IMG/VR virus record: IMGVR_UViG_3300031788_000039 | Location: 1-43,583 of that record | Strand: one strand, 5' to 3' | Length of the DNA: 43,583 bases | Origin: a virus | Shown: piece after piece, positions 1 through 43,583 of the stretch | Position numbering within the stretch: position 1 is the stretch's first letter | Layout of the letters: every line of letters starts with the position of its first letter | Notes under the pieces: model-generated | Database searches by the model: none | Seen by the model: only the letters and a program-made list of their open reading frames with translations | Told to the model about the DNA's origin: nothing | Made by a program: the position numbers and the translations under genes

Positions 1-16
1 TTGCGGGGCGGGATCG
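1..16. repeat. Terminal 16-base direct repeat, left copy
   Basis: The first 16 bases are identical to the last 16 (43568-43583). The length and placement fit the leftover overlap of a circular assembly rather than a biological terminal repeat. The gene crossing the joint reads through without a frame break when the overlap is collapsed once. Confidence 0.8.
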
Positions 17-206
17 GTACACCAGCGCTCACGGCGAGGGTATCGATCCGGTTGGCGGTTGCGGCGTGATTCTGCGCCAGCTTGCTATCGGTTGCGTCCA
101 GGCGGGTGGCGTTTGTTCGGTTGCCTTTGATTCCGCGAACTGCCGCGACCAGGCCGGTGATGGCGATTGTGAAATTAATCCAATTCTCGGCCGTCCAATG
201 TGGCAT
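1..206 (-). CDS. Small membrane protein, N-terminal part (gene wraps round the contig ends)
   Basis: The ATG is at 206-204 and the frame stays open to base 1. A hydrophobic helix (about residues 9-24, NFTIAITGLVAAV) follows a short polar N-terminus. The rest is a polar, probably helical tail. When the window is closed through its 16-base terminal overlap, the frame continues into 43567-43528 and ends after a Pro-Gln repeat, giving 81 residues. Its TGA overlaps the ATG of the lipoprotein gene at 43531. One membrane anchor plus a soluble tail, directly upstream of a lipoprotein, is the layout of an inner-membrane spanin or a holin, but no family was recognised. The function is inference; the reading frame is seen. 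Confidence 0.7.
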   Translation of the reverse strand, partial: MPHWTAENWINFTIAITGLVAAVRGIKGNRTNATRLDATDSKLAQNHAATANRIDTLAVSAGVPIPPR

Positions 207-317
207 GCGGCAAAAAGCATATCCCCGAATAGATGATTTACAAGCGCGGCATGCGCTTTGAGCGAGGGGGCGGCGCGGTGCCGATCAAAATAATCTGCAT
301 TTCGTAAAAGAATTGTG

Positions 318-346
318 TTGACATAATCTACACTCGCCGATAGTAT
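318..346 (+). promoter_or_regulatory. Sigma-70-type promoter for the repeat-protein gene
   Basis: TTGACA at 318-323 is a perfect -35 box. After exactly 17 bases comes TAGTAT at 341-346, followed by an AT-rich run. Transcription would start near 353, about 55 bases before the preferred ATG at 410. It is the strongest promoter seen in the window, in the divergent gap between the minus-strand gene at 206 and this plus-strand gene. A weaker minus-strand pair (TTGTAA, 16 bases, TATGCT) may serve the gene starting at 206. Confidence 0.75.
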
Positions 347-409
347 TATTATATCGGCCCACCGGATTGCATGGTGGAAAGCTGCCCCTCAAAGGGCACA
401 GGAACTCAG

Positions 410-1003
410 ATGAGCGAAAACCAAATCACGGGAAAAGAACTCCTTCGCGCGGCGGTCAATAGGATCATCGACCACCCCGAGGAATGGAACCAGAAAACGT
501 GGCATTGCGGGACTGCGCATTGCATCGGCGGACATTGCCAAATCCTCGCCGGTCTGCCTGCCACGGACAACGCCGGGATAGACGCGGCCCGTTTGATCGG
601 ACTGGAGCAAGCGGACGCAGACTACGTATTCGATGCCAACCGGAGCATGCAGGAAATATACGATTTCGCTCAGTCATTCTTGAACGACGAGCCCATTTTC
701 GGCCGAGATGGGTACAACCGCGATGGGTACAACCGCGCTGGGTACGGCCGCACTGGGTACGACCGCGCTGGGCACGACCGCGCTGGGTACGACCGCACTG
801 GGTACGACCGCGATGGGTACGACCGCGATGGGTACGACCGCACTGGGTACGACCGCACTGGGTACGACCGCGATGGGTACGGCCGCACTGGGTACGGCCG
901 CACTGGGTACGACCGCACTGGGCACGACCGCGATGGGTACGACAGCGCTGGGTACGACCGCGCTGGGTACGGCCGCGATGGTGACAGGCGACCGCACCTC
1001 TGA
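410..1003 (+). CDS. Early protein with His/Cys N-terminal domain and 18 GYDRD-type pentapeptide repeats
   Basis: Encodes 197 residues from the ATG at 410, which has AGGA about 8 bases upstream; an in-frame ATG at 371 is the alternative. Residues 1-90 carry the motif WHCGTAHCIGGHCQILAG. This resembles a small domain I know from uncharacterised bacterial proteins with a CGTAxCxxG core. Residues 101-190 are 18 tandem pentapeptides of the form GY-[D/N/G]-R-[D/A/T]. Only positions 3 and 5 vary freely; Tyr is His twice and Arg is Ser once. It lies behind a strong promoter and before a terminator, so it is a single early transcript. The function is unknown. The repeats suggest a flexible or binding tail. 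Confidence 0.75.
   Translation: MSENQITGKELLRAAVNRIIDHPEEWNQKTWHCGTAHCIGGHCQILAGLPATDNAGIDAARLIGLEQADADYVFDANRSMQEIYDFAQSFLNDEPIFGRDGYNRDGYNRAGYGRTGYDRAGHDRAGYDRTGYDRDGYDRDGYDRTGYDRTGYDRDGYGRTGYGRTGYDRTGHDRDGYDSAGYDRAGYGRDGDRRPHL
710..979 (+). repeat. 18 tandem 15-base repeats inside the early gene
   Basis: The unit is GGGTACGACCGC followed by GAT, GCT or ACT. Eighteen copies run in phase without spacers from 710 to 979. Codon 3 alternates among GAC, AAC and GGC, each one base from GAC. Codon 5 alternates among GAT, GCT and ACT. The repeat has no stop codon in the other forward frames either. The unit could also act as iterons, but no DnaA box or clear AT-rich unwinding region was seen beside it. 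Confidence 0.9.
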
Positions 1004-1018
1004 ACGTACCTTGCCCTG

Positions 1019-1050
1019 AGCCCCGCCGGCCGTAACCGTGCGGGGCTTTT
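1019..1050 (+). terminator. Intrinsic terminator after the repeat-protein gene
   Basis: AGCCCCGC at 1019-1026 pairs perfectly with GCGGGGCT at 1040-1047. T residues run from 1047 to 1050. It lies 15 bases after the TGA at 1001-1003. Confidence 0.85.
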
Positions 1051-1143
1051 GTCGCGCTGAAAACTTTTCACCCTGCGGAGGTACGCCATGCGCCGAATAC
1101 GCTCGCCCTGCGCCGCCGGTCACAGCGCCGCTGCGCCCTACAT

Positions 1144-1171
1144 TTGAATAATCTATTTACCCCAATATGAT
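1144..1171 (+). promoter_or_regulatory. Promoter of the small HTH gene, probably leaderless
   Basis: TTGAAT at 1144-1149 and TATGAT at 1166-1171 are separated by 16 bases. The expected start of transcription, 6-8 bases after the -10 box, falls on the ATG at 1178. No Shine-Dalgarno sequence lies upstream of the ATG. This fits a leaderless transcript. Confidence 0.55.
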
Positions 1172-1174
1172 GAC

Positions 1175-1390
1175 ATGATGCCCAAAATCGAATCCCTTCT
1201 CTCGCCCCGCCAATGCGCCCCGCTCCTCGGAGTCAGCTACGAGCGAGTCATTCAGCTCATCAATGCCGGCAAGCTGCGCGCTACCAGGATCGGCGTGAGC
1301 TACGTCGTCGATCCGAAGGACGTCGAAAAATTAGAAGGGAGGCAGACCAAGCCGGGGCGACCGAAGGGCTCGAAGAACAAGCCGAAGTGA
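1175..1390 (+). CDS. Small MerR/excisionase-type DNA-binding protein with AT-hook-like tail
   Basis: Encodes 70-71 residues; ATG occurs at 1175 and 1178, and the second fits the promoter better. The sequence LSPRQCAPLLGVSYERVIQL (from about residue 9), then IGVSYVVDPKDVEKL, is the winged-helix layout of the helix-turn-helix family typical of excisionases and MerR-like regulators. The basic C-terminus GRPKGSKNKPK contains a GRP core like an AT-hook. It is plus strand and convergent with the helicase operon. It could be a transcription regulator or an architectural protein. No integrase is present that would make it a working excisionase. Confidence 0.75.
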   Translation: MMPKIESLLSPRQCAPLLGVSYERVIQLINAGKLRATRIGVSYVVDPKDVEKLEGRQTKPGRPKGSKNKPK

Positions 1391-1456
1391 TTTTGCCAGA
1401 TTTTTCGCCTGAAGTTGGCGTAACTTTGCGGGGCGGGTCGATCAACCAAAAACTTT

Positions 1457-1636
1457 TTACGTTGCCGGGGTATTGCCCGCTGCGCCTTCAATCTCAGCCT
1501 CGATCAAATCCGCCGTCCCGCGCATTTGTTTAACAACCGCGCGGAAGTCCACCGCCGGATCATCCAGATGCAAGCCGAGATTGAAGGCAAAGTTGTTGGC
1601 GATATGGCGGCAGGTTTTTTGTTGCTTCTCGGTCAT
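1457..1636 (-). CDS. Hypothetical 59-residue protein coupled to the helicase gene
   Basis: The ATG at 1636-1634 overlaps the helicase stop (ATGA) and the TAA lies at 1459-1457. The product begins MTEKQQKTCRHIANNFAF and is a mixed-charge, mostly helical small protein. It is the last gene of the minus-strand replication operon. No family was recognised. Support comes from the stop-start overlap and normal codon use for this genome. Confidence 0.65.
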   Translation of the reverse strand: MTEKQQKTCRHIANNFAFNLGLHLDDPAVDFRAVVKQMRGTADLIEAEIEGAAGNTPAT

Positions 1637-3015
1637 CGGTCGATCCAGTCGAAGTGCGGTATGTTTTTGTCTTCGCTCGGCTCCAAGTCTCGCATCACAT
1701 ACCTCGCCTCATCGTAATACAGGGTTGCGGTCCCCGGCGCGCCGTCTTTGTTTTTCTCAACGATCAATTCGATGAGGTGGTTCGGAACATACCCCGGCTC
1801 CTTTCGCCGGTAGTAGTCTTCGCGATGCAGGAGGATCGCAATGTCCGCGTCCTGCCCGAGCGTCCCCGAGTCGCGTAATCCATCGAGCGTCGGCCGCGCT
1901 TCGTTGCTCCCGCCGTTGGCGCGGTTCATCTGCGCCGCGGAGATTCCCACAACGTTCAAACTTTTCCAAAGTAGCTTCAGGCCCTTGCTGATTTTGCCAA
2001 GTTCGATGTTTCGATTCTCGTCGCTCTGCCCGTCGATCAGATGCAGGTGGTCGATCATAATCACGTCGCATGCGTGCTTAGCCTTCAGCACGTGCGCGGC
2101 GGCTTCGATGTCACTCAGCTTGCAGCTCGCGTCCTCGATCCAGATGCCGAGCTTGGAAAGCTCAGCGGCAGCCATCTCCACCGAAGGCCATTCCTCGGCG
2201 CTCACTGTGTTGAAGGCGATGCGGTTATTGGGCACAGCGCTCATCATGCTCAAAAGATTCTGGCAGATTTTCAATCCGGCCTCCTCGATTGAAATCAGAC
2301 CGACCTTGATTCCCTGCCAGGCGTAATTGTGCGCCAGCAATTTCAGTAGCGCTGATTTCCCCATGTAAGATCGGCCGGCGACGATCACGTTCTGCCCCAG
2401 CGGCAAGCCGCCAGTGATACCATCGAGCGTCTTGATGGACGTTGGCAATCGCGTGGCGTTATTGGCCGTTCGCGCCGCAATCACCTCGGGAACGATCTGG
2501 CTGATATGGCGGATGTTCGACGCGGAGCCCTGCATGGCGACCTTCATCGCTTTCGCCGAAAATTTCATCAGCATCTCAGCCGGTGAGTCGATGAGGTGAG
2601 GAGCGTATGCGTCTCGGAGGCATTCATTGCTCAAGCTGATCAGGTGCCTCAGCATCGCCTTCTCGCGAATAATCTTGGCGTAGTACTCCACGTGCGCGGC
2701 GCTGGGGACCGTGTTGAGGCAGAGGCCGAGATATTTTGCGCCGCCCACCTCCTCGGCGAGCTGGCGCATTCCCAATTCCTCGAACAGCGTCACCGGATCG
2801 AGTGGCGCTTTTGTGTCGAACATCTCAACGATCACGTCGAAGATGATTTGATGATCCGCCTGATAAAACGATTCGCGGTCGATCATGCCGCGAATAATGG
2901 GGACAGCGCTTTTGTCCAGCATAAGCGAGCCGATCAAACACATTTCGGCTTGGATCGAATGTGGAGGGAGCCGGTCGAATTGCTGGACGGTGGATTCGTC
3001 GATTAGGTGACTCAT
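1633..3015 (-). CDS. dnaB: Replicative DNA helicase, DnaB type
   Basis: Encodes 460 residues. It would unwind DNA ahead of the phage fork as a hexamer. The N-terminal helical domain (QAEMCLIGSLMLD, about residues 22-34) matches DnaB. The RecA-like core has Walker A GRSYMGKS (214-221) and Walker B CDVIMIDHLH (about 300). The C-terminal motif RDSGTLGQDADIAILLHRED is typical of DnaB. The start MSHLIDES at 3015 overlaps the stop of the gene at 3012-3278 (ATGA); an upstream in-frame ATG at 3051 is unlikely. It lies at the downstream end of the operon with the replisome organiser and two methyltransferases. No primase gene was found. Confidence 0.93.
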   Translation of the reverse strand: MSHLIDESTVQQFDRLPPHSIQAEMCLIGSLMLDKSAVPIIRGMIDRESFYQADHQIIFDVIVEMFDTKAPLDPVTLFEELGMRQLAEEVGGAKYLGLCLNTVPSAAHVEYYAKIIREKAMLRHLISLSNECLRDAYAPHLIDSPAEMLMKFSAKAMKVAMQGSASNIRHISQIVPEVIAARTANNATRLPTSIKTLDGITGGLPLGQNVIVAGRSYMGKSALLKLLAHNYAWQGIKVGLISIEEAGLKICQNLLSMMSAVPNNRIAFNTVSAEEWPSVEMAAAELSKLGIWIEDASCKLSDIEAAAHVLKAKHACDVIMIDHLHLIDGQSDENRNIELGKISKGLKLLWKSLNVVGISAAQMNRANGGSNEARPTLDGLRDSGTLGQDADIAILLHREDYYRRKEPGYVPNHLIELIVEKNKDGAPGTATLYYDEARYVMRDLEPSEDKNIPHFDWIDR

Positions 3016-3278
3016 TTTTGCCCCCTTACCAGCGCGCTGACCGCCGTGCATTTGAATAATCCTGGCTGCCTCGCACGCAACACGAATTCGCCGAAGCTGG
3101 TGATTTTATATGCTTTAGGTCCGATTCTTTGGGCGAGACCGGCCTTGCGCAGATCGTAGATTCGCCGGTAGCAGTCATGGGCGATCATTGCGCTTTTTTG
3201 TGCCAATAAAAGGTTCTGGCAAGGCCCGTAAACCATCAGGACGCCAAGGATTTTAATGTCTGTGTCGTCAGTGTTCAC
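3012..3278 (-). CDS. Small winged-helix-like protein
   Basis: Encodes 88 residues. The segment from about residue 33 (AHDCYRRIYDLRKAGLAQRI), then KAYKITSFGEFVL, reads as the recognition helix and wing of a small winged-helix DNA-binding domain. It overlaps the methyltransferase stop upstream and the helicase start downstream by four bases each, so all three are translationally coupled. A role as replication accessory or local regulator is inferred from position only. Confidence 0.6.
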   Translation of the reverse strand: MNTDDTDIKILGVLMVYGPCQNLLLAQKSAMIAHDCYRRIYDLRKAGLAQRIGPKAYKITSFGEFVLRARQPGLFKCTAVSALVRGQK

Positions 3279-4063
3279 ATCGCCTCCTTCGCACCGAAGA
3301 GGACGCCTTGCGACATTCGGTCAACCGCGCGATCGCAGAATGATTGATCTATTTCAATACCAATAAAGCGACGCCCCATGAGTTTGCAGGCTTCTGCCAC
3401 CCAGCCATGCCCCATAAATGGGTCAAGAACCGTTTCGCCGGGTTTTGAGTGAAGCGATATGAAGTGCGCGGCAAGTTCTATTGGCTTTGGGGTTGGATGA
3501 TCCGAATCCGAAGGGATGATTTTGCGTATCCCATATTGGCCCGGTCGGATTATGTTCTCTATTTTGTTCGTTTCGTCGTTCCAATTGCATGGCGCGCCAG
3601 GCTTTTCGGCTACCAGAACCGTTTCGTAGGAGCGACGGTAATGCCAGCCCATTCCCATTGGCCCCTTGTCCCAAATGATCATCTGTTTGAAGTTGAGATG
3701 CTCATCGATCCATAACGACCATCGCGCAAATTGTGGATCGGGACCGCCGCCGCCGCAGCAGCAGCAGCAGCAGCAGCCAGATTTTAGAATGCGTGAGAAG
3801 TGCGGCAGGGCTTCACGGAGTAAATCATTGGCCTCCGCCCCGTCGTTTGCGATTGGACGACCCGGCGGTGAATCCTCGCCGCAGGGAAGGCGACCTAGGG
3901 CGGCTTCCCGGCGGTGAATCAGGTCGCCGTTGTTGTTGTTGTTGTGTCCGTATGGCGGGTCCGTGATAATTAGATCAATCGAGCATGGATCAAGCATCGG
4001 TAGCACCTCCCGGCAATCTCCGTGAATTATGGTAATTCCATCCTGTTGGTAATACGGGCTCAC
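3275..4063 (-). CDS. DNA methyltransferase (N4/N6 amino type) with poly-Asn and poly-Cys tracts
   Basis: Encodes 262 residues. The catalytic motif TDPPYG lies near residue 34 and the AdoMet-binding motif VLDPFMGHG near residue 216, so motif IV precedes motif I as in beta-class DNA methyltransferases. HPTPKPIELAAHFI precedes motif I, as expected. Two homopolymers are encoded by trinucleotide runs: NNNNN at about residues 40-44 and CCCCCCC followed by GGGG at about 96-106. The latter is followed by PDPQFARWSLW. I believe homologues carry a similar Cys/Gly loop, but could not check this. It probably protects phage DNA from host restriction. Its stop overlaps the next gene. Confidence 0.88.
   Translation of the reverse strand: MSPYYQQDGITIIHGDCREVLPMLDPCSIDLIITDPPYGHNNNNNGDLIHRREAALGRLPCGEDSPPGRPIANDGAEANDLLREALPHFSRILKSGCCCCCCCGGGGPDPQFARWSLWIDEHLNFKQMIIWDKGPMGMGWHYRRSYETVLVAEKPGAPCNWNDETNKIENIIRPGQYGIRKIIPSDSDHPTPKPIELAAHFISLHSKPGETVLDPFMGHGWVAEACKLMGRRFIGIEIDQSFCDRAVDRMSQGVLFGAKEAM
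3744..3779. repeat. Trinucleotide tract encoding poly-Cys/poly-Gly
   Basis: On the plus strand a CCG run passes directly into about seven GCA units. In the methyltransferase frame (minus strand) these are TGC and GGC codons. The tract has a period of 3, so slippage would change loop length without breaking the frame. Confidence 0.85.
3929..3946. repeat. GTT/AAC trinucleotide tract encoding poly-Asn
   Basis: Five to six GTT units on the plus strand read as AAC codons in the methyltransferase, just after the DPPYG catalytic motif. This is the second in-frame triplet tract of the same gene. Confidence 0.85.
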
Positions 4064-4962
4064 GCTCTACCCCCGTTCTCCCCCGCCGTCGCGGGCGGGG
4101 AGGCGAGCGATGGCCCATTGATCAGCAGGATTTCCGGTGACGCGGTATCGTTCTGTTTGTCGCGCCGTCCCTGTGAAACGAGAGATTTGGTCATCATGCA
4201 ATCGCGAATGGTCCAGCCTGGATACAGTACCGCTAGATCAGGGTGCGCGTAATAACTGACGACAACGCGGGTTTTCTTGAATCGGCAGAGAGCTTTCGCC
4301 AGCCTCCGATGCGCGAGCCAATCGAAATCGTGAAGGTACGAGCAGCCTTTAACGAGGTAGGGAGGGTCCGCATAAATCACCACGCCATCGGCATCCTCGA
4401 TTTTTTCGCACAGCTCGATTCCGTCGCTGCTGAGGATAGAAACGTGGCGCAGTCGCCGCCTCCACGCCGGGATTGAGTCAACCGCACCGGCGAACCGCTT
4501 GGCCGCGTGTCCGCCATTTTTGGTGAACCGGCGAGCGAATCCCATATTGTTCGTCGCAGTTCCGGCAACACCATTCATCCCCTGCCAAGAGCATATGAAG
4601 TAGGCGAATGCCCTATCGGCACTCAGTCCGCTTTCCCACTTCTTTTCCGATAGCACTTCCTCACGAGCGACTTCAAATTCAACTTGTGAATTCATGGCTC
4701 TTCGCAATCGTCGGTACAGCTTCGGACCACCATCGCCGTCCTGAACGATCTGCGAGAGATTGATCAGGTCGCCATGGAGGTCGTTGACTGTTTCCATACT
4801 GCACGGAGGCTTGGCCAGCAGGACTGCCATCGAGCCACAGAACACTTCCCAATAGGCGCGGTGCGGTCCAATTTCTTCAATGATCACGGGGGCGAGCGTA
4901 CGCTTGCCGCCGAACCACGGCGACAACGCGCCGATGGTCATTTCGGAGTCCGGCGTGCTCAT
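4060..4962 (-). CDS. dam: DNA adenine methyltransferase, D12/Dam class
   Basis: Encodes 300 residues from the ATG at 4962, two bases after the previous stop, with GAGAGG upstream. PWFGGKRTLAP (about residues 15-25) is the AdoMet-binding motif of the Dam/D12 family. ADPPYLVKGCSYLHDFDW (about 215) is the catalytic DPPY motif. N6-adenine methylation is known for the family; GATC as target is likely but not shown. GATC sites remain common in this window, which agrees with self-methylation. Its last codons overlap the second methyltransferase, so two amino-methyltransferases are made from one message. Confidence 0.9.
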   Translation of the reverse strand: MSTPDSEMTIGALSPWFGGKRTLAPVIIEEIGPHRAYWEVFCGSMAVLLAKPPCSMETVNDLHGDLINLSQIVQDGDGGPKLYRRLRRAMNSQVEFEVAREEVLSEKKWESGLSADRAFAYFICSWQGMNGVAGTATNNMGFARRFTKNGGHAAKRFAGAVDSIPAWRRRLRHVSILSSDGIELCEKIEDADGVVIYADPPYLVKGCSYLHDFDWLAHRRLAKALCRFKKTRVVVSYYAHPDLAVLYPGWTIRDCMMTKSLVSQGRRDKQNDTASPEILLINGPSLASPPATAGENGGRA

Positions 4963-4964
4963 GG

Positions 4965-5780
4965 TCAAACCTCTCCGTGATGGACGATCGGCTGGACGGT
5001 GCGCGGGTCGGTGCGCGGGCGCGGCGGCGGCGATGAAGAATTGCCGCCAGGCTTGTTCGTCGCGCGCTCCATCCAGCCGTTGATAAATTTGGGCATCCCG
5101 ACCGGCGTCTTGCGCTTCGTGGGGTTGGATCTTATCCAAAGCAGCGCCTTGCGCGCTTCGAGCAGAACGTCGACGCCGACGAAGATGGACTGAAGCTCGG
5201 CCCGCTGCGATTCACAAAACGGCCAAGTCTCATCGTCGGATTTCTTCCCCTTGATCACGGGAAATTCAAGGAGCGGCTTCTCCGCGGATGGACGCTCGGC
5301 GGCCTCCGAGGAATCTTGTGGGTATGGGAGGGAGGGAAGGGGAGGTATACGAGGGAGGGAGGGAGGGAGGGAGGCATCCATGACCTGTTTTATGTTTGCC
5401 GCGCGGCATCCATTGTCCGCCGAATGGCGTCCATTGTCCGCCGTTTCTGGCGTTAAACCCTTGTCAATCCTGCGCGCGAGTCTTTTTTTGACGTACTCCG
5501 GGGCGTGCTTTTTGAGGTTGTGAATGAGGTAAATCGGCGGCTCTGAGCCTGTTTTGTCTAAAAACCCGCACACGAGCGCCGCCTCAGTGAATTCGCCCGA
5601 TTTACCAGGCCATTCGGCAGCGCATTCCACGTCCTCCGACTCGCCCAATTCGTCGTTCGCGGAGTCGTATCCGACGTGCCACATCATCTCCAATAACCCG
5701 AGCACGTACGGCGGCGGCAATTTAAGGATGCGCTGAAGGCGCCGGAACTTTGGATGGGTTCTGATTTCTGGGCGTGCCAT
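4965..5780 (-). CDS. Replisome organiser / helicase-loader-like replication protein
   Basis: Encodes 271 residues. The N-terminal domain (about residues 1-100: HPKFRRLQRILKLPPPYVLG, then LLEMMWHVGYDS and a short GFLD element) matches the winged-helix domain that opens many phage replication-initiation proteins. A proline/serine-rich linker (about 135-165) is encoded by the G-rich tract at 5326-5371. The C-terminal part (about 190-245) has ARKALLWIRSNPTKRKTPVG and KFINGWMERA, like the DnaD-type tail that contacts helicase or DNA. Its position three genes upstream of the DnaB gene supports an initiator or loader role. Confidence 0.75.
   Translation of the reverse strand: MARPEIRTHPKFRRLQRILKLPPPYVLGLLEMMWHVGYDSANDELGESEDVECAAEWPGKSGEFTEAALVCGFLDKTGSEPPIYLIHNLKKHAPEYVKKRLARRIDKGLTPETADNGRHSADNGCRAANIKQVMDASLPPSLPRIPPLPSLPYPQDSSEAAERPSAEKPLLEFPVIKGKKSDDETWPFCESQRAELQSIFVGVDVLLEARKALLWIRSNPTKRKTPVGMPKFINGWMERATNKPGGNSSSPPPRPRTDPRTVQPIVHHGEV
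5326..5371 (+). repeat. G-rich tract with two G-quadruplex-type motifs
   Basis: On the plus strand, GGGAGGGAGGGAAGGGG occupies 5326-5342 and five GGG runs separated by single A residues occupy 5353-5371. Both satisfy the four-run rule for intramolecular quadruplexes. The opposite (coding) strand encodes the Pro/Ser/Leu linker of the replication protein. Confidence 0.8.
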
Positions 5781-6739
5781 CAGCCTTCCTCCCCAAACTC
5801 AAAGCGAGCTGATTTTGCTTTGTCGCAGGCCGTTAGGTATCTGAGCTGGGAATTCGCAGATGGAATACGGGTTATTAAATGGAGGTCGACGTATCCTGGT
5901 GCTTCCCCAAAATACACGGAGCCATGATCCATCAGGTCGCGAATAATATCTTCCGCCTGATCTAATTCGTCCCCCTCTCGGTCGCCCATCGGCAAGCATG
6001 TCCGCCTGTCAACCAGAAGCATCTCCTCGTCGCCCGGGACGCCGCATATCAAGAGTGTTGGCTTGTCCGCGTTCAAAGCAAAATTCACCACGCGAGAAAT
6101 GTCCCCGAAGGCTATTTTCAGGTTCGGTTTCACTTCTACATGCAAGTCGAAGGAAGGGAGAAAAAAATCAGGCAGATATCTGACGCCCGCGCCCAACTCG
6201 AATCCCTCCGACTCGTATTGCCATTTTATCCCCATACAGTCGAACCAAACTGCCCACCTCGCCTCAAGCCTGCTTCTGAACCTGCATCCTGCATATCGTG
6301 TTTCGATAGCGCGAACCTCGTGAAACATAGTTGCTTCCATTCCGAATCGACGTGCGGCCGCCAATGCCTCGCGCGGTGCCCACTCGGGCCATCTCAATCC
6401 TGCGCGCGTGTATTCTTCGATCCACAGAGCCAGGTGGTAAGTCGGCCCAGGGACGCCATGACCGGCCTCGTAAAAGCCGGCGATGTAGGGCACCGCCCAA
6501 ACGCTCGGCTTGAAGATCAGCGCCGCCTCGGGATTTACCCACGCCCGCACCGAGAGATGGCATAACGGCTCGCAGTTCGACTTGTTGCCATCAAAATGAT
6601 GGACGGTCAGGCAATATCCTGATTCCGGGGCGTGACCGTGATTGCATCGGACGCATCGGTTGTTGTTTTCCTTTTTGACCTTCAAAGCGATGCTTTTCCA
6701 GTCGGCGGGATATTCGCCTTTGTGAATTGGTTGTCCCAT
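5780..6739 (-). CDS. Nuclease with HNH-like N-terminus and PD-(D/E)XK-like C-terminus
   Basis: Encodes 319 residues from the ATG at 6739, with AAAGGA six bases upstream; a longer in-frame ORF upstream is rejected. Residues about 25-60 (CVRCNHGH, then LTVHHFDGNKSNCEPLCHLS) look like an HNH endonuclease. Homologues, as I recall them, have about a dozen more residues between the NC and the CHL. The segment CRFRSRLEARWAVWFD (from about 165), YLPDFFLP and HVEVKP matches a common phage PD-(D/E)XK domain with the D-ExK residues present. The two domains are usually separate genes, so this reads as a fusion. Confidence 0.75.
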   Translation of the reverse strand: MGQPIHKGEYPADWKSIALKVKKENNNRCVRCNHGHAPESGYCLTVHHFDGNKSNCEPLCHLSVRAWVNPEAALIFKPSVWAVPYIAGFYEAGHGVPGPTYHLALWIEEYTRAGLRWPEWAPREALAAARRFGMEATMFHEVRAIETRYAGCRFRSRLEARWAVWFDCMGIKWQYESEGFELGAGVRYLPDFFLPSFDLHVEVKPNLKIAFGDISRVVNFALNADKPTLLICGVPGDEEMLLVDRRTCLPMGDREGDELDQAEDIIRDLMDHGSVYFGEAPGYVDLHLITRIPSANSQLRYLTACDKAKSARFEFGEEG

Positions 6740-6768
6740 CAGGTTCCTTTTAGAGAGTTCATCGCGGC

Positions 6769-7215
6769 TCAAATCTTCCTCCACCGAAACCCGCCATATT
6801 CCCGGCCCCGCTCGCAGGCGACGTGAATCGTCGTCACCGAGCAACCAATGTCCTGGGCGGCAGCGCGAAGGCACGAATAGACTTTGACCGAGTCGCCGGG
6901 CCCTAGCCGCTCGATGGGATTCCCTTTGATGCGCGTCTGCACATTGCGGCCGATCGCGCCGACGCTGGCGTAGTACGCCTGAAGCTCAAGGATGCGCGAC
7001 TCGGGAGGCACGTCGCGAGCGCGCTGCTTTACGAACGGACAGGCCAGGCTGGGGGTGAAGCCTTTGTGGTAGGTGGATTGGATCATCTGACCCTCTTGAA
7101 CGAAATGGCCCACACCCATGAGTCTCCGCGTCTGCGTCTTCTGCCCTGATAGCAAAGCGCGGATCATCGGCGCGGAGAAAAGGATAGGACGCTCCTTTGC
7201 TTGGGTTTCACTCAT
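6769..7215 (-). CDS. Phage protein with ASCH-family-like start and NUMOD1-like C-terminus
   Basis: Encodes 148 residues from MSETQAKERP at 7215, where ATGA overlaps the previous stop. Residues about 10-32 (ILFSAPMIRALLSGQKTQTR) match the conserved opening of phage ASCH-like proteins. The expected C-terminal half of that family is not seen. Residues about 108-146 (VKVYSCLRAAAQDIGCS, then GGFRW) resemble the NUMOD1 DNA-binding unit of homing endonucleases. An HNH nuclease gene follows directly. It may be a recombinant of two families. Confidence 0.55.
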   Translation of the reverse strand: MSETQAKERPILFSAPMIRALLSGQKTQTRRLMGVGHFVQEGQMIQSTYHKGFTPSLACPFVKQRARDVPPESRILELQAYYASVGAIGRNVQTRIKGNPIERLGPGDSVKVYSCLRAAAQDIGCSVTTIHVACERGREYGGFRWRKI

Positions 7216-7430
7216 CTGCCGCCCCCTTCCGCCGCGTGCTTGGCGGCACATTCATCACACAGAGGCTCCCCATCGTCGTTCCGGCTCCCGTCCTCCTCGC
7301 AATGCCCGGTAGGCTCACCACATTCAACGCAAATCTGCCGCGTGCCGGGATAATGGCTGGCGTTCCAAGCCTCATGCTCGCTCGGATACATTGCGCGTCG
7401 ATGTCCGCCGGGCCAAGAGTTTTCAGGCAT
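7212..7430 (-). CDS. Small zinc-ribbon-like protein
   Basis: Encodes 72 residues from MPENSWPGG at 7430; AGAAGGGAAG lies just upstream. Two Cys pairs (CVECGEPTGHCEED and LCDECAAKHAAEGG) would bind one zinc. It sits between the ERF gene and the ASCH-like gene, with a four-base overlap to the latter. The function is unknown. Such proteins are common in phage recombination operons. Confidence 0.6.
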   Translation of the reverse strand: MPENSWPGGHRRAMYPSEHEAWNASHYPGTRQICVECGEPTGHCEEDGSRNDDGEPLCDECAAKHAAEGGGR

Positions 7431-7464
7431 TGGGCTTCCCTTCTGAGTTCGCCTCGTCGAGCTG

Positions 7465-8517
7465 TCACTTGATCCTCCCGTCCAGCGCATCCAACCTGCC
7501 CGCCGCAACCGCCGCGTAAAACTCCGCGAACCGATCCGGCGTGAATGACTTTCCGCCGCAAAACTTCTCCAGCGCGCTCGCCAGAAACGGCCATTTGATC
7601 GATCCGCCCTTGGGCGTCTTCTCCTTCGCGAGCCTCAATAAGCCGTTCTGCCAGTCGTCCGAATCGAACAGCTCTTTGGCCCGAATCTCCATCGCCTCAG
7701 CCTCACTGATCTGAGAATGATCGGCATTCCCTGCCTGCGCGGATTGGTCGTCATCCTTGGAAGGCGACGGAGGGGCCGGTGGGACCGTCGTCTGCTTGGA
7801 CGCCTGCTCGCGCACATCGAGCATGTTGTGGAGTACAGCCAGCTTGCCGGTGCGGATGCCCTCGAATGTTTCAGAGCCGGCCACCTTGAGGAATTTGGTC
7901 TGATCGAATCCGCTGTGCTGGACGCGGGACCGCAGCGACTGCACGTCTTCGGCTGAAATGAATCCGCCCTCAAGGCGGGCGTCGTCATCTTTCTCCACCT
8001 GGATATTCAGCGCCGCCTTCAGCGCCTCGCGCTTGGCGAAGGTGAGGGCGCTGATGTCCTTCTGAGATTCGTTGGTGCCCGGCGGTCCCGATCCGATCCT
8101 GCACGACACCTCATTGACCACTGAGTGGCCGCCTGAATGAGACAGCGTGCAGAAGGCGCACACTCGCTTTTCGTCGGTCGATGCCGACGTGAAGCTGACC
8201 CCAAACCCATTGCGAGCGAGGTATGGGCCCACTGTCGCCATAATGTCTTCGATGGGCGCGTAAGCGTATCGCAGCTTGCCATCCTGCATAACCGCCTTCA
8301 TCGCGATGACCCTGGGCATCTCTGCCTGTAGCATCGCGAACGCCGCCGCAAACGCGCGCTTGGCGTCTACCGCGTCCATCTCCATCTTCAATCGGCAAAG
8401 CGTCTGGAGCCCTTCGGGGGTAATTCCCTTTTCGATCGCGAGCGTGATCATCGCCGTGACGGATGCGCCGTCGTTCACGGCGAGCGTCTGCGGTGTTGAG
8501 GTTGCGAGGTCGTTCAT
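7465..8517 (-). CDS. erf: ERF-family single-strand annealing protein
   Basis: Encodes 350 residues; AAAGGA lies eight bases before the ATG at 8517. The ERF core is visible at about residues 50-190: KRAFAAAFAMLQAEMPRV, then YAYAPIEDIMATVGPYLARN, GFGVSF and ISALTFAKREALKAALNI. The C-terminal 150 residues are a charged linker and a variable tail. ERF proteins pair complementary strands exposed by an exonuclease. The matching exonuclease is the YqaJ-type gene upstream in the same operon, so the phage has its own Red-like recombination pair. Confidence 0.88.
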   Translation of the reverse strand: MNDLATSTPQTLAVNDGASVTAMITLAIEKGITPEGLQTLCRLKMEMDAVDAKRAFAAAFAMLQAEMPRVIAMKAVMQDGKLRYAYAPIEDIMATVGPYLARNGFGVSFTSASTDEKRVCAFCTLSHSGGHSVVNEVSCRIGSGPPGTNESQKDISALTFAKREALKAALNIQVEKDDDARLEGGFISAEDVQSLRSRVQHSGFDQTKFLKVAGSETFEGIRTGKLAVLHNMLDVREQASKQTTVPPAPPSPSKDDDQSAQAGNADHSQISEAEAMEIRAKELFDSDDWQNGLLRLAKEKTPKGGSIKWPFLASALEKFCGGKSFTPDRFAEFYAAVAAGRLDALDGRIK

Positions 8518-8576
8518 GGTTATTTTCCTTTGCAGTCAGGACAGGTTCCGAGAAAGTTGTGGTAGATTGCATCGTC

Positions 8577-8843
8577 TCATTTTGATCCCCAATTTCGGTT
8601 AAATGATTCCCGAGAAAAGCATCCGAGCCTTTTTTGATCTCCCGAATGCCCCGGCTGGTCCCTTTCCAATTCGAGAGAAGATTTTTCATCGCATCCAGGC
8701 GAACAGACGAATCCACCGTAAAAATTAACTTTGCATTGCTCTCCAGTGATCGGGTTAAACGCCGCGCCTCCGAAACAATACGCCCTGCCTCGAAGGATCA
8801 TTCCGCATCCCCTGCATTTCGCACGGTCGTCTTGTTCGCTCAT
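8577..8843 (-). CDS. Zinc-ribbon phage protein
   Basis: Encodes 88 residues. The segment KCRGCGMILRGRAYCFGG, then NFYGGFVCSPGCDE (about residues 8-53), has four to six Cys in a zinc-ribbon layout, followed by a QPGHSG motif. I recognise this as a recurrent uncharacterised phage protein placed near recombinases. It starts inside the stop of the preceding gene (ATGA overlap at 8843). No enzymatic motif is seen. Confidence 0.65.
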   Translation of the reverse strand: MSEQDDRAKCRGCGMILRGRAYCFGGAAFNPITGEQCKVNFYGGFVCSPGCDEKSSLELERDQPGHSGDQKRLGCFSRESFNRNWGSK

Positions 8844-9052
8844 TTTGATTTCCTGTAAAAAGGCTCCCGCCGCTGGGCCTCACTGAATTGGAGTCGTTGC
8901 TCAATTTCACGATCAATCAACCGTGCGAGGAACCGCTGCTCGGCGAGGCTCAGATGCACCTTGTCCGCAGAAAACTCCGCTGCGATCCGATCCCCGGCCG
9001 ATTCGGGCGACACGTACGGAGCGCCGGTCGCGTCGGTGAGTTCGAGCGTCAT
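8840..9052 (-). CDS. Hypothetical 70-residue protein
   Basis: Starts at MTLELTDATGAP (ATG at 9052-9050) behind a GAGAGGAA ribosome site, and its stop overlaps the next gene. The C-terminal half (LSLAEQRFLARLIDREIEQR) is a likely amphipathic helix. No family was recognised. The longer in-frame ORF upstream lies over the neighbouring gene and is not used. Confidence 0.6.
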   Translation of the reverse strand: MTLELTDATGAPYVSPESAGDRIAAEFSADKVHLSLAEQRFLARLIDREIEQRLQFSEAQRREPFYRKSK

Positions 9053-9071
9053 TGGATTCCTCTCGGGAGCG

Positions 9072-9338
9072 TTAATCCTTCTTCTGAACGATGTTCTTTG
9101 CCGGCTCGGTGGGAGGCGACACGACCCACTCGCCGCCGCGCTTGAGCGGCGCGAGGTATTCGCCCTCGGCGGCCGTCTCAAGGTACGCCTCGACAGCCTT
9201 GATGCTCTTGAGGGTGGCGACGTGCTCGTAGAGCGTGCCGATCCCGCCGTTCTCGGGCGTGTTCAATCTGAGCACCATGTACTTCGGGGCCGCCTTCTTA
9301 CGCTTGGGCTTTGCGATCGGTAGTGGTTCTGTGGTCAT
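9072..9338 (-). CDS. Hypothetical 88-residue basic protein
   Basis: The start MTTEPLPIAKPKRKKAAPKY at 9338 overlaps the exonuclease stop (ATGA). A basic N-terminus is followed by a compact alpha/beta-like body (MVLRLNTPENGGIGTLYEHV). It is co-translated with the exonuclease. The function is unknown; nucleic-acid binding is possible from the charge alone. Confidence 0.6.
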   Translation of the reverse strand: MTTEPLPIAKPKRKKAAPKYMVLRLNTPENGGIGTLYEHVATLKSIKAVEAYLETAAEGEYLAPLKRGGEWVVSPPTEPAKNIVQKKD

Positions 9339-9943
9339 TTGGGCTCCGTGGTTTGTTGCGCGAGTCGCTTGCATTCAAAGTAGATACGCTTGCAGGCCAT
9401 AACGTCGGCCATCGCATCGTGGGCCTTATCGAAGCCCTCTCCGAAAAGATGCTGGTGAGCCTCGATGAGCTTCGGCATCTTGAACTTGTCGAAGCCGGCG
9501 GCAAGCATCTTGGCGGTTGGCGGCATCCGGCAGATCGGTGTCGTCATGGCGGCTGTGCATTCCCAGAAAATCTGACCGCTGTCCCAATTCTGCGCACGAC
9601 GGCACGCCTCTATCTCAAGCATCCGGTTGTCGAAAGATATGTTGTGAGCCACGCCGATTCCGCAACTGTCTCGCATGTCCATGAGGGCGAGCATGGCAAT
9701 CTCGATCGGCATACCGAACTTGTCGCAATCCTCATTGCTGATGCCGTGGATCGCCTGGAGTTCTTCGCCGATGATCCAGTTGTCACGCGAAATGAGCGTG
9801 TTGAGTGTTGACTTCACGTTTCCAGATTCGTCACAGATCATCGCCGCGATCTGCACGATATGCGGCTGCGAGCGGTCATTATTCGGCGCGCGGAAGTTCG
9901 GGAGGCCGTTTGTCTCGGTATCGAAAAATAGGATGGCGCTCAT
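9335..9943 (-). CDS. DEDD 3'-5' exonuclease (DnaQ-like)
   Basis: Encodes 202 residues. ExoI FFDTETNG (residues 6-13), ExoII AHNISFDNRMLE (about 105-116) and ExoIII KAHDAMADV (about 179) give the four acidic DEDD residues plus the His of the DEDDh type. It would trim or proofread 3' ends in phage replication or recombination. ATGA overlaps join it to the YqaJ-type exonuclease upstream and the 88-residue protein downstream. Confidence 0.87.
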   Translation of the reverse strand: MSAILFFDTETNGLPNFRAPNNDRSQPHIVQIAAMICDESGNVKSTLNTLISRDNWIIGEELQAIHGISNEDCDKFGMPIEIAMLALMDMRDSCGIGVAHNISFDNRMLEIEACRRAQNWDSGQIFWECTAAMTTPICRMPPTAKMLAAGFDKFKMPKLIEAHQHLFGEGFDKAHDAMADVMACKRIYFECKRLAQQTTEPK

Positions 9944-10584
9944 TTTGTCCTTTGGTGCGGGTCACGCCCGCTGTTGAGTGTCACGAGTTTTTGGTATGCG
10001 AGATTCATCTTGGCGTTGAAGGTCAACAGGGCCTCGTCTATTGCAGCCATCGCGGATTCATCGCGTTCGATCGTCAGTACCAGAGACGGGAATCCCCGGC
10101 AGTAGCTCACGAATTTCCACGACTTCGCGCCGGTCACATACATAGAGCCGTGGACCTGGGCGGCGTAATCCTTCGGCAGTTCATTCGCCATCAGGTACGC
10201 GCAGTGGGTGGACGGAAGCGGAGCCTTGCATTCGAGCCCTACCCCATCCCTCATCCACCCATCCGGCGAGCAACCCGCCGATCCTTCATCCGTGGTGATG
10301 AAGCCGGGCCGCTGTATCTCGCAGTCCCACAGCAGCTCGAACATCGGTATCACTTCCTGTTCGAGGATGTTGCCCTGATCGGTCTGTGCGTTGCCGCTGA
10401 AGGTGATGATCGGATGACCCAGCCATCGCTCGGCCAGCTTGCGGGCGAGGTATGTGTTCACCCCGTCGCCGGTTCGGATTTTCCAGAGCGGAGTGACAAG
10501 CGAATCGAATTCGCTGGCAGTGGGAATGCCTGCCCGGCACGCGAACCACTCGGGAGTCTGTTGTTTGCAGTCTATGATTTTCAA
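9940..10584 (-). CDS. YqaJ / lambda-exonuclease-family recombination nuclease (TTG start)
   Basis: Encodes 214 residues if it starts at TTG 10584-10582. AGGAGAGG lies nine bases upstream, and the product then begins KIIDCKQQTPEWFACR. Family members begin almost exactly at this xQxxPEWxxxR motif, so the start choice is good. The motif GIPTASEFDSLVTP, the core LEQEVIPMFE and SPDGWMRDGVGLECKAPLP supply the PD-(D/E)XK D-ExK residues. It would degrade the 5' strand so that the ERF protein can anneal 3' tails. The frame is open further upstream without a good start. That extension carries the shifted motif described at 10599-10667. Confidence 0.85.
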   Translation of the reverse strand: MKIIDCKQQTPEWFACRAGIPTASEFDSLVTPLWKIRTGDGVNTYLARKLAERWLGHPIITFSGNAQTDQGNILEQEVIPMFELLWDCEIQRPGFITTDEGSAGCSPDGWMRDGVGLECKAPLPSTHCAYLMANELPKDYAAQVHGSMYVTGAKSWKFVSYCRGFPSLVLTIERDESAMAAIDEALLTFNAKMNLAYQKLVTLNSGRDPHQRTK

Positions 10585-10598
10585 GTGACCGTCCTCTC

Positions 10599-10667
10599 CT
10601 AAAATCGACAGCCAGATCGGGGGTTGGCTTGCGAGTCTTCGTCTTTGTATTTTCCGAATGGCATCAT
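10599..10667 (-). pseudogene. Frameshifted DUF3820 / ExoX-C-like gene remnant
   Basis: The ATG at 10667 overlaps the previous stop (ATGA). The product starts MMPFGKYKD and ends after 22 residues. MPFGKYKG is the hallmark start of DUF3820 / ExoX C-terminal-like proteins. The continuation expected for that family, (G)RRLASQPPIWLSIL, is present in the other frame, directly after the AAAG of KYK. One missing G would explain the shift. The shifted frame runs on into the exonuclease gene. It may be a real lesion, a sequencing error or a programmed shift giving a fused nuclease. Confidence 0.55.
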
Positions 10668-10867
10668 GAATACTCTGTGTTGTCGAATGGATCATCCTCG
10701 TACGGCTCCGGCGGATCGCAGGTGCAACTATCAAAGTCGGTTCCCACCCATCCTCCGCACGCATGGCACCTGTCTAACATGTCGCCACCGCCAAGAATGC
10801 AATTTCCGCACCCCCGGCATAAGTCGTCTATGCAGATTTTCCCATCCTTTGGACAGTAAAAGCTCAC
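10664..10867 (-). CDS. Cys-rich zinc-ribbon-like protein (GTG start)
   Basis: Encodes 67 residues from the GTG at 10867, with GAGG about five bases upstream. Eight Cys are arranged in pairs (YCPKDGKICIDDLCRGCGNC and CHACGG), followed by an acidic tail. The layout is that of a double zinc ribbon. It is coupled by overlap to an 11-codon ORF upstream and to the frameshifted remnant downstream. The function is unknown. Confidence 0.55.
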   Translation of the reverse strand: MSFYCPKDGKICIDDLCRGCGNCILGGGDMLDRCHACGGWVGTDFDSCTCDPPEPYEDDPFDNTEYS

Positions 10868-10899
10868 GTTAGCCTCGTGCTTTCGATTTGCATTCTCAT
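10864..10899 (-). other. 11-codon ORF with strong ribosome site (truncated gene or leader)
   Basis: AAAGGA stands seven bases before the ATG at 10899. The product is MRMQIESTRLT, and its TGA overlaps the GTG of the next gene. It resembles the opening residues of a small phage protein family that begins with an IESTxxxT segment, but everything after that is missing. It may now serve only to couple translation to the zinc-ribbon gene. Confidence 0.35.
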
Positions 10900-10988
10900 A
10901 TCAATTTCCTTTCAAGGCCGCCCCCGCCGATCTGGCGAGTGAAAGCGGCTGTTTCCCGGCATTGTCGAGGTGCCCGCCGGGTACTTGG

Positions 10989-11285
10989 TCAGTCGTCTTC
11001 CGGAGCGGGGACGATCATCTTCGCCTTGACCTTTTCCGATCGCGGCTTGATCTCAACCTCGACGGATTCATGGCGGAACTTGGTGATCCCGGCGGCGTGC
11101 AGCATCTCGACTAGAGCGGCCTGCGTTTCATCTTCCTTGGTTTTGGACTCATTCAGCGCTTCAGCCCGATCCTCCCTGATCTTGATGAGTGCCTTCGCCG
11201 TCTTCAGAATCTTTTTGTGTTCCGGCGAGTCGTCCAATTCGGGGAACATTTCGGCTTGCTCTTCGGTCGGAGTTCTCTTTGCCAT
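10989..11285 (-). CDS. Hypothetical charged helical protein
   Basis: Encodes 98 residues. A long charged helix (HKKILKTAKALIKIREDRAE) suggests a coiled coil, followed by a small beta segment with EVEIKPRSEKVK. Proteins of this size and pattern are frequent between nuclease genes in phages, but no named family was recognised. It follows the RusA-type gene by 45 bases. Confidence 0.6.
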   Translation of the reverse strand: MAKRTPTEEQAEMFPELDDSPEHKKILKTAKALIKIREDRAEALNESKTKEDETQAALVEMLHAAGITKFRHESVEVEIKPRSEKVKAKMIVPAPEDD

Positions 11286-11329
11286 TGTCTCAATTCTGCC
11301 GCTGGGCGGCGTTGGGGGTTAATTGCGGT

Positions 11330-11815
11330 TTACATTGGGAGGGCGAGCTGCGGGCTTTGCGGGAACTGTGCCTGCGCCATCCGCCTGACGATGATCTCGG
11401 CGCCCATGCGGTCGGAGTAACGCTTGCGGCCAAATTGATCGACGATCTGCGAATCATCGACCCAGAGAATCCCGGTAAGCGCGTCCTCCGTGGATCGGAT
11501 GAGCTTCGTGGTGTCCGGCTTGCCGCATGGAAATTCAGGGGCCGACGCCTTGATGGATCGCGCATTCTTTCCGCTGCCGTAATGACTCTTTGGCCTGGGC
11601 AGGTAAAACGTGAAGTCCACGCTGATCGCCTCGCGTGTTGGCTCTCCGCGGTACCTGTCGGCGGCCACGAATGACACCGCCGTCTTCCACGGCTTCGCCT
11701 TCGAGTTCGCGTCAGTGATGATCGCGCGGCCGAGCTTCTTTATGTAGAAGGCTCGCTTTGATCCACCGGGCTGGGGGAGGCCGGGGACGAAGATTCGGAT
11801 CTCGGTGAACTTCAC
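11330..11815 (-). CDS. rusA: RusA-type Holliday junction resolvase (GTG start)
   Basis: Encodes 161 residues from the GTG at 11815, overlapping the stop of the CsrA-like gene (GTGA). The opening FVPGLPQPGGSKRAF, the motif KPDTTKLIRSTEDALTG (about residues 105-121) and WVDDSQIVD (about 124) are those of RusA, with the metal-binding acidic residues in place. It would resolve four-way junctions before packaging. It completes a recombination set with the ERF protein and the exonuclease. The longer in-frame ORF up to 12094 overlaps two other genes and is rejected. Confidence 0.85.
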   Translation of the reverse strand: MKFTEIRIFVPGLPQPGGSKRAFYIKKLGRAIITDANSKAKPWKTAVSFVAADRYRGEPTREAISVDFTFYLPRPKSHYGSGKNARSIKASAPEFPCGKPDTTKLIRSTEDALTGILWVDDSQIVDQFGRKRYSDRMGAEIIVRRMAQAQFPQSPQLALPM

Positions 11816-12066
11816 CTGCGGCGACTGGAGCGGGGAACGTAGCTGTCCGGCGTCGGCTGCTTTGGTTTCGGAGGCTTGAACCCGTCCCGCAAGATCGCCT
11901 CGTGAACTTCCCGCCGGTGCACCAGCACTTCCTCCGGCGCCTCCCAGCCGTGTTTGACCTTCTGGCCGTCCACTCGCACCGTCGAGTGCCTTATGGTTGT
12001 CACCTTGTCTGATGGCGGGACAGTGATGATCGTATCCTCGCCCGGTAGTCGCTGGATTACCAACAT
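11812..12066 (-). CDS. csrA: CsrA-family RNA-binding regulator encoded by the phage
   Basis: Encodes 84 residues. It begins MLVIQRLPGE like CsrA (MLILTRRxGE), and the C-terminal element GWEAPEEVLVHRREVHEAI matches the family signature GxxAPxxVxVHRxEI, including the Arg that contacts GGA RNA. Arg6 is kept; the second Arg of the RR pair is Leu. Between them PPSDKVTTIRHSTVRV is longer than in Escherichia coli CsrA. CsrA binds GGA in 5' leaders and blocks ribosome sites. Here it could act on host or phage messages. It overlaps the resolvase start. Confidence 0.8.
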   Translation of the reverse strand: MLVIQRLPGEDTIITVPPSDKVTTIRHSTVRVDGQKVKHGWEAPEEVLVHRREVHEAILRDGFKPPKPKQPTPDSYVPRSSRRR

Positions 12067-12090
12067 GGGATTCCTTTCCGTTTAATGACT

Positions 12091-12267
12091 TCATTTCATG
12101 CCCTCCCGTAAATCGATCTGTGAAAGCCGCTCAAGTTCTCTCCACCGCTCGACAAGTTCGCACATCTGATCTGCGGCGAGCGAGTGAGTGGCGCCATCGG
12201 AGGTCGTCACGTCATATCGCCCGCCGTCGCCCTTCACGATGTTTCTGATTTCGCGGGGGTCGATCAT
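12091..12267 (-). CDS. Hypothetical 58-residue protein
   Basis: MIDPREIRNIVKGDGGRYDV starts at 12267, overlapping the previous stop (ATGA). The body looks like a small beta sheet followed by a helix (CELVERWRELERLSQ). The stop lies 25 bases before the CsrA-like gene. No family was recognised. Coupling on one side and normal codon use support it. Confidence 0.55.
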   Translation of the reverse strand: MIDPREIRNIVKGDGGRYDVTTSDGATHSLAADQMCELVERWRELERLSQIDLREGMK

Positions 12268-12569
12268 CTGAAGCCCGCCTTCCGCCGCGCCCGCACAATC
12301 GGATAATACAGGCGCACGAATTCCTTGAAGCATTCAAACCGCATTCCCACAAATTGATACGCCGACGGACCCACGTCGATCAGCTTCGCAACGTATGACG
12401 TCTCGCACGGACAAAAGACGATTCGATTCCCGTCGAAACTTTCCGATCCCCACCATGAGTTATGGCTCTCGATTATGCCGACCACATAACCTCCGCCTTT
12501 GCACGGCGATATGGAAATGTCGCCCTTTTTCGGTATGTAATCTTTTCTAAGTCTCACATGAATGCTCAT
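12264..12569 (-). CDS. Hypothetical 101-residue beta-rich protein
   Basis: Starts at MSIHVRLRKDYIPKKGD (12569) with AAAGGAG five bases upstream. The sequence is beta-rich, with three Cys in ISPCKGGG and VFCPCETSYV and a basic C-terminus (VRARRKAGFR). No family was recognised. It ends in an ATGA overlap with the next gene. Confidence 0.6.
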   Translation of the reverse strand: MSIHVRLRKDYIPKKGDISISPCKGGGYVVGIIESHNSWWGSESFDGNRIVFCPCETSYVAKLIDVGPSAYQFVGMRFECFKEFVRLYYPIVRARRKAGFR

Positions 12570-12583
12570 CGCTACTCCTTTGC

Positions 12584-12673
12584 TCAATCTTCGTTCGCCA
12601 GATACTCCATAGCGATGTGCCGCTTCTCTGATCGCGAAAGCGAAGAGGCATCAATCGGGGCCGCTCCGCGCAT
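12584..12673 (-). CDS. Very small ORF (29 residues)
   Basis: The ATG at 12673 overlaps the HTH gene stop (TGATG) and the TGA lies at 12586-12584. The peptide begins MRGAAPIDASSLSRSEKR. The coupling and the exact fit between two genes support translation. It is too short for family recognition. Confidence 0.4.
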   Translation of the reverse strand: MRGAAPIDASSLSRSEKRHIAMEYLANED

Positions 12674-12879
12674 CACTTCTCCGATTTCGTCAGGCGGCCT
12701 CGCGTCCCCTTTTCCTTCGGCGCGAATTCGATTGCTGCCCGCCTAACGCATTCGGGCGTCACGCCGAACCTTCTGGCGATCTCGGCAAGCGTGTTCCCCG
12801 GCAGCGCCTTCGCGATCTGTCGGCGGCGTTCCTGCCGATCCTTTCGCGCCATGTATCCGGCTGGTTTCGTTTTTGGCAT
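12673..12879 (-). CDS. Small helix-turn-helix regulator
   Basis: Encodes 68 residues from MPKTKPAGYMARKD at 12879. KALPGNTLAEIARRFGVTPE (about residues 26-45), then CVRRAAIEF, is a clear helix-turn-helix like those of sigma region 4 or transposase-type regulators. The flanks are basic. It heads the minus-strand early operon, directly behind a promoter that overlaps a perfect 10-base palindrome, so it probably controls its own operon. There is no room for a Shine-Dalgarno sequence; see the promoter entry. Confidence 0.7.
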   Translation of the reverse strand: MPKTKPAGYMARKDRQERRRQIAKALPGNTLAEIARRFGVTPECVRRAAIEFAPKEKGTRGRLTKSEK

Positions 12880-12886
12880 GGGCGGA

Positions 12887-12914
12887 AAAATATCAACTTT
12901 TACAACGTTGTCAA
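12887..12914 (-). promoter_or_regulatory. Leaderless promoter with palindromic operator for the early operon
   Basis: On the minus strand TTGACA (12914-12909) and TATTTT (12892-12887) are 16 bases apart. Seven bases follow before the ATG at 12879, so transcription should begin at or next to the start codon. A perfect palindrome ACAACGTTGT (12902-12911) overlaps the -35 box, as expected for an autorepressor site. The gap 12880-12988 is AT-rich and divergent. It must also hold the promoter for the plus-strand transcript. Confidence 0.6.
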
Positions 12915-12988
12915 CAAAATTTCCAATGTTTGCAAAAAAAAATTCCTTTGCGTTAAAGTGCCCGGCACCGAACGCCGATGAAATCCGC

Positions 12989-13153
12989 ATGAACAATAAA
13001 CTACTCAATGCGACGTCCGCCCTGTACGAAGAAACAACCGGCCACGCGCCGGAGCCCGGCAAGCTGGAGCGTGCCGTAGCCGAGCTGGAGTGCGACCTTG
13101 GCGAGCGCGATCCTGATTCTGTGGGAGAAATTCCAGAGCGCTTTGACTTCTGA
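12989..13153 (+). CDS. Hypothetical acidic 54-residue protein
   Basis: ATG at 12989, TGA at 13151-13153. The product begins MNNKLLNATSALYEET and is acidic throughout (ERDPDSVGEIPERFDF at the end). It is the only ORF between the divergent promoter region and the structured-RNA region. There is no strong ribosome site. It could be a small inhibitor-type protein or merely the leader of the RNA transcript. Confidence 0.45.
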   Translation: MNNKLLNATSALYEETTGHAPEPGKLERAVAELECDLGERDPDSVGEIPERFDF

Positions 13154-13159
13154 TTGCGC

Positions 13160-13608
13160 GCGCCCGCCCCTTTCTTCTCTCAGACACCACTGTTGAGGCG
13201 TCTATGCTGGGAATTGCTGAGTTCAAACGGCTCTTGTCCCTGGGTGGTGTCTGAGCTCCTGTCGTCAAAGGTGAAGACGGCGCAGGAAATTTGGGGACTG
13301 CCCAAGCCGAAACGAGTTCTCAACGCGGCCAGCCTCCGATCCGGCGGGAAAGACGGGAGCCTTAAAGCCGGGATGACGGTAAATACCGCTCCCGGTGGTG
13401 CGTGCTGGCCTGTTTCGATCTGACCGTTGGCTTTGTGAGTTTCCCGGCAAAGCCCGCTGCGTAACGGGAAATCCTGGGACCAATTTGCAAGGTGATACTT
13501 GATTCTTCTGTAAAGGAACGGATATGCTGTTTCCGTTCGCTCTGCGTCAAAGGTTCAAGCGAATCACGGGGCCGGATGATTGGTCGTCATCGCGGCCCTC
13601 TTTTTTGC
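13160..13608 (+). ncRNA. Candidate large structured noncoding RNA (about 450 nt)
   Basis: No convincing ORF exists on either strand, but perfect helices cover the stretch on the plus strand. Pairs are 13180-13190 with 13244-13254 (11 bp); 13291-13295 with 13300-13304; 13308-13313 with 13412-13417 and, inside it, 13327-13333 with 13404-13410 (7 bp); 13354-13360 with 13388-13394 (7 bp). Further pairs are 13429-13435 with 13448-13454 (7 bp), whose loop 13440-13446 pairs with 13465-13471 (7 bp pseudoknot), and 13516-13522 with 13532-13538 (7 bp). An intrinsic terminator closes it. It did not match tmRNA, RNase P, a group I core or a riboswitch that I know. Boundaries are approximate. Confidence 0.65.
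13568..13606 (+). terminator. Strong intrinsic terminator ending the structured RNA
   Basis: GGGCCG and GATGA (13569-13579 region) pair with TCATC and CGGCCC (13587-13598) with one bulged G. TCTTTTTT follows. The T run exists only on the plus strand, so it ends a plus-strand transcript rather than the tail operon that converges from the right. It is the main proof that 13160-13600 is transcribed rightwards. Confidence 0.85.
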
Positions 13609-13640
13609 GCCGTAAGAGTAGCCCCGGAGAATCGCGTCTG

Positions 13641-14024
13641 TCAAATGAGCGGATACAACTGGTTTAGTTCGTCCCTGCGCGCAGAGCACCCGCATTCAAA
13701 CCCCAGACTCGTCACCAGCGCCTTGAACACGATCCCTCCCACCGCCAGATTCCGCTCGATGACATCACCTATCCCCCGGTCCCCCGACTCCGCCATGTCG
13801 GCCAGCGCGAGCGCCCCGGCTTTCCACTCCTCTCTCGGCACCGGCTTTAAGGGGACGGGAGCGGGCCGGGGCGGGGGATTGGCGAAATAACCGCGAGGGC
13901 ATTTCTCTGATTCTGCGTGTTCCCGAATATCCGCGCCGTCTTCAGGGCAAGGACATGTGCCTGAGCACTTCTTTTTTTGCTCGATATCGCATTGCAGGCA
14001 GATTATTAAAAGTGCGTGGTTCAT
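13641..14024 (-). CDS. Cys-containing late protein at the end of the tail operon
   Basis: Encodes 127 residues from MNHALLIICLQCDIEQ at 14024 (TGATG overlap). Cys cluster in KKKCSGTCPCPED and SEKCPRGYF. A Pro-rich link (NPPPRPAPVPLKPVP) leads to a helical C-terminus ending GFECGCSARRDELNQLYPLI. That C-terminal CGC-RR-LN pattern recurs in uncharacterised phage late proteins. It is the last gene of the minus-strand virion operon. A zinc-binding or tail-tip accessory role is possible but not shown. Confidence 0.6.
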   Translation of the reverse strand: MNHALLIICLQCDIEQKKKCSGTCPCPEDGADIREHAESEKCPRGYFANPPPRPAPVPLKPVPREEWKAGALALADMAESGDRGIGDVIERNLAVGGIVFKALVTSLGFECGCSARRDELNQLYPLI

Positions 14025-15022
14025 CAGAAATATGGCACCATCGTGATCGTCCCCCCGTAGAACCACCATCTAAAAGTCGAAGCCGTTTCAGTGTTCTGGA
14101 GGACAATCGAATCGGTGCAATTCGCGTTTCCCGATGTCACAACGAAAGCAGAATCTGTGAACCAAGTGTTTCCAGAATTTGTATTGTCTGGAAAAACACT
14201 CCCGCTGAAAGGCGCGTTGCCGGCCGAACCCGTTCCGAATCCGCATCTGTTGGTCCACTCCAATCCCAATGCGGAATGTGTTGGCGGAGGCGGATCAGAT
14301 GGAAGATACAGTTGCGGCCCTCCTGATCCAAGATAATAAGAATAAATACAGCATGACGACGAACCGCACGGCCTGGCCCCCAACTGGTTATCGATTCCGT
14401 TTAACTGAAGGTTGTACGTTCCGTCGAGTGACCCAATGGGATAACCAGACCCTGCGATGTGCCCGGTGCCGCCAGTCCATCCGGCAAAGGTGCACATATA
14501 TCCCTGCGGGGTCGTTTGGCTGAGGCTGTCGCAGCATCCACAGTGATAGCACACTGGGCAGTCAGTATTGGCGCAACTGTTGGTGCTCCCACTGACCTTG
14601 GACATTGCTGCATTTGTTGGCGTAAGCCCCGATGTCGAAGCGATCGTTGCAAGCGTGAAGCATGGCCCCAAGCTCGGATAAAAAACAGTATCTCCCGCCC
14701 CTACTCCGCTCGGAACGTCCTGAGGCCGTGCATAAAGCGTCATTGTTCCACCGCAGCACGGCGACAGCCCCAGCGCCCCACAGCAGCACGGATCGCTCGC
14801 CCCGGCGACGACGATGCCGTTACTGCGGACCTTGATAGCCCCAGCACTGCTCACTTGGATGCCGTTGCCCGCATTCGTCGCGTCGACGCCGCCGCGCCAT
14901 CGGTTCGGCATCCAGCGGTTGCGACGGGCCGGGAACGTCGGGGCGCGGCGGGGATGCCGGACCTTGCCGCATGTCGGGCAGTAGTCGGGGGCGATGATTT
15001 TGCGGGGCGGGGCGAAGATCAT
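14024..15022 (-). CDS. Cysteine-rich tail or fibre protein
   Basis: Encodes 332 residues from MIFAPPRKIIAPDYCPTCGK at 15022 (ATGA overlap). More than 20 Cys occur in clusters: PCCCGALGLSPCCGG, NTDCPVCYHCGCCDS, SSSCCIYSYY. The middle and C-terminus are Gly/Ser/Thr-rich and beta-like (GNAPFSGSVFPDNTNSGNTW). Base composition is lower in GC than in the neighbouring tail genes. Its position at the distal end of the tail operon suits a receptor-binding or fibre protein; zinc or disulphide stabilisation is inferred. No family was recognised. Confidence 0.55.
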   Translation of the reverse strand: MIFAPPRKIIAPDYCPTCGKVRHPRRAPTFPARRNRWMPNRWRGGVDATNAGNGIQVSSAGAIKVRSNGIVVAGASDPCCCGALGLSPCCGGTMTLYARPQDVPSGVGAGDTVFYPSLGPCFTLATIASTSGLTPTNAAMSKVSGSTNSCANTDCPVCYHCGCCDSLSQTTPQGYMCTFAGWTGGTGHIAGSGYPIGSLDGTYNLQLNGIDNQLGARPCGSSSCCIYSYYLGSGGPQLYLPSDPPPPTHSALGLEWTNRCGFGTGSAGNAPFSGSVFPDNTNSGNTWFTDSAFVVTSGNANCTDSIVLQNTETASTFRWWFYGGTITMVPYF

Positions 15023-15345
15023 GAGCAGTTGTTCTGAGTTGCAAACTCGTCGAATGCGAACGCAATCGTCAGGGTGTTCGAGTTGCCGGTGTCGTAAAAG
15101 GCCAGCCCATAAGTGGCGGGGTGAGTGCAGGCGCAATTGACGACGCGGCAAGGGGAGCCGATCACGTTCGTCGTGCTGCTGCTGATCTGGGTTTTGTTGT
15201 CCAACAGATACACGTCGTAGGTATAGGCGCACTGCGCGGTCGAGGTTCCGGCCGATCCTTGGTGATTCTGCAATCGCACCATGAATGCGCCGGGTGAAGA
15301 CTCGTGCTTTGGCGCGCGTACATCGTCGTATCCCTGGCGTTCCAT
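15019..15345 (-). CDS. Hypothetical tail protein (108 residues)
   Basis: Starts MERQGYDDVRAPKHESSPG at 15345 (TGATG overlap). It is beta-rich with three Cys (SPCRVVNCACTHPATYG), and the end overlaps the Cys-rich gene. It lies between the large tail-tip gene and the Cys-rich protein, so a tail-tip component is likely. No family was recognised. Confidence 0.55.
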   Translation of the reverse strand: MERQGYDDVRAPKHESSPGAFMVRLQNHQGSAGTSTAQCAYTYDVYLLDNKTQISSSTTNVIGSPCRVVNCACTHPATYGLAFYDTGNSNTLTIAFAFDEFATQNNCS

Positions 15346-17462
15346 CAGGCGTACCCCGCTAAGACTTCCATCTCCGGCCCCTGAGGCTCGCCACCTTCGG
15401 ACGGCGGCGCTCGCCAGGTGATGCTGGTGATGATCGCGCCGATCTGCGCGGTGTCGTCCCCTGATTGATACACGTCGAGGATCTGACCGACCATATAACC
15501 CCACGGCTGAAACGTCTTCCAGGTGATGCGGGCGCGGGCGCGGTCGTTGGTATACCGATTGATAACCCCCGCCATGATCTGCTGGAGGCGGGGAATGTCG
15601 TTGCGGATTTCGATCGGCTTGCCCTGATTACTGCTGGCGATGGAGACGAGAGTCCCGGTGGAGTCGGTGTCAACAATGGTGCCGTCCTTAACCAGCCACA
15701 TCTCGGCTTCGTTGTCCTCAATGATCATCTCCGATCCGTCGCCGGCCGCCATATTCGAGGGCACCTGCCACACGACCCCCATCCGGTGATCGGATTCGAT
15801 CGCGATCGTCAGGACCGTCTGAGTCCAGTCGAATGCCACAACGGGCGTTCCGTCGGCGCGCACGTTCACGGTGGTTTCGAGCTGCGCCGCCGTCCACTGA
15901 TTCTTTGCCTTCCGGTGGTTCGGTGAAGAATGAATCCACGCGCCCCAATTCGCGCCATGCGGCGAAACGCCATGCCCATAATGCTCGGCCTGAATGTAGC
16001 CAGTCCAGAATGGCACGACGTCTTTGCTATAGAGCCACGCGATTGGCGGGCTCGTGTCCGGCTGGGATTCGCCGTCGGTGTTGTCGGTTGGCGGGTTCTT
16101 CGTGTAATCGAATCCCTGTTGCAGCGGAATCCACGGCAGCGTTCTCCTCACGACGGTCTGATAATCCGCGGCCTGCTGCACCTTCCCCTGATAGTCCGTT
16201 GCGAGGTTCCATGCGCCGCCATCCAGATCCCAATCCGAAGGCGCGCCGAACGCCTGGTAGACGTCGCGGTACTTCTCCCGCCGGCGCACATAGTCAGCGT
16301 TGACCGGATCGGAGATTCCGTTGGCGCTGATGTAATCGCTCTCAAGGGAATCAGACCAGAGGTTTTCGAGGGAGCCGCTATTGGCGTCCGAGTCCCCGCC
16401 CACGGCATTGTCACCGTAGAGCGTCCCGCAGACCACGATCCGCTTGCCCAAAACCTTCACCATGTCCACGCGCTTCGCCGCGGATGAGACGATGGTCGTC
16501 TTGCTGAGGTCGATCTGATTTGTGCGGTTGATGCTGATCTTATTCGGGTTGGCCGGCATCGTCGCATCGCCAAAGGTTGTCGCGGCGGAGCTGAGCGCGA
16601 ACACGTTGACCTGAAAGCCCTCGGCGTTGCCCGCGTCGTCCGCCGGCGAGTATTGCACGTTGAAATCGACGCCCGCCTGGGGGTCGATCAGCATCTTCAG
16701 AACTTCGGCCGCCGTCGCGGTCTGGGGCATATCGATCGAGTCAGTGATAGCGTCAAGCACATCGGTCTGGCCGACGATGAACCACGCCGGGCCATCGTCC
16801 TGCTGTACCCAATTATTGAGGATGTATTCGGCATACTGCTCGCGCGTCCAGAGTTGGCCGGGGTCGCCCTCCCACGCCGGCGACGTGCCCCCATAGTAAT
16901 AATCGCCGCTCCCATCCGGCCCCGAGGCGTTGCCGACGAGCATCCCGCGCTTGTCTCGCTTGTTCATCGCAGGTACCCAACCGACCGTGTTGTAATCGCC
17001 TGAATCCTCATCCCAGAACACCGACTCGCTGATCCTGATCCGCTGGAGCGTTCGCAGGGGGTCTGTCGCGAGATAGGTGATGCGGCCGGCCGCGATCGGG
17101 TTGCCCATGCTGTCAACGCCGCCAAGCAATTCCTTTGACGGCGCCTCGACCTGAAAGACCGCCTGGGGCTGCGGCTTGCCGTTCTGATCGAAGAAACTCA
17201 CTCGCACCCACCAGCCCGTCAGATCGATCGAGGTGTAGACCCCAAAGTTGGTATCGGCCGCCTGTTTCACGTTGGGGCCATAGATGTACGCGAAAATCAG
17301 CTCGCTCGGCTGCACCGATGAGGCGTTGATCGTCATGGATATACACTGGAGGTGCGGGCTTGGAATCCAGCCGTCTCCCCATGTCTGCTGCAGCTCGATG
17401 AGCGGCGCGACGTATTTGAAGGGCAGGCTGATTGGGGCGCTTCCGATGATGGTTTGGCTCAC
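15345..17462 (-). CDS. Large tail-tip / baseplate hub-like protein
   Basis: Encodes 705 residues, starting at the GTG at 17462 that overlaps the previous stop. The product begins SQTIIGSAPISLPFKYVAPL. An in-frame ATG at 17753 would overlap the upstream gene by almost 300 bases. Segments such as VQDDGPAWFIVGQTDVLDAI and the late part GYMVGQILDVYQSGDDTAQI resemble hub proteins that cap the tail tube. Size and position, several genes after the tape measure, fit the central tail-tip protein (lambda J or gp27-like role). No catalytic motif was seen. Confidence 0.6.
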   Translation of the reverse strand: MSQTIIGSAPISLPFKYVAPLIELQQTWGDGWIPSPHLQCISMTINASSVQPSELIFAYIYGPNVKQAADTNFGVYTSIDLTGWWVRVSFFDQNGKPQPQAVFQVEAPSKELLGGVDSMGNPIAAGRITYLATDPLRTLQRIRISESVFWDEDSGDYNTVGWVPAMNKRDKRGMLVGNASGPDGSGDYYYGGTSPAWEGDPGQLWTREQYAEYILNNWVQQDDGPAWFIVGQTDVLDAITDSIDMPQTATAAEVLKMLIDPQAGVDFNVQYSPADDAGNAEGFQVNVFALSSAATTFGDATMPANPNKISINRTNQIDLSKTTIVSSAAKRVDMVKVLGKRIVVCGTLYGDNAVGGDSDANSGSLENLWSDSLESDYISANGISDPVNADYVRRREKYRDVYQAFGAPSDWDLDGGAWNLATDYQGKVQQAADYQTVVRRTLPWIPLQQGFDYTKNPPTDNTDGESQPDTSPPIAWLYSKDVVPFWTGYIQAEHYGHGVSPHGANWGAWIHSSPNHRKAKNQWTAAQLETTVNVRADGTPVVAFDWTQTVLTIAIESDHRMGVVWQVPSNMAAGDGSEMIIEDNEAEMWLVKDGTIVDTDSTGTLVSIASSNQGKPIEIRNDIPRLQQIMAGVINRYTNDRARARITWKTFQPWGYMVGQILDVYQSGDDTAQIGAIITSITWRAPPSEGGEPQGPEMEVLAGYA

Positions 17463-18235
17463 TGGACGCCCTCCGGTGGATTGCCTGGCCACGATTGAAC
17501 GCCAAGGGGGGCGGACGGGCCGGCAGTGACCGCCGTGGCTGAGAGAACGGTGCCGGGGGTGGAATAGACGTAGGACGGCCCTGCGATGAGCCTGGCGGTC
17601 TGTAATTGCACTTTGACGACCGTTCCGGCGGTCTGGGCGGGCAGGTTGAAGACCAGCACCTGCAAATCGCTCCCGCCGATGGGCATGGCCTGGGTGACGG
17701 TCGGGGAGCCATTTGGAGGCGTCGTGCCGTCCGTGGTGTATGCGATGGCCCATTCCGTCGCCGCGTTCACCCCGTCCGCGTCGGAGTAGTAATAGGCGAC
17801 GATCTGGATCACGCCCCCGCCCAGGACGATCAGCGAGGCGTTTGTCGGAGCGCTGGGCGGCGTCGGCAGGAGCGCCCCGCCGCTGATGACCATCGTGAGG
17901 TAATTCTCGCCGCCGGGCCCGAGGGGCAGAAATCCACTGTCGAGCACCCCGTCAAAAAGGCTGACAGACAGGAAATAGGTGCCGTCGGCGAAGGTGCCCG
18001 AGGGGGCAAATGCGAGGGTCAAGTTGGTCGCCGTGGGGGTCGTTCCGGCCACGGGCGGGGTGCCGGTGGTCCACCAGAAGCGATAGACGGCTGGATTGAA
18101 GACGCGATACAGGCCGCGGGCGCTGGCCTTGAAGAGAGAATTGATCAGGGCTGGGGGGAAAAACACCCTGCGGCGCAGCACCTCGGGCTCATCTTCCGCG
18201 ATCAGGGGTCGATAGGGACGTGGGAGCCAGGCCAT
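17459..18235 (-). CDS. Tail protein with immunoglobulin/FN3-like region
   Basis: Encodes 258 residues. The N-terminal 50 residues are basic (FFPPALINSLFKASARGLYR). The remainder is beta-sandwich-like with repeated Ser/Thr/Gly strands (PPSAPTNASLIVLGGGVIQI and PSAPLGVQSWPGNPPEG) in fibronectin-III style. It lies directly upstream of the tail-tip protein, whose start overlaps its stop. It is probably a virion surface or tip protein. Identity unknown. Confidence 0.5.
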   Translation of the reverse strand: MAWLPRPYRPLIAEDEPEVLRRRVFFPPALINSLFKASARGLYRVFNPAVYRFWWTTGTPPVAGTTPTATNLTLAFAPSGTFADGTYFLSVSLFDGVLDSGFLPLGPGGENYLTMVISGGALLPTPPSAPTNASLIVLGGGVIQIVAYYYSDADGVNAATEWAIAYTTDGTTPPNGSPTVTQAMPIGGSDLQVLVFNLPAQTAGTVVKVQLQTARLIAGPSYVYSTPGTVLSATAVTAGPSAPLGVQSWPGNPPEGVQ

Positions 18236-18238
18236 CGG

Positions 18239-18715
18239 TTATCCGCCGATCTCTTCAATTTCGACGCCGCCGCTGATGTTCGCAGTGCCGCTCAGGGTGC
18301 TCAATATCTCGAAAACGAACGCCTCCGAAGGCCCGACGATGGGGCACCCCTTGTCATCCCAGCCAGAGCGGTAGCCGTTGTAAATGTGATCGCCGGACTC
18401 CTCGAGGATGACGGCCGTCCCTCCGGTTGTCGCCTTGGTGGTATTGTTGGCGAGCGCGGTTGCGGAAGGGGCGGCATCGCCGGGATCGAGCTTCTGGAGG
18501 CTCGGGGTCGTGCCGCCAGATCCATCCGTTACCGTCGCCGGCAGGAACCGGCATCGGGTTGCGACCGACTGGCTCGTCGCCAAGGTGGTGGTGGAGCATC
18601 CCCACCAGCAGCGGATGATGCGCACGATCTTTCCGGCTGCGCCTTTGATTTCGAGCAAATCCTGCGCTGCCGAAACTGCCACTGATTCAAAACTGACCCT
18701 GTATCTTCGACCCAT
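18239..18715 (-). CDS. Hypothetical tail protein (158 residues)
   Basis: MGRRYRVSFESVAVSAAQDL opens a beta-rich protein that looks familiar from phage tail regions in metagenomes, though unnamed. GGAGAATCATC precedes the ATG. It ends with the acidic tail GGVEIEEIGG. Its small size and place between two beta-rich tail genes suggest a tail or tip subunit. Confidence 0.5.
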   Translation of the reverse strand: MGRRYRVSFESVAVSAAQDLLEIKGAAGKIVRIIRCWWGCSTTTLATSQSVATRCRFLPATVTDGSGGTTPSLQKLDPGDAAPSATALANNTTKATTGGTAVILEESGDHIYNGYRSGWDDKGCPIVGPSEAFVFEILSTLSGTANISGGVEIEEIGG

Positions 18716-18727
18716 GATGATTCTCCG

Positions 18728-19405
18728 TTAAACGAGTCCGTTCCATTGCCATTGAAGCATATTCAGGATCGAGGGCGCCGACGCCGACGATGCCCCGATT
18801 GTTCGCTTCACCCAGACGTTGACGCTCGCCCCGGCCGCGATGCTGGACCATGCCAGAACGTGCGTGTCGGTTGAAGTGTAGGGGGTGTAAAAATTCGTGC
18901 CATCCAGGCTGATCGACAGTTCCGCATACCCGCTGGCGGTGTTGTCGATCCACATCAGCGCGCTGGTGATGATGCCGGCGGTCGAGTTGTGCAGGGTGTA
19001 TTCGGTGGTCGTCACCAGCCCGGCCAGCGCGTCGGCGGCCGCGACATCCGCCGGCCCGACGTTGTTGTACGAATCCACCAGCGCGATCGCCGCCTGAGCC
19101 GATCCGGGCAGATAGGCGGGATAGGCGAGGATGTTGAGCCAGCATGAGGCGTCAGTGCCGTCTTCAAGCAGAAACGCGCCGCCGGCCGAGACATTGACCG
19201 CCGGGCCGGGGATTGATGAGCCAGGGGCCTGCCACGCCACCTGCGATCCGGTCGAGGAAATCAGCAAGCCTTGCCCGGGGCCGTTGCGGGCGGCAGCGCC
19301 GGTGACGACGATCCCCGGCATCGTGCCGATAATGCGCAGTCCGCCCACATCCGAGCCGCTGAGCTGCAATCGAAGGCCGTTGTTTCGTGTTCCGGGGGCT
19401 GCCAT
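18728..19405 (-). CDS. Beta-rich tail protein (225 residues)
   Basis: Starts MAAPGTRNNGLRLQLSGSD at 19405, overlapping the stop of the 53-residue gene (TGATG); a longer in-frame ORF is rejected. The sequence is Gly/Ala/Ser-rich, and LSISLDGTNFYTPYTSTDTH suggests a jelly-roll or collagen-free fibre fold. It is probably a tail or fibre component. No family recognised. Confidence 0.5.
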   Translation of the reverse strand: MAAPGTRNNGLRLQLSGSDVGGLRIIGTMPGIVVTGAAARNGPGQGLLISSTGSQVAWQAPGSSIPGPAVNVSAGGAFLLEDGTDASCWLNILAYPAYLPGSAQAAIALVDSYNNVGPADVAAADALAGLVTTTEYTLHNSTAGIITSALMWIDNTASGYAELSISLDGTNFYTPYTSTDTHVLAWSSIAAGASVNVWVKRTIGASSASAPSILNMLQWQWNGLV

Positions 19406-19566
19406 CAGACTTCTCTCCACAGAACGATCGAAACGGTGCATCCGCTCGCCTGCATGTCGCGAAGGTGCATCTGCAATTCCGCCTCGGGGTCGTGGTGATC
19501 GTGATCGTGCCTGAGCGCCCTGACGTGATAATCTCCCCGCTGGTCAAAATACAGGATGACGTACAT
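19405..19566 (-). CDS. Small His-rich protein (53 residues)
   Basis: The ATG at 19566 stands four bases after a strong AGGAGG ribosome site, and the TGA overlaps the next ATG. The product starts MYVILYFDQRGDYHVRALRH and contains a HDHDHH cluster, a probable metal site. It is conserved in frame between tail genes, so it is likely translated. Function unknown. Confidence 0.6.
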   Translation of the reverse strand: MYVILYFDQRGDYHVRALRHDHDHHDPEAELQMHLRDMQASGCTVSIVLWREV

Positions 19567-19574
19567 CGATCCTC

Positions 19575-20120
19575 CTATGCCGCCGCGAAGGTGATCTTCT
19601 GCGTCGAGTTGTTGAAGGTGTATGTGAAGTCGGGCGCATCGGGGATTCGCACGATCAATTCAGAGCCGAGCGCGAGCGCCGTCCCCGCGTTGCCGCCGGC
19701 GTCGAGCGGAATCACCTGCCATGCGTAAGTGCTCAGATCGTCGAGCATCCCCGTCTGAATCGAATAATTCCACATGCTCGGCGAGTCGGCCACGGTGGCG
19801 ATCGTCACCCAGGAGCCGCCGTTCTCCTGCTGCTGCACCTGATAGCGGGACACGTCGCCTATGCTTCTCACCCATTCGATCGTGCGCGTCGCCGGATAAC
19901 CTGCCGGGGGAGTCGCAGGTAGCGCGCTTGAGTTGCTGTCGATGCAATCAACGACGGCCTGTTCGCCGAATTCCAGTAGGAACGTCCACCGCCCGGACAT
20001 GCTCACGCCCTGATAGACGCCGTCGAGATACCAAAAATAATAGACCGGCGCAGAGAGGGTGCTGACCGCCGTCACTACGACGGTGTTCACGCTGGTCGAT
20101 GCTGAGAGGGTGGTGCTCAT
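19575..20120 (-). CDS. Minor tail protein with FN3-like domain
   Basis: Encodes 181 residues. The segment ATRTIEWVRSIGDVSRYQVQ and the strand pattern after it (GGSWVTIATVADSPSMWNYS) are typical of a fibronectin-III fold, preceded by an Ig-like strand region (VYYFWYLDGVYQG). Its start overlaps the previous stop (ATGAG). Such domains decorate phage tails. Confidence 0.55.
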   Translation of the reverse strand: MSTTLSASTSVNTVVVTAVSTLSAPVYYFWYLDGVYQGVSMSGRWTFLLEFGEQAVVDCIDSNSSALPATPPAGYPATRTIEWVRSIGDVSRYQVQQQENGGSWVTIATVADSPSMWNYSIQTGMLDDLSTYAWQVIPLDAGGNAGTALALGSELIVRIPDAPDFTYTFNNSTQKITFAAA

Positions 20121-20500
20121 ACGACGGTGACGAATTTAATATCGACGGTCACGTAAACGCCAGAGTATCCGCCCGAAATAACGCCCTTCTTCACAGGCTG
20201 GCCTATGTGCGTCGGGATGATGTTGGCGTAGGCGTCACCGAAATCGTCGATCAGTGTGCAGAGAGCACCTTGGCAGGCCATCAGGCCCTTCCAGAAGGTT
20301 TGGGCGTAAGCGTCGCTCGCGGCGAAGTATTCAGCTCGCCCTGTGCCTTCTGAGTCGCCCTTGCCCAGCGTGATCGCGCCGACGCCGTTGATGCCGGGAA
20401 CCTGCCATGTCGCAACGCGCGTGCGGGTGGGCGGCGGCACTCCGCGCCAGAAGAGGAAGTTGACGACGGTTCCGGGGGCTGCTGGGGTTAAGGATGGCAT
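20117..20500 (-). CDS. Minor tail protein following the tape measure
   Basis: Encodes 127 residues with a TAATG coupling to the tape-measure stop. The segment WQVPGINGVGAITLGKGDSE and the end VYVTVDIKFVTVV suggest a compact beta domain. In siphophages the first genes after the tape measure are distal-tail and tip proteins. That role is inferred from order only. Confidence 0.5.
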   Translation of the reverse strand: MPSLTPAAPGTVVNFLFWRGVPPPTRTRVATWQVPGINGVGAITLGKGDSEGTGRAEYFAASDAYAQTFWKGLMACQGALCTLIDDFGDAYANIIPTHIGQPVKKGVISGGYSGVYVTVDIKFVTVV

Positions 20501-22551
20501 TATGCTTGCCCCACGTTGTTAGAGTTTAGCGCCGGGTTGTAGCTGCTGAGGCGGTCGCCAAGGCGTCCGGGCATGCTTTGGAGATGACCAATCATTTCGC
20601 GTAGCAGACCGTTGGTTTCGGCAGCGGATGCGTGCGGCTGAGTTCCGGCGGGAGCGCCGCCGATGTTATTCGTCCGCAGCGCGCCCAGGTCCGCTTCTAT
20701 TCTCTGCCGCGTGGTCAGGGGGTAAACGTGCGACGGGTCGATCGCGTTCTGTCGAAGCTGTGCGGCCGATTCGGCATCTGTCTGACCATATTTGGCGAGG
20801 TATCCAGCCGGGGAATGATAAGCCAGATTGTGCCATCGATCATTGATCTGGTCCCTCAGGTCACGCAACGCCTGCGTCTCTGATGCCTCCTCCGCCTGCT
20901 TTCGAGCGGTCGCGTCGATCGCCGCGTTGATCGCTTTTTCGCGTATTACTTGCTGCTCTGCCGGTGAAGAAGCCATCGCCGCCTGGGAAGCGGCGAGCGT
21001 CGGAGCCTGCTTCACCTGAGCGCCGGCGAGCGTCTGGAGTTGATTCCTGATATTCACCGGAGCATTGCCGGGATTCGCGATCCAATAATTGAGGATCTGA
21101 TCCTGACTCATCCCCGAGATTGCTCGATAGGCGGCGAGGTCTTGAGATTCTTCGGCAGTGAGCGGGGTCCGCGGGTCGCCTTGTTTCTTGGTCAGCGAGG
21201 CTGACTTTTCGGCATAGTCTTCAGTGAGGGCGCTGGTAACGGTTCGTAGCGCGCGGCTCCCCGTTTCCGATGCAAGCGAAGCCTCGAACAGCCTTACGCT
21301 ACTCGGCTTGTTCCCGGCGGTAAGGCGAGCGAGGAATGCGCCCGCGTCGGAAATGCTTCCGCCAAGCGATTCGATCGTCTTCGCCGCATTCCGGTCTGCA
21401 TCTGGAGAGCCCTGGCCGCCGCCCAAAGAATTCAGTAGGAACGCATCGGAAACAGTATTGATTGCGTTCTGATCCGACGCGCCCGCCGCTACTTCCTGCG
21501 CCGCCTTCTCCACCAGATCGCTGTATTGCCCTGCCGTCGCCCTCCCTCCGAGTTGCCCCTCGATTCCGGCAAACAGCGTCCCTCGCTCGCTCTCGGATAT
21601 TTGGATGTTGCCGGGGTATGTGTTTTGCGCGCCCTGATTGAATGACCCTTTGAGGTAATCAATCGTCGCCTCGCCGCCTGGCTGAGCTGGCGCAAGGCCT
21701 GCGTCGTTCACCGCCTCGCTGATACTCCGATTACTATCTGTGAGGAGTTTGGCCCTTTTCTCTGTCTGGGTAAGCTCGCTGTTGACGGTCGAAATTGCAG
21801 ATCCAATCGCCACAAGCGCTATCGTCACCGTCCCGAACATCCCCTGCACGCTGGTCATGGCTGCCCCGATCTTCCCTGCCATCGTCTCAGCCGCTTCACC
21901 GACTCCGAGGAATCCGCCCTCGGAGGCCGCCGCAACCTCGGCCATGCGGATCTTGAACGCCTCCAGCTCATCGGCGGCGAGCTTTACCGCGAAAGCCTCG
22001 CGATCCATCGCGGCAACGGTTGCATCGGCGGAAACCTGCGCGACGGCGGCCGACTTCTCGAACGCCTCTTGCTTCAAAAACTGCTGAAAAGCAATGTCGT
22101 CGGCGGCGCGCTGGTTCGTCGCGGACGCGATTCGCGCGAGTTCCTGTTCCCGTTCGGATCGGGCGAGCATCGCCTTTATCGAAGCCTCCGAGGCTTCCTC
22201 ATTGGCCGCCGCCCCCGACGAAAGAAGCCTGATCTGTTCTGCCGTCGTCTCTTCGTAGGAAATGCCGAGCTGCTTGTTTGTCTCGATAACCTTTAAGGCC
22301 GCTGCGACTGCGGCAGCGCCGTATTTCTCTGTCGATTCAGCCATCGCCGCGTTGTCGGCGGCAACATCGTGTGCGGCCTTTTCGGAAATCTCGGCCAGCG
22401 TCTCAATCTCGATGCCGACCCTGTTGATCCCTTCGCCCATCTTCCGCGCAGGGTCCGCCGTCGCGAGCATCTGATTGTGCAGCGCGAGAATCGCCTGCAC
22501 GATCTTGGCCGTGTTGGCGTCAAAGGTCAGTGATACGTCGCCCCTACCCAT
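20500..22551 (-). CDS. Tape measure protein
   Basis: Encodes 683 residues. Long Ala-rich helices occupy residues 1-240. They are followed by a hydrophobic stretch (about 240-275: IGAAMTSVQGMFGTVTIALV) and more helix to the end, as in tape measures that fix tail length. At about 0.15 nm per residue this would give a tail near 100 nm, a family rule rather than a measurement. The ATG at 22551 lies inside the end of the 51-residue gene, and the first 28 residues resemble that small protein. Confidence 0.8.
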   Translation of the reverse strand: MGRGDVSLTFDANTAKIVQAILALHNQMLATADPARKMGEGINRVGIEIETLAEISEKAAHDVAADNAAMAESTEKYGAAAVAAALKVIETNKQLGISYEETTAEQIRLLSSGAAANEEASEASIKAMLARSEREQELARIASATNQRAADDIAFQQFLKQEAFEKSAAVAQVSADATVAAMDREAFAVKLAADELEAFKIRMAEVAAASEGGFLGVGEAAETMAGKIGAAMTSVQGMFGTVTIALVAIGSAISTVNSELTQTEKRAKLLTDSNRSISEAVNDAGLAPAQPGGEATIDYLKGSFNQGAQNTYPGNIQISESERGTLFAGIEGQLGGRATAGQYSDLVEKAAQEVAAGASDQNAINTVSDAFLLNSLGGGQGSPDADRNAAKTIESLGGSISDAGAFLARLTAGNKPSSVRLFEASLASETGSRALRTVTSALTEDYAEKSASLTKKQGDPRTPLTAEESQDLAAYRAISGMSQDQILNYWIANPGNAPVNIRNQLQTLAGAQVKQAPTLAASQAAMASSPAEQQVIREKAINAAIDATARKQAEEASETQALRDLRDQINDRWHNLAYHSPAGYLAKYGQTDAESAAQLRQNAIDPSHVYPLTTRQRIEADLGALRTNNIGGAPAGTQPHASAAETNGLLREMIGHLQSMPGRLGDRLSSYNPALNSNNVGQA

Positions 22552-22699
22552 TGGATTTAGCTTTCAGTTTCAACTGAGTCTCGACCGCCTTCGATAGCCG
22601 TTTCTCAAGGTCGCGCATCTTCTTCTGGCAGGCCAAATACGATTTAACAAACGGCTTCATGTCCACATGAAGAGAGATCGTCACGTCGCCCTTTGCCAT
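22544..22699 (-). CDS. 51-residue protein resembling the tape-measure N-terminus
   Basis: The ATG at 22699 overlaps the preceding stop (TAATG) and the TAG at 22546-22544 overlaps the tape-measure start by eight bases. The opening MAKGDVTISLHVDMKPFV aligns without gaps to MGRGDVSLTFDANTAKIV of the tape measure, and the Leu-Ala and Met that follow also line up. Its position matches that of tail-assembly chaperones. It may be a duplicated N-terminal piece acting as a chaperone or cap. Confidence 0.65.
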   Translation of the reverse strand: MAKGDVTISLHVDMKPFVKSYLACQKKMRDLEKRLSKAVETQLKLKAKSNG

Positions 22700-23439
22700 T
22701 ATGCGCTCGCTTTCGGTGTGAAGGTTCCATCGGTCAGAGCCGCCTCTGCGAAAACGTCAATCTGAGGAGAGTCGATCGAGCACAGAAGGATTGTCCGCAG
22801 AGACGACTCATCGAAAAGGCCGAGCAATATGCACTCTTCAAGGCCGACAAAATAGTTGGTCGCGAGAAGATCGGCGCATGCCTGAATCGTTCCCTCGAAT
22901 TCAACAGGCTGGCCGACGTTCGCGAAATACCAGTTAATGACTCGATCGCCTATCTGGTCGATCTTCCTAAATTGCGGCTTGACGATGAAATGGGGCTGGC
23001 CGGCCTTCAATCCCCCGAGCACCCGTGGGAGATTGAGATCGAACCGGCCAGCGCGGAACTTCTTAACGAGAGGGACCACCCATTTGTTTTGATCGCAAAG
23101 GGCCACCTCATAGCCGGACTGCTGGCGGGATCTCGCGAGGTCTGAAGGCGCAGGGCGCAAATCCGCCTGCATCCCGACCCAGAACTTCAGCGGCTCCGCA
23201 TTGGGCCGCTGCACCTCGCTCTGAATCCAGGTCTGCGTCTGGGGATTGAAGACGGGATGCTCAGCGCCATGCCCGAAAAGGCATCCGGTTTTCCCGCCTG
23301 GGCCGCAGTCGCAACCGATCAGCGTTGGGCATAGCCAGCCGCCGCCGGCGTCAATGAACCTTCCGAGCAGGCCAAAGTTGCTCGCCATCTGCTCGTTGAG
23401 CCCCGAGACGCCGGGGATGAAGTAGAGAAATCGTCGCAT
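22699..23439 (-). CDS. Tail-associated protein, possible tail assembly protein
   Basis: Encodes 246 residues with GGAGCACG before the ATG. The opening RRFLYFIPGVSGLNEQMASN precedes a Cys-rich loop (LIGCDCGPGGKTGCLFGHG). The C-terminal third has FVGLEECILLGLFDESSLRT. It lies between the major tail protein candidate and the tape measure, where tail-assembly chaperones are expected, but no ribosomal slippage site was seen. No family recognised. Confidence 0.5.
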   Translation of the reverse strand: MRRFLYFIPGVSGLNEQMASNFGLLGRFIDAGGGWLCPTLIGCDCGPGGKTGCLFGHGAEHPVFNPQTQTWIQSEVQRPNAEPLKFWVGMQADLRPAPSDLARSRQQSGYEVALCDQNKWVVPLVKKFRAGRFDLNLPRVLGGLKAGQPHFIVKPQFRKIDQIGDRVINWYFANVGQPVEFEGTIQACADLLATNYFVGLEECILLGLFDESSLRTILLCSIDSPQIDVFAEAALTDGTFTPKASA

Positions 23440-23453
23440 CGTGCTCCATTTGA

Positions 23454-24401
23454 TTACGACGTTGGGATTGCAGCGGCGGCGATCGCGAGCTGCGTGGTTC
23501 CGGTTGGCGTGTACCGGAAGGTTAACTTGCCCTCGGCCTTGTGCGCGAGCGTTCCGGCGGCCGGGGTGATGGCACCGGTGGTTCCGCTCACCTTGATGTG
23601 CGTCGTCGTCGCCGCGGGAACGCGCGTCCCGTTCGTGAGGTACTGCTGGAAATACACCGCGAATGAGCTGGATAGCGCGTAAATGTCGCCGATGGTGGCC
23701 CGCAGCCCATAGTCAAACGTGGTGAATTCGATGCTGGCGGCGCGGTAGTCTATGCCAACGAACGAGGGATAAGGGTTGCCGTCCGATCCCTTCACCCAAA
23801 CGTCGATGCCGAAGTTTACCGAAATATCCTGAATGCCCTGGAGGAAGTTGGAGTCGTATTTGACAGGACCGACCGTGTAAGCCTTCGCGGTGGCAGTCGC
23901 GCCCGCGGTGATCGCTGAGGCATTGGTGAACACGATGGGGGTCGCGCCGGAGTAGGAGGCCGTGGTGCCGAGAATGGCGTGAACCATGAGCGACAGCTTG
24001 CCGGGGCTGCCGTGGCTCGCGCGCATGCTCGCGGGCACGATCATGCCGTCCGTGATGTTCATCAGGATGTGATCGGCCGTGGCGATGGCGACGGGGACGC
24101 CGCCGGTGAGGAAGTATCGGCCCCAGGCGCTGAAGCCGGGCGCTGAACTTCCGCAGTTGATCAGCGCGCCTGACATGCCGATGGTTGTTGCCACCGAGAG
24201 GTCGTAAGTGTCCAACTTGAACTTGGGCTCGATGCTGTTGGCCGCAACGAACATGCGATCGACTTCGGAGCCGGCGGCGAGTTCGAGGAGCTTGACGCCC
24301 GCATCGTCGCCGGTCGATTCGATCTCATTGATCCAGAGCGACGTGCCGGCCGCGGTGTTGAGGTTGGCGGCGTAGGGGAGGTACCTGAATTGCTGACCCA
24401 T
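23454..24401 (-). CDS. Major tail protein candidate
   Basis: Encodes 315 residues with a GGAGCTCGCA ribosome site. It has alternating strands with Thr/Ala/Gly-rich turns, for example IEPKFKLDTYDLSVATTIG and GKLTFRYTPTGTTQLAIAA, and few charged residues. It sits two genes before the tape measure, the usual place of the tail tube protein. The assignment is by position and composition, not by a recognised signature. Confidence 0.55.
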   Translation of the reverse strand: MGQQFRYLPYAANLNTAAGTSLWINEIESTGDDAGVKLLELAAGSEVDRMFVAANSIEPKFKLDTYDLSVATTIGMSGALINCGSSAPGFSAWGRYFLTGGVPVAIATADHILMNITDGMIVPASMRASHGSPGKLSLMVHAILGTTASYSGATPIVFTNASAITAGATATAKAYTVGPVKYDSNFLQGIQDISVNFGIDVWVKGSDGNPYPSFVGIDYRAASIEFTTFDYGLRATIGDIYALSSSFAVYFQQYLTNGTRVPAATTTHIKVSGTTGAITPAAGTLAHKAEGKLTFRYTPTGTTQLAIAAAAIPTS

Positions 24402-24413
24402 TGCGAGCTCCGG

Positions 24414-25622
24414 TTAATTTGATTTGATCGACCCATCTGAAAACACTTGGATCGTGTGCGTGAGTGTCGGCGATCCCTCGGAAGTCGGGGGATTGATCGG
24501 CGGCGTCGGTGTCGCCAGATCGGCGGTCGTGCCTGCGAACGTGTTGGCTGGAGGGGCGGGGATGTCCGCAAGGTTCGCATCGTAGGTGCCGGGCGTGCCG
24601 ACCCATGAGCCTCCGCCGGACGATCCGCCCTGCGTGCAATACGCCGATCCCCAAGTGTGAATGCCGTATGCCTGATTACCCGACCCCGTAGACGCGGGCG
24701 TGTTGGTCTGGACGATGCCCGGGCAGGACGCTCCGCCGCCGATGTTGTTAATGAAAACCAACCAGCCTCCGCCGACTTCATACACCATGCCCGATGTTCC
24801 ACCCGGTTTGTTCCCGGGGAGGGAGAGGTTGATGTAATTGTTCGCGAAGGTTGCAACCCAACCAGTGGGCTGCACGCCCGATCCATTGGCTAAAAGGGAC
24901 AGACCCATAGAACTGGCGTTTGTGCTCTTCCAGTTGTACGCGACGTTGCCCTTGGCCTCGAAGTTCTGGGCACCGGAGATGCTGCCTTCTTGGAGTTTGT
25001 TGATCAGTCCGGTGGCGTAGTTATAGTTAAAACTGCATCCATTGCCGGGGTATTCCTGCCCACCATCCCAGACCTTCACAAATAGGTTGTAGTCGAGGTG
25101 CGAATTGGTGGCTCCGAATGCAGCCCAGGCCCTGGTGTTGCTAACCATCGAATCGTGAAAATCGTTGTGGGTGATATTCAGTCCAGTCTCGCCCACGGTC
25201 GCATTGATCCCGTAGACCAGCGTTCCGTTGGGATACCCCGCCGCGACGTACTGGAAGTAGTTCTGGGTGATCGTGACGTTGGAATAATGCGAGCCCTGCC
25301 GAAGATCGATCAGGCCGGCGTTGCTGTGAACGTCGAGATATTCGATGGTCACATTCGAGGAATTTCCGGCCACGACGAAGCCGCATGAGTTCGCACCGGA
25401 AAGCCCGGTGAACACGACATGGGTGCCGAAATTCTGTTGGCCCTTCAGTACCGTGTTTCCGCTGATCGTCAACGGGGACGTGAAGGCGAACGTGCCGGCG
25501 GACACGTCGAGTTCACCGTTCGCCGCGGCGTTGAGGTTCGCCTGGGTGAGCGGTCCGGTGATCGTGGCGGCGCTCGCGGCGCTCGCCAGGATGATCACGA
25601 TGATGAACGAGATTGTTTTCAT
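24414..25622 (-). CDS. Secreted right-handed beta-helix (pectate-lyase-like) protein
   Basis: Encodes 402 residues from MKTISFIIVIILASAASAAT at 25622, whose ATG overlaps the previous stop. Residues 1-18 form a Sec signal peptide with an AxA cleavage site. The body carries beta-helix rungs: NVTIEYLDVHSNAGLIDLRQ, NVTITQNYFQYVAAG, LNITHNDFHDS, SHLDYNLFVKVWDGG. Pectate-lyase-like folds often cut or bind polysaccharide, as in phage tailspikes. A cleavable export signal is unusual for a virion protein. It may be exported, displayed on the host or recently acquired. Confidence 0.7.
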   Translation of the reverse strand: MKTISFIIVIILASAASAATITGPLTQANLNAAANGELDVSAGTFAFTSPLTISGNTVLKGQQNFGTHVVFTGLSGANSCGFVVAGNSSNVTIEYLDVHSNAGLIDLRQGSHYSNVTITQNYFQYVAAGYPNGTLVYGINATVGETGLNITHNDFHDSMVSNTRAWAAFGATNSHLDYNLFVKVWDGGQEYPGNGCSFNYNYATGLINKLQEGSISGAQNFEAKGNVAYNWKSTNASSMGLSLLANGSGVQPTGWVATFANNYINLSLPGNKPGGTSGMVYEVGGGWLVFINNIGGGASCPGIVQTNTPASTGSGNQAYGIHTWGSAYCTQGGSSGGGSWVGTPGTYDANLADIPAPPANTFAGTTADLATPTPPINPPTSEGSPTLTHTIQVFSDGSIKSN

Positions 25623-25966
25623 TTCAAAAGCCATTTCTCCGCGAGGGCGATGAAGAGGCCGCCGACCGCGGCGCTTGAGACGGAGCAAACGCAAATCCAG
25701 ATCACGCCGGCAACCCTGCTTCGGCTCTTGAGTAGAGTGGTGATGTGCCGGTCGTGATCCTTGATCGTGTTGCAGATCCCGCCGGTCATCGCGCCGGTGT
25801 GCGGATCGACGCTCCCGTCCAATCGTTCGATGATCTTTCGGTTGTCGTTCTTATTCTCCTGCCGGAACGCCCTGATCTCTTCGTGGGTCTGGGCGCGGGA
25901 TTCATTTACCGTGGTTGCCAGTTCGGCGAACTGGCGGGCAAGATCGGTTCTTTCAATATCTCCCAT
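25619..25966 (-). CDS. Membrane protein with C-terminal anchor, XhlA-like
   Basis: Encodes 115 residues (ATG 25966; GTG 25969 possible). The N-terminal half is a charged coiled coil (ARQFAELATTVNESRAQTHE), then KDHDRHITTLLKSRSR and one transmembrane segment (VIWICVCSVSSAAVGGLFIA). This order is that of XhlA/BhlA-type holin accessory proteins. It could take part in lysis, or anchor the neighbouring exported beta-helix protein. The family call is tentative. Confidence 0.55.
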   Translation of the reverse strand: MGDIERTDLARQFAELATTVNESRAQTHEEIRAFRQENKNDNRKIIERLDGSVDPHTGAMTGGICNTIKDHDRHITTLLKSRSRVAGVIWICVCSVSSAAVGGLFIALAEKWLLK

Positions 25967-26008
25967 CACGGCGCCCCTTTACTCAAGAGCCTCGGTCCAA
26001 CAAATCGG

Positions 26009-26539
26009 TCAGGCTGATTGCGTCGTCGAGAGCGTCGGCGGCGCGACGGGAGCTGGCGGAACAGTCGGATTCGCGAGGTACGCGCTGATCTGCGTGAGCT
26101 TCTCGGCGATGAAGTTCTGCACCTTCTCCAGATCGGCAACGAGCGTGGCATGGTACGAATGCGCCTTGCTCAGCGCCTGCTGTGCTTCGGCAGCCGCCTC
26201 GGCCTTCAGCTTGTTCAGGGTGGCATTGCTGTCGATCGCCGCTTTCAGGGCCGGGGGGATCGCAGCCTGAATCTGGCTCTCGATTGCCTTCGCGGCCTGA
26301 TAATCGGCGGCGAGGCTCGCGAGGATTTCAGGGTTGTGATCCGGGGTAGCAACGACGGGGGATGGCGTAACGACGGGGGCCGCAACGACCGGCGCGGGAT
26401 CGGCGGCGGCTACGGGCGGCGCGACGGGCGCGACGGGTGCAACTTCCGCAACGACCGGCGCTGCGGTCTCGGCTGGAGCGGGATCTCCGGCGGTGGTATC
26501 GGTCGTGATTGTCGGATCGTTCGAGGGTGCTGCTGACAT
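26009..26539 (-). CDS. Pro/Ala-rich coiled-coil protein
   Basis: Encodes 176 residues with GGAGACTCAG before the ATG. Residues 1-65 are low-complexity Ala/Pro/Val (PVAPVAPPVAAADPAPVVAA). Residues 70-150 form a long helix (AADYQAAKAIESQIQAAIPP), then a Pro-rich end. It is probably a linker or virion-attached stalk. No family recognised. Confidence 0.5.
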   Translation of the reverse strand: MSAAPSNDPTITTDTTAGDPAPAETAAPVVAEVAPVAPVAPPVAAADPAPVVAAPVVTPSPVVATPDHNPEILASLAADYQAAKAIESQIQAAIPPALKAAIDSNATLNKLKAEAAAEAQQALSKAHSYHATLVADLEKVQNFIAEKLTQISAYLANPTVPPAPVAPPTLSTTQSA

Positions 26540-26548
26540 CTGAGTCTC

Positions 26549-27115
26549 CTATGCCGCAACTGCGGCGGTTTGGGGGTCGGAGCCGAATAGCTCCACGAGT
26601 TTCACCTGGACGACTTTAGCGATCATCTCGCGCTCGTCGTCGGTCACAACGCGGATTTCCCGTTTCAGGTTCGGGTAGCCGCGTCCGTTTTTGTGCTTGA
26701 CGTACAAATCCTCTGAGTTCTGCGGCAGATTGGGCACGAGGTTGAAGATCCGCGCCCGCATGTTCAGGACGATGGCATTGCGAGCGCCGATGATGTACGC
26801 CGGACTGACCTTAAGGTCGCGCCTGAGCGAGCCGTTGAACACGAGCGACGGTCTGCCGCCTTTTTGTTTCAGATAGCTCGGGGATCGGGGAGCGTATCCG
26901 TATTTCGACTGCACGCCGGCCTCGAAGTGATCGGCGAGGATTCCGCCCGGCTTGCTGGTCATTCCAGCCGGGACGATGCCAGTGTGCCAGTATTCAGCGC
27001 CAGCGCGCAGGGCAATCAGCATGAGGTCGGGCGCGGCCTTGAGCTGCGCGAGACGCGCGTCGCTCACTTCGACCGTGACGCTGAATGCTCGGGATTTGCT
27101 GATGTAGACTGGCAT
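26549..27115 (-). CDS. Minor tail / virion morphogenesis-like protein
   Basis: Encodes 188 residues from MPVYISKSRAFSVTVEVSD at 27115 (TGATG overlap); the longer ORF start is rejected. Basic segments KQKGGRPSLVFNGSLRRDLK and RARIFNLVPNLPQ resemble the loop of HK97 gp10 or Mu gpG-type tail-completion proteins, where a GxLRxS element is typical. Its position between head-tail connector genes and the tail tube agrees with tail completion. Confidence 0.5.
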   Translation of the reverse strand: MPVYISKSRAFSVTVEVSDARLAQLKAAPDLMLIALRAGAEYWHTGIVPAGMTSKPGGILADHFEAGVQSKYGYAPRSPSYLKQKGGRPSLVFNGSLRRDLKVSPAYIIGARNAIVLNMRARIFNLVPNLPQNSEDLYVKHKNGRGYPNLKREIRVVTDDEREMIAKVVQVKLVELFGSDPQTAAVAA

Positions 27116-27843
27116 CAGGCGTTCATCCCCCAATGGAATCGGGCCATCGCCCGCCACCGCTCAAAGCGGATCGTGTTGTTATCCTGCTCGACCGGGTTGG
27201 TGAATTCTGGTTCCATCGCGGTTTCGTGCCGATTGATCGCCATGTAGTCGAGCGTTTCCTGTAGAGCCATGATCCCGTCACAGAGCGATCCGTAGGCGCT
27301 CTCTAATTCCACGGCAGCATTGAAGGGGTCGTTTTGATATTGGCTGGATACGTCCGCTTCAAACAGTACATCCACCGCGCCGCGAACGATCGAGATGCCC
27401 CCGGTGCCGATGGAATCGCTATTGAGCGCGTTGGGTGTAGGGGCAATCACCGCGATCGGCCTGGGGCACGGAACGATGAACGCCTGATCCGGGTTGACCG
27501 TCGCGAGGTTGCCCAATGCGGTCGAGATTGTGAAGGTCGTGCCGTTCACGATGCTTGCGATGGTCTGAGCACCGTCGATGCTGACAGCCTCGGTCGATGC
27601 CCCCGCGATCTCGATTGTCTGACCGGCGCCCAAAGTGTTCTGGTCGCGAGTGACGACGGTCATCACCCCGGACTGAATCGTGACGCTGGTGATCGGGAAG
27701 CCGACTTCTCCGATGAAGATGCGGGCGCTCGCGTCGGTCGGGTTCGCCGTTCCCGTCCACGTCTGGAAAAAGGGGACGTTAGCCAGCAACGTCGCGAATG
27801 CGGCGGTATTGAGTGCGAGAGAACCTGTTGCGGTGGCTGGCAT
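27115..27843 (-). CDS. Virion protein, possible tail terminator or connector
   Basis: Encodes 242 residues. An N-terminal helix and strands lead to a Thr/Ala-rich beta region (SVTIQSGVMTVVTRDQNTLG) that looks like an inserted Ig-type domain. The C-terminus has YGSLCDGIMALQETLDYMAI and RFERWRAMARFHWGMNA. Overlaps with both neighbours place it in the connector block. Family not recognised. Confidence 0.45.
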   Translation of the reverse strand: MPATATGSLALNTAAFATLLANVPFFQTWTGTANPTDASARIFIGEVGFPITSVTIQSGVMTVVTRDQNTLGAGQTIEIAGASTEAVSIDGAQTIASIVNGTTFTISTALGNLATVNPDQAFIVPCPRPIAVIAPTPNALNSDSIGTGGISIVRGAVDVLFEADVSSQYQNDPFNAAVELESAYGSLCDGIMALQETLDYMAINRHETAMEPEFTNPVEQDNNTIRFERWRAMARFHWGMNA

Positions 27844-28196
27844 TAGGTATTAGCTGAAAGCCGCAAGCATGTTCGGCCGGCCTGGATTCCTGTGACGTCC
27901 GATCCGCCGGCGACGCGCTTGACCTGGAGGATGAAGGTGTTTTTGACGCAAGGGAGCGTTGCATTCAGACCTAGCGCCGGTATTGGCCGCCACTCCGCAC
28001 TGCCCGCACTGTTGTTCATATCGTTCGTGCGCCAATACCCGACATTGCCAGCGGGTATCGCCACGAAGAATCCATCGTTGGGATTGGCGTCGAATGACAG
28101 GACTGTCAGTACCGCGTCCGATCCATTGGTACTGAGGCCGGCGACAACTGATGCCGATTCGGTTCCGAGTGGTGAGGTGCTGTTGATGTCGCTCAT
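27843..28196 (-). CDS. Hypothetical virion protein (117 residues)
   Basis: Begins MSDINSTSPLGTESASVVAG. A beta-rich domain (FVAIPAGNVGYWRTND) ends with ILQVKRVAGGSDVTGIQ. Its ATG overlaps the stop of the 491-residue gene (ATGA) and its stop abuts the next gene. It lies in the head-tail junction block. No family recognised. Confidence 0.45.
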   Translation of the reverse strand: MSDINSTSPLGTESASVVAGLSTNGSDAVLTVLSFDANPNDGFFVAIPAGNVGYWRTNDMNNSAGSAEWRPIPALGLNATLPCVKNTFILQVKRVAGGSDVTGIQAGRTCLRLSANT

Positions 28197-29668
28197 GTGT
28201 TATTTACTCCGATGTGGCCGATCGTGCCGCCCGCCCCCGCAGAAGCGGACGTGGTCGCACCTGAAAACGTTGCGGTCGAACCTGCGGTAAATGAGATGCT
28301 TCCGCTGAGAATTCCGCCGGTGAACGTGATTCCGTTGGCTTGCGCGTCGTCAATTGTTAGCGGCGTGATCGCCTGAATCGAGGAAAACGTAATGGGCTGC
28401 GCGGCTGTGGTAGTGGAGCATGTGCCAGTTGAGTTCCAAACGAATGTTCCACTCGAAACGACGCCTCCGCCGACAGACGCGGCGCCGTCGAGGATCATAT
28501 CACCTGTAATCGTAAACCCACCCGAAATAAGACATACATTCGATTCGGAACCGATAGGTACGCCACCGGTGAACGTCCCAAACGTCACGGAACTGGTGGA
28601 GTTATTGCTCACGCTGGAACCACCAGACAGGGTAACTGATGTAAACGATGTCGAGGCTAACTCAATTGTCAGCGTTGATCCGTCCGCCACTGTAAAATTA
28701 CCGTACGCATGAGCCGGGACGGTGCCGTTGCAGGGCCTGGTCCACGTGAATCCGGGGGGATTTTTTACGAAAATGGCATCTGATCCCGTAGTGGGAATCC
28801 CAGCACTCCAATTTCCAGAATTTGAAAAAGCCGACGAAACTGTTCCGATCCAATATGTCATAAATAGGTAGTTGTTGTATATCTCAGGCGTTACTGGGAA
28901 CAGGTAGTCGCTCGCGCCAGAGAAACTGGTGAAACCACTGAGATCGACGGCTGACAACTGGTAAACGCTTCCGGCAGATGTTAGACCCGAGTTGATGATC
29001 GCGGAAAACAACTGGATGGACGGTGATTGTTCTAAATTCGGTGAGGCGGGATTCGCACCTGCGTTGGTTAGCGCAAGAAGAATTAGCTCTGATCCCGTCC
29101 AGAGCCATTTGGGCTGACTGCTGTCGCCCACGACCGGAAATGTCCAAAAAGGTCGCTCCGTCGATCCGCTGCTCGGAGAATAAAATATTTCGTGGCTGGC
29201 TGGCGGCTGAGACGAACTCACCCAGCTTTCGACGATCTGATCGCCGAATTGATTGACCCAAATTGCGTCGATCCCGCCGCCCGCCACAAGATTTGCGTAG
29301 GTCGCGACATCGGACGGAAGAACCTTGTACCAAGAGACATTCTCCGGCAGCGGAGTTGTCCAATGGATGACCGTGTAATCGCACCCCGATGTTCCGCTCA
29401 GCACCTCGCATGATGCGACAGTCATCGTCACAGCAGCGCTGTCTGTCCCCGTAAAGGAGAAGGTTGTACCTGGCGCAATCGGATTCCCGTTGGTCACATG
29501 CGCCGACCGAATGGCGTCCTGCGGGCTGATGCAGGTAACTGGATAGATACCCGACGACACGCCCGAAAAATCGAGTGACGACGCCCACGTTTTCCAGTTC
29601 GATCCCGGCGTTTTGCCGGACAGCATCGACTGGATTGCTGTGTTGCAAGATGTTTGCATTGAACTCAT
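28193..29668 (-). CDS. Large beta-rich surface-type protein
   Basis: Encodes 491 residues. Residues 1-280 are a mixed domain with WASSLDFSGVSSGIYPVTCI. From about 285, SGNWSAGIPTTGSDAIFVKN opens a parallel beta-repeat region rich in Gly, Ser and Thr (FTSVTLSGGSSVSNNSTSSV). This motif is common in large extracellular proteins of planctomycetes and verrucomicrobia. AT content is visibly higher than in flanking genes. It is an insertion between connector and tail genes, perhaps an adhesion or host-derived surface protein. Confidence 0.55.
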   Translation of the reverse strand: MSSMQTSCNTAIQSMLSGKTPGSNWKTWASSLDFSGVSSGIYPVTCISPQDAIRSAHVTNGNPIAPGTTFSFTGTDSAAVTMTVASCEVLSGTSGCDYTVIHWTTPLPENVSWYKVLPSDVATYANLVAGGGIDAIWVNQFGDQIVESWVSSSQPPASHEIFYSPSSGSTERPFWTFPVVGDSSQPKWLWTGSELILLALTNAGANPASPNLEQSPSIQLFSAIINSGLTSAGSVYQLSAVDLSGFTSFSGASDYLFPVTPEIYNNYLFMTYWIGTVSSAFSNSGNWSAGIPTTGSDAIFVKNPPGFTWTRPCNGTVPAHAYGNFTVADGSTLTIELASTSFTSVTLSGGSSVSNNSTSSVTFGTFTGGVPIGSESNVCLISGGFTITGDMILDGAASVGGGVVSSGTFVWNSTGTCSTTTAAQPITFSSIQAITPLTIDDAQANGITFTGGILSGSISFTAGSTATFSGATTSASAGAGGTIGHIGVNNT

Positions 29669-29678
29669 TCATTGCATC

Positions 29679-29747
29679 TCAGTGTCTCGGCGGCTTGGGG
29701 CTGTTCGGGGGCTTACGCCAGTCTGTCGGTCGTTTCGGTTTGTTCAT
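29679..29747 (-). CDS. 22-residue Pro/Lys-rich small protein
   Basis: The ATG at 29747 overlaps the connector stop (ATGA). A perfect GGAGG lies five bases upstream. The peptide is MNKPKRPTDWRKPPNSPKPP plus two residues, all Pro, Lys and Arg. The ideal ribosome site and exact gap filling argue for translation. Role unknown. Confidence 0.45.
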   Translation of the reverse strand: MNKPKRPTDWRKPPNSPKPPRH

Positions 29748-30127
29748 TGGTTCCTCCGATTGCTCATCATCCGGCTCACTCCGATCCGCTTGCAGACGCA
29801 ATGATGTTCTCCGTTCTGGAGCTTGGGTGTCACCTCGATCTTCCAGACCTCTGGGCCGGTGGCACCTGTGATCGTGAATTCTCCGCCGGTGACAGGCTTG
29901 GTGATGTCTGTCTGCTGCACGAGAATCGTCGCGGTCTGAATCTCTCCGGATACACCCTTGCCCTGGCCGTCGAACTGCATCGCGTCGTGGCGCTGAATCC
30001 TCGGGGTGCACGTTGCCTGCGCTGATACCGGGTCGGGAGCCTGATACAAACTCCCCGCCACTCCGAACGTCGCATACAGATCCGGCAGCGCCGAAGCCGC
30101 AAACAGGTTTTCAAATTGGCTTGGCAT
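29744..30127 (-). CDS. Head-tail connector, gpFII-like
   Basis: Encodes 127 residues. MPSQFENLFAASALPDLYAT is close to the lambda gpFII opening (MADFDNLFDAAIARADETI). The middle QTATILVQQTDITKPVTGGE follows the same strand order, ending with CVCKRIGVSR. gpFII joins the tail to the filled head. It is the first gene after the major capsid protein, as in lambda after the FI position. The assignment rests on the N-terminal pattern and gene order. Confidence 0.6.
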   Translation of the reverse strand: MPSQFENLFAASALPDLYATFGVAGSLYQAPDPVSAQATCTPRIQRHDAMQFDGQGKGVSGEIQTATILVQQTDITKPVTGGEFTITGATGPEVWKIEVTPKLQNGEHHCVCKRIGVSRMMSNRRNQ

Positions 30128-30189
30128 TTGAATAAGGCCGCCGGGCCAATCCTCCCGACGGCCCCAGAAAGCAGCATGCGCCGGAAAAG

Positions 30190-31179
30190 TTAAGCGACGC
30201 GGATCGAACGGTCGAAGCGGTAGTAGCCTTCGACAAATCGCTGCTTGAGGTTGATGCGCACGCGGTTGGTGTTGGATTCAAATTCGCTGCCGAACCCGAG
30301 GGCCTTGGACTGGATGCCGTAGCTCTCGGTGTACACAAACGGACGTTGAGGCGCGCCGACATAGTGCAGATACCAGGCGCTCGCACTTGTGAGGTCGAGG
30401 TATCCATCAGCAACGATCGTCGCGATCCCATTGAGTCCGATTTCCTTGATGCCGCTGCCGGTGACGGCGGCGGTGCCGGAAGTGGTGACGCTGGCGGGGA
30501 TCGGATTGAGGCTGTTGAAGAGAACTTGCCGGAATGGCACCTCAAGCGCCACGGGGCAATGGATGATGAGCTGGTCGGCGCCAAACCGAAGCCGCGGATT
30601 GAGCAGCCGCTTGGCGTTGTCAACGAACGTCCGCATCCGGGTTACGGCGGTATTCAGGTCGGTCGTCAACTGCGCGACGTTGGTCCCGGTCGCGGTGACG
30701 ATGTTGTTGATGAGGTACGCGATCGTCTTGGGGCCGCCGGGCCAGTAGTGGCCGGTGGCGCTGTAAAAGGGCACGCCATCGTAAGCCAGGTTCGTGGTCC
30801 CGGCCTCCACGATGTTCACGGAGAGGTTGTAGCTCGGGAAGATCTTCGCGCTCGACGCGCCTTCCTGAGTCTTTTCCTCGAACGTGTACGCCTTGGATTC
30901 GCGCATGAGGTCGGAGTTGTAATCGAGCGTCAGCGCGTAGGTGTTCTTGCTGTACGTCTGCACAACAGCAACCTCGGTGCTGACCGCCTCGCGCTCGCCG
31001 TCGAAGGCGACGGGGAAGGCCACCTTGTCCTGAATCGGAAGTTTGATGTACGCCTCGTCGGCGCTTTTCACTTCCGAGCAGATCTTGGGGTAGAGCGGAT
31101 CGTCCGCCTCCATGATTTCCGCCTCGACGATGCGGGTCAGATCTTTCAGTGTCGCGTTCGTGTCTCCGATGATTTCCAT
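30190..31179 (-). CDS. Major capsid protein, Mu gpT-like
   Basis: Encodes 329 residues with AGGAGACTGCT before the ATG. The opening MEIIGDTNATLKDLTRIVEA, the segment YPKICSEVKSADEAYIKLPI and the core LDYNSDLMRESKAYTFEEKT resemble Mu-type major head subunits (gpT family) more than lambda gpE. The C-terminal KALGFGSEFESNTNRVRINL also fits. It lies after protease, scaffold and decoration genes. It would form the shell, several hundred copies per head. The family call is good in position and moderate in sequence. Confidence 0.75.
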   Translation of the reverse strand: MEIIGDTNATLKDLTRIVEAEIMEADDPLYPKICSEVKSADEAYIKLPIQDKVAFPVAFDGEREAVSTEVAVVQTYSKNTYALTLDYNSDLMRESKAYTFEEKTQEGASSAKIFPSYNLSVNIVEAGTTNLAYDGVPFYSATGHYWPGGPKTIAYLINNIVTATGTNVAQLTTDLNTAVTRMRTFVDNAKRLLNPRLRFGADQLIIHCPVALEVPFRQVLFNSLNPIPASVTTSGTAAVTGSGIKEIGLNGIATIVADGYLDLTSASAWYLHYVGAPQRPFVYTESYGIQSKALGFGSEFESNTNRVRINLKQRFVEGYYRFDRSIRVA

Positions 31180-31242
31180 AGCAGTCTCCTACGGGCTTGG
31201 GCTTGGTTTTCGTTGGTCTATTGGGGTTTGAGGGTTTCAGGA

Positions 31243-31980
31243 TCAGGTGAAGGTGATGCCGACAGACGACATGACCTGCCACAGCCCGTTGTAGGCTTTG
31301 AGGGTCAGTCCAGCACCGGCGTATGCCGCGAACGTCGCGACACTCACGCCCGCAACGCCAGTGCTCAACAGGTTCGTGGCTGTGAGGGTGTGGGCATAGA
31401 GAGTGGAGCTGCTGATGGCGATCACAAGGCCGTCGTCAATGCCCGCGGTTGGCGCCGCGAGGGTCAGGGCGGCGATTCCCGCCTTGGTGATGATATAGTT
31501 GGCCGCTTCGTGGGGAGCGATCGCGCCGCTGGCTGACAGGATGATCCAGTCCTTGCCGGAGTTGGATGAGTCGCGCACCGCGTTTTCGATGTCCACCCAG
31601 GCGAGGCCGGCGGCATCGACTGCCGCAATGACGCCCGCATAGGTCGTGCCAGCCGTCAGCGTGACTGTGTGATCGTCGATGAAATACACCGGCTCATTGA
31701 TGCTCGCCGCGGTAATTCCGGTCGAAGCGAATTGGTAGAGCCCCTTGCGGAACACCTGGGTAAAGGTGGCGCCGGCGGTGGAGGACGAAAGAAGGCTTTC
31801 GCCCCAGACGCCGATGAATTGATGCGTGAGGGTCGTTGGCACGAGCGGTAGGCCATAGCCAGTGCCGATCACGATGGCGGCGGCAGCGCCCTTGTAGATC
31901 TGAACCGACGCGGCGAGTGCAACGGGGATGATCCCCCCATCGCGGTGTCCAGTGGTCTGAGCTTGTGTTGCAGCGGACAT
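31243..31980 (-). CDS. Capsid decoration-like protein
   Basis: Encodes 245 residues with GAGG upstream. The first half (HRDGGIIPVALAASVQIYKG, then INEPVYFIDDHTVTL) resembles the decoration proteins that precede major capsid genes. The second half, from about residue 150 (AIAPHEAANYIITKAGIAAL), looks like a separate beta domain. That could make it a decoration protein with an added surface domain. Confidence 0.6.
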   Translation of the reverse strand: MSAATQAQTTGHRDGGIIPVALAASVQIYKGAAAAIVIGTGYGLPLVPTTLTHQFIGVWGESLLSSSTAGATFTQVFRKGLYQFASTGITAASINEPVYFIDDHTVTLTAGTTYAGVIAAVDAAGLAWVDIENAVRDSSNSGKDWIILSASGAIAPHEAANYIITKAGIAALTLAAPTAGIDDGLVIAISSSTLYAHTLTATNLLSTGVAGVSVATFAAYAGAGLTLKAYNGLWQVMSSVGITFT

Positions 31981-32026
31981 TGTTTTTTACCTCAAAAGGG
32001 TTGTTTTCGGAGCATGTTGCGGAAGA

Positions 32027-32683
32027 TCAGGCCCCGACAGGAGCCCAGACCGACTTGTTTTTGTGGAGCTTGGTGATCACGTCGTCGCCATCGTTCTCGG
32101 CCTCAATCTCACGCCCCTTGGCGGTGCGGGGGCGAGCCTCATCGGCACGGCACTTGTTTTCGACGGCGATGAACCGTTCCAGCCCCGCGATGTATCCGGC
32201 GTCTGCAGCATTGGTCGTGTTGACGCGGAAGCGGCGGCGCATCGAGGCGTCGTTGGCGAATCGCTTGGTGCAATAAGCCTTGGTGTCGGCTTCAGCAGCT
32301 TCCGCCTCCGTCTTTTCGGCCTTGGGCTCGGGGTTTCCGCTGCCTTCCCCGGCCGGCTTGGCGCGATCGCCGATCGCATTCTCGGCCAGGAACTTGAGCT
32401 GCTTTTCGGGCAGGCGATCTTCGCCGTAGGCGTAGAACTTCGCCTCGAATTCCTTGGCCTGATCGGTGCTGAATCCGGCGAGTGCGACAACCGCATTGAA
32501 CGTCTTGCGGTATTCGCGCTCGGCCGAGATCGTGGCCGAAGATGCCTCTTTTCGGGCCGCGTCGACATCGACAACCTGGGCCACGGGGGCCGGGGCGGCG
32601 GCAACAGGCGTCTCGATTTCGTGCTCAACGCCGCCGATCGAGACGAATAATTTTCCGTCTCGCGCAATGATCTTTTCGGGCAT
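32027..32683 (-). CDS. Internal start for a separate scaffold protein (Nu3-like)
   Basis: Within the protease gene an ATG at 32683 (residue 236) follows GTGGAGAA at about nine bases. It would yield a 218-residue product beginning MPEKIIARDGKLFVSIGG and containing only the scaffold part. Lambda makes Nu3 in the same way from inside gene C. Existence of the second product is inferred. Confidence 0.5.
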   Translation of the reverse strand: MPEKIIARDGKLFVSIGGVEHEIETPVAAAPAPVAQVVDVDAARKEASSATISAEREYRKTFNAVVALAGFSTDQAKEFEAKFYAYGEDRLPEKQLKFLAENAIGDRAKPAGEGSGNPEPKAEKTEAEAAEADTKAYCTKRFANDASMRRRFRVNTTNAADAGYIAGLERFIAVENKCRADEARPRTAKGREIEAENDGDDVITKLHKNKSVWAPVGA

Positions 32684-33388
32684 GGTATTTTTCTCCACGG
32701 GGGGTTTGGGGGCAGGGACGGAAAGGGAAGCCGCGAATCGTCGCAACTTCTCAGGGGCTTTTTTGAATCGGGCGACGGCAACGGCGAGGGTTTTCTTATC
32801 CATCGCACCGCCGTCAGAGTCGTCATCTTCGCCGTCGATCACATCGACGAGTCCGAATTCCTTGGCAGAGGCGGAGTCGAACCACGTCTCGTCGCGCATC
32901 TTGGCGCGAACGTCCTCGATACTCTTGCCGGATTTGTCGGCGAAGGTCTGGGCGATCGTATTGGCGAGCTGATCGAGCCGCTTTGCCTCATCGCGCAGAT
33001 CCTCGGAATTTCCGAAGACGGCGCAGAGCGGGTCATGGATCATCAGGTAGCCGTTTTTCGCAATGCAAACCGTGTCGCCGCTCATGGCAATCACGGCAGA
33101 TATGGAGGCGGCGAGCGAGTCGATTTTTACATGAACTTCGGCCGGGTGATCCTTGATGGCGTTGGCGATCGCGAACCCCTCGAACACCTCGCCGCCGACG
33201 CTGTTGATTCTCAGATTGATCTTTTTGGCCTTGATGGCGGCGAAGTCCTCAGTGAATTTCTTCGCGGAGATGCCGACCTTCTCGCCGGATCCCCGATCCA
33301 TCCGCTCGCCGATCTGGTCATAGATCGTCACCTCGGCGGCATCGCTCATGGTCTTATTCAGGACGATGTTGAACCAGGACTCGGGCAT
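32027..33388 (-). CDS. ClpP-type prohead protease fused to scaffold
   Basis: Encodes 453 residues, overlapping the portal stop (TGATG). Residues 20-190 form a ClpP/S49-like peptidase: NLRINSVGGEVFEG, then IDSLAASISAVIAMSGD with the nucleophile Ser near residue 95, and GYLMIHDP with the catalytic His near 118. After DGEDDDSDGG the C-terminal 250 residues are charged and helical (EEASSATI-like, KEFEAKFYAYGEDRLP), as in scaffolds. This is the lambda C/Nu3 arrangement. It cleaves scaffold and capsid arms during head maturation. Confidence 0.83.
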   Translation of the reverse strand: MPESWFNIVLNKTMSDAAEVTIYDQIGERMDRGSGEKVGISAKKFTEDFAAIKAKKINLRINSVGGEVFEGFAIANAIKDHPAEVHVKIDSLAASISAVIAMSGDTVCIAKNGYLMIHDPLCAVFGNSEDLRDEAKRLDQLANTIAQTFADKSGKSIEDVRAKMRDETWFDSASAKEFGLVDVIDGEDDDSDGGAMDKKTLAVAVARFKKAPEKLRRFAASLSVPAPKPPVEKNTMPEKIIARDGKLFVSIGGVEHEIETPVAAAPAPVAQVVDVDAARKEASSATISAEREYRKTFNAVVALAGFSTDQAKEFEAKFYAYGEDRLPEKQLKFLAENAIGDRAKPAGEGSGNPEPKAEKTEAEAAEADTKAYCTKRFANDASMRRRFRVNTTNAADAGYIAGLERFIAVENKCRADEARPRTAKGREIEAENDGDDVITKLHKNKSVWAPVGA

Positions 33389-35112
33389 CAGTTGACTCCC
33401 TGCATTCGGCCCTTGCCGTTGACGGAATGGCCGTTGGTCTTTTTCGTGGGCCTGGGCGCGTCATCCCCGCCCGCGTCGGGGGAGGGCGGATCCTGTTCCA
33501 GTGTCGGACTCACATCCACGCCCGCGTCGGTCGTCACGGCCTTGCCGGCGAATAGGATGTCGAGCGAATGGGGATCGAGCTTGAATTCCTTCTCGATTTC
33601 CTCGCGCGCCACCATGTACTGAGCCCACTGGCGAAGATTATCGATTGCGTCCGATCCGTCTTCCTCGGCTGCCTGCTGGGGCGTCACGGTTCGGAGCATC
33701 ATGCCTGTTTCGCGCGCCTGCATTGCCGCAACGGGGTTGATCTGGGTTTCTCCAAAGAACGTCGCGCGATATTGGCACCAATACATCGCCGTCGCCGTGC
33801 TGTATCCAGGCAACTCCGCCGCGTCGGACAGCCAGATCGCATCGTTTATCCAGCGATTGACCTTGCGCCACGCGTCGAGGAAGGTCTTTCTGAGCTGGTC
33901 GATGATCGGATCGTCCTGCTGCTTCTCCATGCGGCCGGCCGAGTAGCTGTTGGACACTTCGCGCGTGAATGTGCTCAGGCTGGCATTGAGGCCGCGGGCG
34001 ATCCGCCCGTTGTGGACGGCCATGAATCCCTTGAAGTCGGGATCGGGAAGTTTGCTTGAGCACCAATCGAATTCCTCGCCGGCGGCGAGATACTTTGTCG
34101 AGACTCCATCGCCCAGATCAGCGAAGGCGATCCCGTCAGTGCTGTTGGGGACCGTGAAGTCCGTATCGTCCTGGGCGGTATCGAACGGGCTGGAGCCCGG
34201 CGCGCACTTGTTCACTGCGTAATGCTTGGATTGAGCGCGGGCGCCTTCGACGGTGTTCTCGATCATCTCCCCGCCGTTGCGGAGCTGCTTGACGACGCGA
34301 ACGCTCAGGGGCAGCGCGCGATCCAGGCCCGCCATCTCCGTGACTTCCAGAAGAGAGCAGTCCTCGACAGGCAGGAAGTCCCATTTGAAATCGGCGACGA
34401 ATGAGTCGCCGACAGTCTGAGCAACTCGCCGGACGTAGTAACCGACGATTTCAGTGCGCGACGAGTCGGTGTATCGCACCCCGTAGCTCACCTTCGGGTC
34501 GCCCGTCTTCTCATAAGGTGTCGTGATGCGAGCGGCGGAGATGAGTTCAATCGAGAATCGCAGGCCAGTTTCCGGGTTTTTCTTTCCGACGCGATGAATC
34601 AGGCAGCCTCCCGTGATGAAGGCGGTGAGGATCGCGCGAACCTGCTGGATGCCTTCGGATCGGCCCTTGCCGCAGGCGTCGAAGCCGCCGGCATTGGAAT
34701 GGAGTTCGCGAAGCCGGTTGACCTGATGGCAGATTTGCGCCGTTTGCTTCGCGGTGCAACCAATTTCGGTCGGGATCGGAGCGAGCTTGAATGTGACACC
34801 CGAGCCGACTACCTGGGCAACGCGCGTCCGATGAAATCCGCCCAGATCGGGATTGTTCACGTCCAGATTCTGCGATCGCTGAATCACCTCGGACAGCGCG
34901 TAGGCGTATTCCTCATTCAGCGAATCCTCGCGATTGCTGCCCCGGCCGCCCTGGATGGATCGGCCTGCCAGGCCGCTCGCCGCCGTGATGGCATTGCGGT
35001 ATTGCCTGGCGCGGCGGTCGCGGGCCTGATTGAGCTTCTTTGTTTCGATTGCTGCTTGATCGCGGTCGCGACGCTTGCCGCTGCGTTCGATGTTGAGGCC
35101 GAAAAACCTCAT
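33388..35112 (-). CDS. Portal protein, lambda gpB family
   Basis: Encodes 574 residues; the ATG overlaps the previous stop. The opening has DRRARQYRNAITAASGLAGR (from about residue 32), then SEVIQRSQNLDVNNPDLGGF, VRAILTAFITGGCLIHRVGK, NKCAPGSSPFDTAQDD and FTREVSNSYSAGRMEKQQDD. These are lambda-type portal features, including the long C-terminal helices. Twelve copies would form the DNA channel and terminase dock. It is placed between the gpW-like gene and the protease, exactly as in lambda. Confidence 0.88.
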   Translation of the reverse strand: MRFFGLNIERSGKRRDRDQAAIETKKLNQARDRRARQYRNAITAASGLAGRSIQGGRGSNREDSLNEEYAYALSEVIQRSQNLDVNNPDLGGFHRTRVAQVVGSGVTFKLAPIPTEIGCTAKQTAQICHQVNRLRELHSNAGGFDACGKGRSEGIQQVRAILTAFITGGCLIHRVGKKNPETGLRFSIELISAARITTPYEKTGDPKVSYGVRYTDSSRTEIVGYYVRRVAQTVGDSFVADFKWDFLPVEDCSLLEVTEMAGLDRALPLSVRVVKQLRNGGEMIENTVEGARAQSKHYAVNKCAPGSSPFDTAQDDTDFTVPNSTDGIAFADLGDGVSTKYLAAGEEFDWCSSKLPDPDFKGFMAVHNGRIARGLNASLSTFTREVSNSYSAGRMEKQQDDPIIDQLRKTFLDAWRKVNRWINDAIWLSDAAELPGYSTATAMYWCQYRATFFGETQINPVAAMQARETGMMLRTVTPQQAAEEDGSDAIDNLRQWAQYMVAREEIEKEFKLDPHSLDILFAGKAVTTDAGVDVSPTLEQDPPSPDAGGDDAPRPTKKTNGHSVNGKGRMQGVN

Positions 35113-35378
35113 TGAACACCGTCGCTTCCGCAGAAGGCGGCACGGACGAGGCGCGAGCGGCCATTGGCGCGGTTGGCGACACGGGCGCGAAGCTCGACCG
35201 ACATCGCTTGAAGGGATTCAAATTTAATGGAGGAGCCTACGTCGCCGGTTTGCTCCGCGCGGTGAGCGAGGAGGTATTCAACCGCTTCAAGCCGAAGCTG
35301 GGCCTCCGTCTGTGAGGCGTACCAGTTGGCGTTGGCATCGAACTGAGTATATGCGGCGGTTACGCTGGCGAGCGCCAT
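35109..35378 (-). CDS. gpW-like head completion protein
   Basis: Encodes 89 residues. It is helical (WYASQTEAQLRLEAVEYLLA) then has a basic end. It sits between the terminase group and the portal gene, as does lambda W, and overlaps the portal start by four bases. Sequence resemblance is weak, so the name rests mainly on position and size. Confidence 0.5.
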   Translation of the reverse strand: MALASVTAAYTQFDANANWYASQTEAQLRLEAVEYLLAHRAEQTGDVGSSIKFESLQAMSVELRARVANRANGRSRLVRAAFCGSDGVQ

Positions 35379-35452
35379 GCGCGGGGATATAGCAGATCAA
35401 AATCGAGGCGTGTTGGATGTATTCACTTTGTTTCACATTTTAGCTACGTGAT

Positions 35453-35695
35453 TCACCCCATCGACGGATCATTCTTGCTTTCGGTCGATCCATCCTCGTG
35501 CCTGTCCATTGATCCAATCACATCGGACCTGCGAAACCTAACCGTGTTACCGATCCGCACAAATCGGAGCCATCGCTTCGCCATCCAGTTGTTGACCGTC
35601 CGCGCCTCGACGCGCATAAGGGACGCAACCTCTTTTTTCGTCATCATCTGATCGGGAGGAGGCGGCGGGTATCCACAGTTGACGGTTTTCGCCAT
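35453..35695 (-). CDS. Small helix-turn-helix protein in the packaging block
   Basis: Encodes 80 residues from the ATG at 35695 (TGATG overlap). The segment MMTKKEVASLMRVEARTVNN, then WMAKRWLRFVRIGNTVRFRR, is the MerR/excisionase-type winged helix. The C-terminus is acidic. It is the same fold class as the gene at 1175. It may regulate late genes or bind the packaging region. A perfect example of translational coupling with its upstream neighbour. Confidence 0.65.
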   Translation of the reverse strand: MAKTVNCGYPPPPPDQMMTKKEVASLMRVEARTVNNWMAKRWLRFVRIGNTVRFRRSDVIGSMDRHEDGSTESKNDPSMG

Positions 35696-35919
35696 CACTT
35701 TCCTTTTTTGGAGGGCGCGGGCGGCGGTTCGGTCTTCTGCCTGTCTCGCACCATCGCCTGTGCCGCAAAGTCAGCGGTGCAGCTTACGCCACCGATGCAG
35801 GCCCAGCCTTCAATCTGCCGCATGGTCACGGACGCCTCCAGCCAGCCGACCATTTCGCCGATCGGCTGGCTAAACGCCTTTCTCTGGACAAACACGACCG
35901 AATATTCCTGAATTTGCAC
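35695..35919 (-). CDS. Hypothetical 74-residue protein (GTG start)
   Basis: AAAGGAGCATC stands before the GTG at 35919. The peptide MQIQEYSVVFVQRKAFSQPI has a short helix and two Cys (WACIGGVSCTADF). The stop overlaps the HTH gene. The same ribosome-site block (AAGGAGCATC) precedes the next gene upstream. Function unknown. Confidence 0.5.
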   Translation of the reverse strand: MQIQEYSVVFVQRKAFSQPIGEMVGWLEASVTMRQIEGWACIGGVSCTADFAAQAMVRDRQKTEPPPAPSKKGK

Positions 35920-35928
35920 GATGCTCCT

Positions 35929-36234
35929 TTATTGAAGTGGGCGGAGAGCGCGAGGAGGAATGATCCCCATCCCATTTTGAGAAATCTGCGCCTCTAATTG
36001 CGCCCTTCGGAAAGTGGCGACTGCCTTCTCCGCCTCCGATTGGAGAAGAGTCGGCAATTTCTCGAATGCCTCCTCGATAGACTTCGCGTCGATGTCGAAC
36101 GTGAAGCCGAATTGCTGTCCCGGCCCGAGAGGAATGGCGGCGGTGACGAAATATTCAACCCGTCCGTCCGCAAACGATCTCGCTTTGATCTCATTCTTTC
36201 CGTCTGAGTAGATACCCAAGAGAAAAATGTCCAT
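35929..36234 (-). CDS. Hypothetical 101-residue protein
   Basis: AAGGAGCATC precedes the ATG at 36234. MDIFLLGIYSDGKNEIKARS leads into beta strands (GQQFGFTFDIDAKSIEEAFE) and a C-terminal helix. It lies between the large terminase gene and the small genes before gpW. No family recognised. Confidence 0.55.
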   Translation of the reverse strand: MDIFLLGIYSDGKNEIKARSFADGRVEYFVTAAIPLGPGQQFGFTFDIDAKSIEEAFEKLPTLLQSEAEKAVATFRRAQLEAQISQNGMGIIPPRALRPLQ

Positions 36235-36242
36235 GATGCTCC

Positions 36243-38219
36243 TTATCCCATGCTCGGATCGCCGCGATCAACTCTGATCGGGGCGGTGCGAACGTGAACC
36301 TTTTTTGCTCGCGTCTCTTCCTTGGTCATCTTGTTGAGGAACGGCTCCAGATTCAGCGCGAGCCCCATCGCCTGCACGACGCAATCGTTGAAATGGTTGG
36401 GGCGAGTCTTCGTCCACACAAGTTCATCCTTGCGCTTTCCCCGTTTCAGCTCCTCGGAACCGATCTCGTTCAGGAATTTATCATCAACGTCCTCGGGAAA
36501 CATCATGCGGGCAACCTTGCGCTTGCCCAGCACCCTGTCTACGATCTCGATCCGGCGATCTTTCGTGTCGTCTGGACTGTTGGATGAAAGCCAGTCGGCG
36601 AGGTCTGTTTTGAGCATGTAGGTATTGAGCATCAGCGCTCGACTGCTCTCATCCTTCACCTCAATCTCGCCGGCCTTGTGCAGTATCGCCCGTCCCCACG
36701 AGGCGTAAGGCGACGTGCAGGCGCTGGTGGCGTCGAGCGCAGCGCCCTTGCAGGGGATCGCCCGCCCGGACATGCCCGCGCAGTAGGTGATGATGGGTAT
36801 CTGGGTTGGCGCATACCCGACGTCGTGGGCACACTGCTTAACCTCGTAGGCCTCGCTGTCCACGCTCCCCTTGAATCGCGCGAGATAGATCAGATCGTCA
36901 TAGACGTGATATTCCGCGGCGTCGAATGACAGGGAGTATTTTCGGTCGAGGATGGCCCAATCGATCAGGGCGCCGCAGAGATAAGCATTTCCGTCGATCG
37001 ACCTGCGCAGGCCCCATCCCATTACAGCATGGTGGAGCTGCACGGTTCGAGAATCCTGGCCGGCGGTGAGGAATTGAACAAATGGAGGCACCTGCCCCTT
37101 GGAATAGAATTCGGGGTCGCCCGGGTATCGCTTGACGCAGATCAGTCGGCGGATTTCGGCGTCCTCGATCTTTTTGATCTTCGGCTCGTAGCTCTCGCCG
37201 ACCACCTTGTTGAAAAACACCTGAAGCGAGGTGTCGCGTCCCTCGCAAGCGACGTATCGGGCCGGGAAGGACGAAAGGGGCTTGAATGGCGAGAGGAATT
37301 GGCCCGCCTGGGCGCCGATCCAGTCTTTCGATTCAGCCTCAGCCTTGGGCAGCACGCTCTTATATTCGAGGGATCGGAGCATCATCTGACGCTCCTCCTC
37401 GGTGACGACGGCGCCGCACTCGGGGCAAACGTAGTCATAAGCCTTCGGATCACCCTTGTCGCCGGTGCATTTGAAATGCGGCCACTGGAAATACCACTCG
37501 GCCCCGCAATCATGCTTCACCATCGGACGGCGCTGGTCTGATGATTCATAAAAAAGCCGTGCGGCCCCCCGCTCCTTTGTGGTCGGGTGTGCGTAGGCGA
37601 TGATGAGCGTCTGCCCCGTGAAGCTGTCCGTGCGAATCTCGGCGAGCTTGAGCGGGTCGCCTTCGCCGCCCAGATTGGCAACCAGACTGTCCAGCTCGTC
37701 GAGCACGACCACGCGGTAGGGCGTCGATTGCAGCTTGAAGATCGACTGACCTCCGGCGAGCACGATCTTTCCGTCAACGAATCGGTGTATCAGATCAGTC
37801 TCACGGCCCGGGAGTCGCCGCTCAGCCAGGGGCGCATAGTCGGGAATGATATTGCGGAATCGCTCCCTGCCGAATTCCTTTGCGGCATCGTCGGTCGAGG
37901 TCATAAAAAGCTGCGGGCCGGGCAGATAGAGCTTGAGCCATAGCATCGCACAGATCATGCAATCAGTCCCCCCGACCTGTCCGCCCTTCATAAGCACCAC
38001 GCCGCGCTTTCCCTTCCGCAGGGCTTCCTGAATCATGTTCATGACGTGCAACTGCCAGGGGAAGCATCGATTGTCCCATCGTCCCGCGCGCTCGCTGCAA
38101 TATTCAGGATGAAGCACCCTCCATTTCTCCGACGCCTCGGCCGGCGTGTAATCCGGCAGCGGCCGAATGATGTTGGCCGCGCGATCGAGGATCGAGGATT
38201 CGGAAAGGATGGCGGTCAT
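36243..38219 (-). CDS. terL: Terminase large subunit, lambda gpA family
   Basis: Encodes 658 residues. The ATPase shows a Walker A variant GVVLMKGGQVGGTD (about residues 73-86, Lys early as in gpA) and Walker B RVVVLDELDS (169-178). A Cys cluster typical of gpA (HDCGAEWYFQWPHFKC, then CPECG) lies near 236-275. The nuclease part carries FLTAGQDSRTVQLH (about 386) and the closing DELVWTKTRPNHFNDCVVQA. It powers DNA translocation and cuts concatemers at cos-like sites. gpA-type terminases usually make cohesive ends, so the virion DNA may be linear with cos ends. Confidence 0.93.
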   Translation of the reverse strand: MTAILSESSILDRAANIIRPLPDYTPAEASEKWRVLHPEYCSERAGRWDNRCFPWQLHVMNMIQEALRKGKRGVVLMKGGQVGGTDCMICAMLWLKLYLPGPQLFMTSTDDAAKEFGRERFRNIIPDYAPLAERRLPGRETDLIHRFVDGKIVLAGGQSIFKLQSTPYRVVVLDELDSLVANLGGEGDPLKLAEIRTDSFTGQTLIIAYAHPTTKERGAARLFYESSDQRRPMVKHDCGAEWYFQWPHFKCTGDKGDPKAYDYVCPECGAVVTEEERQMMLRSLEYKSVLPKAEAESKDWIGAQAGQFLSPFKPLSSFPARYVACEGRDTSLQVFFNKVVGESYEPKIKKIEDAEIRRLICVKRYPGDPEFYSKGQVPPFVQFLTAGQDSRTVQLHHAVMGWGLRRSIDGNAYLCGALIDWAILDRKYSLSFDAAEYHVYDDLIYLARFKGSVDSEAYEVKQCAHDVGYAPTQIPIITYCAGMSGRAIPCKGAALDATSACTSPYASWGRAILHKAGEIEVKDESSRALMLNTYMLKTDLADWLSSNSPDDTKDRRIEIVDRVLGKRKVARMMFPEDVDDKFLNEIGSEELKRGKRKDELVWTKTRPNHFNDCVVQAMGLALNLEPFLNKMTKEETRAKKVHVRTAPIRVDRGDPSMG

Positions 38220-38259
38220 TGATTGAAGTGTCGCCGAGGCATTAGTTCTCCTTGTTTGG

Positions 38260-38469
38260 TTAATCGCTTGGGTCTATTTCAGGAACGGAACCGCCGAGAA
38301 GAATAATTGCCCCCCCAAGATCACAGCAACGCGCCAATATTTCCTCATTTGTTGCTTTACTTCTATCAGCCGCCAGACAAATAGACCTTAGTTCCGCTTG
38401 GGCAATGCGGTGTTCGCGCCGGGCCGTTTTAAGTCGATCAACCAGAATTGTAATTACGTATTCGTTCAT
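38260..38469 (-). CDS. Hypothetical 69-residue protein
   Basis: The ATG at 38469 overlaps the small-terminase stop (TGATG). The product begins MNEYVITILVDRLKTARREH and has a helix with Arg and Glu, then CCDLGGAIILLGGSVPEI. It is coupled between the two terminase genes. No family recognised. Confidence 0.5.
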   Translation of the reverse strand: MNEYVITILVDRLKTARREHRIAQAELRSICLAADRSKATNEEILARCCDLGGAIILLGGSVPEIDPSD

Positions 38470-39182
38470 CAGTTCTCCTTTTTGGTTATCGCCTCAATCT
38501 CCGCAGCCTCCATCGTCCTGATCTCACGCGCATGCTTCTGGACGAATTCCCTGACCTTGCGGCTGTACTGATCGGCCGGCATCCCCTCCATTTTCCGCCA
38601 CAGCAGGGCCTCGGTCGCGATCTCTGCTTCCAGACGTCCGAATGCACGTATGAAACGATCAGCCAGGACGCCGACAACCCGCTCGACCTCGTCTCGGTGC
38701 ATCAGGAGGCCCATGCGCTCCGCAGTGTCCAGCGCGTCGGCCTCGACAGCCACAAGCCGCGCGAGCGTCTTGTTGAGCGCGTCGAGCTGGGTTGCCCCTA
38801 CGACGCCCCGCTTGAACCTACGGGCCAGATCCCGGCTCGCAAGATTCAGGACCGACCGGCTGATGCTGACCGCCGAACCCGTTTGGCTTTCGAGGGCGAG
38901 GATGCTGGGATCGTCGTCTCGGAAAAGACTTGATCCATCTCCACCTGCTGAACCATCTGCCTTCGCGGGAACTGTCGGAGGAAAGCTAGGACCGCCTGAA
39001 GGTCGGAGCGACGCCTTGCTCTTGATGTTCTGTTCGATCCAGCGACGTTGTGGTTCTGGGGGGTCGTCATAAAACCTTTTTCCTTCAATGATTGTGTGCG
39101 GAAAGCCTTCCCGCCTGCTGAGGATGCTGAAGTTCTTGACGCTAAGGCCGAGGGCGGATGCTGCTTCATTGCCATTAAGCAT
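38469..39182 (-). CDS. terS: Terminase small subunit, Nu1-like
   Basis: Encodes 237 residues. MLNGNEAASALGLSVKNFSI, then SRREGFPH, is the MerR-like winged helix that starts Nu1-type subunits. A Gly/Ser/Pro linker (about 65-95) and a helical C-terminus (AERMGLLMHRDEVERVVGVL, RKMEGMPADQYSRKVREFV) follow. It would recognise the packaging site and recruit the large subunit. The first 25 codons and the leader down to 39199 are part of the 92-base repeat also present at 42608-42699. Confidence 0.82.
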   Translation of the reverse strand: MLNGNEAASALGLSVKNFSILSRREGFPHTIIEGKRFYDDPPEPQRRWIEQNIKSKASLRPSGGPSFPPTVPAKADGSAGGDGSSLFRDDDPSILALESQTGSAVSISRSVLNLASRDLARRFKRGVVGATQLDALNKTLARLVAVEADALDTAERMGLLMHRDEVERVVGVLADRFIRAFGRLEAEIATEALLWRKMEGMPADQYSRKVREFVQKHAREIRTMEAAEIEAITKKEN

Positions 39183-39199
39183 TTACATTCAACTTACCA
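39108..39199. repeat. 92-base direct repeat, left copy (start of small terminase gene)
   Basis: Every base equals 42608-42699, exactly 3,500 bases away. It covers the ATG, 25 codons and 17 bases of leader of the small terminase gene on the minus strand. Flanks differ immediately on both sides. The perfect identity means a recent event or an assembly artefact. Confidence 0.97.
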
Positions 39200-39516
39200 T
39201 GGGCGGGAAATTCTTCGCAATGATCGACGGCCGGCGGATCGAGCTGCGCCACACGCGCGAGGCGCTTGCCGCGCTCCGTGGCCGCTGATCTTGCTGGCGA
39301 GCAATCGGCCCGATTTGGTCGGCAGGGTTTCGCTCGCATGAGGCGTTGGCCCTCTAAACCCTCCCGAGATACACCCCATCCCGTTCAAGCCCGGCCAGAC
39401 GCCCATGGTGAGGGGTTTTCGGGGTCTAAAAGACCAGCCAAGGCCTTGGCCTGCCTGCGCGTGCTGGGCTTTCTCGAAAGTTGCAACCGATCGACGGCCC
39501 GAACAGGATGGCGCCC
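39200..39516 (+). other. Gene-poor 317-base stretch at the left end of the island
   Basis: It holds only a 29-codon plus-strand ORF (39199-39288, MGGKFFAMIDGRRIELRHTR) that begins at the repeat edge. There is a 14-base perfect palindrome GCCAAGGCCTTGGC (39437-39450) and a small hairpin GGTCTAAAAGACC (39423-39435). No promoter or gene of note was found. Confidence 0.4.
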
Positions 39517-39591
39517 ATGAGCAAACGACAGGTGAACATTTCGGAGCAACTGCGGAAGGCGGTAGAAGCAGGTTTAACGGGACATCGCTGA
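39517..39591 (+). pseudogene. Truncated Cro/CI-type repressor stub
   Basis: AGGA eight bases before the ATG gives a 24-residue product, MSKRQVNISEQLRKAVEAGL plus TGHR, then TGA. Planctomycete XRE-type repressors, as I recall them, begin with exactly this pattern (NxSEQLRxAIxxSGLTxYR) and continue into the helix-turn-helix. Here the DNA-binding part is missing. The TGA overlaps the next ATG. It is either decayed or a mini-peptide. Confidence 0.45.
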
Positions 39592-39782
39592 TGACGAAAA
39601 CACCAGGACAACCTATCGAGGCTACGGTCACTCCGGAGATGGTGGAGGCGGGGTTTCGGGTGCTTTCCACTTCGGGCTTAATGGATGAGTATCTGGAGGC
39701 GGATAAACTACTGGTTGCTGAAATATATCAGGCCATGGCGCGTGCGGAACACCGGGATGGCCGGCATCCAGATGCAGGCTGA
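39591..39782 (+). CDS. Hypothetical 63-residue protein
   Basis: MTKTPGQPIEATVTPEMVEA starts at 39591 (TGATG overlap with the repressor stub). The VTPEMVEAGxRVLxxSG pattern, followed by DKLLVAEIYQAMARAE, is familiar from small uncharacterised phage proteins. Its last 155 bases run antisense to the end of the minus-strand gene at 39628, so one of the two ends may be unused. Confidence 0.5.
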   Translation: MTKTPGQPIEATVTPEMVEAGFRVLSTSGLMDEYLEADKLLVAEIYQAMARAEHRDGRHPDAG

Positions 39783-40257
39783 ACATGTTGCACAACCGCG
39801 AAATAAAATCGCATTTGCGAATGAAATCAACCAACTCGGCCGAGCCGATCGGCGTGGGCGAGCCGGTGCCATAGTTGAACACATCAGCAGGCACCAATTT
39901 TGTCCCCGCGTAACCGCCGTCAATGAATGTGGCAACGTTCCAATGCACCACGTGATTTCTGGTCTCAATCGCCCGCTGAACTAACTTCGCGAAGGAATTC
40001 CAAAATTTTGAGTAGGCGTCTCCATGTCTCTTGTTCAATAAGTCCTGGAGGATGGCGCCGACGCTCCGCGGATTGGTGATCCGAAAGAAAATAAGCCCCG
40101 CAACGTCGTGCTTGAGGCTGGCGAGCTCTGCGAACAACATGCAAAGCGATCGCTCGATATTGGCGTATTGCTGGATTGCATGTCCCCGAAGCGCCCAGAA
40201 CCCATCACCGGCCGATTGGGCGCTGACCGCCCCGAGGTCAATATTTTTGTCTTCCAT
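39628..40257 (-). CDS. Hypothetical protein, bacterial chromosomal type (209 residues)
   Basis: The start MEDKNIDLGAVSAQSAGDG (40257) is preferred over ATG 40290. The core has QYANIERSLCMLFAELASLK, then HDVAGLIFFRITNPRS, LLNKRHGDAYSKFWNSF and ETRNHVVHW. It resembles an uncharacterised family I have seen in free-living bacteria rather than in phages. The RNHVVHW part is like HEPN-type RxxxxH motifs, but that is speculative. It is the only minus-strand gene inside the island and overlaps a plus-strand ORF. Confidence 0.6.
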   Translation of the reverse strand: MEDKNIDLGAVSAQSAGDGFWALRGHAIQQYANIERSLCMLFAELASLKHDVAGLIFFRITNPRSVGAILQDLLNKRHGDAYSKFWNSFAKLVQRAIETRNHVVHWNVATFIDGGYAGTKLVPADVFNYGTGSPTPIGSAELVDFIRKCDFISRLCNMFSLHLDAGHPGVPHAPWPDIFQQPVVYPPPDTHPLSPKWKAPETPPPPSPE

Positions 40258-40591
40258 GATTGATCCATTCTGATCACGGCGGCCCGCCACCCAGCCCCAC
40301 CCAGCCCCGATCCGGCCATCAGCCGACGATTACGTCATCCAAGGAGCCGGCCCCGCAAATCGCCTGCAATTCGTTGGGCGCAGCTCAAACTTCTGGATCA
40401 TCCGAAACAAGGGGGTTTTTCTGGACGTCCAGAATAACTCTCAGAAATCCCGTGTATTTCTGCATAATAGTGAGTATGATCGCATACGCCAGTGCGGACG
40501 TCCAAAGTGACGAAAAACACTGGAAAATAAGACCGTTTCGTGCTTTTTTCATGGTCGATCCCGATGCCTCGACACGGCTGAGCAGAAACAG
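40258..40591. promoter_or_regulatory. 334-base regulatory gap with a 16-base palindrome
   Basis: A perfect palindrome TTCTGGACGTCCAGAA lies at 40419-40434. A half-site GGACGTCC recurs near 40496. TGCATAATAGTGAGTATGAT (about 40460) offers -10-like elements. A minus-strand ORF (40813-40385) also covers part of this gap and cannot be excluded. Repeat copy 40350-40369 is here too. Best read as an operator and promoter region. Confidence 0.4.
40350..40369. repeat. 20-base direct repeat, copy 1
   Basis: GCCCCGCAAATCGCCTGCAA also occurs at 42865-42884, and TTGGGCG follows within seven bases in both. On the minus strand both read LQAICGA in an open frame. One copy is inside the island, the other just beyond its right end. 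Confidence 0.8.
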
Positions 40592-40999
40592 GTGTGGGGC
40601 GAAACCATCCCCCTTGAGATCCAGATGTTTCGCTCCGGAATATTGGATGAAGCTGAGCGTGCCGCCGAGCCCATTCTGAAATTGCTCGCACGAAACCAAC
40701 AAGACGCCTCCCCGCTTCTTCTCTTCCTCAAAGACCTGCGCCAACCGAGTCGCGGCACACCCGGCGCGGGGGCGGCAGTTACCTCGCTGGACAATCTCAA
40801 GCTGCATATGCATCCACTCCCGCCATTACAGGGGAGAGACAAGAAAGTTGCCGACTACATCCAGAGGCTCCCCGGGCGGACAAGCGATACGATCGGAGCC
40901 GACAACAATATGCGCGATGATGTGGTGCGCAGGCTGTTCAAGAATAAGCTGCGTCCGCGTGGGTTCTACGAAGATGGCGGATATTTTCCTCCCAAATAG
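40592..40999 (+). CDS. Hypothetical 135-residue protein (weak start)
   Basis: GTG at 40592 without a clear ribosome site; ATG 40625 is an alternative. The segment ILDEAERAAEPILKLLARNQ and the basic end NNMRDDVVRRLFKNKLRPRG look protein-like. The opposite-strand ORF 40813-40385 has comparable codon use, so strand is uncertain. No family recognised. Confidence 0.4.
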   Translation: MWGETIPLEIQMFRSGILDEAERAAEPILKLLARNQQDASPLLLFLKDLRQPSRGTPGAGAAVTSLDNLKLHMHPLPPLQGRDKKVADYIQRLPGRTSDTIGADNNMRDDVVRRLFKNKLRPRGFYEDGGYFPPK

Positions 41000-41050
41000 C
41001 GCCACAGACGCGCCACGGACAGCAACGCGCAACATTGCTTAACTCTGCTC

Positions 41051-41353
41051 ATGGACATACATGAGACGCGAATCCCAATCTCCGAGGCACACAAGCACCC
41101 GCTCCTCCGCCGCCCCAAGCCGATGGCGCCGGTACATCGTTCTGTCATTCAGCGATGGATTACCCGCGGCGTCCGCGGCGTCGTCTTAGAAACCGTCCTG
41201 ATCGGTGGAATTCGGTGGACCAGCGCCGAAGCGATTCAGCGGTTTATCGAGCGACAGAACACGCCCGGCGCAACCAGCAACACCGTCACCCCATCTCAAA
41301 TCGCGGCTGCTCACGCCCAGGCCGAGACCGAACTGGACGTCGCTGGTGTCTGA
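41051..41353 (+). CDS. DUF1580-like DNA-binding protein (planctomycete type)
   Basis: Encodes 100 residues. The segment PVHRSVIQRWITRGVRGVVL (about residues 27-46), then IGGIRWTSAEAIQRFIERQN, is the layout of DUF1580: a winged-helix excisionase-like domain found almost only in Planctomycetota, often next to integrases. It is the clearest pointer to the host. No integrase gene is present here, so any excisionase role is lost or acts with the host's enzyme. Confidence 0.75.
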   Translation: MDIHETRIPISEAHKHPLLRRPKPMAPVHRSVIQRWITRGVRGVVLETVLIGGIRWTSAEAIQRFIERQNTPGATSNTVTPSQIAAAHAQAETELDVAGV

Positions 41354-41362
41354 TCTCCCAAC

Positions 41363-41398
41363 AAAAACGCCGCCGTGCCTCGCGAAAGGTCCGGCGGC
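41363..41398 (-). terminator. Intrinsic terminator facing the minus strand, inside the island
   Basis: On the minus strand GCCGCCG (41398-41392) pairs with CGGCGGC (41375-41369). G then TTTTT (41368-41363) follows. No T run exists on the plus strand. It would stop leftward transcripts coming from the lysis-type genes before they reach the terminase genes. Confidence 0.6.
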
Positions 41399-41472
41399 AA
41401 CGATGGCATTGCAATGCGAACCTACCACGCACAACCAGTTAAGACAATCCGATTTCGGCACGGGGATCCGCG

Positions 41473-41862
41473 ATGAGCGCCACCGTCGCCGATGCACCCG
41501 CACTCCCACTGAAGTTGCTCGCCTACGCGCTCGATCCGGCCGCGCTCGATGGTGAAGCCGAAACAGCCGCCGTCCGGTTCATTCGCGCAGCACGCCGCGA
41601 AGGCATCACTATCGAGGTGCTGGCCGAGCATCTTCGTACCGCACCATCACACGTCCAGCCCGAGCAGAAGCTGCTGCGCCGCCCACCAGCATGTCGCGTC
41701 AAGATGCCTCACCGCAAATACGCTGGCATGTGCCTGCTCAGGATCGGCACGGAGGATCTGCAATACCTCCAGTGGATGGCCGAGTGCCATACCGACGGTC
41801 TACTCGCCAGCGCCGCGGCGGCGGTGCTCGCCTGGATGCTGCCTGATCTGGGGGAGCAATGA
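41473..41862 (+). CDS. DUF2786/DUF3820-like protein
   Basis: Encodes 129 residues. The start LKLLAYALDPAALDGEAETA is similar to DUF2786-type repeats (LLxxAxdPaaxEgEAxxA). The second half KMPHRKYAGMCLLRIGTEDL and QYLQWMAECH matches the ExoX-C/DUF3820 theme (MPFGKYKGxxLxxIxxxYLxWL) with HRKYAG in place of FGKYKG. Its TGA overlaps the next ATG. It may be an accessory to the following replication-like protein. Confidence 0.6.
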   Translation: MSATVADAPALPLKLLAYALDPAALDGEAETAAVRFIRAARREGITIEVLAEHLRTAPSHVQPEQKLLRRPPACRVKMPHRKYAGMCLLRIGTEDLQYLQWMAECHTDGLLASAAAAVLAWMLPDLGEQ

Positions 41863-42953
41863 CCCCGCGAATCCCGACCATGCCGCGGCCGGCACCTCGC
41901 CCCCACAATGGCCACAACGGCAACGGCGGCCACGCGACTCTATGTAACAACGGCTCTCTGTGTAACACGCCGTCCGACCCCGACCCCGAAATTGTTACAC
42001 AGGAGACTCAGATACACAGGAGACTCAGAGACTCAGGAGACACAGGAGACTCATCGAGACTCATCGAGACCCATCGTGTCGGCGTTGCCGACGATGGTGT
42101 GGACGCTTCGCTTGAAGATAAAGAGGGAGAAGCCATCGAGAAATCGCGCGGATGGAAGAAAGAGCGCGCCGAATGGTTCCGCACTTTCGTCGGACGGCCG
42201 TTCGCTGAATTCATGATCGAACTCTTTCGGTACAACCAGCGGCATCAATCGGAAGACGACTGGAAGACGCCGATCTTTCATTTCGTTTACTTGCTGCGCG
42301 GCCACGAGGCGATGAAGCTATTTCTGTCCGATGCCAAGGGAGCAATCAGGGAAGTTGAGCGCGTGCTGTCTGCTTGGACGGCGAGCACACGACAGCAGGA
42401 GACGCAACCGACATACGGCAACACGGGAGACCATTGGGAGAACTGGTTCGGTATTTCCAAGACTGACGCGAAGGCCGAGTTTACGGAGTTATGGCAGAAG
42501 CTGCGTTTCCGTCCCGGACATGATCCGCTCGATCAAGCAGTAGAGCAGGCGCGAAAAATGCGGCTCATCCTCCCCGAGGCCATTCGCGATAAGCGGCCGG
42601 TGGAGGATTCCCGCCTGCTGAGGATGCTGAAGTTCTTGACGCTAAGGCCGAGGGCGGATGCTGCTTCATTGCCATTAAGCATTTACATTCAACTTACCAA
42701 GGTATTCAAAAAAAACGAAAAGTTTGCAGAATCCAATCATTCTCCCGCGCGCGGCACTCCCGGACGATGGAAGAACCTACTAAAATCAATTTCTTGGGCC
42801 CTCCCGTTCACCATGATCGACGATACGGGCCAGGATCATCCCGCCCATACCTCCGAGAGCCATCGCCCCGCAAATCGCCTGCAAACTCTATTGGGCGGGT
42901 TTGGCCGCCGGCGGATTGATGAGTGCGTCGCTTGCTGCGAGGGCTGCGGCTAG
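41859..42953 (+). CDS. Replication-type protein of a planctomycete element, C-terminus replaced
   Basis: The ORF of 364 residues starts in an ATGA overlap. Residues about 100-250 (PIFHFVYLLRGHEAMKLFLS, then WFGISKTDAKAEFTELWQKL and RPGHDPLDQAVEQARK) resemble accessory proteins of planctomycete mobile elements that normally end in a winged-helix domain. From residue 251 the ORF is the antisense of the terminase repeat, then unrelated sequence, then antisense of the gene at 42888. The native C-terminus is therefore lost. Confidence 0.55.
   Translation: MTPRIPTMPRPAPRPHNGHNGNGGHATLCNNGSLCNTPSDPDPEIVTQETQIHRRLRDSGDTGDSSRLIETHRVGVADDGVDASLEDKEGEAIEKSRGWKKERAEWFRTFVGRPFAEFMIELFRYNQRHQSEDDWKTPIFHFVYLLRGHEAMKLFLSDAKGAIREVERVLSAWTASTRQQETQPTYGNTGDHWENWFGISKTDAKAEFTELWQKLRFRPGHDPLDQAVEQARKMRLILPEAIRDKRPVEDSRLLRMLKFLTLRPRADAASLPLSIYIQLTKVFKKNEKFAESNHSPARGTPGRWKNLLKSISWALPFTMIDDTGQDHPAHTSESHRPANRLQTLLGGFGRRRIDECVACCEGCG
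41997..42075 (+). repeat. GAGACTCA-type short tandem repeats
   Basis: Imperfect repeats of CAGGAGACTCAGA and CATCGAGACTCATCGAGACC fill this stretch, encoding a Thr/Glu/Asp/Arg-rich linker in the replication-type protein. The repeat is in the N-terminal linker where slippage changes length or frame. Confidence 0.7.
42608..42699. repeat. 92-base direct repeat, right copy (orphan terminase start)
   Basis: Identical to 39108-39199. On the minus strand it encodes MLNGNEAASALGLSVKNF and a few more residues, then runs into unrelated sequence (SSTGRL) and stops after about 49 codons. On the plus strand it interrupts the gene at 41859. Confidence 0.97.
42786..42884 (-). CDS. Possible tiny hydrophobic protein
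   Basis: TTG at 42884 (or ATG at 42863) gives 32 or 25 residues. It contains AICGAMALGGMGGMILARIV, a likely membrane helix, and ends with HGEREGPRN. It follows the stop of the gene at 42888 by three bases. The ribosome site is weak. The first codons form repeat copy 42865-42884. The rest of the stretch 42700-42785 shows no gene. Confidence 0.3.
   Translation of the reverse strand: MQAICGAMALGGMGGMILARIVDHGEREGPRN
42865..42884. repeat. 20-base direct repeat, copy 2
   Basis: Same sequence as 40350-40369. It is read as the first codons of the tiny hydrophobic ORF on the minus strand. Confidence 0.8.
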
Positions 42954-43196
42954 ATCGGCATCGGCTGCGGCCTGCTGGGTGGCGGATGGTGCGCCGGTGG
43001 TGAGATTGCTGGCGATGGCTGTCGCGATGGATGAGCCCGCCCCGAGAAGTGCCAGCAGGCTCGCGAACTCGGGCGCTATCGCAGGATCAACGATAGCGGC
43101 GAGTGAGGATGCTGTCGCGAGTAGCTGCGATATGGACGAGACGACGGTTGCGGCGGACGACGGCGCAGCGGTGGACGGTGTAGCGGATTGCGTCAT
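42888..43196 (-). CDS. Ala-rich hydrophobic protein next to the lipoprotein
   Basis: Encodes 102 residues from MTQSATPSTAAPSSAATVVS at 43196 (ATGA overlap with the lipoprotein stop). The middle (LLATASSLAAIVDPAIAPEF, then LLALLGAGSSIATAIA) is hydrophobic, and the rest is Ala/Ser/Thr-rich. It may be a membrane-active lysis protein or a virion filler. No family recognised. Confidence 0.55.
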   Translation of the reverse strand: MTQSATPSTAAPSSAATVVSSISQLLATASSLAAIVDPAIAPEFASLLALLGAGSSIATAIASNLTTGAPSATQQAAADADLAAALAASDALINPPAAKPAQ

Positions 43197-43531
43197 GGAT
43201 TTGCTCCTGTGGATGGGGATTGGGCGGCGGTGAACGCGTTGAGATAAGCGTCGAGCGCAGACGTTGCGGCGCTTGCGGCGGTGAATCCATTCCAAGCGCC
43301 GGATGCAGCAGCTTTCTTCTCTGATGCGATGGCTGCGGCGGCAGAATGCTCAGCGGCATTGAGTTGCAGGTGTGCCGCCGGGGAGATCGCGCCGGCCTGG
43401 GCGAGCGCGGTTTCTTGTTTCGTGGCGGCGGTCAAAATTATTTCGTTGTTGTATGCCGATGCCGCGCTCGCGCATCCCACCGCGTGCGCCATTGCAAAAA
43501 ACGAAATGACCAGGATCAGGGCGTGTCTCAT
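43193..43531 (-). CDS. Small lipoprotein, possible outer-membrane spanin
   Basis: Encodes 112 residues. MRHALILVISFFAMAHAVGC is a lipoprotein signal peptide: the lipobox AVGC places the lipidated Cys at residue 20. The mature part is Ala-rich and helical (ISPAAHLQLNAAEHSAAAAI). The start overlaps the stop of a single-span membrane protein. A membrane protein plus a lipoprotein is the pattern of two-component spanins (Rz/Rz1). No muralytic enzyme was found nearby, so the call is inference. Confidence 0.6.
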   Translation of the reverse strand: MRHALILVISFFAMAHAVGCASAASAYNNEIILTAATKQETALAQAGAISPAAHLQLNAAEHSAAAAIASEKKAAASGAWNGFTAASAATSALDAYLNAFTAAQSPSTGANP

Positions 43532-43583
43532 GTTTGAATCCTCATGGGCTGGGGTTGGGGCTGGGGGTTGCGGGGCGGGATCG
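43528..43583 (-). CDS. 3' end of the small membrane protein gene that starts at 206
   Basis: Read on the minus strand from the window end, this segment continues the frame open at base 1. It encodes a proline-glutamine stretch (PQPQPQP), then MRIQT and TGA at 43530-43528. The stop shares bases with the ATG of the next gene (43531-43529, ATGA overlap). A GAGG ribosome site for that next gene lies inside this tail. The fit of frame, stop and coupling is the best evidence that the contig is circular. Confidence 0.7.
   Translation of the reverse strand, partial: IPPRNPQPQPQPMRIQT
43568..43583. repeat. Terminal 16-base direct repeat, right copy
   Basis: Identical to bases 1-16. Collapsing the two copies gives a 43,567-base circle. 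Either a circularly permuted genome or a circular replication form would assemble this way. Confidence 0.8.

Follow-up and report, generated by a model that had tools for sequence, protein, structure and literature searches.

A replaceable noncoding cassette with a predicted rightward terminator between convergent genes of a tailed phage

We describe a 487-bp block (positions 13154-13640) in the virus record IMGVR_UViG_3300031788_000039, the whole 43,583-base stretch of which is hereafter called the window. Genes for terminase, portal and head protease identify the window as that of a tailed phage, nearly all main genes of which lie on the minus strand. The block lies between the early genes and the point where the leftward tail operon ends, at the boundary between structural and early modules, and is flanked exactly by the stop codons of two facing genes. 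Our firmest result comes from comparison with a related phage, which indicates that it is a 487-bp presence/absence cassette with exact stop-codon borders, either gained in the window or lost in the relative; sequence analysis supports its being noncoding and having a rightward terminator of its own. The reading that we tentatively prefer takes this replaceable noncoding cassette for the 3' portion of a transcript that runs rightward and stops at approximately 13605. The original prediction had placed a large structured RNA at 13160-13608; the noncoding character of that interval stood, and its borders gave way to those of the actual block, 13154-13640, which are set by the stop codons. The features considered here are as follows.

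Positions 12989-13153, plus strand: gene for a 54-aa protein directly upstream of the block, with its stop codon TGA at 13151-13153.
Positions 13154-13640, no strand assigned: noncoding insert of 487 bp, with an empty site in the related phage (L002/L003).
Positions 13179-13255, plus strand: hairpin predicted from sequence, with a 13-bp closing helix (CTCAGACACCACT/GGTGGTGTCTGAG) and a large loop.
Positions 13277-13613, plus strand: predicted multibranched core of 337 nt, closed by a 13-bp helix (13277-13289/13601-13613).
Positions 13429-13471, plus strand: possible H-type pseudoknot, GGCTTTG/CAAAGCC with TTTCCCG/CGGGAAA.
Positions 13568-13606, plus strand: predicted intrinsic terminator, a 12-13-bp hairpin with one bulge and a 5-nt loop, then TCTTTTTT.
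Positions 13641-14069, minus strand: final gene of the tail operon, which reads leftward towards the block, with its stop codon at 13641-13643.

The related phage contig, L002 (L003 is the same contig in the opposite orientation), shares early genes with the window at approximately 76-90% DNA identity and in the same order. In L002 the small gene runs straight into the end of the convergent gene, and exactly 487 bp are missing. When 13154-13640 was excised in silico, the flanks joined as TGATCAA, matching the relative, in which the two convergent stop codons overlap (TGATCA); in the window, TGA and TCA stand on either side of the insert. That the borders appear exact is due in part to selection acting on the coding flanks alone. 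The 54-aa gene has a homologue in L002 (56% identical) and a phage-gene-like coding log-odds of 0.17, and on these measures it is a real, conserved gene; the C-terminal coding sequence of the tail-operon gene 13641-14069 is conserved in L002 as well. As the relative keeps the small gene without the cassette, the small gene does not need it. A search for sister phages via the tail protein and terminase returned none, and one via RusA and the small gene returned L002, L003 and L004 only.

A second cassette, at 3008-4956 of the window (approximately 1.95 kb), is absent from L003, where its flanks are adjacent; its content is a gene for an N6/N4 DNA methylase with Asn and Cys runs (3275-4063) and the greater part of one for a D12-class adenine methyltransferase (4060-5139). 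Positions 2840-2995 of L002, upstream of its small gene, carry repeated CACGATTCTGTGATAAC-like motifs that resemble an operator region.

That the block closes with a terminator facing the plus strand only and convergent to the tail operon had been proposed originally and was confirmed by our analysis: a hairpin of 30 bases (13570-13599, GGGCCGGATGATTGGTCGTCATCGCGGCCC; -19 kcal/mol) is directly followed at its 3' side by TCTTTTTT (approximately 13599-13606), that is, a stable G+C-rich hairpin with an immediate U-run. Of 92 candidates across the window it is one of the best, and a weaker form of the same terminator was also called in a separate scan. That the predicted terminator acts rightward only is well supported. 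A leftward candidate, at 13037, sits inside the small gene, so that the two convergent transcripts may share the entire block. Within 12850-14100 no plus-strand promoter was found with a consensus that may not be of this phage's type, and the sole consensus promoter in the area faces left. The terminator-hairpin stretch 13578-13591 is identical over 14 bases to 7742-7755 of the plus strand, inside an ERF-like gene (7465-8517), and RNA from the block would therefore be complementary to that mRNA; approximately 0.15 such 14-base matches are expected by chance.

In the preferred reading, a rightward transcript would start upstream of the 54-aa gene, run through 13154-13606 and be stopped at approximately 13605 by the terminator, which would keep rightward transcription from entering the convergent tail operon. 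A stable fold upstream of the terminator might protect the 3' end, or might be released as a phage RNA, conceivably with a role in trans. At the level of sequence, three parts of this reading are established, namely the lack of coding signal, the exact indel between stop codons and the terminator-grade hairpin with its U-run. The reading is favoured by the exact empty site, the conserved small gene in the same direction, the rightward-only terminator, the lack of protein signal and a folding better than that of shuffles (z of -2.3 for the block and -4.2 for the core). Against it count the lack of a clear rightward promoter, the small gene that stands without the cassette in the relative, a folding energy that is not strand-specific and a conflict between the terminator and the closing helix of the core.

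Somewhat unlikely, in our estimate, is that the block has no function and is filler, left over from a cassette that was lost or exchanged, in which selection would act on the terminator alone and helices would arise by chance at 57% G+C. With the unbiased borders of the indel, the whole block has a folding z of about -2.3 versus shuffles, alike on both strands (-2.28 on plus and -2.62 on minus for 13160-13608), so that folding energy does not single out the plus strand; among same-length windows of the phage it falls in the best 4% (plus) or 1% (minus), a modest rank that counts in favour of filler. The same holds for the many perfect helices of the original prediction, which exist (including CTCAGACACCACT/GGTGGTGTCTGAG and GGCCAGC/GCTGGCC) but are not, by their number, a sign of structure: there are 57 in total versus 51.5±7.7 in dinucleotide shuffles, and 12 strong local ones versus 7.0±2.6, with 6% of shuffles reaching 12. 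A potential pseudoknot was likewise found where a pseudoknot had been claimed; it competes with the minimum-free-energy (MFE) pairing, and 27% of shuffles contain a comparable one. Helix number and pseudoknot were rejected as evidence of structure, both being within the range of shuffles. The lack of homologues and the complete absence of the block from the related phage also agree with filler, as do faint signs that the block and the adjacent gene are related in inverted orientation. These signs consist of two exact inverted 12-mers (13272-13283/13933-13944 and 13360-13371/13841-13852) that share nearly one diagonal (local alignment p about 0.003) and are possibly the trace of an inverted duplication, or chance. 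A frameshift-tolerant protein comparison of the insert with that gene gave no similarity, and such lack of a protein-level trace of a decayed copy argues against filler, as do the z of -4.2 of the core and the 13-bp hairpin, which are at least suggestive. Moreover, phage genomes rarely retain approximately 500 bp of filler.

The block may give rise to a dedicated structured RNA. A trans-acting large phage RNA of a new class, in which core and 5' hairpin domain would assemble into a compact particle that acts as RNA, akin to GOLLD or ROOL in kind and not in descent, appears unlikely to us; that there is a new class of large phage RNAs, approximately 340-440 nt long and built of a hairpin domain at the 5' end and a core of five branches within the 13-bp closing helix, gained and lost as a unit between convergent genes, we regard as more doubtful still. 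The core speaks for such an RNA, with an MFE of -146 kcal/mol and a z of -4.19, no shuffle being as stable, although its borders were picked only after the closing helix had been seen; it lies in the top 0.2% of windows, where coding windows at 30745 and 32313 score similarly. Judged as a fold beyond composition, the evidence thus amounts to a z of -2.3 for the whole block and of -4.2 for a hand-chosen core, with coding windows reaching similar values. The predicted core consists of five contiguous domains with scarcely any linkers. An equally strong local helix as in the 5' hairpin (13179-13255) occurs in just 1.3% of shuffles; its loop contains the start of a 16-codon ORF (13204-13254) with GAGG upstream. 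The closing helix, which extends beyond the end at 13608 given in the original prediction and was unreported there, includes two G-U pairs possible on the plus strand only, and is borderline (7% of shuffles). Gain or loss of the block as a unit would also suit an RNA. Against an RNA stand, in addition to the choice of borders and the coding windows, the chance-level pseudoknot and helix number, a minus strand that folds about as well and the lack of a homologue in any searched collection.

Because the closing helix takes in the U-run and bases past it, a transcript stopped by the terminator could not complete it. Stopping at the U-run would leave the G+C-rich half of the helix, beyond approximately 13606, untranscribed, so that the main product could not fully combine the best-scoring fold with use of the terminator.

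Elsewhere, a plus-strand ORF (371-1003) contains many RDGYDRTGYDRAGY-type repeats, and nowhere in the window are folding z-scores stronger than those of its DNA on the minus strand. Within the insert, CGTCAAAGGT occurs twice (13263-13272 and 13545-13554), and the end of the small gene contains CTTTGAC (13141-13147), complementary to part of that sequence.

The whole window gave no match to Rfam at the gathering score, and with permissive filters over positions 12900-13700 the best match was to an unrelated family (E = 2.5). No tRNA or tmRNA was detected, ARAGORN finding no tRNA in the 43.6 kb. The suggestion of a distant relative of GOLLD or ROOL thus finds no support, there being neither a covariance-model match nor a tRNA in the window. 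A nucleotide search for homologues, which the original prediction had called for, yielded none in any collection searched. Blastn of the block against phages and plasmids gave chance matches of 23-32 nt only, and a scan of IMG/VR with three motifs from the core (17-19-nt ones, matched exactly, and a spaced one) gave no match; one 18-mer had 13 matches in GTDB genomes, none with flanking similarity. Blastn in 392, 388, 395 and 398 genomes sampled from four phyla (1,573 in total) gave matches of 21-64 nt, which were taken as chance; the phyla were those of four chance-hit genomes, one titled Planctomycetota. Motif scans find close relatives only, and distant homologues may therefore exist. The planctomycete host that had been assumed received no support, the portal protein being without match in 294 genomes of that phylum.

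That the block lacks plausible genes, as originally stated, agrees with coding statistics, family searches and database searches, all empty for the frames tested: no ORF in 13154-13640 has codon statistics resembling those of typical main genes, and its frames matched no family and, where searched, no phage or plasmid record. Orphan small proteins, encoded for example by a 47-codon frame (13524-13667) or the 16-codon frame at 13204-13254, are in our view very unlikely. Both have Shine-Dalgarno-like signals at good spacing (AAAGGA shortly before the ATG of the former, GAGG ahead of that of the latter), but their codon statistics are below those of all main genes except the weakest, with negative values for the 47-codon frame, and tblastn of 13524-13664 against phages and plasmids gave no match. 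Least probable is that the block works at the level of DNA, for instance as an origin of replication or a site of recombination, with inverted repeats that have their role in the DNA itself: the about equal folding of the strands and the position at the module border would fit this, but there are no iterons or repeat arrays and no clear GC-skew turn at the block, and the related phage without the block must replicate too.

If the fold is true, the block would represent another large phage RNA of unknown function, carried as a precise presence/absence cassette, and the two phage forms, with and without it, could be compared to learn what carrying it does. If the fold is false, the case would illustrate that counting helices and spotting pseudoknots can, in 450 nt of G+C-rich phage DNA, yield seemingly convincing RNAs by chance.

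Among known systems, GOLLD and ROOL resemble the block as phage-borne noncoding stretches with a complex predicted fold and a possible pseudoknot; the block differs in having no covariance-model match and no tRNA in the window. GOLLD and ROOL are often found near tRNA islands (PMC12286853), a neighbourhood absent here, which is a frequent association and no strict requirement. The block is also shorter than GOLLD, many members of which exceed 800 nt (PMC12286853). With terminators between convergent phage genes it has in common the G+C-rich hairpin and U-run, which here account for only approximately 40 of the 487 bases. Phage 'morons' are additional cassettes that sit between conserved genes and bring their own signals. 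In the block, unlike in these, neither a coding gene nor a convincing own promoter was found; it resembles them as a precise extra cassette with a terminator, present between two conserved neighbours in the window and absent from a close relative, L002, where the empty site reads TGATCA.
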